From positions 1 to 51,546 of the forward strand of contig WQWB01000005.1 in assembly GCA_009785555.1 (NCBI GenBank): DNA of 51,546 bases, written 5' to 3'. Within the stretch, counting starts at the first letter, position 1. Each line of letters starts with the position of its first letter. The notes under the pieces are model-generated. The model was given only the letters and a program-made list of their open reading frames with translations. It made no database searches and was not told the DNA's origin. This DNA is from Defluviitaleaceae bacterium (GTDB lineage: Bacteria; Bacillota; Clostridia; Lachnospirales; WRAX01). Made by a program: the position numbers and the translations under genes. Below, one piece after another: positions 1 to 51,546 of the stretch.

Positions 1-1173
1 GAGCTTGCAAACCCAAACCACCCTTTATTACGCCGCCTTATCATAGAAGCACCCGGTACGTACCAGCACAGCCTTGTAGTGGCAAGCCTTGCGGAAACAG
101 CCGCGTTCAGCATAGGTGCAAACCATGCCCTAGCGCGTGTTGGCGGTTATTACCATGATGTAGGAAAGTTAAACTATCCAAGTTATTTTATAGAAAACCA
201 AAGCGGCGGCATTAACCCGCACGATGATATGGATCCGCACCTTTCCGCCAAAATCATTGGAGAACATGTGTCCAACGGCATTTCCTTAGCCAACCAATAT
301 AAGCTGCCTAAACAGCTACGTGCGTTTATAGAGGAACACCATGGTGGTTCTGTCCATAAATTCTTCTACAATAAAGCAAGGGAACAAGCGGGGTTAGAGG
401 GTGTGTCGGTGAATGAGGACGATTTCCGCTATAAATTCCGTACGCCGCACAGCCGTGAGGTTGCCGTCGTCATGTTGGCCGATATTACTGAGGCAGCCGT
501 GCGCAGCATGGTTCAAACTGGCAAGGTTACGATGGACGAGCTGCCGTCGTTTATCACTCAGCTTATAAAGGCCGCTCTTATGGACGGCAGGCTACAGGAG
601 AGTGGGTTGGTTATAAAGGAACTGTCTGTGATTGCGGAAGCGTTTATGCGGGTATTTAAGGGTATGTTCCATGAAAGGATCGCCTACCCAACATCCGCCT
701 TAAAACTAGAACCCGTGCCGGAAACATATAATACAGAGCCGGGCGAGGAAATGAAAAAAGACGTTATTATCCACATGAACAATGAAACGGAACATGATAT
801 TACACAGTATTATAAAGCTATAGAGCGAGCCGCCGAAACAACCATGCGTAGCGAGGATAGTATAGGTGAAATAAGCCTAACCTTCGTTACAGCTGCGGAG
901 ATTAAGGAGCTTAACAAAAATTATAGGAATAATGACAAAGTAACGGATGTTCTGTCTTTTTCATCTGGGCAAACGCCGGATGGAGGCGTGTTGGGTGATG
1001 TGTTCATATGCCACGACAAGGCGGTGGCACAATCTGAAGAAATTGGCAACAGCGTGGAAAGAGAGCTTTGCTTCCTTGCGGTGCATGGGATACTGCATAT
1101 ACTTGGATACGACCATGAGGATGAAGAAAGCGAAAGGATAATGAAAATTAAGCAAAAGGAGATTTTACCATGA
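1..1173 (+). CDS. ybeY: PgpH-type HD phosphodiesterase (C-terminal part) fused in frame to YbeY rRNA endonuclease; left end cut off
   Basis: The frame is open from base 1, so the start lies outside the window. The first ~225 codons are the HD domain of 7TM-HD proteins (YqfF/PgpH), which hydrolyse c-di-AMP. I see EAPGTYQHSL, the metal pair in GGYYHDVGKL, then EEHHG and the DITEAAVRS aspartate. Without any stop the frame continues into YbeY, a zinc endoribonuclease of 16S rRNA 3'-end maturation and ribosome quality control. Its zinc motif HGILHILGYDH is near the end. In most Firmicutes pgpH and ybeY are separate neighbours. An ATG at 751 follows a poor, too-close GCGAGGA, so YbeY could be made from an internal start, but a true fusion is equally possible. 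The YbeY part is ~140 residues, near the family's lower limit. The stop overlaps the next start (ATGA). Confidence 0.9.
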   Translation, partial: ELANPNHPLLRRLIIEAPGTYQHSLVVASLAETAAFSIGANHALARVGGYYHDVGKLNYPSYFIENQSGGINPHDDMDPHLSAKIIGEHVSNGISLANQYKLPKQLRAFIEEHHGGSVHKFFYNKAREQAGLEGVSVNEDDFRYKFRTPHSREVAVVMLADITEAAVRSMVQTGKVTMDELPSFITQLIKAALMDGRLQESGLVIKELSVIAEAFMRVFKGMFHERIAYPTSALKLEPVPETYNTEPGEEMKKDVIIHMNNETEHDITQYYKAIERAAETTMRSEDSIGEISLTFVTAAEIKELNKNYRNNDKVTDVLSFSSGQTPDGGVLGDVFICHDKAVAQSEEIGNSVERELCFLAVHGILHILGYDHEDEESERIMKIKQKEILP

Positions 1174-2333
1174 GATACATTGCCGCATCGGCAGCGTTGC
1201 TTCTGTTGATAGCAGTGGCTGTTACCTATTCCGTTTTAGGTTTAGACAAACATTTTTTTGCACAGCACTGCCCAAACCAAGGAGTGGAAGAAGTTATTTT
1301 TGCAGACCCGGATAAGCCTATCGACAATGGATATTATTATGAGGTTACGGAAACTGCCGGGCCGGTTTGCGAGGAATGCTGTGCCGGTCTTGTACGTTCT
1401 GCGCTTTCAGGCCTTTTTATAGAAGCAGAAGTGTCTACACGAAGGCCGTTCGCTATCGTTATAGGCAACAGCGGGCCAAGCTTGCCTCAAAGCGGTTTGT
1501 CACAGGCCGAAATTATATATGAGGTTATCGCCGAAGGCACAACGACACGCATTATAGGTATTTTCCAAGACTTTGATTCGTCAAAGATCGGATCTATCCG
1601 ATCCGCGCGGGATTACTTCATAGATATCGCCCTGGATTACGATTCTATCTTCGTACATTTTGGCGGCAGCCCGCAAGCCTTTGAAGCCATCAGTCGCATA
1701 AACATTGCCGCCATCAATGGTCTTCAGCTGGACGGGGGTGTACGTACGGCAAACTTTAACCAGGTAGTTTTCTGGCGGGATGCCACGCGCTGGCGCACAC
1801 CCGCTCTGCGTGAGCATAGCGCATACACAAGCGCAGAAAACTTGTTGCGCCATGCCACGCGTTTTCGTTCTGAAATAAACATCCCAAACATGGCACCTTT
1901 CATTTTTTATGAAGAGCCAAGCAACCATCAGGATGCAATGCCGGCTACGAATATATCCGTGCAGTTTTCTACCGCGTCACCCGTGGTTTTCCGGTATAAT
2001 GACGAAACAAGCCGCTATTATCGTTTCTACGGCGCAAACCAAAACATGCAGATCGATGAGGAAACGGGTGAGCAGCTTGCCGTGGAAAACGTAATTGTAC
2101 AACTTACGCGAGTTGCGGCCATTCCGGGGGATACGGCGGGGCGGCGCAATGTTGCCGTCATCGGCAGTGGGCGCGGATACCTGTTTACGAACGGTACGGT
2201 CATTCCCTTGCTTTGGAGCAAGGCCGATCATCGCGCACCCACCGTTTGGACGTTTGAGTGCGGTGAGCCGCTTGCACTTAACGTCGGATCCACATGGATC
2301 AACATAACGGATAGAACGCCGACTTTTGAATAA
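1170..2333 (+). CDS. DUF3048 (YerB-like) membrane-anchored envelope protein
   Basis: The product has 387 residues. An uncleaved-looking N-terminal hydrophobic segment (about residues 3-25) has no lipobox. A short Cys-containing spacer follows (CPNQG, CEECC), then the DUF3048 domain from about residue 90, recognised by RPFAIVIGN, LPQSGLSQAEIIYEV, IGSIRSARDYF and HFGGSPQA. The family is found in Firmicute lipoproteins such as YerB. Its biochemical role is not established, and a cell-wall or extracellular role is inferred. AAAAGGAG sits 9 nt before the ATG, which overlaps the ybeY stop by 4 nt, so the genes are translationally coupled. In many clostridia dgkA and cdd occupy this place between ybeY and era; they are absent here. 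Confidence 0.85.
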   Translation: MRYIAASAALLLLIAVAVTYSVLGLDKHFFAQHCPNQGVEEVIFADPDKPIDNGYYYEVTETAGPVCEECCAGLVRSALSGLFIEAEVSTRRPFAIVIGNSGPSLPQSGLSQAEIIYEVIAEGTTTRIIGIFQDFDSSKIGSIRSARDYFIDIALDYDSIFVHFGGSPQAFEAISRINIAAINGLQLDGGVRTANFNQVVFWRDATRWRTPALREHSAYTSAENLLRHATRFRSEINIPNMAPFIFYEEPSNHQDAMPATNISVQFSTASPVVFRYNDETSRYYRFYGANQNMQIDEETGEQLAVENVIVQLTRVAAIPGDTAGRRNVAVIGSGRGYLFTNGTVIPLLWSKADHRAPTVWTFECGEPLALNVGSTWINITDRTPTFE

Positions 2334-2361
2334 AATCGGGTTAGACGAAAGAAGAGAATAA

Positions 2362-3258
2362 ATGAGCGAACATAAATCAGGATTTATCAGTATTATAGGC
2401 AGGCCAAACGTTGGCAAGTCAACGCTTATGAATAGGCTTGTCGGTACCGTAATCTCCATAATGTCACATAAGCCGCAGACAACGCGTAACCGCATATTGG
2501 GGATTTTGACGGAAGAAAGCGCCCAGCTTGTTTTTGTGGACACGCCAGGCATACACAAATCCAAAAACATCCTTGGTGAGACGATGAATAAAACCGCAGC
2601 CGCCGCCATTGGCGACGCGGACGTGCGTATACTTATGCTGTCAGCACCGGAGGGTCTTACGGAGCTTGATAAAGAGGTTATCTCCATGCTGCGCAAGCAG
2701 CCGACGATTTTGGTTATAAACAAGGCTGATGCCGTAGCAAAGACGGATATTTTAGGGATAACGGACAAGGCAAACGCGATATTTAATTTTACGGAGACTG
2801 TGCCGGTATCCGCCAAACGTGGAGACAACCTTGACGTTTTGCACGATTTGCTAATAAGTTTACTGCCCAATGGGCCGCGTTATTTCCCTGACGACGCCTT
2901 GACGGACATGCCAGAGCGGCAGCTTTGGTCGGAGTTTATCCGCGGTAAGGCACTTTTGCACCTGCAGGACGAAGTGCCGCACGGTATTGCCGTGGAAATA
3001 TTGAGCGGTACTGCGCGGGATGGTGATACAAGCAAACCCGGCATGTTGGATATAGAAGCAACGATAATTTGCGAAAAGGAAACGCACAAGGGCATAATAA
3101 TAGGCAAAGGTGGCGAAATGCTGAAGCGCATAGGCACTGAAGCGCGCCGCGACTTAGAACGTTTAAGCGGTATGAAAGTGAACCTTAAACTGTGGGTAAA
3201 GGTTCGCGCAAACTGGCGGGGTAACCGTAATTTCGTTAGGGAATATTTGAAAGTATAA
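2362..3258 (+). CDS. era: GTPase Era
   Basis: The 298-residue product has the normal Era length. It is a small GTPase that binds the 3' end of 16S rRNA and assists 30S assembly at the membrane-associated ribosome pool. G1 is GRPNVGKST (residues ~13-21), G3 DTPGIH, G4 NKAD and G5 SAKRG. The C-terminal third is a KH RNA-binding domain with IIIGKGGEMLKRIG. AGAAGAGA precedes the ATG. The pairing with ybeY just upstream fits the shared 16S 3'-end pathway. Nothing unusual is seen in the sequence. Confidence 0.97.
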   Translation: MSEHKSGFISIIGRPNVGKSTLMNRLVGTVISIMSHKPQTTRNRILGILTEESAQLVFVDTPGIHKSKNILGETMNKTAAAAIGDADVRILMLSAPEGLTELDKEVISMLRKQPTILVINKADAVAKTDILGITDKANAIFNFTETVPVSAKRGDNLDVLHDLLISLLPNGPRYFPDDALTDMPERQLWSEFIRGKALLHLQDEVPHGIAVEILSGTARDGDTSKPGMLDIEATIICEKETHKGIIIGKGGEMLKRIGTEARRDLERLSGMKVNLKLWVKVRANWRGNRNFVREYLKV

Positions 3259-3263
3259 TTCGC

Positions 3264-3300
3264 CTTCTCTCTTACCAAAATAAGAACGTAAGAGGGGGAA
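3264..3300 (+). promoter_or_regulatory. Hairpin that covers a ribosome binding site
   Basis: CTCTTAC (3269-3275) pairs with GTAAGAG (3288-3294). With G-U pairs the stem can extend into the following G-run. The 3' arm and that G-run are the AGAGGGGG ribosome site of the 57-codon gene starting at 3307. Folding would hide the site, so the hairpin could tune translation of that gene and, through overlap, recO. No T-run follows, so it is not a terminator. Confidence 0.4.
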
Positions 3301-3306
3301 TCTTAT

Positions 3307-3480
3307 ATGAATGAATTATGGGAAGTCTTTATCCGTGTGGGTAGCGTTAATTCTTATTTACAATATAAAGCTCATGATATTTTGACAATACCGATAGCGG
3401 GAGAAAATTTAGACAAAGATGGCCACGATAAAAGACAAAGGCATCTGTATAAAAACGCAGGACGTGAGCGAAAGCGATAG
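3307..3480 (+). CDS. YqzL-like small protein between era and recO
   Basis: This 57-codon ORF starts with ATG behind a strong AGAGGGGG site. Its first 20 residues (MNELWEVF, then GSVNSYLQYK) match the pattern of YqzL: a short aromatic helix, a Gly, then a YLxYK segment. YqzL is a tiny Firmicute protein of unknown function that lies between era and recO. The tail is basic (KRQRHLYKNAGRERKR). The last 62 nt overlap the start of recO in another frame, which is much more than usual. Either the native gene is shorter or its C-terminal part is neutral read-on. Identity rests on position and a short motif, so it is moderately sure. Confidence 0.6.
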   Translation: MNELWEVFIRVGSVNSYLQYKAHDILTIPIAGENLDKDGHDKRQRHLYKNAGRERKR

Positions 3481-4132
3481 ACGGTTGACCTTACTTTTGC
3501 TTGACCGCGGGCGAGTTACGTGCTACGCCCGCGGCGCAAAAAAAACAGGAAGCAAGTTTCACGCAGCCGCCCAAGTTTTTGCGTATTCCGAATTTGTCTT
3601 GTTTGAAGGGCCGAATTTCTATTCCTTGGCTCAATGCGAATTGAAGCAAAATTTCTACGGCGTACGCGCGGACTACGACCGCCTATGCCTAGCCGCACAT
3701 ATAATGGAATTGGCGGAGCAGATGCTCATGCCGGATGTGCCTTGCCAAAACGCCCTGCGCGTAATATACTTTGCCCTACAGAAATTGGCTGTGCCAGCGT
3801 CTGACGCGCTTCGTACCGCGGCCGTATTTGAACTTAAGTTTTTACAGGGCGAAGGGTTTATTGATAACGAATTGCCTAAAATACCGGCGAACTTTTCGGT
3901 TCAAGCCAAGAACGCGGTTGCGGAGATATTGAACGCGGATATACGTCAGGCGTTTGAGTTGAGCCGCGAAGTTGGTGCGGCGCAGACATCTTTGCACGAA
4001 ACACGCGAAATTATGAATGCGCTGGATTTGTTTCGGCGTGAGATTTTGGGCTTTCCATTAAAAAGCATACAACTTTTAAATGTCGGAGAAATTGGGATTG
4101 GGAGTGGGATTGGAAATGATACATATGCTTGA
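3419..4132 (+). CDS. recO: DNA repair protein RecO
   Basis: The product has 237 residues, slightly shorter than typical (~245-260). RecO loads RecA on SSB-coated DNA with RecR in recombinational repair. The N-terminal OB fold is clear: GICIKTQDVSESDRRLTLL, then YARGAKK, then FAYSEFVLFEG. The C-terminal helical domain follows. Many Gram-positive RecO proteins carry a CxxC...CxxC zinc site in that domain; here the region after ELKFLQGEGF has no cysteine pair, so the site is missing. The ATG lies inside the YqzL-like gene with GGGAG about 15 nt upstream, a long spacing that suggests coupling. The 3' end overlaps the PPK2 gene. Confidence 0.9.
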   Translation: MATIKDKGICIKTQDVSESDRRLTLLLLDRGRVTCYARGAKKTGSKFHAAAQVFAYSEFVLFEGPNFYSLAQCELKQNFYGVRADYDRLCLAAHIMELAEQMLMPDVPCQNALRVIYFALQKLAVPASDALRTAAVFELKFLQGEGFIDNELPKIPANFSVQAKNAVAEILNADIRQAFELSREVGAAQTSLHETREIMNALDLFRREILGFPLKSIQLLNVGEIGIGSGIGNDTYA

Positions 4133-5609
4133 TGAAATTAAGGGGGTTGCGGAGCTTAATAAAGCCGAATATCAGGAAAGGCTAATAGAGCTGGAGGCTA
4201 AACTCGGCCGTTTGCAGATACGCGCAATAGCCGTCGGTTTGCCTATTGCAATACATATTGACGGGTGGGCGGCAGCCGGCAAAGCAACGCTTATCGGCCG
4301 TGCATTACGCGTTCTCGATCCACGCCACTATAGAGTCCATGGCATGGAAAAAGTGAACGAGGAAAGGCGTATGCGCCCGTTCCTTTGGTCTTACGCAACT
4401 AAAATGCCGGCAGCCGGGCAGATATCCATTTTCGATAAATCATATTACATGGCTCTTATACCGGGTAGTGAAATGATACGCAACGGTGAAATAACAAGCG
4501 CCGAATGTGTTTTTGCTGATATAAAGGCGTTTGAAGCCGGGTTGGCGGATGGCGGCACGCTTATACTTAAATACTTTCTCCACATTGATAAAAAAGAGCA
4601 GACACAACGTTTGCGCGAGCTTTTAGCGAACGAGGATACCTGCTGGCGTATTACGGAGAAGGAGTTGCGCCAAAATATCGAGTATGATAAATATTATGGT
4701 TTTTATAATAAAATTATTGAAGCGAGCGGATCTGGCGACCTTGGAATAACCGTGCTTAACGGAAATGACAGGCGCACGGCTACATTGGGTTTTTATGAGC
4801 ATATTACAGCCACCCTTGAACGGGTGCTCGACGGTTTGGAGCGAGGCGTGGCCGAGCTGGCTTTGTCGCGTACAAAGCCGGATGTATCACCAAAAATTCC
4901 GGATATATTAAGCAAAATAGACCTTAAAGTTAATATTGGAGACGAAAAATACGGCAAGCAGTTAAAATCGCTGCAAAACCAAATTTCCTCATTAATTTTT
5001 AAACTGTACCGCAAAAGGCGTTCCGTCTGCTTGGTTTTTGAGGGATGGGACGCGGCGGGAAAGGGAGGCAGCATTAACCGCCTTATACAAAGCGCGGATC
5101 CGCGCGGTTATAACGTCTGCCCAGTCGCTGCGCCGACGAAGGAGGAGTTGTCGCACCACTATCTTTGGAGGTTTTGGAAGAATTTGCCAAAGGACGGGCA
5201 TGTCACTGTTTTTGACCGTTCTTGGTATGGCCGTATCCTCGTTGAACGGGTGGAGAATCTCTGTTCCGAGGATGACTGGCAGCGTGCGTATAGGGAGATT
5301 AACAATTTTGAGAAACACCTGCATAATCATGGCTCTATTGTTATAAAATATTGGCTTCACGTGAGTGATGAAGAGCAATTGAAGCGTTTTGAAGCGCGTG
5401 CCCAAAATCCGGACAAGCAGCATAAAATTACCGATGAGGATTGGCGTAACCGTAATAAGCGCACGGCTTACTACGCAGCCGTAAATGAGATGCTGCACCG
5501 CACTGGTACGGCTGAAGCACCTTGGACGGTTATAGAGTCTGATTCCAAAAAATATGCCCGGATTAAGGTTTTAGAGCATACAGTCAAAGTGCTTGAGAGC
5601 GAATTGTAA
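4116..5609 (+). CDS. Two-domain PPK2 polyphosphate:nucleotide phosphotransferase (Pap type)
   Basis: Two PPK2 kinase domains lie in tandem. Known tandem enzymes (class II, Pap) make ADP from AMP and polyphosphate. The C-terminal domain has an intact Walker A (FEGWDAAGKGG) and lid/Walker B (FDRSWYGRILVERV). The N-terminal domain has weakened versions (IDGWAAAGKAT, FDKSYYMALI): the Asp and a Gly of the P-loop are replaced by Ala. The C-terminal half is therefore probably the active one and the first a structural partner (inference). Three in-frame ATGs exist at 4080, 4116 and 4125. Homologues begin close to MLDEI, and GGGAG near 4100 favours 4116 or 4125; 4080 has no ribosome site. The start overlaps recO by 17 nt. 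Confidence 0.88.
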   Translation: MIHMLDEIKGVAELNKAEYQERLIELEAKLGRLQIRAIAVGLPIAIHIDGWAAAGKATLIGRALRVLDPRHYRVHGMEKVNEERRMRPFLWSYATKMPAAGQISIFDKSYYMALIPGSEMIRNGEITSAECVFADIKAFEAGLADGGTLILKYFLHIDKKEQTQRLRELLANEDTCWRITEKELRQNIEYDKYYGFYNKIIEASGSGDLGITVLNGNDRRTATLGFYEHITATLERVLDGLERGVAELALSRTKPDVSPKIPDILSKIDLKVNIGDEKYGKQLKSLQNQISSLIFKLYRKRRSVCLVFEGWDAAGKGGSINRLIQSADPRGYNVCPVAAPTKEELSHHYLWRFWKNLPKDGHVTVFDRSWYGRILVERVENLCSEDDWQRAYREINNFEKHLHNHGSIVIKYWLHVSDEEQLKRFEARAQNPDKQHKITDEDWRNRNKRTAYYAAVNEMLHRTGTAEAPWTVIESDSKKYARIKVLEHTVKVLESEL

Positions 5610-5658
5610 CCAAAAATCAAAAAAAAACAAATTTTTTAAAGAAAAACGCTGAAAACCC

Positions 5659-5687
5659 TTGACAAATCAATCGTTTAGTAGTATAAG
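5659..5687 (+). promoter_or_regulatory. SigA promoter of the HU gene
   Basis: TTGACA (5659-5664), a 17-nt spacer and TATAAG (5682-5687) form a near-consensus vegetative promoter. Transcription would start near 5694, leaving a leader of about 55 nt before the HU start at 5750. The A/T-rich stretch 5615-5645 just upstream could act as an UP element. Confidence 0.85.
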
Positions 5688-5749
5688 TAATGCATGGACA
5701 TTCCACATCCAAATTTATCTAAACTAAAATCCACAGGAGGAAGAGCAAC

Positions 5750-6040
5750 ATGAGCAAAAACTTCAATAAGGCGGATCTTATCTCCGCAATTGCAGAAAAA
5801 ACAGGTCTTACGAAAAAAGACACGGAAAAAACTATTAAGGCTTTTGAAGACGTAGTTACGGACGCGCTTACAGACGGCGGCAAAGTACAATTAGTTGGTT
5901 TCGGTACTTTTGATGTATCTGAGCGTAAAGCTAGAGTTGGCAGAAACCCTCAAACCAACAAACCGATGGACATTCCGGCATCCACAGCACCAAGATTTAA
6001 AGCCGGCAAGGTACTTAAAGATGCAGTAAACAAGAAATAG
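5750..6040 (+). CDS. hup: HU-family nucleoid DNA-binding protein
   Basis: The 96-residue product has the standard HU length. HU is an abundant homodimeric nucleoid protein that bends DNA. The helical dimer part is followed by GGKVQLVGFGTF, and the DNA-clamping arm carries GRNPQTNKPMDIPAS, including the intercalating Pro. AGGAGGAAGAG before the ATG is a very strong ribosome site and, with the consensus promoter and the terminator behind the gene, indicates high independent expression. Confidence 0.96.
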   Translation: MSKNFNKADLISAIAEKTGLTKKDTEKTIKAFEDVVTDALTDGGKVQLVGFGTFDVSERKARVGRNPQTNKPMDIPASTAPRFKAGKVLKDAVNKK

Positions 6041-6062
6041 AAAAAGTTAAACAAGATATAAG

Positions 6063-6100
6063 GGGCAAGGGGCTATTATGCTTCTTGCCCTATTCTTTTG
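6063..6100 (+). terminator. Intrinsic terminator after the HU gene
   Basis: GGGCAAG (6063-6069) pairs with CTTGCCC (6084-6090), followed by TATTCTTTT. It separates the strong HU transcript from rqcP-mutL-miaA, presumably with some read-through because no clear second promoter precedes rqcP. Confidence 0.75.
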
Positions 6101-6110
6101 AGGTGTAATA

Positions 6111-6368
6111 ATGAGGTTAGATAAATTTCTAAAGGTTTCGCGTTTAATTAAGCGGCGTACCCTCGCCAATGAGGCGTGTGATGCGGGGCGTGTTACCGTA
6201 AACGATAAAGAGGCAAAGGCTTCTTACGACGTTAAGGTAGGCGATGTTATAGAGATACGCTTTGGTGCGCGCCGCACGCGTGCGCGGGTTTTGCTGATTA
6301 AGGAAAGCCCGCGTAAGGAAGAGGCGGCTGATATGGTTGAGATGCTTCAGGGCGAAGCGATTGAGTAA
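6111..6368 (+). CDS. rqcP: S4-domain ribosome quality-control factor RqcP (YabO)
   Basis: The product has 85 residues and is a stand-alone S4 RNA-binding domain that starts MRLDKFLKVSRLIKRRTLA, the hallmark of YabO/RqcP. The protein stabilises P-site tRNA on stalled 50S subunits during RqcH-driven alanine tailing. KKEEAADM-type residues close the protein (PRKEEAADMVEML). GAGGTG precedes the ATG. In relatives it sits next to an HU gene and ahead of yabP/yabQ; here mutL follows directly. Confidence 0.9.
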   Translation: MRLDKFLKVSRLIKRRTLANEACDAGRVTVNDKEAKASYDVKVGDVIEIRFGARRTRARVLLIKESPRKEEAADMVEMLQGEAIE

Positions 6369-6390
6369 GGGTGCGGATAATTTAAGTAAA

Positions 6391-8247
6391 ATGAACGAAA
6401 TTAGATTGCTTGATAATGATTTGATAAATAAAATTGCCGCCGGCGAGGTAGTGGAGCGGCCTGCATCCGTCGTTAAGGAGCTTGTAGAAAACGCGTTGGA
6501 CGCAGGCTCAACCCGCATAACCGTTGAGATACAGGGCGGCGGCTTGGATTTGATAAAGGTTACGGATAATGGCTGCGGCATACCGCGCAATCATCTGCCG
6601 CATGCCTTCCTTCGCCATGCAACCAGTAAGATATCAACTGACGATGATTTATTTGCCATATCCACCATGGGTTTCCGCGGAGAGGCGTTAGCGAGTATTG
6701 CGGCCGTGGCGCAGGTTACGATGACGTCGCGTACAGGCGATACGGATACGGGGTTCCGCGTTGGCGTGGCCGGAGGCGTATATGAAGGTGAGCGGGAAGT
6801 CGCCGCCCTTATCGGTACGTGTGTTGAGGTGCGTAACCTCTTTTATAATACCCCTGCCCGCAAAAAATTCCTAAAAAAGCCAGGTACTGAAGGCGGCGCT
6901 GTTTCCGACTTGGTAACGCGCCTAGCCATCGGGCGGCCCGATATATCGTTTGCATTCAATAATAATTCCGTAAACGTGTTTTCAACATCAGGCAAGGGGT
7001 TAAGAAACGTTGTGCTGTCCGTATTCGGGCGCAATACGGCGGAAAAAATGATTGACTGCGAATATACAATGGGGTTGTGTAAAGTAAGCGGACTTATCGG
7101 AAACTTGGAGCTTTCCCGCGGCAACCGAGGCCACGGCAACTTCTTCGTCAATGGCAGGTATATTAAGAACGGAACCGTGCAATCAGCCGTTGAGGCTGCA
7201 TATAAGGGTAGGCTGACCGTGGGTAAGTTTCCCGTATACATACTCAACTTGCAAATACCGCCGGCTCTTGTGGATATAAACGTGCATCCCGCCAAGTTGG
7301 AGGCGCGTTTTTCAAATGATATAGACGTTTTCCGTCTTGTCCTCGGCGCGGCGGATACGGCCTTGCGTCAATCGGAGGCTATTCCTATACACAAATTCCC
7401 TGCATCTATACAAAATATATCCGTAAATAATACCACTCTGCCGAAAATGCCGAATACACCGACGTTTCCGCAACCTAAGCCAACCATACCGCCGTTGTCA
7501 TATAATGAAGGTGATAGAATAAATCAGATTGCCGAACCGATAACGGGGTATATCCCTAACTTTGCTTCGGACGTTCCAACCTTGCAATATATTTATTTGG
7601 ATGCGGCTACGCGACAAAATGAAGTGGTTGCGGATGATCCGCCTGCGGTTTTACGCAATTATAGGATTGTTGGGCAGTTTTTTGGATGCTTTTGGCTGCT
7701 TGAGGATTACGGCACAGGAACATGCTATATAGTAGACCAACATGCCGCGCACGAGCGGTTGCTTTATGATGAAATTACGGAAAAGCTGACAGGCAGCGGC
7801 ATTATATCCCAACGCGTTATAGAGCCTATAGCGATGAACCTTACCCCTCGCGAATCTGCCGCGGTTGCTGAAAATGCGCGGCTGCTATCCGAAATCGGCT
7901 TTGAGATTGAAACGATGTACGGCAATACGGTGGCTATACGTTCTTTGCCATATTTCTTTGAAAGTGTTGTAAATGTAGACTTTTTTATGGAAATACTTGA
8001 TAAATTGGCGGATGAGGACGGCGAGGGTACGGTTGAAGGCTTGTATTCGCTCCGTACCGACGCGATAGCCAGGCTTGCCTGCCGCGCCGCCGTTAAGGCC
8101 AACGACCGCTTGGCGGACAGTGAGGCACGCGCCCTCGTAAATAGGATTATGCAGGATAACAGCCAATTAACCTGCCCGCACGGCAGGCCGATAATTACGG
8201 AGGTTTCCAGGAAAGATATCGACAAGATGTTTAAGAGGGTACAATGA
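6391..8247 (+). CDS. mutL: DNA mismatch repair endonuclease MutL
   Basis: The product has 618 residues. The GHKL ATPase domain (first ~330) shows ELVENALDAGS, DNGCGIP and TMGFRGEALASI. The C-terminal domain carries the endonuclease metal site DQHAAHERLLYDE, plus ACRAAVKAND and CPHGRPI, so this is a nicking MutL as in bacteria without MutH. The start at 6391 (MNEIRLLDN) matches the family. The ribosome site is weak, with only 22 nt after the rqcP stop, so coupled translation is likely; a TTG at 6361 is an alternative. mutS is not adjacent. The stop overlaps the miaA start (ATGA). Confidence 0.95.
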   Translation: MNEIRLLDNDLINKIAAGEVVERPASVVKELVENALDAGSTRITVEIQGGGLDLIKVTDNGCGIPRNHLPHAFLRHATSKISTDDDLFAISTMGFRGEALASIAAVAQVTMTSRTGDTDTGFRVGVAGGVYEGEREVAALIGTCVEVRNLFYNTPARKKFLKKPGTEGGAVSDLVTRLAIGRPDISFAFNNNSVNVFSTSGKGLRNVVLSVFGRNTAEKMIDCEYTMGLCKVSGLIGNLELSRGNRGHGNFFVNGRYIKNGTVQSAVEAAYKGRLTVGKFPVYILNLQIPPALVDINVHPAKLEARFSNDIDVFRLVLGAADTALRQSEAIPIHKFPASIQNISVNNTTLPKMPNTPTFPQPKPTIPPLSYNEGDRINQIAEPITGYIPNFASDVPTLQYIYLDAATRQNEVVADDPPAVLRNYRIVGQFFGCFWLLEDYGTGTCYIVDQHAAHERLLYDEITEKLTGSGIISQRVIEPIAMNLTPRESAAVAENARLLSEIGFEIETMYGNTVAIRSLPYFFESVVNVDFFMEILDKLADEDGEGTVEGLYSLRTDAIARLACRAAVKANDRLADSEARALVNRIMQDNSQLTCPHGRPIITEVSRKDIDKMFKRVQ

Positions 8248-9185
8248 GTTGCCAAGAAAATAAAGATCTGCCGTATATCGTAATCGCCGGGCAAACCGCC
8301 ACGGGTAAGTCCGCGCTTGCCGTCAGCCTTGCCGGGCGGATTGGCGGTGAGATAATATCCGCGGACAGTATGCAGGTTTATAAGTATATGGATATTGGAA
8401 CGGCAAAGATAACCGCGGACGAACGGGGCGGTGTTCCGCATTATTTGCTGGACGAGCTGTACCCAGATGATGCCTACTCTGCTTATGAGTTTGCGAAACG
8501 CGCCCGCCCAATTGCTGAGGACGTACGCGCGCGTGGGCTTTATCCGATTATCTGCGGCGGTACTGGTTTTTATATCAACGCACTAACCAAGAATACCGAA
8601 TTTACGGAATTTGAGGTTAGCCTTGATCTACGCAATGACCTCGCGGAGTTTGCCGGGAAACATGGTGCTGTCGCATTGCATGAAAGGCTTGCCGTCGTTG
8701 ATGGGCTGGCCGCGGAACAGATTCATCCCAACAATATCAAGCGTGTTATACGCGCCATTGAGTATTTTGAGCAAACGGGCGAGCGTATATCCGCCCACAA
8801 CGCGCGGGAACGCGCGCGGGGTATGCCCAATGCCAAAGTGATAATGCTAACCGCGCCGCGATCGTTTCTGTACGAAGCGATAGACAGGCGTGTTTGCAAA
8901 ATGGTGGAGTTTGGTTTGGTTGATGAAGTGCGGAGCCTGCTGGCACGTGGCTATACGTCGGATCTAACGTCTATGCAGGGTATTGGGTATAAGGAAATTG
9001 TGGAATATTTAAACGGCGCATACTCGCTTGCAGAAGCCGTGGACACAGTGAAATCCGCCACGCGCAGGTTTTCTAAAAAGCAATTAACATGGTTTACGCA
9101 TCAGGCTCAAGGGTTAGGTGAATGGTTTGATGTTTCGGAATATACGACGGAATTATTAACGGAGGCGGTTTTAAGAGTGTTATGA
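8244..9185 (+). CDS. miaA: tRNA dimethylallyltransferase MiaA
   Basis: The 313-residue product adds a dimethylallyl group to N6 of A37 in tRNAs that read UNN codons. The P-loop is GQTATGKS. Also present are DSMQVYKYMDIGTAK, GGTGFYINAL, PNNIKRVIRAIE and QGIGYKE, and the C-terminal RRFSKKQLTWF that contacts tRNA. The gene overlaps mutL and the following PLP-enzyme gene by 4 nt each, so the three are translationally coupled. Confidence 0.96.
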   Translation: MSCQENKDLPYIVIAGQTATGKSALAVSLAGRIGGEIISADSMQVYKYMDIGTAKITADERGGVPHYLLDELYPDDAYSAYEFAKRARPIAEDVRARGLYPIICGGTGFYINALTKNTEFTEFEVSLDLRNDLAEFAGKHGAVALHERLAVVDGLAAEQIHPNNIKRVIRAIEYFEQTGERISAHNARERARGMPNAKVIMLTAPRSFLYEAIDRRVCKMVEFGLVDEVRSLLARGYTSDLTSMQGIGYKEIVEYLNGAYSLAEAVDTVKSATRRFSKKQLTWFTHQAQGLGEWFDVSEYTTELLTEAVLRVL

Positions 9186-10468
9186 ATTACCTGAGCGAAC
9201 ATTTTAAAATAAAGCAGTCTATACTTGACATGGCTGAAAGAGCTGAAATTGAATTGCTTTCGTCGGCTGAAGCGCGCGAAACCGATAAAATCGCGGCGCA
9301 TAACCAATATAAGGTTATATCGGCGATGCAGCGTGTTGGGCTTAGTTCCGGGCACTTTGCCGCATCCACGGGTTACGGTTACGGGGACATGGGTAGGCAG
9401 GCGCTGGAAGCTGTATACGCCGATGTCTTTGCGGCCGAGGCCGCCCTCGTGCGGCCGCAGATGGTGTCCGGCACGCACGCTATATCCACGTCCTTATTTG
9501 CGTGCCTTCGCCCGGGGGATGAACTTTTGTCCGTAACCGGTACTCCGTATGATACGCTATTGGGCGTCATAGGCGTAAACCCAACGAGAGGTTCATTGAT
9601 TGAGAACGGCATTATATATAACGAAGTTAGTTTGGATGAAAACGGTAAACCAAACGAGGCCGCTATCCGCGCCGCGATATCGCCGAAGACGAAGGTGGCG
9701 GCGATCCAACGCTCACGCGGTTATAGCCTGCGGCCGTCGCTTACGGTCGATGAGGTTAATGATTTAGTTAACTTCATTAAGGGAATCAACCGTGACATCA
9801 TATGTTTTGTGGATAACTGCTACGGAGAGTTTGTGGATTATGAGGAACCGACAGCGGATTTGCTTGCAGGCTCATTAATAAAAAACCCCGGAGGCGGGCT
9901 TGCGCCTACGGGGGGGTATATTGTCGGTAAAGAAGAACTTGTGCACGCCGCGGCGAACCGTCTTATCGCTCCAGGTGCCGGTTTGGAAACCGGGCCGTCG
10001 CTTGGCCTTGCACCCGTGCTTCTGCAGGGTATATTCCTCGCGCCGCATGTGGTGGCGGCATCGCTTAAAGGGGCTTTGTTTGCGGCGAAGATGTTTGGGC
10101 TTTTGGGGGTTGAGCATTTCCCTAAGTTTACGGAAAAGCGCGGATGCATCGTGCAGGCTGCAGTTTTGGGTGCGCCGGACGCGTTGGAAGCTTTTTGCCT
10201 TGGTATCCAGTCCGCGTCGGCGGTGGATAGCTTTGTTACGCCGCTTGCGTGGGATATGCCTGGGTACGATTGCAAGGTTGTTATGGCCGCCGGCGGTTTT
10301 GTGCAGGGGTCGTCCATCGAGTTGTCGGCCGACGCGCCCCTGCGCGAGCCGTATGCCGTATATTTCCAAGGGGGCTTGAATTATGACCACGCGAAGCTGG
10401 GGGTTTTGTGTGCTGTGGATAGATTGTATAGCAGTTTCAAAGTTGGTTTTCAACCTGAATTGCTATAA
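9182..10468 (+). CDS. YnbB-type PLP enzyme (methionine gamma-lyase / 'aluminium resistance' family)
   Basis: The 428-residue product is a fold-type I PLP enzyme of the YnbB family. GYGYGDMGR lies near the N-terminus, HAISTSLFACLRPGD is the cofactor-phosphate region, FVDNCYGEFV holds the PLP aspartate, and the Schiff-base lysine is expected in SLIKNPGGGLAPTGGY. The substrate is not known with certainty; the names methionine gamma-lyase and aluminium resistance come from distant similarity. The position after miaA is conserved in Firmicutes (there often miaA-hfq-ynbB; no hfq here). The ATG overlaps the miaA stop. The gene converges on the sigma-factor gene with one base between the stops. Confidence 0.88.
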   Translation: MNYLSEHFKIKQSILDMAERAEIELLSSAEARETDKIAAHNQYKVISAMQRVGLSSGHFAASTGYGYGDMGRQALEAVYADVFAAEAALVRPQMVSGTHAISTSLFACLRPGDELLSVTGTPYDTLLGVIGVNPTRGSLIENGIIYNEVSLDENGKPNEAAIRAAISPKTKVAAIQRSRGYSLRPSLTVDEVNDLVNFIKGINRDIICFVDNCYGEFVDYEEPTADLLAGSLIKNPGGGLAPTGGYIVGKEELVHAAANRLIAPGAGLETGPSLGLAPVLLQGIFLAPHVVAASLKGALFAAKMFGLLGVEHFPKFTEKRGCIVQAAVLGAPDALEAFCLGIQSASAVDSFVTPLAWDMPGYDCKVVMAAGGFVQGSSIELSADAPLREPYAVYFQGGLNYDHAKLGVLCAVDRLYSSFKVGFQPELL

Positions 10469-10469
10469 T

Positions 10470-12116
10470 TTATTTATCCACAATCAATACCATAGGCGGG
10501 CAGGGGAAATCTACGTCTTGCAAAACTAAGCCGTTTTCCATTGCTTTGAGAGTAACAATCATATGCAGGTATGACATTGATTGTAAATATTGTTTTTGCT
10601 CCGGTACATTCGTTAGGTGCGGCGGCAACTTTATCTTTGTCCCATGAAGATGTTTTTTCATCAAGTCGAGGGTCGCGGGGATAAACTCATCACGCGCTTC
10701 ACTCGTTATTTTGCGGAGTTCGGCATATTCATCAGCAGACAATATCGGAATATCGACAATAGGCTTGCCGTTTTCGATATAAAGAACGCCACACTCCGCA
10801 AAGTGAGGTATGTTTTCGAAAAGCAACAGGTCGATGCCAGTATCGCACGGATTTATGCACTCGTTGATGATATACAGCATTTGTGCTATACCGTCATCAT
10901 TAAGCGTGAATAAGTGATTGTTTTTACTGCCGACGGTATAGTATCGTTTTTTCTCAAGCTCTGTATCAAAAACCTTAAAAATTATTTTTCTCGTACCAAG
11001 CCGGTTGTGTATTTCGTTTGTTCTTTCGCCTGACCAGCTATACTTGCGGTATCCGTTATCCTCGCTACTTTTGCCCATTGGGTGAGTGTTTCCCATAGCC
11101 ACCCATTTACCGCCGTTTGGGCGCTCGGGGTAGTCGTGCTTGGGATCATAAATTTTACTGCCCACGCCGAAAAAACAAACCGACATTGTGTTCATCAAGA
11201 AATAAAATTCAAGTTTTCGCTGTTTCCTTTTTGGTAAATTGACGAAGAAATCTGCCGTTCTTAATTTGTCGAGCCCACTTTGTAACGGCTTCCAGAATAA
11301 ATCGAAGTTATCATCTATCAACCCTATTTGCGATTTGATTTTTGCATCCGCGTCATCATGTGAATAGATAATAAAATCGGTATAGACTTTGTTTCCAACA
11401 CGCTTCATCAATTCCGCACTAACAAGAGTTTCGATAATTGACTCGATATAAGCCGTTGGTATGCCGATTGCTTTTGCAAGCTCGGTTTCCGTTACCGGCT
11501 TATCATAAGCCAATATCAAAAGGTTTTGTCCTATTATATTGTTATTTGTAAAGTTATACGGTTCACCGTTTATACCGGGTTCTCCGCTTATACCCACATA
11601 AAGTATTTGCGGTTCATAGCTGTTTTTTGTGTAATTTTCCATACCGTTAAATCCTTTCTTAATTTGCGTTCTGCTGCTGGATAGCCTGCTTTTTACCGTG
11701 CCGGTTGGGATATCTAAGGCTTTAGAAATATCTTCAACACTTTCGCCGTGGAGATAATAACGGACAATGACTTCGCGATATATGCGAGACAAAAAAGCAA
11801 TCTGTTTGCGGAGTTCTTCCGCTTCGCCAATATCGGTAATCGCTTCGATTTCGTTATCGGCGACTAACATGACCGCATTGTCGATACTAATGCTTGGGAG
11901 TTTGTATTTCCTGCGCAAGGCGTCGTAAAATTTTCGGTTCATTACGCTGGAGAGCCATGCCTTTATATCTCTTATTTCTTTTCTGCTTGCCAAGTAGTTG
12001 AGTGCGGCAAGCATGGTTTCTTGGCACAAGTCCTGTGCTTCGTCAAGGTTGCCGCATTTTTGGATAGCTACTTTCAAAAAATATTCAACGTAATCTTCAA
12101 GCTCTTTCGGCTTCAT
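10470..12116 (-). CDS. ECF-like sigma-70 factor with long C-terminal extension containing a winged helix
   Basis: The product has 548 residues from the ATG at 12116 (GAAGGG 9 nt upstream). Residues ~1-75 are sigma region 2 (AQDLCQETMLAALNY). Residues ~110-165 are region 4 (YREVIVRYYLHGESVEDISKAL, then GTVKSRLSSSRTQI). Around 215-275 follows a winged-helix-like segment (VTETELAKAIGIPTAYIESI), then ~270 residues that I do not recognise, with aromatic and Gly-rich stretches (GGKWVAMGNTHPMG, GYRKYSWSG). The tail could sense a ligand or act as built-in anti-sigma, but this is inference. Upstream lie a deletion copy of the structured repeat and an 18-bp palindrome, both candidates for regulation. 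The gene is alone in its transcript. Confidence 0.8.
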   Translation of the reverse strand: MKPKELEDYVEYFLKVAIQKCGNLDEAQDLCQETMLAALNYLASRKEIRDIKAWLSSVMNRKFYDALRRKYKLPSISIDNAVMLVADNEIEAITDIGEAEELRKQIAFLSRIYREVIVRYYLHGESVEDISKALDIPTGTVKSRLSSSRTQIKKGFNGMENYTKNSYEPQILYVGISGEPGINGEPYNFTNNNIIGQNLLILAYDKPVTETELAKAIGIPTAYIESIIETLVSAELMKRVGNKVYTDFIIYSHDDADAKIKSQIGLIDDNFDLFWKPLQSGLDKLRTADFFVNLPKRKQRKLEFYFLMNTMSVCFFGVGSKIYDPKHDYPERPNGGKWVAMGNTHPMGKSSEDNGYRKYSWSGERTNEIHNRLGTRKIIFKVFDTELEKKRYYTVGSKNNHLFTLNDDGIAQMLYIINECINPCDTGIDLLLFENIPHFAECGVLYIENGKPIVDIPILSADEYAELRKITSEARDEFIPATLDLMKKHLHGTKIKLPPHLTNVPEQKQYLQSMSYLHMIVTLKAMENGLVLQDVDFPCPPMVLIVDK

Positions 12117-12167
12117 AAACTTTACCCTTCGTAGTTTTGCTTTTGATATCAGTCCGCAATTAAATAC

Positions 12168-12210
12168 GTACTTAGCTCGCGCGACTAAGTGCGTTTCGCT
12201 CACTAAGTAC
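12168..12210 (-). repeat. Structured repeat element, internally deleted copy C
   Basis: Read on the minus strand it starts GTACTTAGTGAGCG and ends CGCGAGCTAAGTAC. Both ends match the full copies at 17121 and 30122 (12 of 13 bases at the 5' end and about 20 of 24 at the 3' end against the 30122 copy), but the ~85-nt middle is absent. The ends pair perfectly over 8 bp (12168-12175 with 12203-12210). It lies 51 nt ahead of the sigma-factor start on the same strand. Confidence 0.65.
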
Positions 12211-12229
12211 AATTTTTAAATGTGGATAC

Positions 12230-12247
12230 ATATGAACGCGTTCATAT
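12230..12247. promoter_or_regulatory. 18-bp perfect palindrome, possible operator
   Basis: The sequence ATATGAACGCGTTCATAT is fully self-complementary, as expected for a dimeric HTH protein site. It lies 114 nt upstream of the sigma-factor start. Which protein binds it is unknown; autoregulation by the winged-helix part of the sigma factor is one possibility. Confidence 0.4.
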
Positions 12248-12326
12248 ATAAGTCGCAGATTTTATGGCTTGGTTCAGTGGTTAGGAAAAATATTTTTTCG
12301 GGTTTATGCGCGGTAAATGTGTCGTA

Positions 12327-12351
12327 GCTATTTTACGAACATTCCTCTATA
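12327..12351 (-). repeat. Degenerate copy of the TATAGAGGAAT-N7-AAATAGC motif
   Basis: On the minus strand this reads TATAGAGGAAT, seven other bases, AAATAGC. The same two blocks at the same spacing occur at 17053 and 43805. It lies upstream of the sigma-factor gene and its element C, just as the 17053 copy lies upstream of element A. Confidence 0.4.
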
Positions 12352-12391
12352 TACTAAGGTGCGCGTTGCTTTTTTTGATTTTAACAACAAA

Positions 12392-12432
12392 ACAAAAAGC
12401 ACGTCCTTCAGCCAAGGCCACTAGACGTGCTT
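12392..12432 (-). terminator. Intrinsic terminator of the lipoprotein gene
   Basis: AAGCACGTC (minus strand from 12432) and GACGTGCTT (to 12397) form a 9-bp stem, followed on the minus strand by TTTGTTTTG. It ends the transcript 20 nt after the lipoprotein stop. Confidence 0.8.
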
Positions 12433-12451
12433 CTATCGATGTAATTAATTA

Positions 12452-12814
12452 CTATCTGCGGCGGAAAACGGAGTAGAAATCGCCTTCGTACATGTAGAGG
12501 AATCTGCCGTCGATTCTGATTCTGCTTGTTTCAACCGTGCCGTCTTCCATTTCAACGGTGAGGTATTCGCCGTCTTCGGACCAATCAAGGTCTACTGAAA
12601 TGTCAATTCCCATAAAGCTCATTTCGAAACTACCTGAACCGCCGCGGTTGAAGATGAAGGTCATTGTCGTTCCTTCTAATTCTTCTAACGCTTCTGCTCT
12701 GGTTTGGTCTTGGTCTCTGTAGAACTCCCATGTGCCAACGATGCCGCGGCTGCAACCAACCAGCATAACCAGGGTAATAACAAGTGCTATCCCTGCAAGT
12801 ACTCTTTTTTTCAT
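12452..12814 (-). CDS. Small lipoprotein with lipocalin-like / DUF5640-like repeat pattern
   Basis: The 120-residue product has a lysine-rich start, a hydrophobic core and a lipobox LVGC (Cys at ~21), so it is an exported lipoprotein. The mature part starts SRGIVGTWEF and alternates short beta-strand-like segments with acidic turns (LDWSEDGEYLTVEMEDG), like small beta-barrel 'stress lipoproteins'. It has a paralogue at 26411 sharing GC-x3-IVGTWEF. Function unknown. AAAGGAG precedes the ATG, and a perfect consensus promoter lies 38 nt upstream. Confidence 0.8.
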   Translation of the reverse strand: MKKRVLAGIALVITLVMLVGCSRGIVGTWEFYRDQDQTRAEALEELEGTTMTFIFNRGGSGSFEMSFMGIDISVDLDWSEDGEYLTVEMEDGTVETSRIRIDGRFLYMYEGDFYSVFRRR

Positions 12815-12851
12815 TTTCTTGCTCCTTTTAAAATATTATTTAACCTCAAGT

Positions 12852-12880
12852 ATTATACAACATTATTATCCGCTTGTCAA
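12852..12880 (-). promoter_or_regulatory. Consensus SigA promoter of the lipoprotein gene
   Basis: On the minus strand TTGACA (12880-12875), a 17-nt spacer and TATAAT (12857-12852) are a full consensus match. The -35 box touches the -35 box of the plus-strand promoter at 12881. Confidence 0.88.
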
Positions 12881-12909
12881 TTGACTTTACAAAATTTTTA
12901 TGATAAAAT
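12881..12909 (+). promoter_or_regulatory. SigA promoter of the aldolase gene
   Basis: TTGACT (12881-12886), a 17-nt spacer and TAAAAT (12904-12909). It is back-to-back with the minus-strand promoter, and the two -35 boxes abut within TGTCAATTGACT, so RNA polymerase probably cannot occupy both at once. Confidence 0.75.
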
Positions 12910-12975
12910 TAATATTGTATTAAGAAAGAATGACTGTTGAAGCTATAAAGCTAACAAAGAAAAGGAAAGGATGAC

Positions 12976-13956
12976 TTGATCCATATGAAAATCCATGAAG
13001 AAGTGAATAAACGTTTATTTAACTGTGGTATCATACCTGTTATTAAGCTGGATGACGCTGGAGATTCAATACCATTGATGCATGCCCTGCTTGCCGGCGG
13101 AGTGGATGTTATGGAAATTACCTTCCGTACGGCAGCCGCAGCGGAAGCTATACGCCAAGCCGCCGCAATGGCTGACGAGGCCGGCTGCCTTATCGGCGCG
13201 GGCACAGTATTAACCGTAGGCCAAGTGTGCGAAGCTGTGGACGCAGGGGCAAAGTTTATAGTTACCCCTGGCTTTAACCCAACAGTAGTAAAGTACTGCG
13301 TGGATAACGGTATACCCGTATACCCCGGTGTATCCAGCCCATCTGAAATCGAGAGCGCACTTACGCTTGGTCTTGAGGTTCTTAAGTTTTTCCCGGCAGA
13401 AGCAAATGGCGGGGTTAAAATGCTGAAGGCCATGTCCGCACCTTATGCCGGCATAAAATTCTTTCCAACCGGTGGTGTAGATAGGGATAACCTTACATCC
13501 TACTTAGAGCTCGAATCTGTTGTGGCCTGTGGAGGTACCTGGATCGTGCGTGAGGATTTGGTTAAGGTCAAAAATTTCACCGAAATTACGCGTTTGACGA
13601 AGGACGCAGTACGCGCCGTGCATAACTTCCGCTTCGCTCATCTAGGCATAAACGGTGAAAATGAGGCTGACGCAGGTAAACAGGCTGATGTGTATACCGA
13701 AATTTTTGGATTTTCGCACCGTGATATAGGTATATCCGTATTTGCATCTGATTTTATTGAGATTATGAAGCATCCCGGAGAGGGTGAGTTCGGCCATATC
13801 GGCATCCGTACGACGAATTTGGAACGGGCGATGGCGTATCTTGAGAAGCAGGGTATTGAGCTTGACCCATCTACAATAAAGGTGCGAGGCGATAAGCCGT
13901 ATTTTATATATTTAACCGAACCTGTAGGTAAGTTTAAGGTGCATTTGGTGCAGTAA
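12976..13956 (+). CDS. eda: KDPG/KHG aldolase fused to a VOC (glyoxalase-like) domain
   Basis: Residues 1-~212 are a class I KDPG/KHG aldolase, cleaving 2-keto-3-deoxy-6-phosphogluconate to pyruvate and glyceraldehyde-3-phosphate. GIIPVIKL, the catalytic Glu in VMEITFRT and the Schiff-base Lys in VLKFFPAE are present. Residues ~218-326 form a VOC-type domain (FAHLGING, VYTEIFGF, HIGIRTTNLERAMAYLEKQG), so this is a two-domain protein as annotated in several clostridia; the VOC substrate is unknown. AGGAAAGG (12962-12970) is 5 nt from a TTG at 12976 and 14 nt from an ATG at 12985. Spacing favours TTG, while alignment permits either. Confidence 0.88.
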   Translation: MIHMKIHEEVNKRLFNCGIIPVIKLDDAGDSIPLMHALLAGGVDVMEITFRTAAAAEAIRQAAAMADEAGCLIGAGTVLTVGQVCEAVDAGAKFIVTPGFNPTVVKYCVDNGIPVYPGVSSPSEIESALTLGLEVLKFFPAEANGGVKMLKAMSAPYAGIKFFPTGGVDRDNLTSYLELESVVACGGTWIVREDLVKVKNFTEITRLTKDAVRAVHNFRFAHLGINGENEADAGKQADVYTEIFGFSHRDIGISVFASDFIEIMKHPGEGEFGHIGIRTTNLERAMAYLEKQGIELDPSTIKVRGDKPYFIYLTEPVGKFKVHLVQ

Positions 13957-14037
13957 ATAATATTTACATTTATGAAAACATTTCTCCGAAGTTAGCGCAT
14001 ATATCTACGTACAAAATTTTGTGTAGGAGGAAATAAC

Positions 14038-15469
14038 ATGAAAAGATCAATAAAAACCTTGGTGATGTTACTTATTTCTGCCCTGTTGTCTGCGTTTATT
14101 GCTATCACAATGTATGGCAATAGAAACATACAGTTCTTTTGGGATGAAACCCTTACGGAAGAAGAGGCTCTGCGAGGACTTACTGCCATTTGGGAAATGG
14201 CGCGGTTTGGATTCCCTATGTTCCATCTTTTGCCTGACGATTTTTGCTGGGATGGGTTGTATGAAGAATTTATCCCAAAGGTAACAGGCGCACAGGATTT
14301 TCTAGAATATAACAGGCTTTTACGGCAATTTGCTGCGTGTTTGGGTGATAGCAAGACTTTTGTAGTAGCGCAACACGAAACGCAGCGGCGGTATATTCCA
14401 CAGATAACCTTTGCCTTTATAGAGAACGAATTTGTCGTTATATCCGCGGACAGAAACCGTACGGAAATACCATTAAAGAGCGTGCTGGTGAACATAAACG
14501 GTTTTACGCCAGTTGAGTATTTTTTGATGGCGGAAGGGCGTTTTACCTCTATGCGCACGCCGATGCGGTTAGAATGGGATATGGTGCCTTTCCTTAACTC
14601 ATCACAAACAGAAAAAAGTGTTGAGTTTATACTTGTTACACCATATGGAGATATGATTACGGAAACAATTTACTATCTTAATCATGTGCATGTTGCTTTA
14701 AGAGATTTAGACGAATTACCGGTTAACCCCATAAATCATATTACAAGGATTAGCTTAAGAAATACAACGCCCGCCGATATAGATTACGGCACTTTTTGGA
14801 TACAAGAACATGAAAACAATATCCACAGGATAGCTTTGTCGAATTTTCCGACATATCTAACATTTTTCCCGGCTTTGGAAGAGTATATCTTTTCCGTAAA
14901 GGATACGGCGCAGGCCATTATTTTCGATTTGCGCGGCAATCTTGGCGGACATAGCCAACAAACCGGGGAATTTTTGGCGCACTTTATCAGAGCAGAAGAT
15001 TTAAGCTGGCCCGACGCGTATATACGTGCTGATGAACCGTACCGCTTTGAAGCCGGATTACCGCCGCTTATTGAATCAATTAATTTCCGCGATTGGGTGG
15101 GATATGGATGCTATAAATGCAAACTCCATGCAGTTATATGATATACCTGTCGTAATTTTAATCGACTTCTTAACTGTCTCCGCAGGCGAGTTTTTTGCCG
15201 TTCACGCCGAAGGAACGGACAGGTTTACACTTATAGGCACAAATACGGCCGGGATGCCGTCAAACGCCACTCAACACTCATTACCGCATCGCGGCGTATT
15301 TCAAATGCAGATTTTTAATACTGTCAACAGCGAAGGCGTACCAATAAGCAACCGCGGTGTAATGCCTGATATTTGGGTTGATCAGACCCTCGCCGATATG
15401 ATTCTTGGCGTAGACACACAATTGAAATTTGCGCTTGATTATATAAGGAATAGGCTGTATAATGAGTAA
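14038..15469 (+). pseudogene. S41-family (C-terminal processing-like) peptidase, split by a +1 frameshift
   Basis: The first frame (14038-15141) begins with GTAGGAGG then ATG and a membrane anchor (residues ~6-26), and reaches the S41 signature IIFDLRGNLGG. The second frame (+1, continuing to 15469) carries VSAGEFFAVHAEG, where Ser is the expected nucleophile, and the family tail GVMPDIWVDQTLAD...LKFALDYI. The frames join sensibly at about 15094-15101, in GGGTGGGA: one G fewer would give a continuous ~476-residue protease. It is either a recent inactivating insertion or a sequencing or assembly error; both halves remain well preserved, which supports a recent event. Substrate unknown. Confidence 0.8.
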
Positions 15470-15495
15470 AACACCACCACACAGGGAGGCATTTT

Positions 15496-16812
15496 ATGAA
15501 GATAACATTTATGGGTGCGGGTAGCACCGTTTTTGCCCGCAATGTACTGGGCGACTGCATGGTGTCGGATATTTTGGGGAACTCCGAAATCGCTCTATAC
15601 GACATCGACGCGGATCGTTTAAAGGAAAGTAAGACCATTTTGGACGGCATTAACAACGGCCTTGGAAACAGGGCAAAAATTACGGGGTATTTAGGCTTGG
15701 AGAATCGCAAGGATGCCCTTCGCGGTGCTAATTTCGTCGTCAATGCGATTCAAGTTGGCGGGTATGAACCGTGTACGGTTATAGATTTTGAGATACCTAA
15801 GAAATACGGCCTGCGGCAGACGATTGCGGATACGCTTGGTATCGGCGGTATTATGCGCGGATTGAGGACTATACCTGTTATGGAAGGTTTCGCAAGGGAT
15901 ATGGAAGAGGTTTGTCCGGATGCGTGGTTTTTAAATTATACAAACCCCATGTCTATCCTTACGGGTTATATGCTTCGTTACACAGGCGTAAAAACCGTTG
16001 GGCTTTGTCATTCTGTTCAGGCCTGTAGCGGAGGTTTGTTAAGTTCACTAGATATGAAGGACAAGTTGGACGGCCGTAAGGAACTTATCGGCGGCATAAA
16101 TCATATGGGTTGGCTTCTTGATATACGCGATAGGGACGGAAATGACCTGTACCCGGAAATCCGCCGCCGCGCGAAGGAAAAGAACGCGAGTGGCAAGCAT
16201 TGGGACATGGTGCGGTATGACTATATCGATAAATTCGGTTACTACTGCACGGAATCCAGCGAGCATAACGCGGAATACAACCCATATTACATAAAACACA
16301 GATATCCTGAACTTATCGAAAAGTTTAATATTCCGCTTGACGAGTATCCGCGCCGCTGCGTAAGCCAAATTGCCAATTGGGAAAGGCAGTATAAAGAGTT
16401 GACTGAGTCCACCACGCTGAAGCATAACCGTTCCGGCGAGTATGCGTCTTATATTATTGAGGCAATGGTTACGAACAAGCCGCTTAAGATCGGCGGAAAC
16501 GTGCAGAATAACGGCCTCATAACCAACCTTCCAGCCGAAGCTAACGTTGAGGTGCCGTGCCTTATAGACGGTGCTGGCGTGCTTGGTTGCGCCGTTGGTG
16601 CGTTGCCCGTACAGCTTGCGGCTATGAACATGACGCACATTAACGTCCACCTTATAGCCATTGAGGCCGCCGTTACGAAAAAGCGCGAGCACGTATACCA
16701 CGCCGCCATGCTTGACCCGCACACCGCGGCCGAGCTTAGCCTGGACGACATCGTAAAGATGTGCGATGAGCTTATTGACGCGCACGGCGATTGGCTGCCG
16801 AAGTATAGATAG
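15496..16812 (+). CDS. GH4 family glycosidase (alpha-galactosidase/alpha-glucosidase type)
   Basis: The 438-residue product is an NAD+- and Mn2+-dependent hydrolase working by a redox-elimination mechanism. The Rossmann start is KITFMGAGSTVFARNVLGD. NYTNPM is followed by GLCHSV with the metal Cys and GGINHMGWL with the metal His; ESSEHNAEYNPYY follows. The CHS signature and similarity to MelA/AglA point to alpha-galactosides or alpha-glucosides rather than 6-phospho-sugars, but specificity cannot be fixed from sequence alone. GGGAGG precedes the ATG. No transporter is adjacent; the KDPG aldolase two genes upstream may belong to the same sugar metabolism. Confidence 0.88.
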   Translation: MKITFMGAGSTVFARNVLGDCMVSDILGNSEIALYDIDADRLKESKTILDGINNGLGNRAKITGYLGLENRKDALRGANFVVNAIQVGGYEPCTVIDFEIPKKYGLRQTIADTLGIGGIMRGLRTIPVMEGFARDMEEVCPDAWFLNYTNPMSILTGYMLRYTGVKTVGLCHSVQACSGGLLSSLDMKDKLDGRKELIGGINHMGWLLDIRDRDGNDLYPEIRRRAKEKNASGKHWDMVRYDYIDKFGYYCTESSEHNAEYNPYYIKHRYPELIEKFNIPLDEYPRRCVSQIANWERQYKELTESTTLKHNRSGEYASYIIEAMVTNKPLKIGGNVQNNGLITNLPAEANVEVPCLIDGAGVLGCAVGALPVQLAAMNMTHINVHLIAIEAAVTKKREHVYHAAMLDPHTAAELSLDDIVKMCDELIDAHGDWLPKYR

Positions 16813-16879
16813 TTCGAATTTGACGTGATGTATAAATATAGGTAACATATATGCACCTGCGGAAGTTGCAGAAGTAATT

Positions 16880-16908
16880 GCGCTCCGAGGAGGTGCGCCG
16901 TTATTTTT
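16880..16908 (+). terminator. Possible terminator after the GH4 gene
   Basis: GCGCTCC pairs with GGTGCGC (one T-T mismatch, 5-nt loop), followed by CGTTATTTTTA. The U-run is interrupted, so efficiency is doubtful. An alternative pairing of GCACCT (near 16851) with AGGTGC also exists. Confidence 0.4.
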
Positions 16909-16978
16909 AGGAAAGCAATACTCGTAGCCTCGTAAAATAGACGATATTTACGGAGATAATTTAATATATGCATTGTGT

Positions 16979-17015
16979 AAGGCTGGGGAGTGAATTTAAG
17001 TTCCGCGGCCTTTTT
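16979..17015 (+). terminator. Intrinsic terminator
   Basis: AAGGCTGGGGA (16979-16989) pairs with TTCCGCGGCCTT over 11 positions with one mismatch, and TTTTT follows directly. It closes transcription coming from the GH4 gene and insulates element A and the AraC-type gene. Confidence 0.75.
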
Positions 17016-17052
17016 AATATTAATACTCAAGTAAAATTTGTATAGGATATGA

Positions 17053-17081
17053 TATAGAGGAATTACTTTGAAATAGCAAAA
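17053..17081 (+). repeat. 29-nt repeated motif, copy 1
   Basis: The 29 bases beginning TATAGAGGAATTACTTTG are identical to 43805-43833, and a 25-nt degenerate copy lies at 12327-12351 (minus). It sits 40 nt upstream of structured element A. Function unknown. Confidence 0.6.
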
Positions 17082-17120
17082 CAGGAGTAGCGGTGGTAAT
17101 TTATCTATGTTAGAATAATT

Positions 17121-17287
17121 ATAGCGTAATGAAGTTAAAACAGTTACATAGTGAGCGGATAGACCCTTTTGTTTGCTTCGTAAACGGCCGGGTGGCACTC
17201 CGCGTTGCTGCGCAATTGGCAAACGAACTTGAGCTCCAGCGTACTTTGAGCGCGAACTTTGTAACTGTTTAAGTCTCATTTAGCTAT
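17121..17287 (+). repeat. Structured repeat element, full copy A (possible RNA leader or small mobile element)
   Basis: The ends (17128-17147 and 17261-17280) form a long imperfect stem, best in CAGTTAC with GTAACTG. The middle contains 52 nt (17183-17234) identical to copy B at 30184-30235, including GGGTGGCACTCCGCG and an inner hairpin CGTTGC...GCAAACG. Copy B's end stem is CTGCTAC/GTAGCAG: the bases differ but pairing is kept, which argues for selection on structure. The element ends 26 nt before the AraC-type start on the same strand, so it is likely to lie in its leader. I do not recognise it as a named riboswitch or RNA family. Confidence 0.7.
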
Positions 17288-17313
17288 GCATCAAGTTAAA
17301 GGATGGGATACGG

Positions 17314-18315
17314 ATGGAATATATAACGGTAATCCAGTCGGTTTTGGATGAAATCGACCGCAGGATTACGGAAAAAATCAAAGTTGACGAGTTGGCACGC
17401 GCGGCTAACTATTCGACTTACCATTTCTGTCGGGTGTTTTTGGCTCTCACTGGGACGCCGGTTATGAACTATGTAACCCGACGTAAACTTGAGTATGCCC
17501 AGCATGACCTGTCTCGGGGCAAAAGGATTATTGAAGTTGCGATGGACTATGGATTTGATACCCATGCGGGCTTCGCGAAGGCGTTTAAAAAATGCTTTGG
17601 CTTTCCGCCGTCTTTGTGCCGTTTGCGTTTCAAAAACGAATTGCCCCAAAGAATGACGGTCAACAACCTGAAATTAAGACATGGAGGATTTATTATGACC
17701 CCTTACATTACAGTTGCGACGCCGTTTATTGTAGCTGGAAGAACGAACCGCCACAAGATGCCGAACGTAAGAACCACCGCCGATATCCCTGCATTTGATT
17801 TTGACGAAGTAAGGTCAGGTGTCCACGATCTACTTGATGGCACGTCCAAGTTGTTCAGCAAATCCGACGCGATCAAACATTGCGAAATTGAAATGTGTTA
17901 CGATGTCGATGAGGACTCCGGCGAGTTTACCTATTTCGCCGGCCGCGGCATCTTCCACGCGGATGATTTGGAGAATATCTTGCCGGATATGGAGAGCTTT
18001 GAGGTCAGTGGCCTGTACGCGATATTTACGACACCTCTCTCGCCTTTCGAGCAAAGGGAGCAGTCAGCTAAAACCATACGGGATACGTGGCAATATATTT
18101 TTGCAGAGTGGCTTCCAAATTCTGAGTTTGAATACGATGAAACGCGCAGGGATTTTGAGTTTCATGACAATAAATGCCACGGGTGGTATTTCGACTGTAA
18201 AAAGCAGAGTGAAATCCATATCCCTATCCGCCAATGCGAGGACGCAAGGATACAATCCCAAAATAAAATGAAAACCCTTTGGGAAGAGGAAATGAAGCGC
18301 CGAGAAGGAATATAA
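17314..18315 (+). CDS. AraC-family regulator with GyrI-like effector domain
   Basis: The product has 333 residues. The N-terminal ~110 form two AraC-type helix-turn-helices (VDELARAANYSTYHFCRVF and IIEVAMDYGFDTHAGFAKAF, then FGFPPS). From about residue 135 to the end is a GyrI-like/AraC effector-binding domain, which usually binds small, often lipophilic or antimicrobial molecules. GGATGGGAT precedes the ATG. Structured element A lies immediately upstream. A terminator follows the stop, so the gene is monocistronic. The neighbouring MntP-like exporter gene could be a target, but nothing in the sequence proves this. Confidence 0.9.
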   Translation: MEYITVIQSVLDEIDRRITEKIKVDELARAANYSTYHFCRVFLALTGTPVMNYVTRRKLEYAQHDLSRGKRIIEVAMDYGFDTHAGFAKAFKKCFGFPPSLCRLRFKNELPQRMTVNNLKLRHGGFIMTPYITVATPFIVAGRTNRHKMPNVRTTADIPAFDFDEVRSGVHDLLDGTSKLFSKSDAIKHCEIEMCYDVDEDSGEFTYFAGRGIFHADDLENILPDMESFEVSGLYAIFTTPLSPFEQREQSAKTIRDTWQYIFAEWLPNSEFEYDETRRDFEFHDNKCHGWYFDCKKQSEIHIPIRQCEDARIQSQNKMKTLWEEEMKRREGI

Positions 18316-18329
18316 TATTAAATTTAAGA

Positions 18330-18360
18330 AACAGGGTGGTTAAATCTACCCTGTTTTTTA
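18330..18360 (+). terminator. Intrinsic terminator after the AraC-type gene
   Basis: AACAGGGT (18330-18337) and ACCCTGTT (18348-18355) form a perfect 8-bp stem, followed by TTTTTA. Confidence 0.88.
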
Positions 18361-18414
18361 CACACAACAATGCCATCAGCCATATTATACGACAAAACAT
18401 ATTTGGTGGTTATT

Positions 18415-18969
18415 ATGTTTGCACTTGTTTTATCTGGGTTTATCGTATCCGTGGACGCGTTTTTTATTGGTTTGTCCGTTGGCTTGCAAGAGAAGGTTAG
18501 GTATACTTATATTATTTTGATGAATGCTGCACTGGCCTTGTTTTGCTTTTTTGGATTTTTTATCGCCGCGCAGATATATGACATGATACCGTTTGATCCC
18601 GATGTACTTGTCGGTACCGCGTTTATTACGCTTGGATTGTGGATAATCTTCCACAATTTTATTATCAACCGAAAAAATCGACGCGAAGGTGATGTAGGTG
18701 GATATTCAAAGAAAACCTTGGTGTTGATTGGGTTTATCATGAGTGTTGAGGCGATGCTAATAACCGTTGGCGTAACACTCGTTTTCCATGATATACCGGT
18801 TGCTGAGCGAATCCTTGCGCCTTTGACTATCGCGGCGGCGCACTTTATTTATTCGTCTATATCATTTTTCTTGGTAAGAACGAAGTATATTAAAAAAATG
18901 CCACTTGTTATTGGGCAGGTTATTTCAGGGTCCGCGCTTATTCTGTACGGCTTACTTGCGTTGGTTTAA
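18415..18969 (+). CDS. MntP/YtaF-like multi-pass membrane protein
   Basis: The product has 184 residues with six hydrophobic segments in two related halves. The first half begins SGFIVSVDAFFIGLSVGLQ and the second IGFIMSVEAMLITVGVTL, the duplicated SxDAxxxG pattern of the MntP (manganese efflux) / YtaF superfamily. In the second half the acidic residue is Glu instead of Asp. ATG 18415 has TGGTGG 6 nt upstream; the earlier ATG at 18370 has no ribosome site and follows directly on the terminator, so I prefer 18415. No yybP-ykoY manganese riboswitch is visible in the short leader. The transported ion is inferred. Confidence 0.75.
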   Translation: MFALVLSGFIVSVDAFFIGLSVGLQEKVRYTYIILMNAALALFCFFGFFIAAQIYDMIPFDPDVLVGTAFITLGLWIIFHNFIINRKNRREGDVGGYSKKTLVLIGFIMSVEAMLITVGVTLVFHDIPVAERILAPLTIAAAHFIYSSISFFLVRTKYIKKMPLVIGQVISGSALILYGLLALV

Positions 18970-18970
18970 T

Positions 18971-19061
18971 AAGTGCTGCCACTACGTCTGCGGGGAAAGG
19001 CACTCTGCCGCCGCCGCTATTACGTTCGCTCTGCTTACTGCTGGGCAGCAATTGAGCACTT
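18971..19061. repeat. 91-nt inverted-repeat block between convergent genes
   Basis: AAGTGCT (18971-18977) pairs with AGCACTT (19055-19061), and the interior has GC-rich sub-hairpins such as TGCTGGGCAGCA. It fills the gap between the convergent MntP-like and rsfS genes. There is no T-run, so terminator function is unproven. The interior shares GGCACTC-x-GC with elements A and B, too little to assign it to that family. Confidence 0.45.
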
Positions 19062-19073
19062 CATAAGAGGAAA

Positions 19074-19451
19074 TTAAGCCGGGCTCCACTCTATCCTTGT
19101 TGCATCGCTCCAAATGCGCTCAATCGCGAAGAACTCGCGTTCGTCTATGCCGAATAGGTGTATCACGATAACGCCAAAATCCATAAGCATCCAGCCGCCG
19201 CCCGCTGTACCTTCGGTATGGCGGAGGGTGATGCCTTGTTTCGTCAACGCCTCATCCACCTCACGCACCACTGCGCGGGCTATATTGTCGTTGTTGGCGG
19301 TGGCTATTATGAAGTAATCGCTGAGAAGCGATACCTCGCGTATATCAAGTATCAAAATGTCCGAAGCGAACTTTTCGTCCATCGCTTTTGCGGCCGCCAT
19401 GACGGCGCCGTATATCTGTTCGTCCGTAAGGTTTATGTTAACTGTGTTCAA
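19074..19451 (-). CDS. rsfS: Ribosome silencing factor RsfS
   Basis: The 125-residue product binds L14 on the 50S subunit and blocks subunit joining when nutrients are low. Family marks are LDIREVSLLSDYFIIATANND, GGWMLMDFGVIVIHLF and EREFFAIERIW. It starts with TTG at 19451, 8 nt after AAAGGAG, a site that lies within the 3' end of the upstream nadD-yqeK gene; the overlap is 14 nt. The nadD-yqeK-rsfS order is conserved in Firmicutes. Confidence 0.95.
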   Translation of the reverse strand: MNTVNINLTDEQIYGAVMAAAKAMDEKFASDILILDIREVSLLSDYFIIATANNDNIARAVVREVDEALTKQGITLRHTEGTAGGGWMLMDFGVIVIHLFGIDEREFFAIERIWSDATRIEWSPA

Positions 19452-20625
19452 AGCGGTTTCTCCTTTTCTTTAGTTCGGCTGCTGCGTCTATGTCCGTATC
19501 TGCGGCTAGGCGGGCTGAACGTATGCTTTCGTCTTCATAACGCCCAGGTTCTATATAATCCGCTACAAATACGATCTTTTCCAGCATTGACATATTTTCC
19601 CGGCCAATTGTATGGTATCTTATGGCGTTTAGCACTTGTGCGTCCCGTACGCCGTACACCGTTCGAGCGCGTACTGCGCCGAGGGGGGCGTGTATGGTGG
19701 CTGGTTTGCTCTTTTCGTATTCCGTAAATTCTATATTATATCCGGCCTCATCCGGCGGCAAGCCGTCAGGGCTCATGCCCTTAGCGCAGTCGTGCAGAAG
19801 GCCGGCTTCATATGCCAAGTCCTCATCCACCCCGTAGATACGCGCGAGGCGTACGGCCTCTTCCGCAACGGCAAGGGAATGCTCGTAACGGTTTTGGGAC
19901 AGATCCTTCTTCAACCTTGCCTTTGCCCTTGGCTCCTGTAGTTTCCGCATGTATAGACCGTTATTTATGGCGTAAAGCACCGCCTCGTCCGGCATAAGGT
20001 ATCTTACCTTCTCGCCAACGGCAATGCGCGAGCGGATGTCGGCCGACGATATCTCAAGAGCGGGTATGCGTACCTTTGAAATTTTTTTGCCGTATTTTTT
20101 TTCAATTCGGGTGGTAAAATCATCCAACGCACCCTCCATAATGCCGGGGCGTGTAACAATGCAAAAATTTACGAGAGAAAGAAGCTCTTCATAATTCCGC
20201 CACTTCGCAATCTTCATAAAGGCGTCCGCGCCGCAAATGAACGTGATATCCGCGTCTGGGAATTGGTGCGTAAACGCAAGGCACGTATTATAGCTATATG
20301 AAATCTGGTCGTTTGACGTTTCGTAGTCTGAAACGTGGAAATCTGCGTTAGACGCGCAAGCCGCTTTTGTCATTGCCAAGCGGTGCGCAGCTGTCTCCAC
20401 CATCTTTTTTACGGGGGGGACGCCGACAGGCATAAAAACAACGCAGGAAAGCCTTAAGGCCGCCCTCGCACATTCCGCCGCAAGCATATGCGCGTTGTGT
20501 ATTGGGTTAAACGTGCCGCCGAAAATACCGATACGCTTTAAATCGGAAAGCCGTTTTATATCTACATCAGAAATAGGATGCAACCCAATTGTGGATATCT
20601 CGTCATTTGCCTTGTTTTTCTTCAA
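19438..20625 (-). CDS. nadD: Fusion of NadD (nicotinate-nucleotide adenylyltransferase) and YqeK HD hydrolase
   Basis: The product has 395 residues. Residues ~30-225 are NadD, forming deaminated NAD from NaMN and ATP: GIFGGTFNPIHNAHML, then ISSADIRSRI and LYAINNGLY. Residues ~240-395 are YqeK, an HD-domain diadenosine tetraphosphatase: RYEHSLAVAEEA, the metal pair in LLHDCAKGM, and HAPLGAV. In Bacillus these are two genes; here they are one frame. The YqeK part stops about 30 residues short of the usual C-terminus, where the rsfS ribosome site begins. The start is TTG 20625, with AAAGGGA immediately adjacent and ~27 extra residues before the NadD core; a TTG at 20583 is an alternative. It overlaps rpiB by 23 nt. 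Confidence 0.9.
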   Translation of the reverse strand: MKKNKANDEISTIGLHPISDVDIKRLSDLKRIGIFGGTFNPIHNAHMLAAECARAALRLSCVVFMPVGVPPVKKMVETAAHRLAMTKAACASNADFHVSDYETSNDQISYSYNTCLAFTHQFPDADITFICGADAFMKIAKWRNYEELLSLVNFCIVTRPGIMEGALDDFTTRIEKKYGKKISKVRIPALEISSADIRSRIAVGEKVRYLMPDEAVLYAINNGLYMRKLQEPRAKARLKKDLSQNRYEHSLAVAEEAVRLARIYGVDEDLAYEAGLLHDCAKGMSPDGLPPDEAGYNIEFTEYEKSKPATIHAPLGAVRARTVYGVRDAQVLNAIRYHTIGRENMSMLEKIVFVADYIEPGRYEDESIRSARLAADTDIDAAAELKKRRNRFEHS

Positions 20626-21064
20626 TCCCTTTTATTAAACCTACCCTTCGCTCGTGCCGGCCGCCTGCCTCAAATTCGGCGTTGAGCCATGAATCTATTA
20701 TTTCGGCCGCCGTTTCATTATTTACAACCCGTGCGCCTATGCACAATATGTTGCTGTCGTTATGTTCCTTAGATAATTTTGCCGTAAAAGCCTCAGAGCA
20801 TACCACGGCTCGTATACCGCGAACCTTGTTGGCGGCAATGCACATACCCGCGCCAGTGCCGCATACTAGTATGCCAAGGTCGGCGCGTTTGCCTTGTACG
20901 GCTAAAGCAACCATCTCCGCGTATTCCGGGTAATCAACGGACTTGCCTTCCGGCGGAGTAAAAACCAAAATATTATACCCACGCCATTCTAAATGGTTAC
21001 TAATCGCGGCAAGCATATCCGTCGCGGCATGGTCACAACCTAGGGCTATGCATTCAACAGACAT
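20603..21064 (-). CDS. rpiB: Ribose-5-phosphate isomerase B
   Basis: The 153-residue product interconverts ribose-5-phosphate and ribulose-5-phosphate (pentose phosphate pathway). GCDHAATDM at the N-terminus, the catalytic region CGTGAGMCIAANKVRGIRA and HNDSNILCIG are all present. ATG 21064 has AAGGGG 9 nt upstream; a GTG at 21082 lacks a ribosome site. The -10-like TATAAT about 35 nt upstream lies in the short divergent gap shared with hemW. Confidence 0.93.
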   Translation of the reverse strand: MSVECIALGCDHAATDMLAAISNHLEWRGYNILVFTPPEGKSVDYPEYAEMVALAVQGKRADLGILVCGTGAGMCIAANKVRGIRAVVCSEAFTAKLSKEHNDSNILCIGARVVNNETAAEIIDSWLNAEFEAGGRHERRVGLIKGIEEKQGK

Positions 21065-21131
21065 TTTTATTGACCCCTTCACAATTATTCATTATAATTA
21101 TATCACAAAAAATAAAAAAGGAATACCCTTT

Positions 21132-22256
21132 ATGAAAAATTTATCTTTATATATCCACATACCATTTTGTGCGGCTAAATGCTCTTATTGTGATTTCTTA
21201 TCTTTTCCCGCGGACGAAGCGGTTATGGAAAAATATGTTGATTGCCTGCGTGAAGAGATAAAGTCTTTTGCGGCTGAGTTTACGGAACATAAGGTATCCA
21301 CGATATATTTTGGCGGAGGCACACCTACATGTTTGTCTGCATACGGGATTGAAAGTATCTTAAACGAAGTACGGGGACATTATTGTATTAGCGATGACGC
21401 CGAAATTACAATTGAGGGTAACCCTGAGTCGTCGACGCTGGAGAAACTGAGCATTTTACGCACTGCTGGAATTAACCGTATCTCTTTTGGCGTGCAGTCT
21501 TTTGATGACAAATGCTTAACGGCCATTTCGCGTCTGCACAGCGCGCAGCAGGCGGCGGACGCGTTTTATATCGCCAGAAATGCCGGGTTTGGCAACGTCA
21601 GTATAGACCTTATGTTTTCCTTGCCACATCAATCCCTTGGCAATTATGGCGAAACACTAGATAGTGCCATCGCGTTGAAACCCGAACATATAAGTTGCTA
21701 CGGGCTTACGATTGAAGACGGCACACCCCTGCGCGACGCTGGTTATACTACAGACGAAGAGCTTGACCGTGAAATGTTCTACCTAACATGCGAAAAGCTA
21801 AAGGATGCCGGTTATATTCACTACGAAATATCAAACTTTACCTTGCCGGGCTTTGAAAGCAGGCACAACACTGCCTATTGGAATGGTACGGACTACCGCG
21901 GCTTCGGACTGGGTGCGTCGTCGTATGTTGATAATGTAAGGTTTTCAAATACGGATAATTTGGACGAATACTTTTTGAGAAAATACGAAAGAAAAGAGGT
22001 ATATAACCTTAGTGAAAGCGATGAAATGTCGGAATTTATGTTTCTCTCCTTACGGTTACTAGAAAAAGGCGTGGATGCCGCACATTTTTTTCGTAGATTT
22101 GATAAAAATATATATAGCATATTTGGTTTGCAGCTGAATGAACTGATTGAAGGCGGGCTGCTTAGAACCTCTGGCGGCCGCTATATACTTACGCCCAGGG
22201 GGATTGATTTATCCAACCAAGTTTTTATGAAATTTTTGCTTGACAAAAAAGCGTAA
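21132..22256 (+). CDS. hemW: Radical SAM heme chaperone HemW
   Basis: The 374-residue product has the radical SAM cluster motif CAAKCSYC (CxxxCxxC), followed by GGGTPT and EGNPES. HemW-type proteins were long annotated as oxygen-independent coproporphyrinogen oxidase; the HemW branch acts as a heme-binding chaperone. AAGGAAT lies ~9 nt before ATG 21132. In Firmicutes the gene commonly precedes hrcA, as here. The hrcA promoter lies inside its last codons. Confidence 0.92.
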   Translation: MKNLSLYIHIPFCAAKCSYCDFLSFPADEAVMEKYVDCLREEIKSFAAEFTEHKVSTIYFGGGTPTCLSAYGIESILNEVRGHYCISDDAEITIEGNPESSTLEKLSILRTAGINRISFGVQSFDDKCLTAISRLHSAQQAADAFYIARNAGFGNVSIDLMFSLPHQSLGNYGETLDSAIALKPEHISCYGLTIEDGTPLRDAGYTTDEELDREMFYLTCEKLKDAGYIHYEISNFTLPGFESRHNTAYWNGTDYRGFGLGASSYVDNVRFSNTDNLDEYFLRKYERKEVYNLSESDEMSEFMFLSLRLLEKGVDAAHFFRRFDKNIYSIFGLQLNELIEGGLLRTSGGRYILTPRGIDLSNQVFMKFLLDKKA

Positions 22257-22268
22257 ACGTGGTATTTT
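22240..22268 (+). promoter_or_regulatory. SigA promoter of the hrcA operon
   Basis: TTGACA (22240-22245), a 17-nt spacer and TATTTT (22263-22268). It overlaps the end of hemW. The transcription start falls at the upstream edge of CIRCE. Confidence 0.82.
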
Positions 22269-22278
22269 ATGTAGAGTG

Positions 22279-22305
22279 TTAGCACTCTCTGTGTGTGAGT
22301 GCTAA
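22279..22305 (+). promoter_or_regulatory. CIRCE operator (HrcA site)
   Basis: TTAGCACTC, nine bases, GAGTGCTAA: an exact match to the CIRCE consensus. HrcA binds it and represses hrcA-grpE-dnaK until heat or unfolded protein titrates GroE. Confidence 0.98.
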
Positions 22306-22336
22306 CAAAAAAGTAAAACATGTTGGGGGGATTGCC

Positions 22337-23422
22337 TTGGATGTCCGTAAAGTAAGGATTTTGGAATGTATAATAAACGACTATATCGCCACGGCGGAAC
22401 CCGTCGGTTCACGTACTATTGCCAAAAAGTGCGACCTTGGGCTTAGCTCTGCCACGATCCGCAATGAAATGAGTGATCTGGAAGAGATGGGCTATATCGT
22501 TGCGCCGCATGCGTCGGCCGGGCGCGTCCCTTCGGATGCGGGGTACAGGTTTTTCGTGGATCGCTTATTGCATCAACGCATCGGCGGAAGTACTAAAAGT
22601 GACAAGTCCGCGCCTGCTCTCTCGCCGGAGGCATTGGCATTCCTTGAGGCGGCGGTATTCAACAACATAAACCAAATAGATTACCTTTTGAAGGAAACGG
22701 CCAAGGCTATATCTTTCCTGACGAACTATATCGCCGTAGTCAGCGAGGCTGTTACCCCGATTAAAGGCGAGAGGATCAAAAGCCTTGTACTTATCCCTGT
22801 GGATGAAAATACGGTTCTCCTAACTACGGTTACGTCGGCAAAAAACATAAAGAACCACAGCCTTCGCCTTGCCGCCGCACCGGATGTTGATGCTTGCCTC
22901 ACGCTTTCGCGCGTGATGAACATCGAGTTTGCGGGGAAAGAGCTGGGTGCTATCACCCCGGCGGCAAAAAAACGGTTGATAACCGCGTTTGCCGCGTATC
23001 CGCACCTGTTGCAAATGATTGTAACGGTATTGGAAGGTGTTGTTGCGGAGGGGGGGAAGCCGCGAATCTATACTGGAGGTATAAAAAACATCCTTACCCT
23101 GCCTGAGTTTGACGATAAGGGCAAAGCCCTTGCCCTCTTCGAGGCGATTGAGGAGCAGGATTATCTGATGGATTTGCTTAACGAAGCTGACAGCGGCAAA
23201 GTGCCGGGTATAAACGTCGTTATCGGGGCGGAAAACCAGCTTGTAGAGCTTAAAAATTGCAGTATCGTAAAAACTACGTACCACACCGGCGGCGGCCGCG
23301 CAACCGGCGATATCGCCATCATCGGTCCGACGAGGATGGACTATTCGCAGGCTGTAAACATCTTGCAGGGCATCGCAGATAAGATAAACAACGCGTTAAA
23401 AAATATCAACGACAGCACTTAA
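22337..23422 (+). CDS. hrcA: Heat-inducible transcription repressor HrcA
   Basis: The product has 361 residues. The N-terminal winged helix shows RILECIINDYIATAEPVGS and SSATIRNEMSDLEEMGYI, then HASAGRVPSDAGYRFFVD; the GAF-like dimer domain follows. The start is TTG 22337, 6 nt after a GGGGGG ribosome site. A GTG at 22295 opens the same frame but lies inside CIRCE with no ribosome site. HrcA represses its own operon through CIRCE. Confidence 0.96.
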   Translation: MDVRKVRILECIINDYIATAEPVGSRTIAKKCDLGLSSATIRNEMSDLEEMGYIVAPHASAGRVPSDAGYRFFVDRLLHQRIGGSTKSDKSAPALSPEALAFLEAAVFNNINQIDYLLKETAKAISFLTNYIAVVSEAVTPIKGERIKSLVLIPVDENTVLLTTVTSAKNIKNHSLRLAAAPDVDACLTLSRVMNIEFAGKELGAITPAAKKRLITAFAAYPHLLQMIVTVLEGVVAEGGKPRIYTGGIKNILTLPEFDDKGKALALFEAIEEQDYLMDLLNEADSGKVPGINVVIGAENQLVELKNCSIVKTTYHTGGGRATGDIAIIGPTRMDYSQAVNILQGIADKINNALKNINDST

Positions 23423-23438
23423 TTTAAGGAGTCACGAA

Positions 23439-23984
23439 ATGAAGAAAAAGGATAAAATAGAAACACTTGAAAATCAGCCGATTGAAGAATTGCAAACCGA
23501 TCAGGAGCAAAGCGAGCAGGCTGTTGAAGATGTTATACCCGAACCTTCGGTTGAAGAGCTTTTGAATGATGCTGAGGAAAGATATCTGCGCGTTATGGCG
23601 GAGTTTGACAATTTCCGTAAGCGCTCCGACGCGGAGAAGTTGCGTAGGTATGACGATGGTATTGCCTCCGCCGTAATAAAATTCCTTCCGGTAATTGATA
23701 ATTTTGAGCGGGCAATGGCAGCTATGTCCGTATCGTTGGGTGAGGACGATGTTGCCGCCAAAGGCTTTGATATGATACTCCGCCAAATGCGCGAGATTTT
23801 ACAGGGTATGGGCGTAACAGAAATACCCGCGGCCGGTGAGGCTTTTGATCCAAACATCCATGCTGCGGTTATGATGGAGGAAAGCCAAGAACACGAAGCG
23901 GGAATTGTAATTGAAGAGTTAATGAAAGGCTATATCTATAAAGACAGGCCATTGAGACATAGCATGGTCAAGGTTAGTAATTAA
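23439..23984 (+). CDS. grpE: Nucleotide exchange factor GrpE
   Basis: The product has 181 residues. An acidic, disordered N-terminus precedes a long coiled-coil helix (ERYLRVMAEFDNFRKRS) and the beta-wing domain with NIHAAVMMEES near the end. It releases ADP from DnaK. AAGGAG lies before the ATG, 16 nt after hrcA. Confidence 0.96.
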   Translation: MKKKDKIETLENQPIEELQTDQEQSEQAVEDVIPEPSVEELLNDAEERYLRVMAEFDNFRKRSDAEKLRRYDDGIASAVIKFLPVIDNFERAMAAMSVSLGEDDVAAKGFDMILRQMREILQGMGVTEIPAAGEAFDPNIHAAVMMEESQEHEAGIVIEELMKGYIYKDRPLRHSMVKVSN

Positions 23985-23990
23985 AAATAG

Positions 23991-25862
<1,872 letters not shown>

Positions 25863-25870
25863 CGAATAGT

Positions 25871-25955
25871 AAAGCGCACGGCTTGAACGTCATTGCGGGC
25901 TAGTGAGAGTTAGACCGTGTGCTTTTTGCGGTCATACTCTCACTTGACCCGCAAT
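25871..25955 (+). terminator. Terminator with an interleaved alternative hairpin (attenuator-like)
   Basis: Hairpin 1 pairs AAAGCGCACGG (25871-25881) with CCGTGTGCTTT (25915-25925), then TTTTG: a terminator. Hairpin 2 pairs ATTGCGGG...GTGAGAGT (25892-25910) with ACTCTCAC...CCCGCAAT (25936-25955). The arms interleave (1-2-1'-2'), so only one hairpin, or a pseudoknot, can form. Hairpin 2 would act as antiterminator for the downstream genes up to dnaJ. Confidence 0.65.
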
Positions 25956-25973
25956 CTCACGTAAGGAGAAGTA

Positions 25974-26393
25974 ATGCTAAACCTAAACGTAATCTGGGTA
26001 TCAAACCCCAGCGGTACGCACGTCCTAATGTGTAAGCGACATAAAGAACCATATAAAGGCTTATATAACCTCGTCGGCGGTAAAGTTGAAGCCGGCGAGG
26101 GCGGGCTTGCTGCCGCATACCGCGAGCTTGCTGAGGAAACGGGCATCGTCGATATCGAATTACATCATTTGATGGATTTTACCTATCATAAATCCGCCAT
26201 CCGCCCGAGGGATGGTATCGGCCTCGAAGTTTACTTTGGCACATTAAAGCGCGACCAGGAAGTTTGCGGCGACGAAAAGGAACTTGTTTGGCTAGATACT
26301 TCCAATGAAAATTTTTTCGACTACACTCGCTTTGCGGGTGAGGGTAATATCGGGCATATCTTTGAGCAGATTAAAATAAACCAAAATCTATAA
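25974..26393 (+). CDS. NUDIX hydrolase
   Basis: The 139-residue product has a complete Nudix box, GKVEAGE then REL-x-EE-x-G (GGLAAAYRELAEETGI), at residues ~36-58. This family hydrolyses nucleoside diphosphates linked to X, often damaged nucleotides. The context suggests 8-oxo-dGTP-type cleanup, but the substrate is not determinable. GTAAGGAG precedes the ATG. It is the first of four genes lying between dnaK and dnaJ. Confidence 0.88.
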   Translation: MLNLNVIWVSNPSGTHVLMCKRHKEPYKGLYNLVGGKVEAGEGGLAAAYRELAEETGIVDIELHHLMDFTYHKSAIRPRDGIGLEVYFGTLKRDQEVCGDEKELVWLDTSNENFFDYTRFAGEGNIGHIFEQIKINQNL

Positions 26394-26410
26394 ATATAAC
26401 GGAGAATGGA

Positions 26411-26812
26411 ATGGCGAAAATTAAAACCATTTTTGTAGCTGCTGCCGTAATCATTCTAATCGCATTGGCAGGCTGCGCAAATAATATTGTTGGTACATGG
26501 GAGTTTGTAGAGGAACGGGAGTACATTTTTGTTGATGGCAGGTGGATGCTTGATTTTGCATATCCTGCGGATAAATATGCACACAAACTTACATTCGGCC
26601 GAGGAGGAACAGGTTATCTAAGTGATTACGGCGGGTTTACGGCTGATTTTAATTGGGAATTAAACGGGGATAACCTACGCATTATATTCGGTATCGGCGG
26701 GGAATGGTTGGAAACAATCGAGATAAGCCGCAACGAGCTGCGTTTTGTTACGGAAGGGGTATGGGATGGCATATCCTGGAGGGAAGTCGGCGTTTACAAG
26801 CGGGTTCGGTAG
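26411..26812 (+). CDS. Small lipoprotein, paralogue of the one at 12452
   Basis: The 133-residue product has a signal peptide with lipobox LAGC (Cys ~22). The mature start ANNIVGTWEF matches the 12452 product (SRGIVGTWEF). A beta-rich pattern follows (FNWELNGDNLRIIFGIG). Exported and lipid-anchored; function unknown. It lies 17 nt after the NUDIX gene. Confidence 0.78.
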   Translation: MAKIKTIFVAAAVIILIALAGCANNIVGTWEFVEEREYIFVDGRWMLDFAYPADKYAHKLTFGRGGTGYLSDYGGFTADFNWELNGDNLRIIFGIGGEWLETIEISRNELRFVTEGVWDGISWREVGVYKRVR

Positions 26813-26831
26813 GAGTGTGAGATGATAAACG

Positions 26832-27296
26832 ATGTATAACCATGCCCCGGAAGGCTACATATGTCCATTTTGCTTAATAGTTGACGGTGTAGAAAACGAG
26901 CATGTATGGACGAAACAGTCCGACATATTTTACCGCGACGAATTTATTACGGCTTTTATAAACGCGACAACTTGGGGAGTGAATAAGGGCAATGCCATAA
27001 TCATCCCAAACCCTCATTTTGAAAATTTATATGACTTGCCGTTGGATTATTCGGTTAAAATACATGAATTTGAAAAAAGTGTGGCTATCGCGTTTAAAGA
27101 AGTATACGGATGCGACGGCGTGTCGTCGCGGCAGCATAACGAACCGGCGGGATGCCAGGATGTATGGCATTACCATCTGCATGTTTTCCCAAGATACCAT
27201 AACGACAATCTATATGCGATGAAACGGACGGCAACAACAGCGGATGAACGGGCGATGTACGCAGACCAATTGAAAGGATACTTCTTAAAATTATGA
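26832..27296 (+). CDS. HIT-family nucleotide hydrolase/transferase
   Basis: The 154-residue product has the histidine triad HYHLHVFPRY with the catalytic middle His, the upstream QHNEPAGC, and an N-terminal CPFC zinc-type pair. HIT enzymes act on nucleoside phosphate bonds (AMP-lysine, dinucleoside polyphosphates). The stop overlaps the next start by 4 nt. With the NUDIX gene it makes two nucleotide-cleanup enzymes in the dnaK-dnaJ gap. Confidence 0.88.
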   Translation: MYNHAPEGYICPFCLIVDGVENEHVWTKQSDIFYRDEFITAFINATTWGVNKGNAIIIPNPHFENLYDLPLDYSVKIHEFEKSVAIAFKEVYGCDGVSSRQHNEPAGCQDVWHYHLHVFPRYHNDNLYAMKRTATTADERAMYADQLKGYFLKL

Positions 27297-27775
27297 GCCG
27301 GCTAAAGCAATTATCAGTTTCAAATTTTAACATAGAAGTACCTTCGGCATACATCGGTTTTGTGACGCAAGCGCACGAGCTTTTAGTTGAAAATGGCTAT
27401 AAACCAAAATTTGAGCTTAAAAGACACGGTCTGTCCGCGCTATATAAGTCACCTGCTACAAAGGGGCTTGCGTTGCAGCTTATAATCCGCGACAATACGC
27501 TATACATGTACTTATATAATATATTTTTACATGAGCATAACGGCTATTTAGAGAATTTACCGCTAAGTGTTATAGATGAATTTGCAAAATATAGGAATTG
27601 CATAGACTCTTGCGAGCCTGTATGTACGGTGACTAGGCTTAGCTATACAATAGGTAACACGTTATATCGTAAATGCGTAGTCGGGCGATTGCTTTTTACG
27701 GTAAACAAAGAACTTGCCGCCGGCGTTTTATCTGTTCTATGGAAGTACAACGAAAAACAATTACCAACAATATAG
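27293..27775 (+). CDS. Hypothetical protein
   Basis: I do not recognise this 160-residue protein. It is soluble, with no signal or membrane segment, mixed alpha/beta in character, and has four cysteines in the second half (NCIDSCEPVC, then RKCVVG). ATGA overlap with the HIT gene shows co-translation. dnaJ begins 15 nt downstream. Confidence 0.7.
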   Translation: MSRLKQLSVSNFNIEVPSAYIGFVTQAHELLVENGYKPKFELKRHGLSALYKSPATKGLALQLIIRDNTLYMYLYNIFLHEHNGYLENLPLSVIDEFAKYRNCIDSCEPVCTVTRLSYTIGNTLYRKCVVGRLLFTVNKELAAGVLSVLWKYNEKQLPTI

Positions 27776-27790
27776 AAAAAAGGATATTTT

Positions 27791-28906
27791 ATGGCAGAAC
27801 GTGATTATTACGAAGTTCTTGGCATCAACAAGGGTGCGTCGGACGATGATATAAGAAAGGCCTACCGCGGCCTTGCAAAGCAACACCACCCAGATGCGAA
27901 TCTCGGCAAGGAAAAAGAGGCCGAGGAGAAGTTTAAGGAAATTTCCAAAGCATATTCCGTGCTTAGCGACAGCGAGAAACGCGCATCCTATGACAGGTTC
28001 GGCCATCAGGCGTTTGACGGCAGCATGGGTGGCGCGGGTTATTCCGGCAATATGGATTTCAATATGCACGACATCTTCTCAAGTGTGTTCGGGGATTTTT
28101 TTGGCGGCGGCGGAGGCAGGCGAGGCGGCGATCGCGGCCCATCCCGTGGGCCGGACGTGCAGGTGCAGATACAAGTCACGTTTCAAGAGGCTGTTGTCGG
28201 TACGGAGCGGGAGCTGTCTTTAAATCTGCACGATAAATGCACAACTTGCAACGGTAGCGGCGCAAAACCCGGCACATACCCGGAATCTTGCAAACACTGC
28301 GGAGGCAGGGGGGAAGAAGTGGTTACCCAGCAAACCATGTTCGGCCGTATGCAGTCCGTGCGGCCTTGCGCCGTATGCCGCGGCGAGGGCAGGATAATAA
28401 AGACACCCTGCCAAACCTGTAGCGGACAAGGCAAGGTTAAGGCAAACAAAAAGATCATCGTGTCCATTCCAAAAGGTATAGACAACGGGCAATCTATCCG
28501 CATCCCGGAAAAGGGCGAGGCGGGTGAGCGTGGCGGCCCTCCTGGTGATCTGCGCGTTCTGGTCTACGTAAAGGCTGACACTAGGTTTAGGCGCGACGGA
28601 GTAACCTTGTTTACGGAAATTTCGGTTGACATGATACGTGCAACCCTTGGCGGCACGATAAAAATACCAACGCCATATGGCGAGACGGATTATGACATCA
28701 AACCAGGCACCCAACCAGGCACGGTCGTAACCCTCAAAAACAAGGGTATGCCAAACGTGCACAATCCAAACCGTGTCGGCGATTTGGAGGCCAACATTAA
28801 AGTCGTCATTCCTATTAAACTTACGGTAAAACAGGAGGAACTGTTGCGCGAATTTAACGACGAGCCAACGCCTGCAGAAAAAAAACGATTTGGAAAAAAG
28901 AAGTAA
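27791..28906 (+). CDS. dnaJ: Co-chaperone DnaJ (Hsp40)
   Basis: The 371-residue product is a full class A DnaJ. The J domain has the HPD motif (KQHHPDANLG); a Gly/Phe-rich linker follows, then four zinc-binding CxxCxGxG motifs (CTTCNGSG, CKHCGGRG, CAVCRGEG, CQTCSGQG), then the substrate-binding beta domains. AAAGGAT precedes the ATG. It is normally directly after dnaK; here four genes and an attenuator-like element intervene. Confidence 0.97.
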   Translation: MAERDYYEVLGINKGASDDDIRKAYRGLAKQHHPDANLGKEKEAEEKFKEISKAYSVLSDSEKRASYDRFGHQAFDGSMGGAGYSGNMDFNMHDIFSSVFGDFFGGGGGRRGGDRGPSRGPDVQVQIQVTFQEAVVGTERELSLNLHDKCTTCNGSGAKPGTYPESCKHCGGRGEEVVTQQTMFGRMQSVRPCAVCRGEGRIIKTPCQTCSGQGKVKANKKIIVSIPKGIDNGQSIRIPEKGEAGERGGPPGDLRVLVYVKADTRFRRDGVTLFTEISVDMIRATLGGTIKIPTPYGETDYDIKPGTQPGTVVTLKNKGMPNVHNPNRVGDLEANIKVVIPIKLTVKQEELLREFNDEPTPAEKKRFGKKK

Positions 28907-28963
28907 ATACAAACGTTATTACGAGCGAACGCGAAGCAATCCAGGTGCGGCATTGATCTGTAG

Positions 28964-29092
28964 TTTTGGGTTCAACAAATAGACCTCGACCTCGATGGTG
29001 GTGTAAAGGTCAACTACGCCAAGTTCCAAGGCGTGGAAGTGCCGAAGGACGGTGGAGGGGTTGAGAAGATGGATTTGTTGGGGAGGATATAG
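28964..29092 (+). pseudogene. C-terminal remnant of a larger gene, possibly a DNA methyltransferase
   Basis: The frame opens only after a stop at 28961 and codes 42 residues ending DLDGGVKVNYAKFQGVEVP, then KMDLLGRI. From memory, D-L-D-x-GVKVNYAKF is the kind of tail seen in large adenine-specific methyltransferases (PglX/type IIG style). No start or methylase motif remains, so it is a fragment. The next gene's ribosome site lies in its last codons, as if the pair was once an operon. Confidence 0.4.
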
Positions 29093-29093
29093 C

Positions 29094-29924
29094 ATGGAAT
29101 GGGACGTAAGAGCGTATTTGGCGTTGATGGCGATTATTATTTCGATTGTTACAGGGATAATAATTCCACTCGTGAGGTATATCATCGAAAAATATTTTAG
29201 AAAAGCAAAAGTAACGGTTATTCCGTTTGGAAAAACTACCTTTCTTTACAACACTTCTGGTTCGTACATCAAGATGAAATTTTCCCTTGATTGTCGCAAT
29301 CAAGATATTGTTGTAAACAACATAAAAGTAAAGATAACAACTAATCGAAAAACAGGCAAAACAGAAACTCTTTATCTTGACTGGGAGAATTTTGAACCTG
29401 TTGCGTTCACTTGGGTTGGATATAGCATGGCTAATAGCATAAACTCATCTGCTTTAGCCAGACCAGTTAAGATAGCAAAAAATTCTGTTGAACCGTTTAT
29501 TGTTGAGTTTGCAAATAACAACCAAGAAGCAGCAAATGACTTGTCTGCATTAAGAGAAAAACGCAAGGGAGCCTTAAATTCATTTCATGATGCGAAAACA
29601 AAGGAAGCATCTGAAGAAAACAACTGGTTCAATTTTAGGGTGCCAGAAGTTGTTGTTGAATCGTTCCGAGAAATGGACGATTACGCTAAATTTGCGAGTG
29701 AATATGAAAAATATTTTTTCTGGGAAGTTGGTAGTTATTTAATTGAGCTTGTTATTGACTACGACGATAATCAAAAAAATGAAAAACAGTTCACAGTAGA
29801 AATAGATTCAACTGATGAAGCAAAGATGAAGGAAAACATTGACGCAATAATATTGGGAACATATAAAGCGGAACAGAACTTGCCGTTTATTTTTAACTGT
29901 CTGTACAAAGATTTGTCAAAGTAA
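29094..29924 (+). CDS. Hypothetical protein with one N-terminal membrane helix
   Basis: The product has 276 residues. ATG 29094 follows GGGGAGG. One membrane segment (about residues 9-30, LALMAIIISIVTGIIIPLV) precedes a charged alpha/beta domain with many Asn, Lys and Glu residues. The gene is visibly more A/T-rich than its neighbours and follows a gene remnant, which suggests horizontal origin, perhaps from a defence or restriction locus. I do not recognise the domain. Its own terminator lies ~140 nt downstream. Confidence 0.7.
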   Translation: MEWDVRAYLALMAIIISIVTGIIIPLVRYIIEKYFRKAKVTVIPFGKTTFLYNTSGSYIKMKFSLDCRNQDIVVNNIKVKITTNRKTGKTETLYLDWENFEPVAFTWVGYSMANSINSSALARPVKIAKNSVEPFIVEFANNNQEAANDLSALREKRKGALNSFHDAKTKEASEENNWFNFRVPEVVVESFREMDDYAKFASEYEKYFFWEVGSYLIELVIDYDDNQKNEKQFTVEIDSTDEAKMKENIDAIILGTYKAEQNLPFIFNCLYKDLSK

Positions 29925-30060
29925 CCTTTTCAAGCAAAGGGCTTGGATTATGGAGGAAACAGGGAGTGAACCTAACCGAAATAAAAAAATCACTCGACCA
30001 GTTATTTGCAAAGCAACTGTTTTGACATTGCTTAGCTCATAATGATATCTGACAAAATTG

Positions 30061-30082
30061 GCGTGGCTACACGCTTTTTTTT
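30061..30082 (+). terminator. Intrinsic terminator
   Basis: GCGTG-GCTA-CACGC is followed by eight T residues. It probably ends the transcript of the membrane-protein gene at 29094. Confidence 0.88.
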
Positions 30083-30121
30083 GTGCGCTTTCTGTCATGG
30101 TAAAAAGGTTAATAACATTGT

Positions 30122-30288
30122 ATAATATAATGAAGTTAAAACTGCTACTTAGTGAACGGACGGATCCTCTTGTTTGCTTCGCTAACGGCCGGGTGGCACT
30201 CCGCGTTGCTGCGCAATTGGCAAACGAACTTGAGCGGTAGAGTACTTTGTACGCGAGCTTAGTAGCAGTTCAATCTTCATTCAGCTAT
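30122..30288 (+). repeat. Structured repeat element, full copy B
   Basis: Same architecture as copy A at 17121. The inner 52 nt (30184-30235) are identical, and the end stem is CTGCTAC (30142-30148) with GTAGCAG (30262-30268), plus an outer AATGAAG/CTTCATT match. Compared with copy A, three base pairs of the end stem have changed on both sides. It lies 42 nt upstream of the MerR-like gene on the same strand. A frame through it codes for the start of a short peptide but ends at a TAG at 30238, unlike copy A, so coding is not the conserved property. Confidence 0.7.
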
Positions 30289-30330
30289 ATCATGGATAAA
30301 ATAGAAACCATATAGGAGGTAAATTACATA

Positions 30331-30552
30331 ATGGATAAACTCTATAACTTAAAAGAAGCCGCAAAAAAGGTGAATTGTTCGCGCAAAGACCTTCGCGATT
30401 ACCACAGGAGCGGGTTGGTTGCCGGTGAATATTCCGGCGGGGAACTGTGTTTTTCGGAATCTGTCCTTAACGATTTCATTTCGCGGTTCGCTCAAATCGA
30501 AAAAATGAAGGCCGACGCAAAGGCGGGCGCAAGGCGCATGGGGATGATGTAA
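30331..30552 (+). CDS. MerR/excisionase-like small DNA-binding protein
   Basis: The 73-residue product is a single MerR-type helix-turn-helix and wing (LYNLKEAAKKVNCSRKDLRDYHRSGLV, in two parts). It lacks the dimerisation helix and effector domain of full MerR regulators, so it resembles excisionases and small SinI/AlpA-type regulators. AGGAGG lies ~13 nt before the ATG. Structured element B is directly upstream. Confidence 0.7.
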   Translation: MDKLYNLKEAAKKVNCSRKDLRDYHRSGLVAGEYSGGELCFSESVLNDFISRFAQIEKMKADAKAGARRMGMM

Positions 30553-30565
30553 CGGTGGGTATATT

Positions 30566-31006
30566 TTATGACAACGGCCGCCCCAGAGAATCACTGCCGC
30601 CGCCAAACAAAAGGGTAAGGAAATCAACGATAACGCCGATGCCGAATAGCCCTCCCGTAAAAAACCAAAGCACTCCCGTTCCGACTTTGCCGAGATAAAA
30701 CCTGTGTACGCCAATGTAACCGACGAAAAAGCACAGCAGAATGGCGGTTACCCTGCTTTTGGGTGAAACACCCAAAGCGTACGAACCGGTGTTATTATTT
30801 GTATTTGTTATGTTGATTACAGGTGTGGCTGATACGGTATGCACGGCAGCTTTTGTCGCCTCTTCAAAAACGTTGTCAAGGTCATCCCTGCAAACCATCC
30901 TGCCTCTAAGCTCAACCAGGCAATCCTTGCAAAACGGCTTTCCGCAATATGTACACATCCCTGCGGCTTGCATTTGTGCGTGGTTTGCGCACTGGAGATA
31001 TTGCAT
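30566..31006 (-). CDS. TM2-domain membrane protein with N-terminal zinc (B-box-like) motif
   Basis: The 146-residue product has an N-terminal ~40 with Cys/His pairs (CANH, CTYCGKPFCKDC, C-x3-D), like a B-box-type zinc finger. A linker rich in Thr and Asn leads to the TM2 domain: two membrane helices with FFVGYIGVHRFYLGK and TGGLFGIGVIVDFLTLL. TM2 proteins have no firm bacterial function. AAGGG precedes the ATG, and a near-consensus promoter lies 90 nt upstream. Confidence 0.85.
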   Translation of the reverse strand: MQYLQCANHAQMQAAGMCTYCGKPFCKDCLVELRGRMVCRDDLDNVFEEATKAAVHTVSATPVINITNTNNNTGSYALGVSPKSRVTAILLCFFVGYIGVHRFYLGKVGTGVLWFFTGGLFGIGVIVDFLTLLFGGGSDSLGRPLS

Positions 31007-31094
31007 TTCTATACATCCCTTCTTTACATTTATATTCGTTAAACCATAAAATGGTCTTATAAGATGCTTCGAATTAAACAGCTATATCAAAGTA

Positions 31095-31123
31095 ATTATA
31101 AGATGCCTGCGTATTTTAGTCAA
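31095..31123 (-). promoter_or_regulatory. SigA promoter of the TM2 gene
   Basis: On the minus strand TTGACT (31123-31118), 17 nt, TATAAT (31100-31095). The 11-mer TTATAAGATGC overlapping the -10 box recurs at 31057-31067, inside the leader, possibly a second promoter or a regulator half-site. Confidence 0.78.
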
Positions 31124-31207
31124 GTGTAAAAAAAACACAATTTTTCCTAACTTTACGGCGGGAATAAGCGTCTTTACTTATATAGGCCTATAAAACGAAC
31201 GGACGAG

Positions 31208-31798
31208 GTGAATAATATTGAAAACCTGAGATCATTGATGTGGTTGGCGGCAGCGGGTGATGTTGGCGCGTTTGAGCAAATTGTGCGGTTAATGACCCCG
31301 AAACTTAAGAAGGTTGTAAGTTATTACGCCGGACAATCTCAAGATGCGGATGATATTTTGCAAGAGATTTGGATGAAGTTGTGGCGGCGTGCCCACGTTC
31401 TTGCAAATAAAGAAAACCCCGAATATTGGCTGTTTACGGTCGTGCGCCACCATTGTTATGATGCCGGACGAAAGCAAACGCGTCAAAAAAGCCGTATGCA
31501 GCTGATGTATGCAGACGACGAAAGCACATCTCAATACATAGATATGGTGCATGGTGCGGCTGCGGACTATCTGGATCCGGAAGCCCTGACAATCCGAAAA
31601 GAAACCGCCGAGTTTATCCGCGGCAGAATCGACGGCCTGAAGGAGCTGTATTCCCTTCCGATTTACCTGTATTACTTTAACGATCTGTCCATATCGGAAA
31701 TAGCATCGTTGCTTGGCATATCCGCTTCGGCGGTTAAATGGCGGCTGCATACCGGCCGCCAACTATTAAAAAAGGAGCTTAAAAAACATGACTATTGA
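31208..31798 (+). CDS. ECF-family RNA polymerase sigma factor
   Basis: The product has 196 residues. Region 2 shows DADDILQEIWMKLWRRA and the DNA-melting YWLFTVVRHHCYD; region 4 has LPIYLYYFNDLSISEIASLLGISASAVKWRLHTGR (read as two halves). The start is uncertain: GTG 31208 has only CGGACGAG upstream, and ATG 31238 is possible. No membrane anti-sigma gene is adjacent; instead an 87-residue soluble protein overlaps its 3' end by 11 nt. Confidence 0.9.
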   Translation: MNNIENLRSLMWLAAAGDVGAFEQIVRLMTPKLKKVVSYYAGQSQDADDILQEIWMKLWRRAHVLANKENPEYWLFTVVRHHCYDAGRKQTRQKSRMQLMYADDESTSQYIDMVHGAAADYLDPEALTIRKETAEFIRGRIDGLKELYSLPIYLYYFNDLSISEIASLLGISASAVKWRLHTGRQLLKKELKKHDY

Positions 31799-32051
31799 AC
31801 AAGCAAGAAGAATACTGAAGAACATCACGAATACGGCGCATGATTCCTCTTTGACTGGTACGTTTCAGAACGGTGCGGCACCGCTTGTGCAGGCGTACAA
31901 CGCCATATTCAAATACGCCATCACTCAGCAATGGTTTGCCGATATAGGCGTAGTATCAGAACTTGACATGCAGAAACTGCCGCCTTCCGGAGAAGATCTT
32001 ATGGATTACATTGGCTGTGCGGCGGCTGTGCTGGCGGGGATGTTGGAATAA
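31788..32051 (+). CDS. Small protein of the ECF sigma operon
   Basis: The 87-residue product is soluble and mostly helical (MTIEQARRILKNIT, then PLVQAYNAIFKYA). AAAAAGGAG lies before the ATG, inside the sigma-factor gene. I do not recognise the family. Tight coupling to the sigma factor suggests a regulator of its activity, but there is no direct evidence. A terminator follows. Confidence 0.6.
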   Translation: MTIEQARRILKNITNTAHDSSLTGTFQNGAAPLVQAYNAIFKYAITQQWFADIGVVSELDMQKLPPSGEDLMDYIGCAAAVLAGMLE

Positions 32052-32077
32052 CAGGCGAGGAGAAATATATAAGATAC

Positions 32078-32118
32078 AAAACCGTTGTGCATGTTATCGG
32101 CATAACGGTTTTTGTTTT
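32078..32118. terminator. Bidirectional intrinsic terminator
   Basis: AAAACCGTT (32078-32086) pairs with AACGGTTTT (32104-32112), followed by TGTTTT; on the other strand AACGGTTTTG follows as well. It serves the ECF operon and, overlapping its last codon, yunB from the opposite side. Confidence 0.82.
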
Positions 32119-32794
32119 AATGCCTAAGCGGCCACATCATCGCGTCCGGCACTTCGCCCGCGAAGACGGTGTTGACAAGAGGAACGCTTCGCTGCACATA
32201 GATGGTGCGCGTTTGCATGGGGTTTACTATTTGCATGGTGGCGTACACGGTCAGCCATACCTGGAAGTTGACCTGGTTTATCCCAGCCGACGAAAACGAT
32301 GTGTGGTGTTCCACATTAGCAAGACCGATGGGCATTACGCGCACTACGTGCGACGGGCCGATATTGGCAAGCCAGTTTACGCCGAGTAGGGTGCCGATAG
32401 GTACGGTGATGCGCTCCGACATCGGTGTGGATAGTTTTTCCAGGAGGCTTTGCGAAAGCTGCATACCTATCTCGTTTATGAGTATTGTGTTGGCGTGCAG
32501 CGACGTAACGCGCCCATCGCTGCCGACGACGATGGTATAGAAATCCTCGGACACGAGGCGGTTGAAATCACCCTCGATAAGCTCCGCCAATGATGTATTT
32601 ATCGCTTCATTTATGCGCGCGTTTATGCGGTATTCCTCTATGCTAATAACCGCCGGCAGCAAACGGCTGTCCACAAGGTTCACAAACATAATCAAAAGCA
32701 GTGTAAAAACGGCGAGAGAGATAAAAAGAACCGCCCGCTTTCTTGATTTTTGTATTTTTTGCTTTTTTCGTGGTTTGTAACGGCGTTTTGGCAT
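32117..32794 (-). CDS. yunB: Sporulation protein YunB
   Basis: The 225-residue product has a very basic start (MPKRRYKPRKKQKIQK), one membrane helix (~22-45), and an extracellular domain with the family's SLHANTILINEI, VPIGTLLGVNWLANIGP and SSAGINQVNFQVWLTVYA. In Bacillus YunB is SigE-controlled and required for proper spore formation. ATG 32794 has AAGAGG 4-5 nt upstream; the upstream in-frame start at 32815 is less likely. This supports a spore-forming host. Confidence 0.9.
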   Translation of the reverse strand: MPKRRYKPRKKQKIQKSRKRAVLFISLAVFTLLLIMFVNLVDSRLLPAVISIEEYRINARINEAINTSLAELIEGDFNRLVSEDFYTIVVGSDGRVTSLHANTILINEIGMQLSQSLLEKLSTPMSERITVPIGTLLGVNWLANIGPSHVVRVMPIGLANVEHHTSFSSAGINQVNFQVWLTVYATMQIVNPMQTRTIYVQRSVPLVNTVFAGEVPDAMMWPLRH

Positions 32795-32802
32795 AAAACC
32801 TC

Positions 32803-32832
32803 TTGCAATACCCAAATTATCTATGTTATAAT
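32803..32832 (+). promoter_or_regulatory. Probable promoter of the penicillin-binding protein gene
   Basis: TTGCAA (32803-32808), 18 nt, TATAAT (32827-32832). The leader to the gene at 33076 would be ~240 nt. It contains a start-to-stop frame of 31 codons (32878-32973) without a ribosome site, which I do not call a gene. Confidence 0.55.
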
Positions 32833-33075
32833 GTTTACGTGGATTTAAATTGGTAAATGCTAAAATATTGGTTTAATATGGAGGTAAATTTAAAGGCACT
32901 GAAAGAAATTTACGGTAACGAATGTAAATCGTTTAAGAAATCGTTTTGCGAATTTGAACTATACATCTATTAACTATAAAGCTCTTATTATGAAACAAGC
33001 GCATAAATTTATGTAAAGACAATACTTATTTTGACGGCGATATTTATTAGTCAGCATCAAGAAAGGAAGAAACGT

Positions 33076-35772
33076 ATGGATTATTCCCTAAAACACGCTA
33101 ATGAACGTAAAATCAAGAAAATGTATAAATCCGGCCATAAAAAAGCAAAAAATAAAATCAAAGTAGTATTTACGCGGATATTATTGATTTGCATTATGGT
33201 AAGCATTTCCGGCGGGGTAATGATGGCTGCCGGGGCGTATTTGAGCATAATTGAACGCGCGCCGCGCATCAGCCACATATTTGAGCTTATCGACGCGCAA
33301 GTGAACTACAACAGCGTTATCGTTGATCTGCATGGCAACGTTATATCCGTGCTTACGGGTGCGGAGAACCGCGATTTCGTGCCGAGTGAGCTGATACCCG
33401 ACCACGTTAAGCTGGCCTTTATCGCGATTGAGGACGAACGCTTTTTCGAACACAACGGCATAGACCTGCGTGCTATGGGCCGTGCGCTTTGGATATCTAT
33501 TACAGCCAACCATACTGAGGGAGCGTCTACAATCACACAGCAAGTCATAAAAATGAAGCTTGAGCTTGGGAACAATACGTTTGAAAGCAAATTACAAGAG
33601 CAAGTGCTTGCATTGGATTTGGAGCGCACACTTTTGGAGCAGCTTGGCTCGCGCTCGGCGGCGAAGGATTATATTTTGGAGATTTATCTCAACAGCATAC
33701 ACCTAGGCGCGGGTTACGGCGTACAGGCGGCGTCGCAACGCTGGTTTAACAAGGATGTGTGGGAGTTAACGCTGTCCGAGGCGGCGACATTGGCGGCGAT
33801 GACGTCAAACCCATCTCGCTACCGCCCTACGCGGCAGCCGGAGGTAAACCCAGAATATTGCGAGCACCTGGACATGTCTTCATTCTGCGTTCATACAAAC
33901 ACATGCCGCGACTGTCGCAGCCCCAACCAATGGCGGCGCACACGCGTACTTTTGAATATGCTGCGCCTTGGGTTTATAACACAGGATGAGTTTGATGAGG
34001 CCATTGCCGATAACCCGTATGAACGCGTCGCCATGGTACAGTTTGAGCGCGCGAATGCTCCGTCAACACGCGGATGGCATGAAGATGAGGTTATCCGCCA
34101 AGTGCGCCAGGATTTGATGAATATGTTTAACATGACAGCGCAGGAAGCGAATAACTTGATCTTCAGTGGCGGGCTTACGATTGTTTCCACCGTGGATCAG
34201 CGCATTCAAGATATTGTAAACAGGGCGTACCTTAACGATGCCCTCTTCCCCAGCCGCGAGTTTCATATTGAGGTGCAGTGGGCGGCGACTATACGGAATA
34301 TCAATACGGGCATGACGCGCAACGTCAATAACGACGGCAACCGCGGCCAGCTTGCAAATATAGATCAAGTGGACGCTTTTGTAGAGCAGGTACGCGCACG
34401 CCACCTGCGCGACGGGGACGAGATCGTACCTGGTACGGAGCGCATCATCCCCGTTACTCAGCCCCAGTCCGCCTTTGTCGTTATGGATCATAATACGGGC
34501 CATGTCGTTGCCATTGCAGGTGGGCGTGGGCCGAAGCTCGTAAACATGGGGCTTAACCGCTCCGTAGGCACGGTACGCCAGCCGGGCTCTGTTTTCAAAA
34601 CCTTTGTATTCGCAGCCGGGCTTGACTTAAATATACTTACGGCCGCCACGATTGTTGACGACGTTCCAAACTATAGAATAGAAAACTTCCGCAATCCGCA
34701 GACGGGTGAGTGGGAAACACGGGAAGTTAGGTGGCCGCAGAACTGGTGGAGCGGCCCCTTCCGCGGACTGAACACCATACGCCGCGGCCAGGCGGATAGT
34801 ATGAACGTTCTTACCGTTAAGACTTTGGATATAGTAGGCGTGGACGAAACGTTTGATTACCTGCTCAATTTTGGATTTTCTACACTCGTTGAGAGAGACC
34901 GCGACCCAGCACCGATTGCGCTTGGCGGGCTTACCCACGGCGTGTCCGTACTGGAGATGACGGCTGCATACGCCGCTATAGCCAATGCTGGCGTGTTTAT
35001 CGAACCTATTTTCTATACCATGGTTTTAGACCATCACGGCAATATTTTATTGAATAATGAAAACCCCGCGTCCCATCGCGTTATCAGCTCCGCATCCGCG
35101 TTTATTCTAACGGATATTATGGTTGACGTTATCCGTGTGGGTACGGCTCAGCGTGCGCGTTTAGCAAACGGTATGCCCGCCGCTGGCAAAACGGGTACCA
35201 CGCAGCGCGGCCAGGATATTTGGTTTGCGGGATATACGGCGTATTTTACCGCCACAGTATGGGTTGGTTATGATACGCCGCGTCCATTCAGCCGCGCAAC
35301 TAGGGATGAAGCCATACACCTTGGTTTATGGCGTAATATTATGGATGAGATACACATGGGTTTTGCGCCACGCTCATTTGCCATACCGGTAGGCGTGGAG
35401 GAACATCGTATATGCACCGCAAGCGGATTACGCCCGATAGAGGGTGTGTGTGGTCACGGCGCGTCGTTCTTCACCGTGAGGAACGAATGGTTTGAAATAG
35501 GTACGGAACCTGGGCGAGACGAGTTTTGCAATGTCTGCGTGGTAGTTGATGTATGTACCGGAACCGGAAGCGAGTGGTTTATTCCAGGCTCATTTTGCAC
35601 GGATCATACGGTGATCCGCAATTTTATAGGCATTGTGCGGCCGATACCATTTACGGGCAATGCCAACGTACGCGACGCACGGTACGAGATACCGATATAC
35701 CACTGTACCGTATGCACGCCTCAATCACAGCATACGCAACCCGTACACGTGCAGCCTCCACCAGGGCAATAG
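33076..35772 (+). CDS. Class A penicillin-binding protein (transglycosylase/transpeptidase)
   Basis: The product has 898 residues. AAAGGAAG precedes ATG 33076, a basic N-terminus follows, then one membrane helix (~30-56). The GT51 glycosyltransferase domain has EDERFFEHNGID, GASTITQQ and LEIYLNSIHLGAGYG. The transpeptidase domain has PGSVFK (Ser ~505), SMN, and KTGTT (Lys ~705). It polymerises and cross-links peptidoglycan outside the membrane. Unusual are Cys-rich insertions: one after the GT domain (CEHLDMSSFCVHTNTCRDC) and several in the C-terminal extension (CTASG...CGHG, CNVCVVVDVC, CTVC). They could form disulfides or bind metal. Confidence 0.95.
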   Translation: MDYSLKHANERKIKKMYKSGHKKAKNKIKVVFTRILLICIMVSISGGVMMAAGAYLSIIERAPRISHIFELIDAQVNYNSVIVDLHGNVISVLTGAENRDFVPSELIPDHVKLAFIAIEDERFFEHNGIDLRAMGRALWISITANHTEGASTITQQVIKMKLELGNNTFESKLQEQVLALDLERTLLEQLGSRSAAKDYILEIYLNSIHLGAGYGVQAASQRWFNKDVWELTLSEAATLAAMTSNPSRYRPTRQPEVNPEYCEHLDMSSFCVHTNTCRDCRSPNQWRRTRVLLNMLRLGFITQDEFDEAIADNPYERVAMVQFERANAPSTRGWHEDEVIRQVRQDLMNMFNMTAQEANNLIFSGGLTIVSTVDQRIQDIVNRAYLNDALFPSREFHIEVQWAATIRNINTGMTRNVNNDGNRGQLANIDQVDAFVEQVRARHLRDGDEIVPGTERIIPVTQPQSAFVVMDHNTGHVVAIAGGRGPKLVNMGLNRSVGTVRQPGSVFKTFVFAAGLDLNILTAATIVDDVPNYRIENFRNPQTGEWETREVRWPQNWWSGPFRGLNTIRRGQADSMNVLTVKTLDIVGVDETFDYLLNFGFSTLVERDRDPAPIALGGLTHGVSVLEMTAAYAAIANAGVFIEPIFYTMVLDHHGNILLNNENPASHRVISSASAFILTDIMVDVIRVGTAQRARLANGMPAAGKTGTTQRGQDIWFAGYTAYFTATVWVGYDTPRPFSRATRDEAIHLGLWRNIMDEIHMGFAPRSFAIPVGVEEHRICTASGLRPIEGVCGHGASFFTVRNEWFEIGTEPGRDEFCNVCVVVDVCTGTGSEWFIPGSFCTDHTVIRNFIGIVRPIPFTGNANVRDARYEIPIYHCTVCTPQSQHTQPVHVQPPPGQ

Positions 35773-35826
35773 TAAATGTTTTACTACCAAATCAATAAAA
35801 ATCCTTCATGAAAGCGGAGTGTAAAT

Positions 35827-38800
35827 ATGAACAAAAGAATTTACGTGGAAAAGACATGCGACGCGGCCGTAGCGCGCGCAGTGGGAGAGTTTCGTGATTA
35901 TTTGGGTATAACGGCTATAGCCGGTCTACGCATCCTTTATAGGTACGACGTGGCCGGCCTTAGCGAAGAAGAGTTTGCGGCGGCGTTACCGTATGTATTT
36001 GCGGCTCCAGGTATTGATATTGTGCATCTTGATGCGATTTCCGTTAAGGATGAATATGTATTTGCAACGCAGTTTTTGCCAGGTGTTTATGACCAGGCGG
36101 CTAATCTCGCCGCTTTTTCATGCGCTTTGTTTACCGAAAATGGCGTCGCTGACGATATAACAGTCAAAACTGCGCGGGTGTATATTATTTCCGGCAATTT
36201 GTCGGATGAAGATAAGGCTAAGATTTTTAGATACCATATAAACCAAGTAGATGAGCGCGTTGTTGACGCGTTTGCGCCGGAAGACTTTGCGGAAAGTAAG
36301 GTTTCCGATATGAAGGTGCCAATGTCCACAGCCGCAACGAACTATGACGGCTTAGGGATGAGCGAGGATGATAAAGATTTCATCCGAGATTTCCTCATGA
36401 AACATGACGGGCGTGACGCGACGCATACGGAACTTCGCATCCTTGATACATATTGGTCGGATCATTGCCGCCACTCAACATTTCTAACCGAGATTACGGA
36501 ACTTACCGTGCCGGACGGGCCGTTCAAAAATATGTTGGAAGAAACATACGCTGAATACATCGCTCTGCGTAAATCGCATTACGGCGAAAGTACGGAACGC
36601 CCCGTTACGTTGATGGATTTGGCAACGATATCCGCAAAGGCGATGGTAAAGCGTGGAGAATTGCCGGACTTGGAAGTGTCCGATGAACAGAATGCGGCGT
36701 CATTCTTTGTTACGGCAATCGAAAACGGCGTGGAACGGGAATGGATCGTCAGCTTTAAGAACGAAACGCATAACCACCCAACGGAGATTGAGCCTTTCGG
36801 CGGTGCGGCAACCTGCCTTGGCGGTGGTATTCGCGACCCGCTTTCGGGGCGATCTGCGATTATGCAGGGCATGCGTTTTACGGGCGCGGCTGATCCGCGT
36901 GCGGCTTTTGAGGATACCATCCCTGGTAAGCTGCCCCAGCGTAAACTTACGCTTCTTGCAGCGGACGGGTTCTCATCCTACGGCAACCAAGTAGGTGCTG
37001 CTACGGGTATAATAAATGAGTTTTATCACCCAGGTTACGCCGCAAAGCGCATGGAGGGTGGTGCGGTTGTTTCTGCAACCCGAAGGGAGTATGTGCGGCG
37101 TGATAAGCCCGTACCCGGCGATTTAATCCTGCTCATCGGCGGGCGCACAGGGCGCGACGGTATCGGCGGCGCGGTTGGCTCGTCTGTAGAGCATACGGAC
37201 AAGTCGAGTGTGCTAAACAGCGCGGAAGTGCAACGCGGTGACCCGCACTTAGAACGTGGCTTGATCCGTTTATTCAAAAACCCGCAGGCTACGGTTATGA
37301 TAAAGAAATCCAACGATTTTGGTGCAGGAGGCGTAAGTGTCTGTATCGGTGAGCTGGCGGACGGTCTTTTGATCAACCTTGACAAAGTGCCGCCGAAGTA
37401 CGCGGGTATGAACGGAACGGAGCTTGCGATTTCCGAATCGCAGGAGCGAATGGCTGTTGTTATTTCCAGTGCTGATAGGGATAAGTTTATTGACATGGCT
37501 ACGGCGGAAAACCTTGAATGCGTTGTCGTAGCTGAAGTTACGGATCATAACCGCATGACGATGATGTGGAAGGGCAATAAGATTTGCGATTTGCCGCGAG
37601 AACTACTGGACTCGTCGGGTGTGCGACGTTATACGGAGGTTTGTTTAGCCACAGATTACACGGATAAAAACACGGATAAAAAACCGTTAAACCTTAAGGA
37701 AGCTATGTTCGACCTTAACAACGCCTCACAAAAAGGTTTGCATGATAAGTTTGATTCCACCGTTGGTACGGGTACGGTTGTAATGCCGTACGGCGGCAAG
37801 AACCAACTTACGCCCGCACAAGCGATGGTTGCTAAACTTCCGGCGGAAGGTATTGATACCTGTACGATGATGGCTATGGGGTATGACCCGTACATAGCGG
37901 AGCAAAGCCCATTTCACGGCGCGTTTACAGCAGTTGTTGAGTCTGTCGCGAGGATTGTTGCAACCGGCGGTTCGCTTGGGAACATGAAGCTAAGCTTTCA
38001 GGAGTTTTTTGGTAGCCCAATGCGTGATCCAAAACGTTGGGGCACAGTTTTTGCAGCGATGCTCGGTGCATTCCGTGCGATGAGCCATCTTGGACTGGCC
38101 GCCGTCGGAGGAAAAGACAGTATGAGCGGTACGTACAAAGGTACAGACGGCGAGCTTATCGACGTGCCGCCGACTTTGGTGTCCTTCGCCGTCTGTACGG
38201 ACAAGCTCAAGTATGTTGTATCCCCGGAATTTAAGGCCGCTGGCAATAAGGTTGCTATACTTGAATGCAAAAAAGACGTAAACGGCTTACCGGACATAAA
38301 TAAATTTATATCAAATGTGAAGAAAATACGAGAATTGGTTGAGAGCGGCAAAGCTCTGTCCGTACACGCTATTTCTGCTGGCGGTGCGGCGGTTTCGCTT
38401 GCGCTTATGGCTATTGGCAACTCTGTGGGCGTTTCCATAAAGACGGACAAAGACCTATATGCTGTTGGCTACGGCGGTTTTATTATAGAGCTTAGCGAAG
38501 ACGTGTCTGGCTTTGAGATCATAGGTGAAACGACGAAGGATAAAGAAATCGATCTCAATGGCGACAAGACGCATATCTGTGCCGCGTTGGAAGCGTGGTT
38601 TACCCCGCTGGATGGCATACATCCTTCGTGCTATACATGTGTCACAAAATGCCCGTGCCATTCGGAAGATAAGGTCGTCATACCGGCGGCATCTGCCGTA
38701 AAGGCGTTTGAGAAGCCGGATCAGCGTGCACCTAAAGTTATTATCCCAACCTTCCCAGGCTCAACGGGTGAGGAGGACATGCTTTCCCAGTTCCAAAGTG

Positions 38801-39483
38801 CGGGCGCAAATGCAGAGCTTTTTGTGGTTAATAATTATTCCGCAGGCAATATTAACGAAGTTGTAACCGAATTGGCGGAGAAGATAAAAACCGCCGATAT
38901 ACTAGCCTTACCCGCTGGAGATGAGGGGGCAAGCGGCTACGCGGCGGCGGTGCTTTCCCGTCCGCTGGTTGCGGCGGCAATCAAGGGGTTACATGATAAA
39001 CGGAATGGCCTTATTTTAGGTATCGGCGCAGGTTTCCATGTTTTGATAAAGCTTGGGCTTCTGGATGCCGAAGGTGTGAGCTTACTGGATAATGCCTGCA
39101 ATACGTTTGTATCACGCATTGTGCGAACCAAAGTTGTCGCAAACCATTCTCCATGGCTTGCCCCACACGCGACAGGCGATATTATAAGTATGCCTGTGTC
39201 CTGCGCGGCTGGCAGACTAGTTGCGGATGAAGCAACCTTGCAAAAACTCGCCGCTAACGGCCAAATCGCTGCGGTTTACGTAAACCAAGACGGTGACGCG
39301 ACGATGGACGCGCGCTTTAACCCAAGCGGCTCATATTGGGCGATAGAGGCGCTGGCAAGCGCGGACGGCCGCGTCTTAGGCAAGATGGCTAATGCGGATA
39401 GGAACGCCGCTGGCTTGTACAGAAACGTACCGGGTAATTACGATAATTCGCTGTTTAAGGCGGCTGTGGATTATTTTAAGTAA
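35827..39483 (+). CDS. purL: Phosphoribosylformylglycinamidine synthase PurL, with degenerate glutaminase domain
   Basis: The 1218-residue product is a single-chain FGAM synthetase (purine step 4: FGAR + ATP + Gln). The synthetase part is intact: DTYWSDHCRHSTF, FKNETHNHPTEIEPFGGAA, FGAGGVSVCIGELADG and GGKDSMSG. The C-terminal glutaminase domain (from ~975) keeps its fold marks (LIKLGLL, SPWLA, MDARFNPSGSYWAIE) but not its triad. The nucleophile motif GICNGFQ reads GIGAGFH (Gly 1067 for Cys), and SHGEGR reads SCAAGR (Cys 1126 for His, Ala 1128 for Glu). The enzyme should depend on free ammonia or another glutaminase. GCGGAG precedes the ATG; first gene of the purine cluster. Confidence 0.95.
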   Translation: MNKRIYVEKTCDAAVARAVGEFRDYLGITAIAGLRILYRYDVAGLSEEEFAAALPYVFAAPGIDIVHLDAISVKDEYVFATQFLPGVYDQAANLAAFSCALFTENGVADDITVKTARVYIISGNLSDEDKAKIFRYHINQVDERVVDAFAPEDFAESKVSDMKVPMSTAATNYDGLGMSEDDKDFIRDFLMKHDGRDATHTELRILDTYWSDHCRHSTFLTEITELTVPDGPFKNMLEETYAEYIALRKSHYGESTERPVTLMDLATISAKAMVKRGELPDLEVSDEQNAASFFVTAIENGVEREWIVSFKNETHNHPTEIEPFGGAATCLGGGIRDPLSGRSAIMQGMRFTGAADPRAAFEDTIPGKLPQRKLTLLAADGFSSYGNQVGAATGIINEFYHPGYAAKRMEGGAVVSATRREYVRRDKPVPGDLILLIGGRTGRDGIGGAVGSSVEHTDKSSVLNSAEVQRGDPHLERGLIRLFKNPQATVMIKKSNDFGAGGVSVCIGELADGLLINLDKVPPKYAGMNGTELAISESQERMAVVISSADRDKFIDMATAENLECVVVAEVTDHNRMTMMWKGNKICDLPRELLDSSGVRRYTEVCLATDYTDKNTDKKPLNLKEAMFDLNNASQKGLHDKFDSTVGTGTVVMPYGGKNQLTPAQAMVAKLPAEGIDTCTMMAMGYDPYIAEQSPFHGAFTAVVESVARIVATGGSLGNMKLSFQEFFGSPMRDPKRWGTVFAAMLGAFRAMSHLGLAAVGGKDSMSGTYKGTDGELIDVPPTLVSFAVCTDKLKYVVSPEFKAAGNKVAILECKKDVNGLPDINKFISNVKKIRELVESGKALSVHAISAGGAAVSLALMAIGNSVGVSIKTDKDLYAVGYGGFIIELSEDVSGFEIIGETTKDKEIDLNGDKTHICAALEAWFTPLDGIHPSCYTCVTKCPCHSEDKVVIPAASAVKAFEKPDQRAPKVIIPTFPGSTGEEDMLSQFQSAGANAELFVVNNYSAGNINEVVTELAEKIKTADILALPAGDEGASGYAAAVLSRPLVAAAIKGLHDKRNGLILGIGAGFHVLIKLGLLDAEGVSLLDNACNTFVSRIVRTKVVANHSPWLAPHATGDIISMPVSCAAGRLVADEATLQKLAANGQIAAVYVNQDGDATMDARFNPSGSYWAIEALASADGRVLGKMANADRNAAGLYRNVPGNYDNSLFKAAVDYFK

Positions 39484-39503
39484 ATACTTCAGGAGAAACT
39501 TAA

Positions 39504-40286
39504 GTGCATAATACAATTAAGGAACGCTTTGATGACCGTTCGGACATATACTTCAAAGATATTCAAACGGGGCTTGATATAATTGAGAAAAACCCGGAAA
39601 ATGCATTTCCGTTAGCCGTATGGGATATGGTGCGCCAAAGGTTCCCTGATCTGCGCGGCAAGCGCGTTATAGTTCCGTCCAGCGGCGACAGTATTATGAT
39701 GTTTGCATTTCATCTGATGGGAGCGAAGGTAACGTCGTGCGACCTGTCCGACGGCCAATTAAACAATGGCAGGAAAATAGCGGAAAGATACGGTTGGGAT
39801 ATCGAGTTTATTAGGCAGGATAGTATGCTGCTGGACAGAATACCGGACGGAACGTACGATTTGCTGTATACGTCAAACGGCGTTCACGTGTGGATACATG
39901 ATTTGTCGGGTATGTACACAAACTTCCATCGGGTGCTGAAGCCTGGCGGATGTTATATAATGGAGGAAATACACCCTTTTCTGCGTCCGTTTGATATGGG
40001 TAATGATAATTTAGTTATAAAAAGGCCGTATTCCGAAACGGGGCCGCACCCAAATGAAGGTGTGTACACCTATGCCTGGCGTTTACAGGATTTTATAAAC
40101 AATATTTCCGGTGCGGGTTTCCGCATTACTCGTATGGAGGAATTTACCCCCGGCACGGAATGTTGGGATCCCGGGTTTTATGATAACATAAAGGAAGCGG
40201 AGGCTGATAGCCACCGTAAATACGATTGGAAATTGAACCCCTGGGCGGCTTTACCGCAATGGTTTGGTTTAGTCGCCGATAAGTAG
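39504..40286 (+). CDS. Class I SAM-dependent methyltransferase
   Basis: The product has 260 residues. The motif I region is VIVPSSGDSIMMFAFHLMGA with CDLSDGQL after it, then YDLLYTSNGVHVWI and HRVLKPGGCYIMEE, the usual UbiE-like small-molecule methyltransferase pattern. The motif I glycines are partly replaced (PSSGDS instead of GxGxG). GTG start with AGGAG upstream. It lies between purL and purM with short spacing, so it is co-transcribed with purine genes although no methylation is needed in the pathway; substrate unknown. Confidence 0.85.
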   Translation: MHNTIKERFDDRSDIYFKDIQTGLDIIEKNPENAFPLAVWDMVRQRFPDLRGKRVIVPSSGDSIMMFAFHLMGAKVTSCDLSDGQLNNGRKIAERYGWDIEFIRQDSMLLDRIPDGTYDLLYTSNGVHVWIHDLSGMYTNFHRVLKPGGCYIMEEIHPFLRPFDMGNDNLVIKRPYSETGPHPNEGVYTYAWRLQDFINNISGAGFRITRMEEFTPGTECWDPGFYDNIKEAEADSHRKYDWKLNPWAALPQWFGLVADK

Positions 40287-40307
40287 TTGTAAATTGGAGG
40301 TTTGGTA

Positions 40308-41357
40308 ATGAGTAACGCATACGCAAAGGCCGGTGTGGACGTACACGCCGGATACCGCTCTGTGGAGCTGATAAGGAAGCATATTGAGAGTACATTTACA
40401 TCAGGCGTTTTTGGTGGCCTTGGCGGTTTCGGCGGTATGTTCTCCATGGCCGAATTTAAGATTATGGAAGACCCAATCATGGTCTTCGGAGCGGACGGAG
40501 TGGGCACGAAGATTGAGCTTGCGCGGATTATGGATAAGCACGACACTGTCGGTATCGACCTCGTCGCCATGTGCGTAAATGATATTTTATGTTGCGGCGC
40601 GAAACCGCTTGTCTTCCTTGATTACATCGCTTGCGGTAAAAACGTGCCGGAACGGGTGGAGCAAATCGTGGCTGGTATGTCTGAAGGTTGCCGCCAAGCA
40701 GGCGCAGCCCTTGTTGGCGGCGAAACGGCGGAACACCCCGGCCTTATGGACGACGACGAGTACGACCTCGGCGGCTTTGCCATGGGCGTTGTGGATAAAC
40801 CGAAAATGATTGACGGAACGAGGATAAAAGCAGGTGATGTTTTAATTGGCCTTTCGTCCAGCGGTACGCACTCCAACGGTTTTTCTCTCATCAGAAAGGT
40901 TTTGGGCGTAAACGCCGCCGTTCTCAATATTTATGTTGACGAATTGTCAGCTACTTTCGGTGAGATTTTGCTTACCCCCACAAAAATTTATGTAAAATCT
41001 GTCTTAGCGTTGCTGGAAACGTACCCGGACAAAGTGTTGGGCATTTCACACATGACAGGCGGCGGTATTATCGAAAACCTGCCGCGATTTTTCCCTAAAA
41101 ACGCAAAATTGACGGCAAGGGTGGACTCATCAAAACTACAGACACCTCCAATTTTTGATATTATCGCAAAAAAAGGCGGCATTGACCGCATGGACATGTT
41201 CGGCACTTTTAATATGGGTATTGGCATGGTGCTTTGCGTACCGGAATGCTCGGTGGACAACATATTAAAATTACTTGAACAAAACGGCGAAAAGGCTCAT
41301 GTTATCGGAGACATAATAAAGCGCGAAAATGATCTTGGTGAAATATGTATAAAATAG
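40308..41357 (+). CDS. purM: Phosphoribosylformylglycinamidine cyclo-ligase PurM (AIR synthetase)
   Basis: The 349-residue product closes the imidazole ring (FGAM to AIR, ATP-dependent). GADGVGTKIELA, DLVAMCVNDILCCGAKPL, GGETAEHPG, SSSGTHSNGFSL and HMTGGGIIENLPR are all present. GGAGG lies 8 nt before ATG 40308. The stop overlaps purN by 13 nt. It acts directly after PurL in the pathway. Confidence 0.96.
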   Translation: MSNAYAKAGVDVHAGYRSVELIRKHIESTFTSGVFGGLGGFGGMFSMAEFKIMEDPIMVFGADGVGTKIELARIMDKHDTVGIDLVAMCVNDILCCGAKPLVFLDYIACGKNVPERVEQIVAGMSEGCRQAGAALVGGETAEHPGLMDDDEYDLGGFAMGVVDKPKMIDGTRIKAGDVLIGLSSSGTHSNGFSLIRKVLGVNAAVLNIYVDELSATFGEILLTPTKIYVKSVLALLETYPDKVLGISHMTGGGIIENLPRFFPKNAKLTARVDSSKLQTPPIFDIIAKKGGIDRMDMFGTFNMGIGMVLCVPECSVDNILKLLEQNGEKAHVIGDIIKRENDLGEICIK

Positions 41358-41932
41358 CCGTCTTGGCATCAGGCGGCGGCACGAACCTGCAAGCGCTTAT
41401 TGACGCGCGGAACGCCGGAAACTTACGTGTGGAGATAGCGCTTGTTATCGTATCCAAGCCAGATGCATACGCCGCGGAAAGAGCGAGGCAAAACAACATC
41501 CCCGTCCTCATCCTGTCCAGAAAAGATATTAAGAATCGTGATAAATACACCAGGCTTGTCGCAACGGCTTTAAACGACCACAATGTACAGCTTACCGTTT
41601 TTGCCGGTTGGTTGGTTATTTTGTCTCCTAGCTTTTTTGATATATACATGGGTAAGTCCATAAATATCCACCCAGCCATTTTGCCTGATTTTGGCGGTGC
41701 GGGCTTTTTCGGGCTACACGTCCACGAAGCCGTACTTGCGGCAAAAGTTGCGCAAACCGGCGCGACAGTGCATTACGTTACGGAAGGTGTAGATGAAGGA
41801 CCAATAATACTTCAAAAATTTGTCGACATACAAGAAGGTGACACGCCCGAAACATTACAGCTCCGTGTGATGGAGGAGGCGGAGCGGCCGCTTTTGGTGG
41901 CTGCCGTCAACCTAATTGCCGGAGGGGCATAA
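41345..41932 (+). CDS. purN: Phosphoribosylglycinamide formyltransferase PurN
   Basis: The 195-residue product transfers formyl from 10-formyl-THF to GAR. LASGGGTNLQALID at the N-terminus, the catalytic INIHPAILPDF, FGLHVHEAVL and the Asp in VTEGVDEGPIIL are present. It overlaps purM. Confidence 0.96.
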   Translation: MYKIAVLASGGGTNLQALIDARNAGNLRVEIALVIVSKPDAYAAERARQNNIPVLILSRKDIKNRDKYTRLVATALNDHNVQLTVFAGWLVILSPSFFDIYMGKSINIHPAILPDFGGAGFFGLHVHEAVLAAKVAQTGATVHYVTEGVDEGPIILQKFVDIQEGDTPETLQLRVMEEAERPLLVAAVNLIAGGA

Positions 41933-42003
41933 GTATTTAGCTTGGCCAGTTAGTTCAATGAACAGATATAATCTAAATCAAGCGAGCCTAGAAAATTGAG
42001 AGG

Positions 42004-42498
42004 ATGCTTCTTGTGAGATTTTCAAACGACCCAATAGATGTGATACAAATTATACAATTATTTATTCCGGTGCTAACATTTGCAATGGGTTATTTTTTGT
42101 CTGCAATTGCGCATAAACGAGCACACAACCTGGCAATGGAAAGGGCACTGGAGCGTGAGAAGTTTGATAATCTTTATCATCCGATATTTATTATGTTAAT
42201 TTCGTTGGGGAAAGATGTAAAGGAAGGTATTTCAATGCCTTCGACACGTGACACAGCGGCTGTAAACCAAATTATTCTCTTGTTAAAAGAACGGATTTAT
42301 CTTGCGCCGTTAAATACGCAAAAAAATGCTTGGGAATTTATTCATAAAATAAAGTTTATACAGCAAGAAGTTAACTTAGAAACTGCTGATGAGGCGGTAT
42401 GCAATGATTTGGATGTAAAGTTTGGAATGTTAATAGGTGTCTTGTTGAATGAATATAAATTAACAGCCGATAAATTGGGATATTGCTTCGCTTGGTAA
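42004..42498 (+). CDS. Hypothetical protein with one membrane segment inside the purine cluster
   Basis: The product has 164 residues with one N-terminal hydrophobic segment (~16-36, LFIPVLTFAMGYFLSAIA), then a basic helix and a soluble helical domain. The start may be ATG 42004 or GTG 42013; GAGAGG fits GTG 42013 better. The gene is A/T-richer than its purine neighbours, and 71 nt separate it from purN, so it looks like a later insertion between purN and purD. Function unknown. Confidence 0.65.
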   Translation: MLLVRFSNDPIDVIQIIQLFIPVLTFAMGYFLSAIAHKRAHNLAMERALEREKFDNLYHPIFIMLISLGKDVKEGISMPSTRDTAAVNQIILLLKERIYLAPLNTQKNAWEFIHKIKFIQQEVNLETADEAVCNDLDVKFGMLIGVLLNEYKLTADKLGYCFAW

Positions 42499-42528
42499 GT
42501 GCATTCTTGAATCGAAAGGAAACTTAAT

Positions 42529-43803
42529 ATGAAAATATTGGTAATTGGCGGCGGCGGCCGCGAGCACGCCATAATCTGGCGTTTGGCAAATAATCCAGGC
42601 AATGTTAGGCACGAAATTTTCTGTGCGCCTGGCAATGCCGGCACTGCGGAGATTGCGACAAACGTCGATATTTCCGCAATGGATATATACGCTTTACGTG
42701 ACTTTGCGTTGGTAAAAAAAATCGACTTAACTGTAGTTGGCCCGGAGGATGCTCTGGCGGCCGGCATCGTTGACGCGTTTGCCGAGGTAGGGTTACCCGC
42801 CTTCGGCCCGACGAAGGCGGCGGCGCGATTGGAATCAAGCAAATCGTTCGGTAAGGAGTTCATGCGTAAATTCGGCATCCCAACGGCGGCATATCAAGGT
42901 TTTTCCGATTTTGTTCAAGCTAAGGGTTTTATAAATGTAACCGCAAAGTTCCCATGCTACATAAAGGCAGATGGGCTGGCCGTTGGAAAGGGCGCGTACT
43001 ACTGCCATGACAAAGCCGCCGCCCTTGCGACACTTGATGAAATTATGGTGGAAAAAAGGTTCGGCGGTGCCGGCGATACAGTCGTAATAGAAGAATACCT
43101 TGAAGGGCCGGAAACGACGCTCCTTTGTTTCTGCGACGGCAAAACGATAGTGCCGATGTTATCCTCCATGGATTACCAAAAGGTAAACGACAACAACGAA
43201 GGCCCGAATACGGGTGGCATGGGTGTACTGGCACCAAGCCCGCACTATACCACAGACGTGCAGAAAGCGGTTGAGGAAAAGATCGTTTGGCCTACTTTGC
43301 ACGGCTTGCAAGCCGAAAACATAGATTTCCGCGGCATAATATACATCGGCCTTATACTTACGAAAAATGGGCCGTACGTTATAGAATACAATGCCCGCTT
43401 CGGAGACCCGGAGACGCAGGCAATCCTTCCTCTTCTCGCAACGGACTTATCAAAAATATTTTTTAGCTGCATAAACCAAACGCTTGATAAGGATTTGGTA
43501 TCGTGGTATCCAGATGTTTCCGGTGCCTGCGTTGTGCTGGCTAGCGGCGGCTACCCAGATAAATTTACGAAGGGGTATCCTATTAAAGGCTTGGAAGAAG
43601 CATGCGTTTTGTGCAAGGATGCTCTTATATTTCATGCTGGCACAACAAAGGCGGACGGCGAAGTGATTACGAACGGTGGCAGGGTTTTGGGTGTTGTCGC
43701 TACTGCGGCTACTTTAGATGCCGCCGTTACCAAGGCTTACGAGGCGGCGGTGCATATTTCATTCACCAATATGCACAAGAGAACGGATATCGGTAAATAT
43801 TAA
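42529..43803 (+). CDS. purD: Phosphoribosylamine-glycine ligase PurD (GAR synthetase)
   Basis: The 424-residue product is an ATP-grasp enzyme of purine step 2. VIGGGGREHAIIWRL opens it; GPEDALAAGIVDAF, the ATP-grasp core KADGLAVGKGAYYC, NTGGMGVLAPSP and YNARFGDPETQ follow. AAAGGA precedes the ATG. It is the last purine gene in the window; purH is not present. Confidence 0.96.
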   Translation: MKILVIGGGGREHAIIWRLANNPGNVRHEIFCAPGNAGTAEIATNVDISAMDIYALRDFALVKKIDLTVVGPEDALAAGIVDAFAEVGLPAFGPTKAAARLESSKSFGKEFMRKFGIPTAAYQGFSDFVQAKGFINVTAKFPCYIKADGLAVGKGAYYCHDKAAALATLDEIMVEKRFGGAGDTVVIEEYLEGPETTLLCFCDGKTIVPMLSSMDYQKVNDNNEGPNTGGMGVLAPSPHYTTDVQKAVEEKIVWPTLHGLQAENIDFRGIIYIGLILTKNGPYVIEYNARFGDPETQAILPLLATDLSKIFFSCINQTLDKDLVSWYPDVSGACVVLASGGYPDKFTKGYPIKGLEEACVLCKDALIFHAGTTKADGEVITNGGRVLGVVATAATLDAAVTKAYEAAVHISFTNMHKRTDIGKY

Positions 43804-43804
43804 G

Positions 43805-43833
43805 TATAGAGGAATTACTTTGAAATAGCAAAA
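43805..43833 (+). repeat. 29-nt repeated motif, copy 2
   Basis: Identical to 17053-17081. It overlaps the region directly after the purD stop and ends 7 nt before the -35 box at 43841, so it could be an operator or activator site. Confidence 0.6.
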
Positions 43834-43840
43834 AATTATA

Positions 43841-43868
43841 TTGACAATTATACCAACCATGATATAAT
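43841..43868 (+). promoter_or_regulatory. SigA promoter of the gene at 43974
   Basis: TTGACA (43841-43846), a 16-nt spacer, TATAAT (43863-43868). It gives a leader of ~100 nt. Confidence 0.82.
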
Positions 43869-43973
43869 AAATATGTGGACGATAAAGGAAGGGGAAAACC
43901 ATTTTGGCTAGGCACCCATGGTAAAAAACAGACAATGCGTTCGCGTATAATTTAATAGAGGGGGAGACCACCC

Positions 43974-44867
43974 ATAGAAAAAAACGGAAAAGCGAGCGTA
44001 TCCATTATCGATCGCGAGGGCAATAACATAGGCGTAACCTATCGTAAACGAGCATCAGGCTTAGTTAAGCGAGGCAGGGCGCGTTATGTTGACGAAGATA
44101 CAATTTGTTTGCTTGCGCGTCCGCCATTATATACAATGGAGGATAATATGGATATAAACAATAATAAGGAAATTTGGAAAGATAACGACGGGAATATCAT
44201 CGAAACAGAAGCTACCGCCGTGACCGCCGGTTTTAAATACACTACCGGCTCGGCATCAACCGTAGGATATGACGCTCCCGGCGTGTCCGGGTTAGGCGAA
44301 ACCATCACCTTAGCCGACATACTTAAGCGTATTGACTTAATTGCAGGTGAAGATGCCGCAATAAACGAAGCAATGTCAGCACTTAACTTTATCGACGCTA
44401 AAGATGTTGCATACGGCTCAGACAACGCCGGCACAAAAGCAAACGCTATTAGAGATGCCGTTAAGGAACGTGAAGCCACGAAGCAAAAATCCCTCGATTT
44501 TCTTAAAATGGTGTATGAGGACATGAAACCGCAAACCGGAACAGTAGCCTCTGCGCCCGATTACCTAAAAGACCTTTTAAAAGAATCCGTACGCACCAAC
44601 AACTATGAAACGACACGGCTTCTTTTGGCTCAATTAGGAAATGCTTCACAAGTTTCGGGCCATGCGGGCGATAATCAGTTTAACGTTGTATCGGAGCAGA
44701 AGGTTTTCTTATTGGTTACAAACAGCAGAAACCAAGGGAAGTTTGATCTGGATGATTACGGGCTGCGCCATTACTTTGATGAAGGATGGCGGATAACAAG
44801 CGTCCACCCGGCGATAGCTGGCAATGGGGACTTTAGGTACACGCTTACTGTCTTGCTTGAAAGATAG
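43974..44867 (+). CDS. Unknown protein with N-terminal KRAxGLVKRGRA-type module; apparent ATA start
   Basis: Counted from 43974 the product has 297 residues. The first ~45 read EKNGKASVSIIDREGN, YRKRASGLVKRGRARYVDED and ICLLARPP. As I recall, this module (YPKRAKGLVKKGRARxVD) begins many uncharacterised clostridial proteins. GAGGGGGAG ends exactly 7 nt before an ATA at 43974, and a TAG lies five codons upstream (43959), so no other start fits. Using the next ATG (44139) or TTG (44109) would cut the module off. The rest is helical with a C-terminal strand-rich part (QKVFLLVTNSRNQGKFDLDD in pieces). No signal peptide. Function unknown. Confidence 0.6.
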   Translation: MEKNGKASVSIIDREGNNIGVTYRKRASGLVKRGRARYVDEDTICLLARPPLYTMEDNMDINNNKEIWKDNDGNIIETEATAVTAGFKYTTGSASTVGYDAPGVSGLGETITLADILKRIDLIAGEDAAINEAMSALNFIDAKDVAYGSDNAGTKANAIRDAVKEREATKQKSLDFLKMVYEDMKPQTGTVASAPDYLKDLLKESVRTNNYETTRLLLAQLGNASQVSGHAGDNQFNVVSEQKVFLLVTNSRNQGKFDLDDYGLRHYFDEGWRITSVHPAIAGNGDFRYTLTVLLER

Positions 44868-44892
44868 CATCAACAACCAATAGTGCTACAGT

Positions 44893-44918
44893 GGGGCATC
44901 CGCAAGGGTGTCCCTTTT
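44893..44918 (+). terminator. Intrinsic terminator
   Basis: GGGGCA (44893-44898) with TGTCCC (44909-44914), one G-T pair, then TTTT. It follows the unknown gene by 25 nt and lies just before the YigZ-family start, supporting the later ATG for that gene. Confidence 0.65.
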
Positions 44919-44928
44919 GGTAAAAAAT

Positions 44929-45546
44929 ATGGATAAATTCAAAACAATAAAAATAAACGCAACAGCCGATTTTATAGAAAAAAAGTCTGAGTTCATCGGC
45001 CACGCCTACCCGGCGCAAAGTGAAGCGGAGGCTTTGGCAATCCTCGAAGCGGTTCGTATAAATCATGCCAAAGCCACGCATAACGCTTTCGCTTATATCA
45101 TTGATCCTGTAATAAAGTATGCGAAGGCGAATGATGACGGGGAACCGAGCGGCACGGCTGGTATGCCAATTTTAGAGTGTTTGCGGAAAGAAAGTCTCGT
45201 AAACGTCATTGTTGTAGTAACGCGTTATTATGGGGGCATAATGCTTGGCGGCGGCGGACTTACGCGCGCATACGGGCGTGCCGCGCGGGAGGCCGTGGTC
45301 GCTGCCGGCATCGCCGAAATGCTTTTACACCAACAATTTCAAATAACCGTGCCGTATCACCTTTCCGGTAAAGTGCAGTACGAAATACTCGGCGCAGGCC
45401 ACATAATCGAAGCTGCGGACTATGCCGAAAACGTTGCATTTACGGTGATCATCAAGAACGATGATGCGGACGGCTTCCGCACGAAGATTACGGATATGAC
45501 TGCGGCGGCGGCGATATTTGGGGAAATTAATTTTGTGTATCGCTAA
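44929..45546 (+). CDS. YigZ/IMPACT-family protein
   Basis: The product has 205 residues. The IMPACT domain shows KKSEFIGHAYP, HNAFAYIID, DGEPSGTAGMPILE and VVVTRYYGGIMLGGGGLTRAYG; a ferredoxin-like C-terminal domain follows. Family members are linked to translation regulation (similar to the eukaryotic Gcn2 inhibitor IMPACT), with unknown activity in bacteria. ATG 44929 is preferred because the earlier GTG 44908 falls in a terminator hairpin. Confidence 0.88.
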   Translation: MDKFKTIKINATADFIEKKSEFIGHAYPAQSEAEALAILEAVRINHAKATHNAFAYIIDPVIKYAKANDDGEPSGTAGMPILECLRKESLVNVIVVVTRYYGGIMLGGGGLTRAYGRAAREAVVAAGIAEMLLHQQFQITVPYHLSGKVQYEILGAGHIIEAADYAENVAFTVIIKNDDADGFRTKITDMTAAAAIFGEINFVYR

Positions 45547-45702
45547 ACTTGCGATTTTATCACAATTATGCTAAACTATTTTTTAATGGCGATAACTTCT
45601 GACTAGAGATAAAGGGCGGTTTTAATCCGACCCGTATCTGATTTATGTAATAACTTTGCTTACAACATTAAAATCATTGAAATAATATAAGGGGATATAG
45701 AA

Positions 45703-48700
45703 ATGTTCAAACCTATCGACAACAATATGAACTTCGCCGCGCGCGAGCTTGAAATCATAAAGTTTTGGGAAGAAAACAAGATTTTTGAAAAAAGTATTGA
45801 ACAGCGTGAAGGAAAAGAGAATTTTACGTTCTATGAAGGGCCGCCTACGGCCAATGGTAAGCCGCACATTGGGCATGTTATTACCCGAGCCTACAAAGAC
45901 GCCGTGCCGCGCTACCAAACGATGAAGGGTAAAAGAGTGCTTCGCAAAGGAGGCTGGGATACGCATGGTTTGCCTGTTGAGCTTGAAGTTGAAAAGACCC
46001 TTGGGTTCACCGGTAAAGCGGATATCGAAAAATATGGCGTGGAGCCGTTTATAAAAAAATGCAAGGAATCAGTTTGGACGTATAAAAACGAGTGGGAAAC
46101 CATGAGCCGCCGTGTCGGTTATTGGCTTGACTGGGAAAACGCGTATATTACCTACACCAATGACTATATCGAGTCTGTGTGGTGGGCAATTAAACAGATC
46201 TGGGATAAAGGGTTTATCTACAAAGGCCATAAAATCGTGCCATACTGCGCGCGGTGCGGTACGGCTCTGTCCAGCCATGAAGTGTCGCAGGGATATAAGG
46301 ATGTGAAGGAAGATTCGGCGTACGTGCTTTTTAAAGTTGCTGGCAAGGATGATGGTAAAGATAACGAATATTTCGTCGCGTGGACGACTACGCCTTGGAC
46401 ATTACCGTCTAACGTCGCCTTGGCTGTTAATCCCAAAGAAATTTATGTAAAAGTAAAGGACGAACAAGGGCGGGTTTTGATCTTAGCTGAAGCTTTGGCA
46501 AAAAAGTTGTTGGGTGATGAGGTTGAGATTTTGGAAAAGTTTAAAGGCGAGACGCTGGAACGCGTAAAGTATGAACCGCTTTTTGACTTTGCCGGTGACA
46601 TTGACGCTTTTTACGTTGTGTGCGCGGATTATGTTACTCTGACAGACGGTACAGGTATCGTTCACACGGCCCCGGCATTTGGTGAGGACGATTATAGGAG
46701 TGGTGTAAAATATAATCTGCCATTTGTGAACCTTGTTAATGACGAGGGTTGTTTTCTGCCTGCGGTAATAAATTGGGCAGGTATGTTTGTAAAGGATGCG
46801 GATATCGAGATTATCAAGCATCTTAAGCAGGCTGGGCTTCTATTTAAAAAACAGGCATATGAGCATAGTTACCCACATTGTTGGCGTTGCGATAGGCCGC
46901 TCCTCTACTACCCGCGTGAATCTTGGTTTATCAAGATGACCGCCGTGCGTGACGAACTTGTCGCGAATAATAACAATATAGATTGGCGGCCGGATTCCTT
47001 CCGCACGGGGCGCATGGGTGATTGGCTCAAGAATGTTGTGGATTGGGGTTTTAGCCGAGAGCGTTATTGGGGCACACCACTGCCGATATGGGTTTGCGGG
47101 TGTGGGTATCAGACGGCAATTGGAAGCGTTGAGGAACTTAGGGAACAGGCAGTTGATCCCATCAAAGTTGAAGGGCTTGAGCTGCATAAACCGTATGTAG
47201 ATGATGTTTCCTTGAAATGCCAAAAATGCGGGGATAAGATGACGCGCACGCCCGAAGTGTTGGATTGCTGGTTTGACAGCGGCTCGATGCCGTTTGCTCA
47301 GCTGCATTACCCATTTGAAAACAAGGAGCTTTTTGAGGAAAATTTCCCGGCGGACTTTATCTCCGAAGCGCAGGATCAAAGCCGCGGATGGTTCTATACG
47401 ATGCTTGCGATTTCCACGCTTCTGTTCGGTAAATCCTCGTATAAGCGATGCGTAGTCCTCGGCCATATACAGGATAAGAACGGACAGAAAATGTCCAAAT
47501 CTAAAGGCAATATGACGGAAACCTGGGACGTGCTTAACAAACAGGGTGCGGATGCGCTGCGTTGGTATTTCTATACCTTCGGTTCGCCGTGGCTTTCAAA
47601 TAAGTTTAACGAGGACATGCTTAACGAAGGTCAGCGTAAAATGATGGGTACGCTTTGGAACGCCTACGCATTCTTCGTGCTTTATGCTAATATCGACGGG
47701 TTTAACCCGGCCGAACACGCTTTGCCGGCCGCCGCCGACCTTGCGCCGATGGATAGGTGGGTTCTCTCCCGCTTCAACACCCTAGTTAAGTTTGTGGACG
47801 AAAACCTTGGGGATTACCATATCACGGAAGCCGCCCGCGCAATTACAGCATTTGTAGATGAACTGTCAAACTGGTATATCCGCCGTTGCCGCGAGCGTTT
47901 TTGGGCAAGCGGCATGGAAAGGGACAAAATCAACGCGTACATGACACTGTATACGGTGCTCCGTACGATGGCGTCACTTGTCGCACCATTTACGCCTTAT
48001 ATCGCTGAAAGTTTATACCAAAATTTGGTGGTAGAGATTGATAAAAACGCGCCGGAATCGGTGCACCTTACGAACTTCCCCGTTCTTGACGCGTCCTACG
48101 TCGATGAATTACTAGAGAAAGATATGGATTCGGTGCTTACAATCGTTGAACGCGGCCGATCTGCCCGCAATACTGCAAACCAAAAGATACGCCAGCCGCT
48201 TGCGCGGATGTACGTAAAGGCTCCAAAAACGCTGTCGTCGGAATATATGGAGATTATCCGTGATGAACTGAATATCAAGGAAGTCATTTTTGCGGACGAT
48301 ATGGCGGCCTTTGCGACGTACACGTTCAAACCACAACTTAGGACGTTGGGCCGCAAATATGGCAAGCTCGTGCCGCGGATCGGTGAGGAGCTTGCGAAGG
48401 AAAACGGCGGAGAGTTTCTTGCAAAGCTCAAAGCTGGCGGCATAACGCTGACGGTGGACGGCACTGAGGTGCAGTTGACGGAGGAGGACGTACTCGTAGC
48501 CGAATCCGCCGGGACGGATTTTGTGACGGACACGGGCAGGAACGTAACCGTCGCGCTGGATGTACGCCTTGCGCCGGAGCTTATTGAGGAAGGTTACGTG
48601 CGCGAGATTATCTCAAAGATCCAAAATATGCGTAAAGAGGCCGACTTTAACGTGACGGATAAGATCAACGTGGGTTATGAAACTACGCATGAGCTTGAAG

Positions 48701-48843
48701 CGATAATACAAAAGAATGTTGACTTTATCCGCGCTGAGGTGTTGGCCGATAAGTTAATCGTTGGGACGTGCGGCGAAGGGCGTTTGGTTAAGACATGGGA
48801 TATAAACGGGGTTGAGGCCGTGTTTAGCGTGGAGAATTTATAA
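45703..48843 (+). CDS. ileS: Isoleucyl-tRNA synthetase
   Basis: The 1046-residue product is a class Ia synthetase. HIGH appears as PHIGHV (~residue 55), KMSKS as KNGQKMSKSKGN (~595), and GWDTHGLPVE is typical of IleRS. The long C-terminal region and start style resemble the IleRS2 branch (eukaryote-like, usually less sensitive to mupirocin). Internal CGCG/CQKCG cysteines could bind zinc. AAGGGGAT precedes the ATG. The 156-nt leader has no T-box motif, unlike many Firmicute ileS genes. Confidence 0.96.
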   Translation: MFKPIDNNMNFAARELEIIKFWEENKIFEKSIEQREGKENFTFYEGPPTANGKPHIGHVITRAYKDAVPRYQTMKGKRVLRKGGWDTHGLPVELEVEKTLGFTGKADIEKYGVEPFIKKCKESVWTYKNEWETMSRRVGYWLDWENAYITYTNDYIESVWWAIKQIWDKGFIYKGHKIVPYCARCGTALSSHEVSQGYKDVKEDSAYVLFKVAGKDDGKDNEYFVAWTTTPWTLPSNVALAVNPKEIYVKVKDEQGRVLILAEALAKKLLGDEVEILEKFKGETLERVKYEPLFDFAGDIDAFYVVCADYVTLTDGTGIVHTAPAFGEDDYRSGVKYNLPFVNLVNDEGCFLPAVINWAGMFVKDADIEIIKHLKQAGLLFKKQAYEHSYPHCWRCDRPLLYYPRESWFIKMTAVRDELVANNNNIDWRPDSFRTGRMGDWLKNVVDWGFSRERYWGTPLPIWVCGCGYQTAIGSVEELREQAVDPIKVEGLELHKPYVDDVSLKCQKCGDKMTRTPEVLDCWFDSGSMPFAQLHYPFENKELFEENFPADFISEAQDQSRGWFYTMLAISTLLFGKSSYKRCVVLGHIQDKNGQKMSKSKGNMTETWDVLNKQGADALRWYFYTFGSPWLSNKFNEDMLNEGQRKMMGTLWNAYAFFVLYANIDGFNPAEHALPAAADLAPMDRWVLSRFNTLVKFVDENLGDYHITEAARAITAFVDELSNWYIRRCRERFWASGMERDKINAYMTLYTVLRTMASLVAPFTPYIAESLYQNLVVEIDKNAPESVHLTNFPVLDASYVDELLEKDMDSVLTIVERGRSARNTANQKIRQPLARMYVKAPKTLSSEYMEIIRDELNIKEVIFADDMAAFATYTFKPQLRTLGRKYGKLVPRIGEELAKENGGEFLAKLKAGGITLTVDGTEVQLTEEDVLVAESAGTDFVTDTGRNVTVALDVRLAPELIEEGYVREIISKIQNMRKEADFNVTDKINVGYETTHELEAIIQKNVDFIRAEVLADKLIVGTCGEGRLVKTWDINGVEAVFSVENL

Positions 48844-48880
48844 CCTTATTTTCGATGCTTACCTCATTAAAAATTTAGTG

Positions 48881-48910
48881 TTGACAAGACATGATATTTA
48901 ATGTTATAAT
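48881..48910 (+). promoter_or_regulatory. SigA promoter of the rplU operon
   Basis: TTGACA (48881-48886), 18 nt, TATAAT (48905-48910). Consensus boxes fit a highly expressed ribosomal protein operon. Confidence 0.85.
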
Positions 48911-48916
48911 CTCAAG

Positions 48917-49002
48917 TGCCGTCGGGATAGGTCTGTAAACTTGGCTTTTCAAAAGCCAATACCAAAAGCCCACGAGCCCAACATTTGGAGGAATAGGTAA
49001 AG
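48917..49002 (+). promoter_or_regulatory. Leader of rplU, candidate L21 autoregulatory RNA
   Basis: The ~86-nt leader holds a perfect hairpin TTGGCTTT-TC-AAAAGCCAA and a conserved-looking CCCACGAGCCCAAC just before GGAGG. Firmicutes often have an L21-binding leader RNA in exactly this place (rplU-prp-rpmA). I assign it by position and structure; a covariance-model match was not possible. Confidence 0.5.
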
Positions 49003-49314
49003 ATGACAGCAATTTTTGAAATCGGAATGAAGCAGTATAAGGTTAGAGCGGGTGACGTTATCAAGGTTGAGAAACTGCACGAGGAAGACGGTGCTGTACT
49101 CGCATTTGACAGCGTTATAGCCATTGTGGACGGTGCAAACACAGTCATCGGCAAGCCTTATATCGCCGGCGCAAAGGTTACGGCGGAGGTTGTAAACCAA
49201 GGCAAGCACAAAAAAGTGGTTGTTTATAAGTTTAAATCCAAAAAAGGTTTCCATAAGAAAAAAGGCCACAGGCAACCATTTACGACATTAAAGATACAAA
49301 ACGTTGCAAAGTAA
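49003..49314 (+). CDS. rplU: 50S ribosomal protein L21
   Basis: The 103-residue product begins AIFEIGMKQYKVRAGD, and the C-terminal KHKKVVVYKFKSKKGFHKKKGHRQ is typical of the 23S rRNA-binding loop. The stop overlaps the prp start. Confidence 0.97.
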   Translation: MTAIFEIGMKQYKVRAGDVIKVEKLHEEDGAVLAFDSVIAIVDGANTVIGKPYIAGAKVTAEVVNQGKHKKVVVYKFKSKKGFHKKKGHRQPFTTLKIQNVAK

Positions 49315-49621
49315 TATCAAAGCGGTTCTGTATATAAATGGAAGCAATGATATCTGCGGATTTCAGGTTTCCTCGCACGGTGATAGCATCGTATGCGCGG
49401 CAACGTCTATGCTTGTTATCAACACGGTAAATAGTTTGGAAACTTTAACAGATTGCGAAATTATTTGCGATTATAACCCGGATGGCGGCTACATCAAATG
49501 TACCGTTAAAAACCCAGATGGAAAGGCATCCGTACTCTTGGCCTCACTTGCCTTAGGTCTTAGGGATTTGAGAAACAGGTATGGAATCAAATTAACGGAA
49601 AAATTTCAAGAGGTGACATAA
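49304..49621 (+). CDS. prp: Ribosomal-processing cysteine protease Prp
   Basis: The product has 105 residues. The active-site His and Cys are in GFQVSSHGDSIVCAATS. Prp removes the N-terminal extension of L27 before assembly into the ribosome, and that substrate is the next gene. The start is TTG 49304, overlapping rplU by 11 nt, so translation is coupled. Confidence 0.94.
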   Translation: MQSNIKAVLYINGSNDICGFQVSSHGDSIVCAATSMLVINTVNSLETLTDCEIICDYNPDGGYIKCTVKNPDGKASVLLASLALGLRDLRNRYGIKLTEKFQEVT

Positions 49622-49924
49622 ATGATTAAATTAAATCTTCAATTCTTTGCATCAAAAAAAGGCGTGGGTAGCACCAAAAACGGCAGGGACAGCGAATCAA
49701 AACGCCTCGGCCCGAAACGCCAAGACGGTCAAGTCGTTAAGGCCGGCAACATCCTTTACACGCAACGCGGCACAAAGATACATCCGGGCAACGGCGTTGG
49801 CCGAGGCAGAAACGATACGCTCTTCGCGCTTGTTGAAGGCCGCGTGAGGTACGAACGCAAAGGCAGAGACAAGAAACAAGTGTCGGTATACCCAGTCGCT
49901 CCAAAAGTTGATGCAGCAGTATAG
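49622..49924 (+). CDS. rpmA: 50S ribosomal protein L27 (with Prp-cleaved leader)
   Basis: The product has 100 residues. The N-terminus [20 protein letters not shown] contains the Prp site after FFA, which exposes the mature end that reaches the peptidyl-transferase centre. [10 protein letters not shown]-like and [10 protein letters not shown]-like segments are conserved. The ATG follows the prp stop directly. Confidence 0.97.
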
Positions 49925-49949
49925 TAGGGGCGAACTTTGTTCGCTTAGT
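49924..49949 (+). repeat. Short palindromic repeat, copy 1
   Basis: GCGAAC-TTT-GTTCGC (49930-49944) is a perfect hairpin directly after the rpmA stop, preceded by GTAGGGG. A decayed copy with the same flanks follows the obg stop. It resembles REP-type intergenic palindromes. No T-run, so a poor terminator. Confidence 0.55.
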
Positions 49950-49971
49950 CTATAAGGAGTAAATAGAAAAA

Positions 49972-51243
49972 GTGTTTGTAGATAAAGCTTCGATTACAAT
50001 CAGAGGCGGCGCCGGCGGTGACGGCGCCGTATCTTTTTATAGAGGAAAGTATGTGCCAAATGGCGGCCCAGACGGCGGAGACGGTGGAGACGGCGGCAGC
50101 CTTATTTTTGTTGCGGATAAAAACATCGCAACATTGATGGATTTTAAGCTGAAACGCCTCTACGCCGCCGAAAACGGCGCAAATGGGCAGAAAAGGGATT
50201 GCTACGGCAAAAAAGGCGCGGATCTGCGTATCCGAGTACCAGTTGGCACCGTTATCCGTGAGAGGGAGAGTGGATCTGTCATGGCGGATTTATCCACTGA
50301 TAAAGAAGAAATCACCCTCATTAAAGGCGGGCGCGGTGGACGCGGCAACGCAAAGTTTGCCACACCCGTTCGTCAGGCCCCAAAGTTTTCGGAAAAAGGC
50401 AAGCCATTTAAGGAATACCAAGTTATCCTAGAACTAAAACTGATCGCCGACGCGGGGCTTATAGGTCTACCAAATGTTGGTAAGTCAACCATGCTTTCTA
50501 TGGTAACTAATGCAAACCCTAAAATCGCCAATTACCATTTCACCACCCTCACGCCAAACCTCGGCGTTGTCCGCAGCCGCTACGGTGCGGATTTTGTGCT
50601 GGCAGACATACCAGGCCTTATTGAAGGGGCGAGCGAAGGGCACGGCCTAGGGCATGATTTCTTGGGGCATGTAGAGCGTACGAAAGTTCTTTGCCATATT
50701 GTTGACGCGTCCGGCCTTGAAAATGATGTTGTCGAAAGCGTTGAGATCATTAATGCGGAGCTGGCGGCTTTTAACCCGGTTTTATTAGAAAAACCTAGGA
50801 TAATTGCGGCGAACAAAATGGATATACCGGAAGCGGAAGAAGGGTTTGCTCGTTTGAAAGAGAAGTACGAACAGCAAGGTTTTTTAGTAATGCCCGTATC
50901 CGCGGCTACCGGTGATGGGTTGCAAGATCTTTGTGCGGCGATAGAAAACCTTATAGCCGAAGCACCGGAAGATATCGTGTTTGAGGCGGATTTCGTCGAC
51001 GAAACCGACAGCGCGAAGCAAGACACAATCACCATCCATATGCCGGAAGAAGGTTTTTATGTGGTGGAAGGTGCGGGTATCAACCGCATGCTCGGCTATA
51101 CAAACTTGGAAAATGAGGATGGTATGGCATTTTTCCAAAAATTTCTGCGAGATAAGGGGATCGTTGCTGAGCTTGAGCGTCAAGGCGTGGTGGACGGTGA
51201 CACGGTCAGCGTTGCTGGGCTTGAATTTGAGTATTTTAAGTAG
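49972..51243 (+). CDS. obg: GTPase Obg (CgtA)
   Basis: The product has 423 residues. The Gly-rich Obg fold comes first (GGAGGDGAVSFYRGKYV, GGDGGDGGSL), then the G domain (GLPNVGKST, DIPGLIEGA, NKMD) and the OCT domain at the C-terminus. It acts in late 50S assembly and stress/sporulation signalling. GTG start with AAGGAG 12 nt upstream. The position after rpmA is conserved in Firmicutes. Confidence 0.96.
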   Translation: MFVDKASITIRGGAGGDGAVSFYRGKYVPNGGPDGGDGGDGGSLIFVADKNIATLMDFKLKRLYAAENGANGQKRDCYGKKGADLRIRVPVGTVIRERESGSVMADLSTDKEEITLIKGGRGGRGNAKFATPVRQAPKFSEKGKPFKEYQVILELKLIADAGLIGLPNVGKSTMLSMVTNANPKIANYHFTTLTPNLGVVRSRYGADFVLADIPGLIEGASEGHGLGHDFLGHVERTKVLCHIVDASGLENDVVESVEIINAELAAFNPVLLEKPRIIAANKMDIPEAEEGFARLKEKYEQQGFLVMPVSAATGDGLQDLCAAIENLIAEAPEDIVFEADFVDETDSAKQDTITIHMPEEGFYVVEGAGINRMLGYTNLENEDGMAFFQKFLRDKGIVAELERQGVVDGDTVSVAGLEFEYFK

Positions 51244-51264
51244 GGGCGAACTCTGTCGCTAGAC
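51241..51264 (+). repeat. Short palindromic repeat, decayed copy 2
   Basis: TAGGGGCGAACTCTGTCGCTAG matches the 49924 copy with one base lost and one changed. It includes the obg stop codon. Confidence 0.5.
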
Positions 51265-51300
51265 ATGCATTTTACCTGTCCTTGTAATGAAATTGGATGA

Positions 51301-51327
51301 CCTAAAAGTAATTTTAGGAATGTTTTT
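51301..51327 (+). terminator. Probable terminator of the rplU-obg operon
   Basis: CCTAAAA-GTAA-TTTTAGG, then AATGTTTTT. The stem is 7 bp but A/T-rich, so strength is moderate. Confidence 0.55.
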
Positions 51328-51475
51328 AGCTGAAGGCAAGATAAAATTATTGGATATGAGATAAAGGCATGATAAGTTTAAATGCGATGAACAATAGATA
51401 TAACATGGAGAACTAAAAATTTAGGGACTTCCCTAGAATAGAAAACTATGGTACACTCTAAACTAGGTGAAATCA

Positions 51476-51546
51476 ATGAAAAACAAGTACGCAAGACGTT
51501 CAAAAATTTCTGAAGCCAAATTTCGCGAGTTGGTCAAGTATTTTGC
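51476..51546 (+). mobile_element. Start of an IS1595-type transposase gene, cut by the window edge
   Basis: The ATG after AGGTGAAATCA opens a frame reading MKNKYARRSKISEAKFRE, the typical beginning of ISXO2/IS1595-family transposases as I know them. Only 23 codons are visible. The palindrome-like AGGGACTTCCCT near 51423-51434 may belong to the left end of the element, but no terminal repeat can be confirmed without the right end. Confidence 0.65.

Follow-up and report, generated by a model that had tools for sequence, protein, structure and literature searches.

Element C and the sigma-factor gene

The window (the whole 51,546-nt stretch of Defluviitaleaceae DNA analysed here) corresponds to contig C5 in a draft genome of 1.69 Mb (109 contigs, 83.7% complete), whose 57 searched relatives included no genus mate. 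Its minus strand carries a sigma-70 family gene (10470–12116; 548 aa, with regions 2 and 4 and a long extension at the C-terminus), and upstream of this gene lies element C, an 82-bp imperfect palindrome (12149–12230, minus strand), classed here as a putative shortened C-type MITE upon its fold, its likeness to the sister copy C17, and its TA-flanked termini, which are common to 7 other C-type copies. The sequence-only reading had drawn a 43-bp element at 12168–12210, minus strand, closed by a perfect 8-bp end stem and situated 51 nt 5' of the ATG at 12116. That stretch, its position and the stem (GTACTTAG/CTAAGTAC) are all present, and the stretch does belong to a real repeat; its edges and its parentage had to be redrawn. 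The alignment with the C17 copy runs beyond both 43-bp edges, so the full element is 82 bp, and the 8-bp stem lies inside it, with the real termini 19–20 bp further out.

In 5' to 3' order on the minus strand, the element comprises the left outer arm (TGTATCCACATTTAAAAATT, 12211–12230), part-decayed relative to the consensus CGTATCCGCAATTAAAATT; the left inner arm (GTACTTAGTGAGCG, 12197–12210), made up of the 8-bp stem, GA (a tandem G.A step) and GCG; the right inner arm (CGCGAGCTAAGTAC, 12168–12181); and the right outer arm (GTATTTAATTGCGGACTGA, 12149–12167). TA is found beside the left (5') end at 12231–12232 and beside the right (3') end at 12147–12148.

A perfect 18-bp palindrome, ATATGAACGCGTTCATAT (12230–12247; 0.02 matches expected from shuffles), adjoins element C, and the C18 copy, also before a sigma gene, adjoins the perfect palindrome ATATCAGCTGATAT (L083, around 1505–1530); both look like operators. 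A sigma-70 scan of 12050–12460 returned neither a promoter nor a terminator. The sequence TGAACC-N15-CGAC, which we take to be an ECF-like promoter motif, is present upstream of element C (12276–12252, minus strand) as the sole match of this pattern in the window, and a promoter at that site would put element C within the leader of the sigma gene. The approximately 390 residues that follow region 4 of the sigma factor gave no confident Pfam match (weak TrmB), and no relative was retrieved when the sigma protein was used to search for related loci.

Two types of copies in the genome

DNA, pattern and covariance searches located 19 copies in the source genome, in unrelated surroundings, i.e., 10 of A-type and 9 of C-type. 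The A-type copies are the two long forms of the window, element A (17122–17286, plus strand, 165 bp; TA at left and TG at right) and element B (30123–30287, plus strand, 165 bp; TA at both sides), together with C22, C10, C3 and C11 (164–165 bp), the shorter C8 (101 bp), C69 (88 bp) and C59 (82 bp), and C28, which is a partial end only. The C-type copies are C86 (165 bp), C26 (98 bp), C17 and C3b (97 bp each), element C (82 bp), C25 (64 bp), C23 and C18 (26 bp each), and the decayed C54.

The likeness of element C to the C17 copy is decisive (local alignment score of 93; best of 1000 shuffles, 30), whereas A and B show a modest resemblance to it, since 19 and 5 of 1000 dinucleotide shuffles, respectively, reached those scores (p 0.019 and 0.005). 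The outer ends differ between the types, TAGCGTAATGAAG.. in A and B vs CGTATCCGCAATTAAA.. in the sister (C) type, and those of element C are of the latter kind; the proposal that it was a third copy of A and B is thus contradicted. A covariance model derived from six long copies of the A-type matched element C from end to end (E 2e-4 within 34 kb), so the two types are related at a deeper level; it likewise gave whole-length matches to C3b (L018, E 1.4e-7), C17 (L002, E 4e-7) and C86 (L003, E 0.0055). The A- and C-types, judged from these alignments, have different outer ends and related inner parts. The 13-base 5' motif that had been used to join element C to A and B carries little meaning when taken alone: it had 10 matches in the window at up to 3 mismatches, vs 8.4 in shuffles.

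Folding and pairing of the arms

Folded as RNA, the full element C reached −27.7 kcal/mol (z −3.99), a value equalled by 0 of 200 shuffles; the fold with DNA parameters was weaker and not significant (z −1.45, 17 shuffles as good). In an alignment of 12 copies to the model, standard pairs occupied 358 of the 405 cells of the outer and inner stems, a count biased towards pairing because the alignment was fitted to the structure of the model. Double changes were found in 23 of the 35 pairs, mostly between the two end types. Inspection of the alignment by eye showed the GA step to be kept at the left in 12/12 copies and at the right in 10/12. Copies with both arms span 64–165 bp, with the arms, i.e., the terminal inverted repeats, paired. 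Paired change of this sort can come from selection for the hairpin, from one transposase reading both ends, or from template-switch correction of palindromes.

Shortened forms and decay

Long forms of about 165 bp and shortened forms occur in both end types. All of the delimited C-type copies, from 165 bp to 26 bp, have both TA-flanked termini, and the two 26-bp remnants keep one arm only. Element C is missing 16 bp that are present in the 97-bp C17 form, where they are bracketed by direct TGAGCG repeats. Replication slippage on a hairpin yields deletions between short direct repeats, and the 16-bp loss is as such slippage would give. The left outer arm of element C has in addition drifted (TCCACATTT in place of TCCGCAATT), so that pairs were lost there. 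The length series, the bracketed 16-bp loss and the lost pairs bear out the earlier view that the element is internally deleted and decaying; the companion suggestion, that function at this site resides in a retained end stem, is not supported, as the stem is not terminal and is absent from the smallest copies. The clean series of deletions, ending at 26 bp, illustrates the erosion of hairpin elements. Element C also cautions that the inner stem of an element can be mistaken for its end.

Insertion of a sister copy and the TA flanks

The C17 copy interrupts a gene which, from its sequence motifs, we take to be MazG-like: the left part of the protein reads MERFYKMVEASNKRFPEGVQP and the right part MATRLLEECGEVAAEINHW, followed by a frameshift. 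The 3' part was searched against 95 other genomes, and the orthologue in the one same-family genome that matched (L078) is continuous (MERFYQMARASNKRFPEGVQPYQMAARLLEECGEVAKEINHF). The gene is split by the copy and its orthologue is not; thus a C-type element inserted there, and the set is mobile. This comparison of an insertion with an uninterrupted site pertains to the sister copy C17 and not to element C.

TA was present at both sides of 8/8 delimited C-type and 7/9 delimited A-type copies (C28 and C54, which are not delimited, were left out of the count). If the C17 element is taken out together with one TA, the frame has one base more than that of the orthologue. The empty site is thus inexact, and TA could be part of the element ends rather than a target-site duplication. 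An IS630 relative in the same genome was looked for as a source of transposase, and no IS630-type DDE_3 domain was found in the 83.7% complete draft; draft assemblies often drop insertion sequences. Pattern searches using the ends revealed no long element with matching ends.

Genes facing the copies

Element A is followed by an AraC-type regulator (17314–18315, plus strand) and element B by a 73-aa HTH_17/MerR-like protein (30331–30552, plus strand), the latter upon a weak Pfam match (HTH_17, E 0.0014, below its cut-off). Within the window it therefore holds, with that weak call for B, that all three elements precede regulators in the same orientation. Genome-wide, 16 copies face the start of a protein gene, and 7 of these genes are regulators: those after A (AraC), B (HTH_17/MerR-like), C11 (AraC), C69 (HTH_11), element C (sigma), C26 (AraC) and C18 (sigma). 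The C26 copy is reversed relative to its AraC gene and lies about 215 bp away. The remaining nine genes are folD, recQ and murA together with those for an ABC transporter, a permease, a MATE pump, a capsule-synthesis protein, an unknown secreted protein and one unknown protein. The three copies that face no protein gene lie between convergent genes, inside the MazG-like gene, and before a tRNA-like sequence (judged by eye). Several copies lie 18–43 bp before the start codon.

A first count from 15 copies had given 2/12 regulators without the founders (A, B and element C), i.e., no signal (p 0.34 at 10% background). With four copies added later, 4/13 of the gene-facing non-founders precede regulators compared to 4/56 background genes (Fisher one-sided p 0.036), a result that rests on very few copies; when a NusG-like gene was counted as a regulator the background became 5/56 and p 0.057, and when all 16 non-founder copies were taken (4/16) p was 0.067 (0.10 with the NusG-like gene). 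The background consisted of genes with at least 90 bp upstream: 14 from the window and 42 taken from six stretches of 20 kb. Of the latter, 20 were run against Pfam, and 22 were judged by eye from their first 45 residues. The AraC genes beside C11 (L010, 1772–3175) and C26 (L093, 1–1281) are related beyond the HTH (E 2e-19), so these two cases are not fully independent. A strong GC-rich hairpin, GGAACGCGCGTGC..GCACGCGCGTTCC, was noted in the leader between C26 and its AraC gene (L093, 1240–1500).

The tilt towards regulator genes is suggestive only, and the over-representation anticipated by the sequence-only reading is neither refuted nor established by these counts. The 7/16 tilt hints that insertion or retention may not be neutral. 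Insertion sequences in general are reported near regulator genes (PMC9208149), and few clear links to function classes are given for BOX, RUP and SPRITE (PMC3049150).

Searches beyond the genome

Neither type had a relative in the 57 family and order genomes, and the six-copy A-type model (R1) gave no match in 294 further genomes of the order. The pattern ACTTAGTGAGCG..CGCGARCTWAGT was found in 1/391 genomes of the class, which is the source genome, and in 14 contigs of genome_contigs; it gave 0 matches in viral_contigs, as did the A-type core pattern. A phage or plasmid origin was looked for and rejected, element C having no match in plasmids and element A none in the phage or plasmid collections. 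A curated RNA family was excluded by Rfam: 0/4227 models reached the gathering score for the window, with chance-level hits only at 12080–12300 and none at 17000–17400. Literature searches returned no paper describing the repeat. By these searches the family appears to be lineage-specific.

The inner module in Lachnospiraceae

The inner module, ACUUAGU-GA-GCG..CGC-GA-RCUUAGU, is a hairpin with a tandem G.A step, and it was located at 17 sites in 14 contigs of genome_contigs, 13 of them titled Lachnospiraceae, Pseudobutyrivibrio or Coprococcus and one Clostridium vitabionis. An alignment of twelve of the 17 sites gives a structured element with an outer stem, a three-way junction and a GNRA hairpin (model R2; L036, L040 and L043, which have a different fold, were left out, as were two near-duplicate sites from Pseudobutyrivibrio); 21/33 pairs show compensatory change, and the GNRA loop is present in 12/12. 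This element, of about 126 nt, was seen in L034, L035, L037, L038, L039, L041, L042, L044, L045, L046 and L047 (for example, L045 3155–3280; L035 4249–4503), and it forms divergent pairs, 4 to 229 bp apart, in L035, L037, L041 and L046. In Pseudobutyrivibrio, a fabK-like gene that precedes fabD has one copy on either side (gene names by eye). It had no match in Rfam, and our literature search found no paper on it.

R2 matched element C weakly (E 0.012), but this match is circular, the module having been the bait, and it was not counted. One might suppose that the inner module is a recognition structure shared across Clostridia, with one protein family reading both elements as members of a cross-family structured mobile RNA/DNA class; we regard this as speculative and quite unlikely.

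Origin of element C and competing explanations

Element C is probably a copy, shortened and in decay, of a palindromic, non-autonomous MITE that sits at TA sites. The family of copies, the form of their ends and TA flanks, the gene insertion by the sister copy, the pairing of the arms and the deletion series are observed, and together they point to this reading. A transposase acting in trans, which we infer, would recognise the inverted ends and insert the element at TA, at this locus upstream of the ribosome-binding site of the sigma-factor gene; slippage between short direct repeats, proposed because the element is a long hairpin, would then remove inner parts, here the 16 bp between the TGAGCG repeats. 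This order of events is our reconstruction. Weighing against the MITE reading are the negative DDE_3 search of the draft, the inexact empty site at C17, the tilt to regulators and the non-significant fold of element C with DNA parameters. If transcribed from upstream, element C would form a hairpin of about 80 nt in the 5' leader, ending 32 nt before the AUG, which could alter mRNA processing or have no effect on the sigma gene.

The same hairpin might instead have been co-opted, as has been reported for copies of ERIC and Correia: it would be retained before regulators because it tunes their expression through attenuation, mRNA stability or processing by RNase III/E. The tilt to regulators (7/16, or 4/13 without the founders vs 4–5/56; p 0.036–0.057), the several copies that lie shortly before start codons, and arm pairing kept through double changes would all suit such a role. 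However, nine copies face other genes (folD, recQ, murA, transporters and so on), orientation varies as shown by C26, the C11 and C26 cases are not fully independent, and one of the one-armed 26-bp remnants, C18, still sits before a sigma gene; moreover, IS elements in general tend to sit near regulators (PMC9208149). We consider co-option unlikely for element C. If the lean to regulators is true in more genomes, the family would offer a small test case for the retention of such elements as control switches.

Movement by a Y1 (RAYT) transposase, and not by a TA-specific DDE transposase, would make the element a REP/REPIN-like palindrome; this would likewise give palindromic hairpins at intergenic sites, and the failure to find DDE_3 in the draft agrees with it. 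But TA flanks, a length of 82–165 bp and terminal inverted repeats that are long and conserved are at odds with REPs, given as 20–40 bp in PMC3733652, and we judge this origin very improbable. Least credible, with scarcely any chance of being right, is the earlier reading of an internally deleted copy of A or B itself: the inner arms do match and core-less A-type copies exist (C69, C59 and C8), but the outer ends of element C are of the other type, matching C17, C26, C3b and C25, and its likeness to A and B is slight beside that to C17. The preferred MITE reading would add a lineage-specific family to those already described.

Comparison with known repeat families

Element C resembles ERIC, Correia/NEMIS and RUP in kind, and we do not claim membership in any of these families. 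Correia/NEMIS of Neisseria, as outlined in PMC2229807, are short palindromes with long terminal inverted repeats and TA at their ends, occurring as a long form that contains an internal core (about 155 bp) and a core-less short form (about 107 bp); in contrast, the family here is lineage-specific, and the likeness lies in the architecture. RUP of Streptococcus pneumoniae is a TIR element of about 107 bp at TA sites, thought to be mobilised by IS630-Spn1 according to PMC2229807 and PMC3049150, whereas no IS630-type transposase domain was found in our incomplete draft. ERIC/RU-1 of the Enterobacteriaceae is a TA-ended intergenic palindrome of about 127 bp with a single long stem-loop and shorter variants (69–127 in Yersinia pestis), according to PMC2267715; no sequence homology to ERIC was found, element C having no blastn match in 20,395 E. 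coli records. In their TA ends, inverted repeats, length of 82–165 bp, long and short forms and predicted transcript fold, the copies described here match what is recounted of ERIC, Correia/NEMIS and RUP in PMC2229807, PMC10969869 and PMC2267715.

Follow-up and report, generated by a model that had tools for sequence, protein, structure and literature searches.

The elements described here very probably form a new MITE family, that is, non-autonomous DNA transposons belonging to a known kind of mobile DNA. Two long copies, A and B, lie in the window, the whole stretch of 51,546 nt that was analysed (Defluviitaleaceae bacterium, GCA_009785555.1, contig WQWB01000005.1, here C5, positions 1–51,546 of the forward strand). 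An earlier note on this DNA had proposed for them a cis-acting leader RNA, a small RNA, or a structured non-autonomous mobile element, and the last of these is supported by terminal inverted repeats (TIRs), duplicated targets, and dispersed intergenic copies. In the proposed scenario, a transposase supplied in trans would recognize the element ends and insert the element at TNA (type II elements and those of the related genome G001) or TA (type I elements, including the long copies of the window), with duplication of the target site; the sub-lineage of A and B would have gained an insertion of about 64 nt next to the loop of the hairpin before multiplying. The paired changes in the stems would come from the joint evolution of both ends; selection for folding, as DNA or as RNA, may add to this but is not required.

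Structure and distribution of the elements

Copies A and B (167/168 nt; 17120–17287 and 30121–30288, both on the + strand) are 83% identical without gaps and share an identical block of 52 nt, in agreement with the earlier description of two structured copies around a common core; a search of the window for 51 nt of this block gave exactly two matches, against 0 expected from 100 shuffles. TA marks the borders of the element proper. In copy A (long form, 17120–17288, +), a left TA at 17120–17121 precedes the element at 17122–17286, and the right flank at 17287–17288 is TG where TA would be expected; in copy B (long form, 30121–30289, +), the element at 30123–30287 lies between TA at 30121–30122 and TA at 30288–30289. 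The extra core of about 64 nt, at 17164–17227 (+) in A and 30165–30228 (+) in B, both with approximate ends, is missing from the short forms; no other part is as well conserved across the six long copies. The apex motif, CTTGAGCTCCAGCGTACTTT in copy A (17228–17247, +) and CTTGAGCGGTAGAGTACTTT in copy B (30229–30248, +), is common to the short forms and the G001 elements.

About two dozen copies were found in the own genome, a 1.69-Mb draft, 84% complete, from an uncultured lineage; six of them are long (about 165 bp), and the rest measure about 75–110 bp, with some smaller. The DNA search returned the six full-length long copies, on C5 (two), C22, C10, C3, and C11, together with truncated copies, and the end-sequence search returned shorter elements with the same ends and without the 64-nt core on C8, C9, C69, and C20. 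Further, more divergent copies were matched by the covariance models R1 (arms) and R2 (a wider model), including a third copy in the window, a short form on the − strand (12144–12235, element 12147–12232) flanked by the direct repeats TCA at 12233–12235 and 12144–12146 (− strand reading). The long copies thus resemble short forms into which a segment was inserted next to the loop of the hairpin. Each full copy is a single long imperfect inverted repeat with no transposase gene inside, the ends of every long copy align to each other as TIRs, and element sizes over both genomes range from 35 to 169 bp. A parent transposon would be expected to end in TACCAAGTTGCAATC or TAGCGTAATGAAG. The end subtypes, which include TAGCGTAATGAAGTTAAAAC, TACGTATCCGCAATTAAAAT, TACGTATCTCAAGTAAAAT, and TATGCGTATTGAATTTAAAAC, look like gradual variants of each other. 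The hairpin loop GGCTTGAGCGnnnGCGTACTTA is common to all full-length subtypes and to the elements of G001; it is thus conserved between genera, whereas the ends have diverged.

At one locus (L101/L086, own genome C7:37098–37201 and upstream), the left arm of a family member is broken by about 90 nt that hold an inverted repeat of their own (GTTGAAAAC...TTTTCAAC), which may be another small element inserted into it.

The long-form DNA search across 391 genomes of the class gave matches in the own genome only, and, with few candidates scored per genome, divergent copies would be missed by it. The exact core patterns had 0 matches in the genome collection, and blastn of the long form and of one G001 element against plasmids and phages gave no match. 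Four matches of the loop pattern in viral contigs, none with a hairpin, were judged to be due to chance, and weak matches of the loop-centred model R3 in four other family genomes (E 0.07–0.23) were left out of the counts. An R2 match in genome G053, a hairpin of different look and without the loop motif, was also treated as chance; the G053 locus C9:76789–76881 (L091), a long palindromic repeat of the CGCGGATTT type without the loop motif, is probably unrelated to the element family. No description of the family was found among the open-licence papers searched.

Target-site duplications and recent transposition

G001, a genome of the same family and another genus (100% complete), gave 19 matches to the R3 model, and 60 element ends were counted there with the end pattern vs 0 with a control pattern. 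In the fetched stretches, 28 TIR-paired elements of 35–162 bp could be read, with TIRs near-perfect over at least 15 bp and, in 23 of the 28, identical 3-bp flanks (TTA, TAA, TCA, TGA, and one GTA), nearly all of the form TNA; 18 full-length copies are near-identical. The G001 copies are the result of transposition, and of recent transposition; for an uncultured lineage, this is clear evidence of a MITE active in the recent past, whose parent could not be detected.

In nine own-genome copies of the TNA type and two copies of G001, the middle bases of the two flanks agreed in 9/11 and were complementary in 1/11; the flanks are therefore target-site duplications and not an extension of the hairpin. 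Type I copies (A and B among them) always have the left TA and mostly the right TA as well, which by itself is weak evidence of duplication. Derivatives of 35–68 bp have kept both ends and lost the middle, with identical flanks in 6/7. The suggestion of a dedicated small RNA finds no positive support, as derivatives down to 35–47 bp retain the ends without the middle and no Rfam family matches: the Rfam covariance-model search of the window gave 0 matches at gathering score, and at E<1 nothing relevant was found for six element loci.

Three G001 loci (L180, L181, and L182) have the same kind of ends (TACCATGTTGCAATC) around another interior of 132–162 bp, which holds one or two units TTACTGACGGCGCAAA..CGCGCCATGG and a GTCGTACC..GCGTACGAC hairpin; exact 3-bp duplications are present in 2/3 of them.

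Stem covariation and the conserved loop

The end stems, CAGTTAC-A/T-GTAACTG in copy A and CTGCTAC-T/A-GTAGCAG in copy B, differ by three paired changes, exactly as had been noted, and both copies fold more stably than shuffled sequence (z = −2.9 and −2.4 for A and B, respectively); the opposite strand of copy A also folds better than shuffles, as an inverted repeat should. At family level, the stems covary strongly: among 14 copies, 19 of 25 stem pairs show two-sided changes and 87.6% of cells are paired vs 68.8% in shuffles, and in 15 sequences from two genera the apical stem shows two-sided changes in 9 of 10 pairs around the conserved loop. Self-versus-cross pairing among the six long copies is modest, at P = 0.017, a value inflated by shared descent. 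The earlier argument that transposon ends would not require such paired changes is too strong, since paired divergence of TIRs gives the same pattern; for the same reason, covariation alone cannot tell RNA from DNA. This family shows that the repeats of a MITE, too, can acquire paired stem changes, a pitfall when RNAs are sought by covariation.

The same data could reflect a mobile element whose movement or upkeep depends on an extruded hairpin. A protein would read the loop of the single strand (DNA or RNA), and selection would hold the stem pairing and a fixed loop while the stem sequence drifts. The two-sided changes in the full and apical stems and the conservation of the loop agree with this alternative, which is nevertheless unlikely: in the 18 near-identical, recent G001 copies, no stem pair has changed on both sides, a change on one side has left a G-U pair in 28 cases, and 9 pairs are broken, and the TNA duplications point to a normal staggered cut. 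Moreover, derivatives without the loop also have identical flanking repeats, and the loop therefore seems dispensable for movement, unless deletion followed insertion. The more specific idea that the apical loop, and not the ends, is the long-term recognition feature, with a host or element protein reading the extruded hairpin, has a slightly smaller chance still of being right; if true, stems would be forced to covary while the ends drift.

The putative mobilizing enzyme

For the MITE family proposed here, the mover would be a DDE transposase, judging from the type of target site. A TNA target fits enzymes of the IS5/PIF-Harbinger type, and a TA target those of the IS630/Tc1 type. Neither PF13358 (DDE_3, IS630/Tc1) nor PF01609 (DDE_Tnp_1, IS4/IS5) was detected in the 84%-complete own genome, and no pair of element ends about 1 kb apart was present in the 100%-complete G001; the enzyme may have been lost, may lie in unassembled sequence, or may act from outside. 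These negative results count against the MITE reading, and so does the combination of a conserved loop with diverged ends, as a transposase should bind the ends. For specialists, the interest lies in this conserved loop with covarying stems and in the missing parent: what reads the loop?

Genomic placement and neighbouring genes

All copies examined are intergenic, with 0 inside genes, where gene calls were a simple longest-ORF selection. The earlier statement that both window copies stand 26–42 nt before a DNA-binding regulator is correct in the distances and for copy A, which ends 26 nt upstream of a gene (17314–18315, +) for an AraC-type regulator with a GyrI-like/Cass2 effector domain; it is unconfirmed for copy B, which ends 42 nt upstream of an ORF of 73 aa (30331–30552, +) with no match in Pfam or NCBIfam. 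Both lie outside the elements. The third window copy precedes a sigma-factor gene (− strand) by about 27 nt. Elsewhere in the window, an isoleucine--tRNA ligase is encoded at 45703–48843 (+), for which the MupA model scores 1041 bits (cut-off 1900) and the general ileS model 982 bits; the protein is probably a eukaryote-like IleS and no evidence of mupirocin resistance.

The genes next to the copies are unrelated (FolD, SSB, sigma factors, an ABC transporter, MATE, AraC, and others) and the orientation is mixed, but in the own genome AraC, HTH, or sigma genes make up 8/17 of the genes with their start towards a copy vs 3/43 of comparison genes (Fisher P = 0.0009), an excess noticed post hoc against a small, hand-counted set. 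This excess is independent of element orientation, and may be explained by the long upstream regions of regulator genes. It could also indicate that MITE copies turned regulatory after insertion and were retained upstream of regulator genes, through promoter, mRNA-stability, or RNase-site effects, for which ERIC and Correia elements offer precedents (PMC10969869). Such a role is improbable, given the limits of the comparison set, the 0/4 regulators among the tested facing genes of G001, and the mixed orientation, which is unexpected for an RNA-processing effect.

A cis-acting leader RNA, riboswitch-like or an attenuator, controlling the downstream gene would account for the stable fold, the stem covariation, the position of several copies 19–46 nt upstream of start codons, and the regulators and sigma factors among the facing genes of the own genome. 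The orientation test largely refutes it: copies upstream of gene starts are 20 sense and 19 antisense, the scatter regardless of gene strand that the earlier note had associated with a MITE; copies between tandem genes are 13 in the same and 12 in the opposite direction, and 5 copies lie in convergent gaps. Together with the unrelated downstream genes, the target-site duplications, and the absence of an Rfam match, these counts make a leader RNA very improbable.

The 64-nt core and its reading frame

Among the six long copies, variable columns number 7/66 in the core vs 40/100 in the arms (P = 4e-5), and the DNA search found the 64-nt core alone nowhere in the own genome; its conservation could be functional, or the core could be more recently homogenized or less mutable. 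A 47-codon ORF (window 17129–17272, +) spans the long form from an ATG in the left end, and that it encodes a small protein is the least credible of the alternatives, as its being open in 4/6 long copies and silent changes in slight excess (18, vs 27 replacement changes; P = 0.05 uncorrected) are set against early stops in copies B and C11, the lack of a ribosome-binding site within the element, a product with no relatives and no family match (including tblastn against plasmids and phages), and the 42-aa ORF that ERIC likewise bears (PMC2759123), so that the ORF is probably fortuitous.

Comparison with known repeat families

Bacterial MITEs are small intergenic hairpins with TIRs, target-site duplications, and TA ends (PMC2229807, PMC10969869), and the present elements match this class in their features. 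The Correia/NEMIS elements of Neisseria are long hairpin MITEs with TA ends, located near gene starts, that affect neighbouring transcription (PMC10969869, PMC2229807); the present elements share the build, the TA ends, and the position near gene starts, although the organism is unrelated. In Streptococcus pneumoniae, BOX, RUP, and SPRITE form clusters of small repeats inserted in one another (PMC10969869), which the long form recalls in resembling a short form with an insertion, although the 64-nt insert was never found alone in the own genome. REP/REPIN sequences with RAYT (Y1) are GTAG/CGTC-tagged palindromes of 20–40 bp, whereas the present elements are much longer and bear TNA/TA duplications, which speaks against this relationship.

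RUP, also from S. pneumoniae, is a 107-bp intergenic MITE with a TA target and inverted repeats (PMC2229807), features found in the present elements as well; its ends match those of the resident IS630-Spn1, whereas here no matching transposase or parent was found (PF13358 and PF01609; G001 ends). ERIC (IRU, RU-1) of enterobacteria is an intergenic imperfect palindrome of about 100–170 bp with TA ends and a duplicated target, present in many copies, with a stable stem-loop, an incidental ORF, and a parent IS that is not established (PMC2229807, PMC2759123, PMC10969869). Compared by build and not by sequence, the two families share the small intergenic imperfect palindrome, the TA ends, the duplicated target, the many copies, the stem-loop, the incidental ORF, and the lack of an established parent; the present family differs in its TNA duplications in most subtypes, its loop GGCTTGAGCGnnnGCGTACTTA, its subtype-specific ends, and its host, whose genome carries a SigG-like sigma factor and is probably that of a clostridial Firmicute. 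Although membership in either family is not claimed, ERIC and RUP are the nearest to the present family in build.
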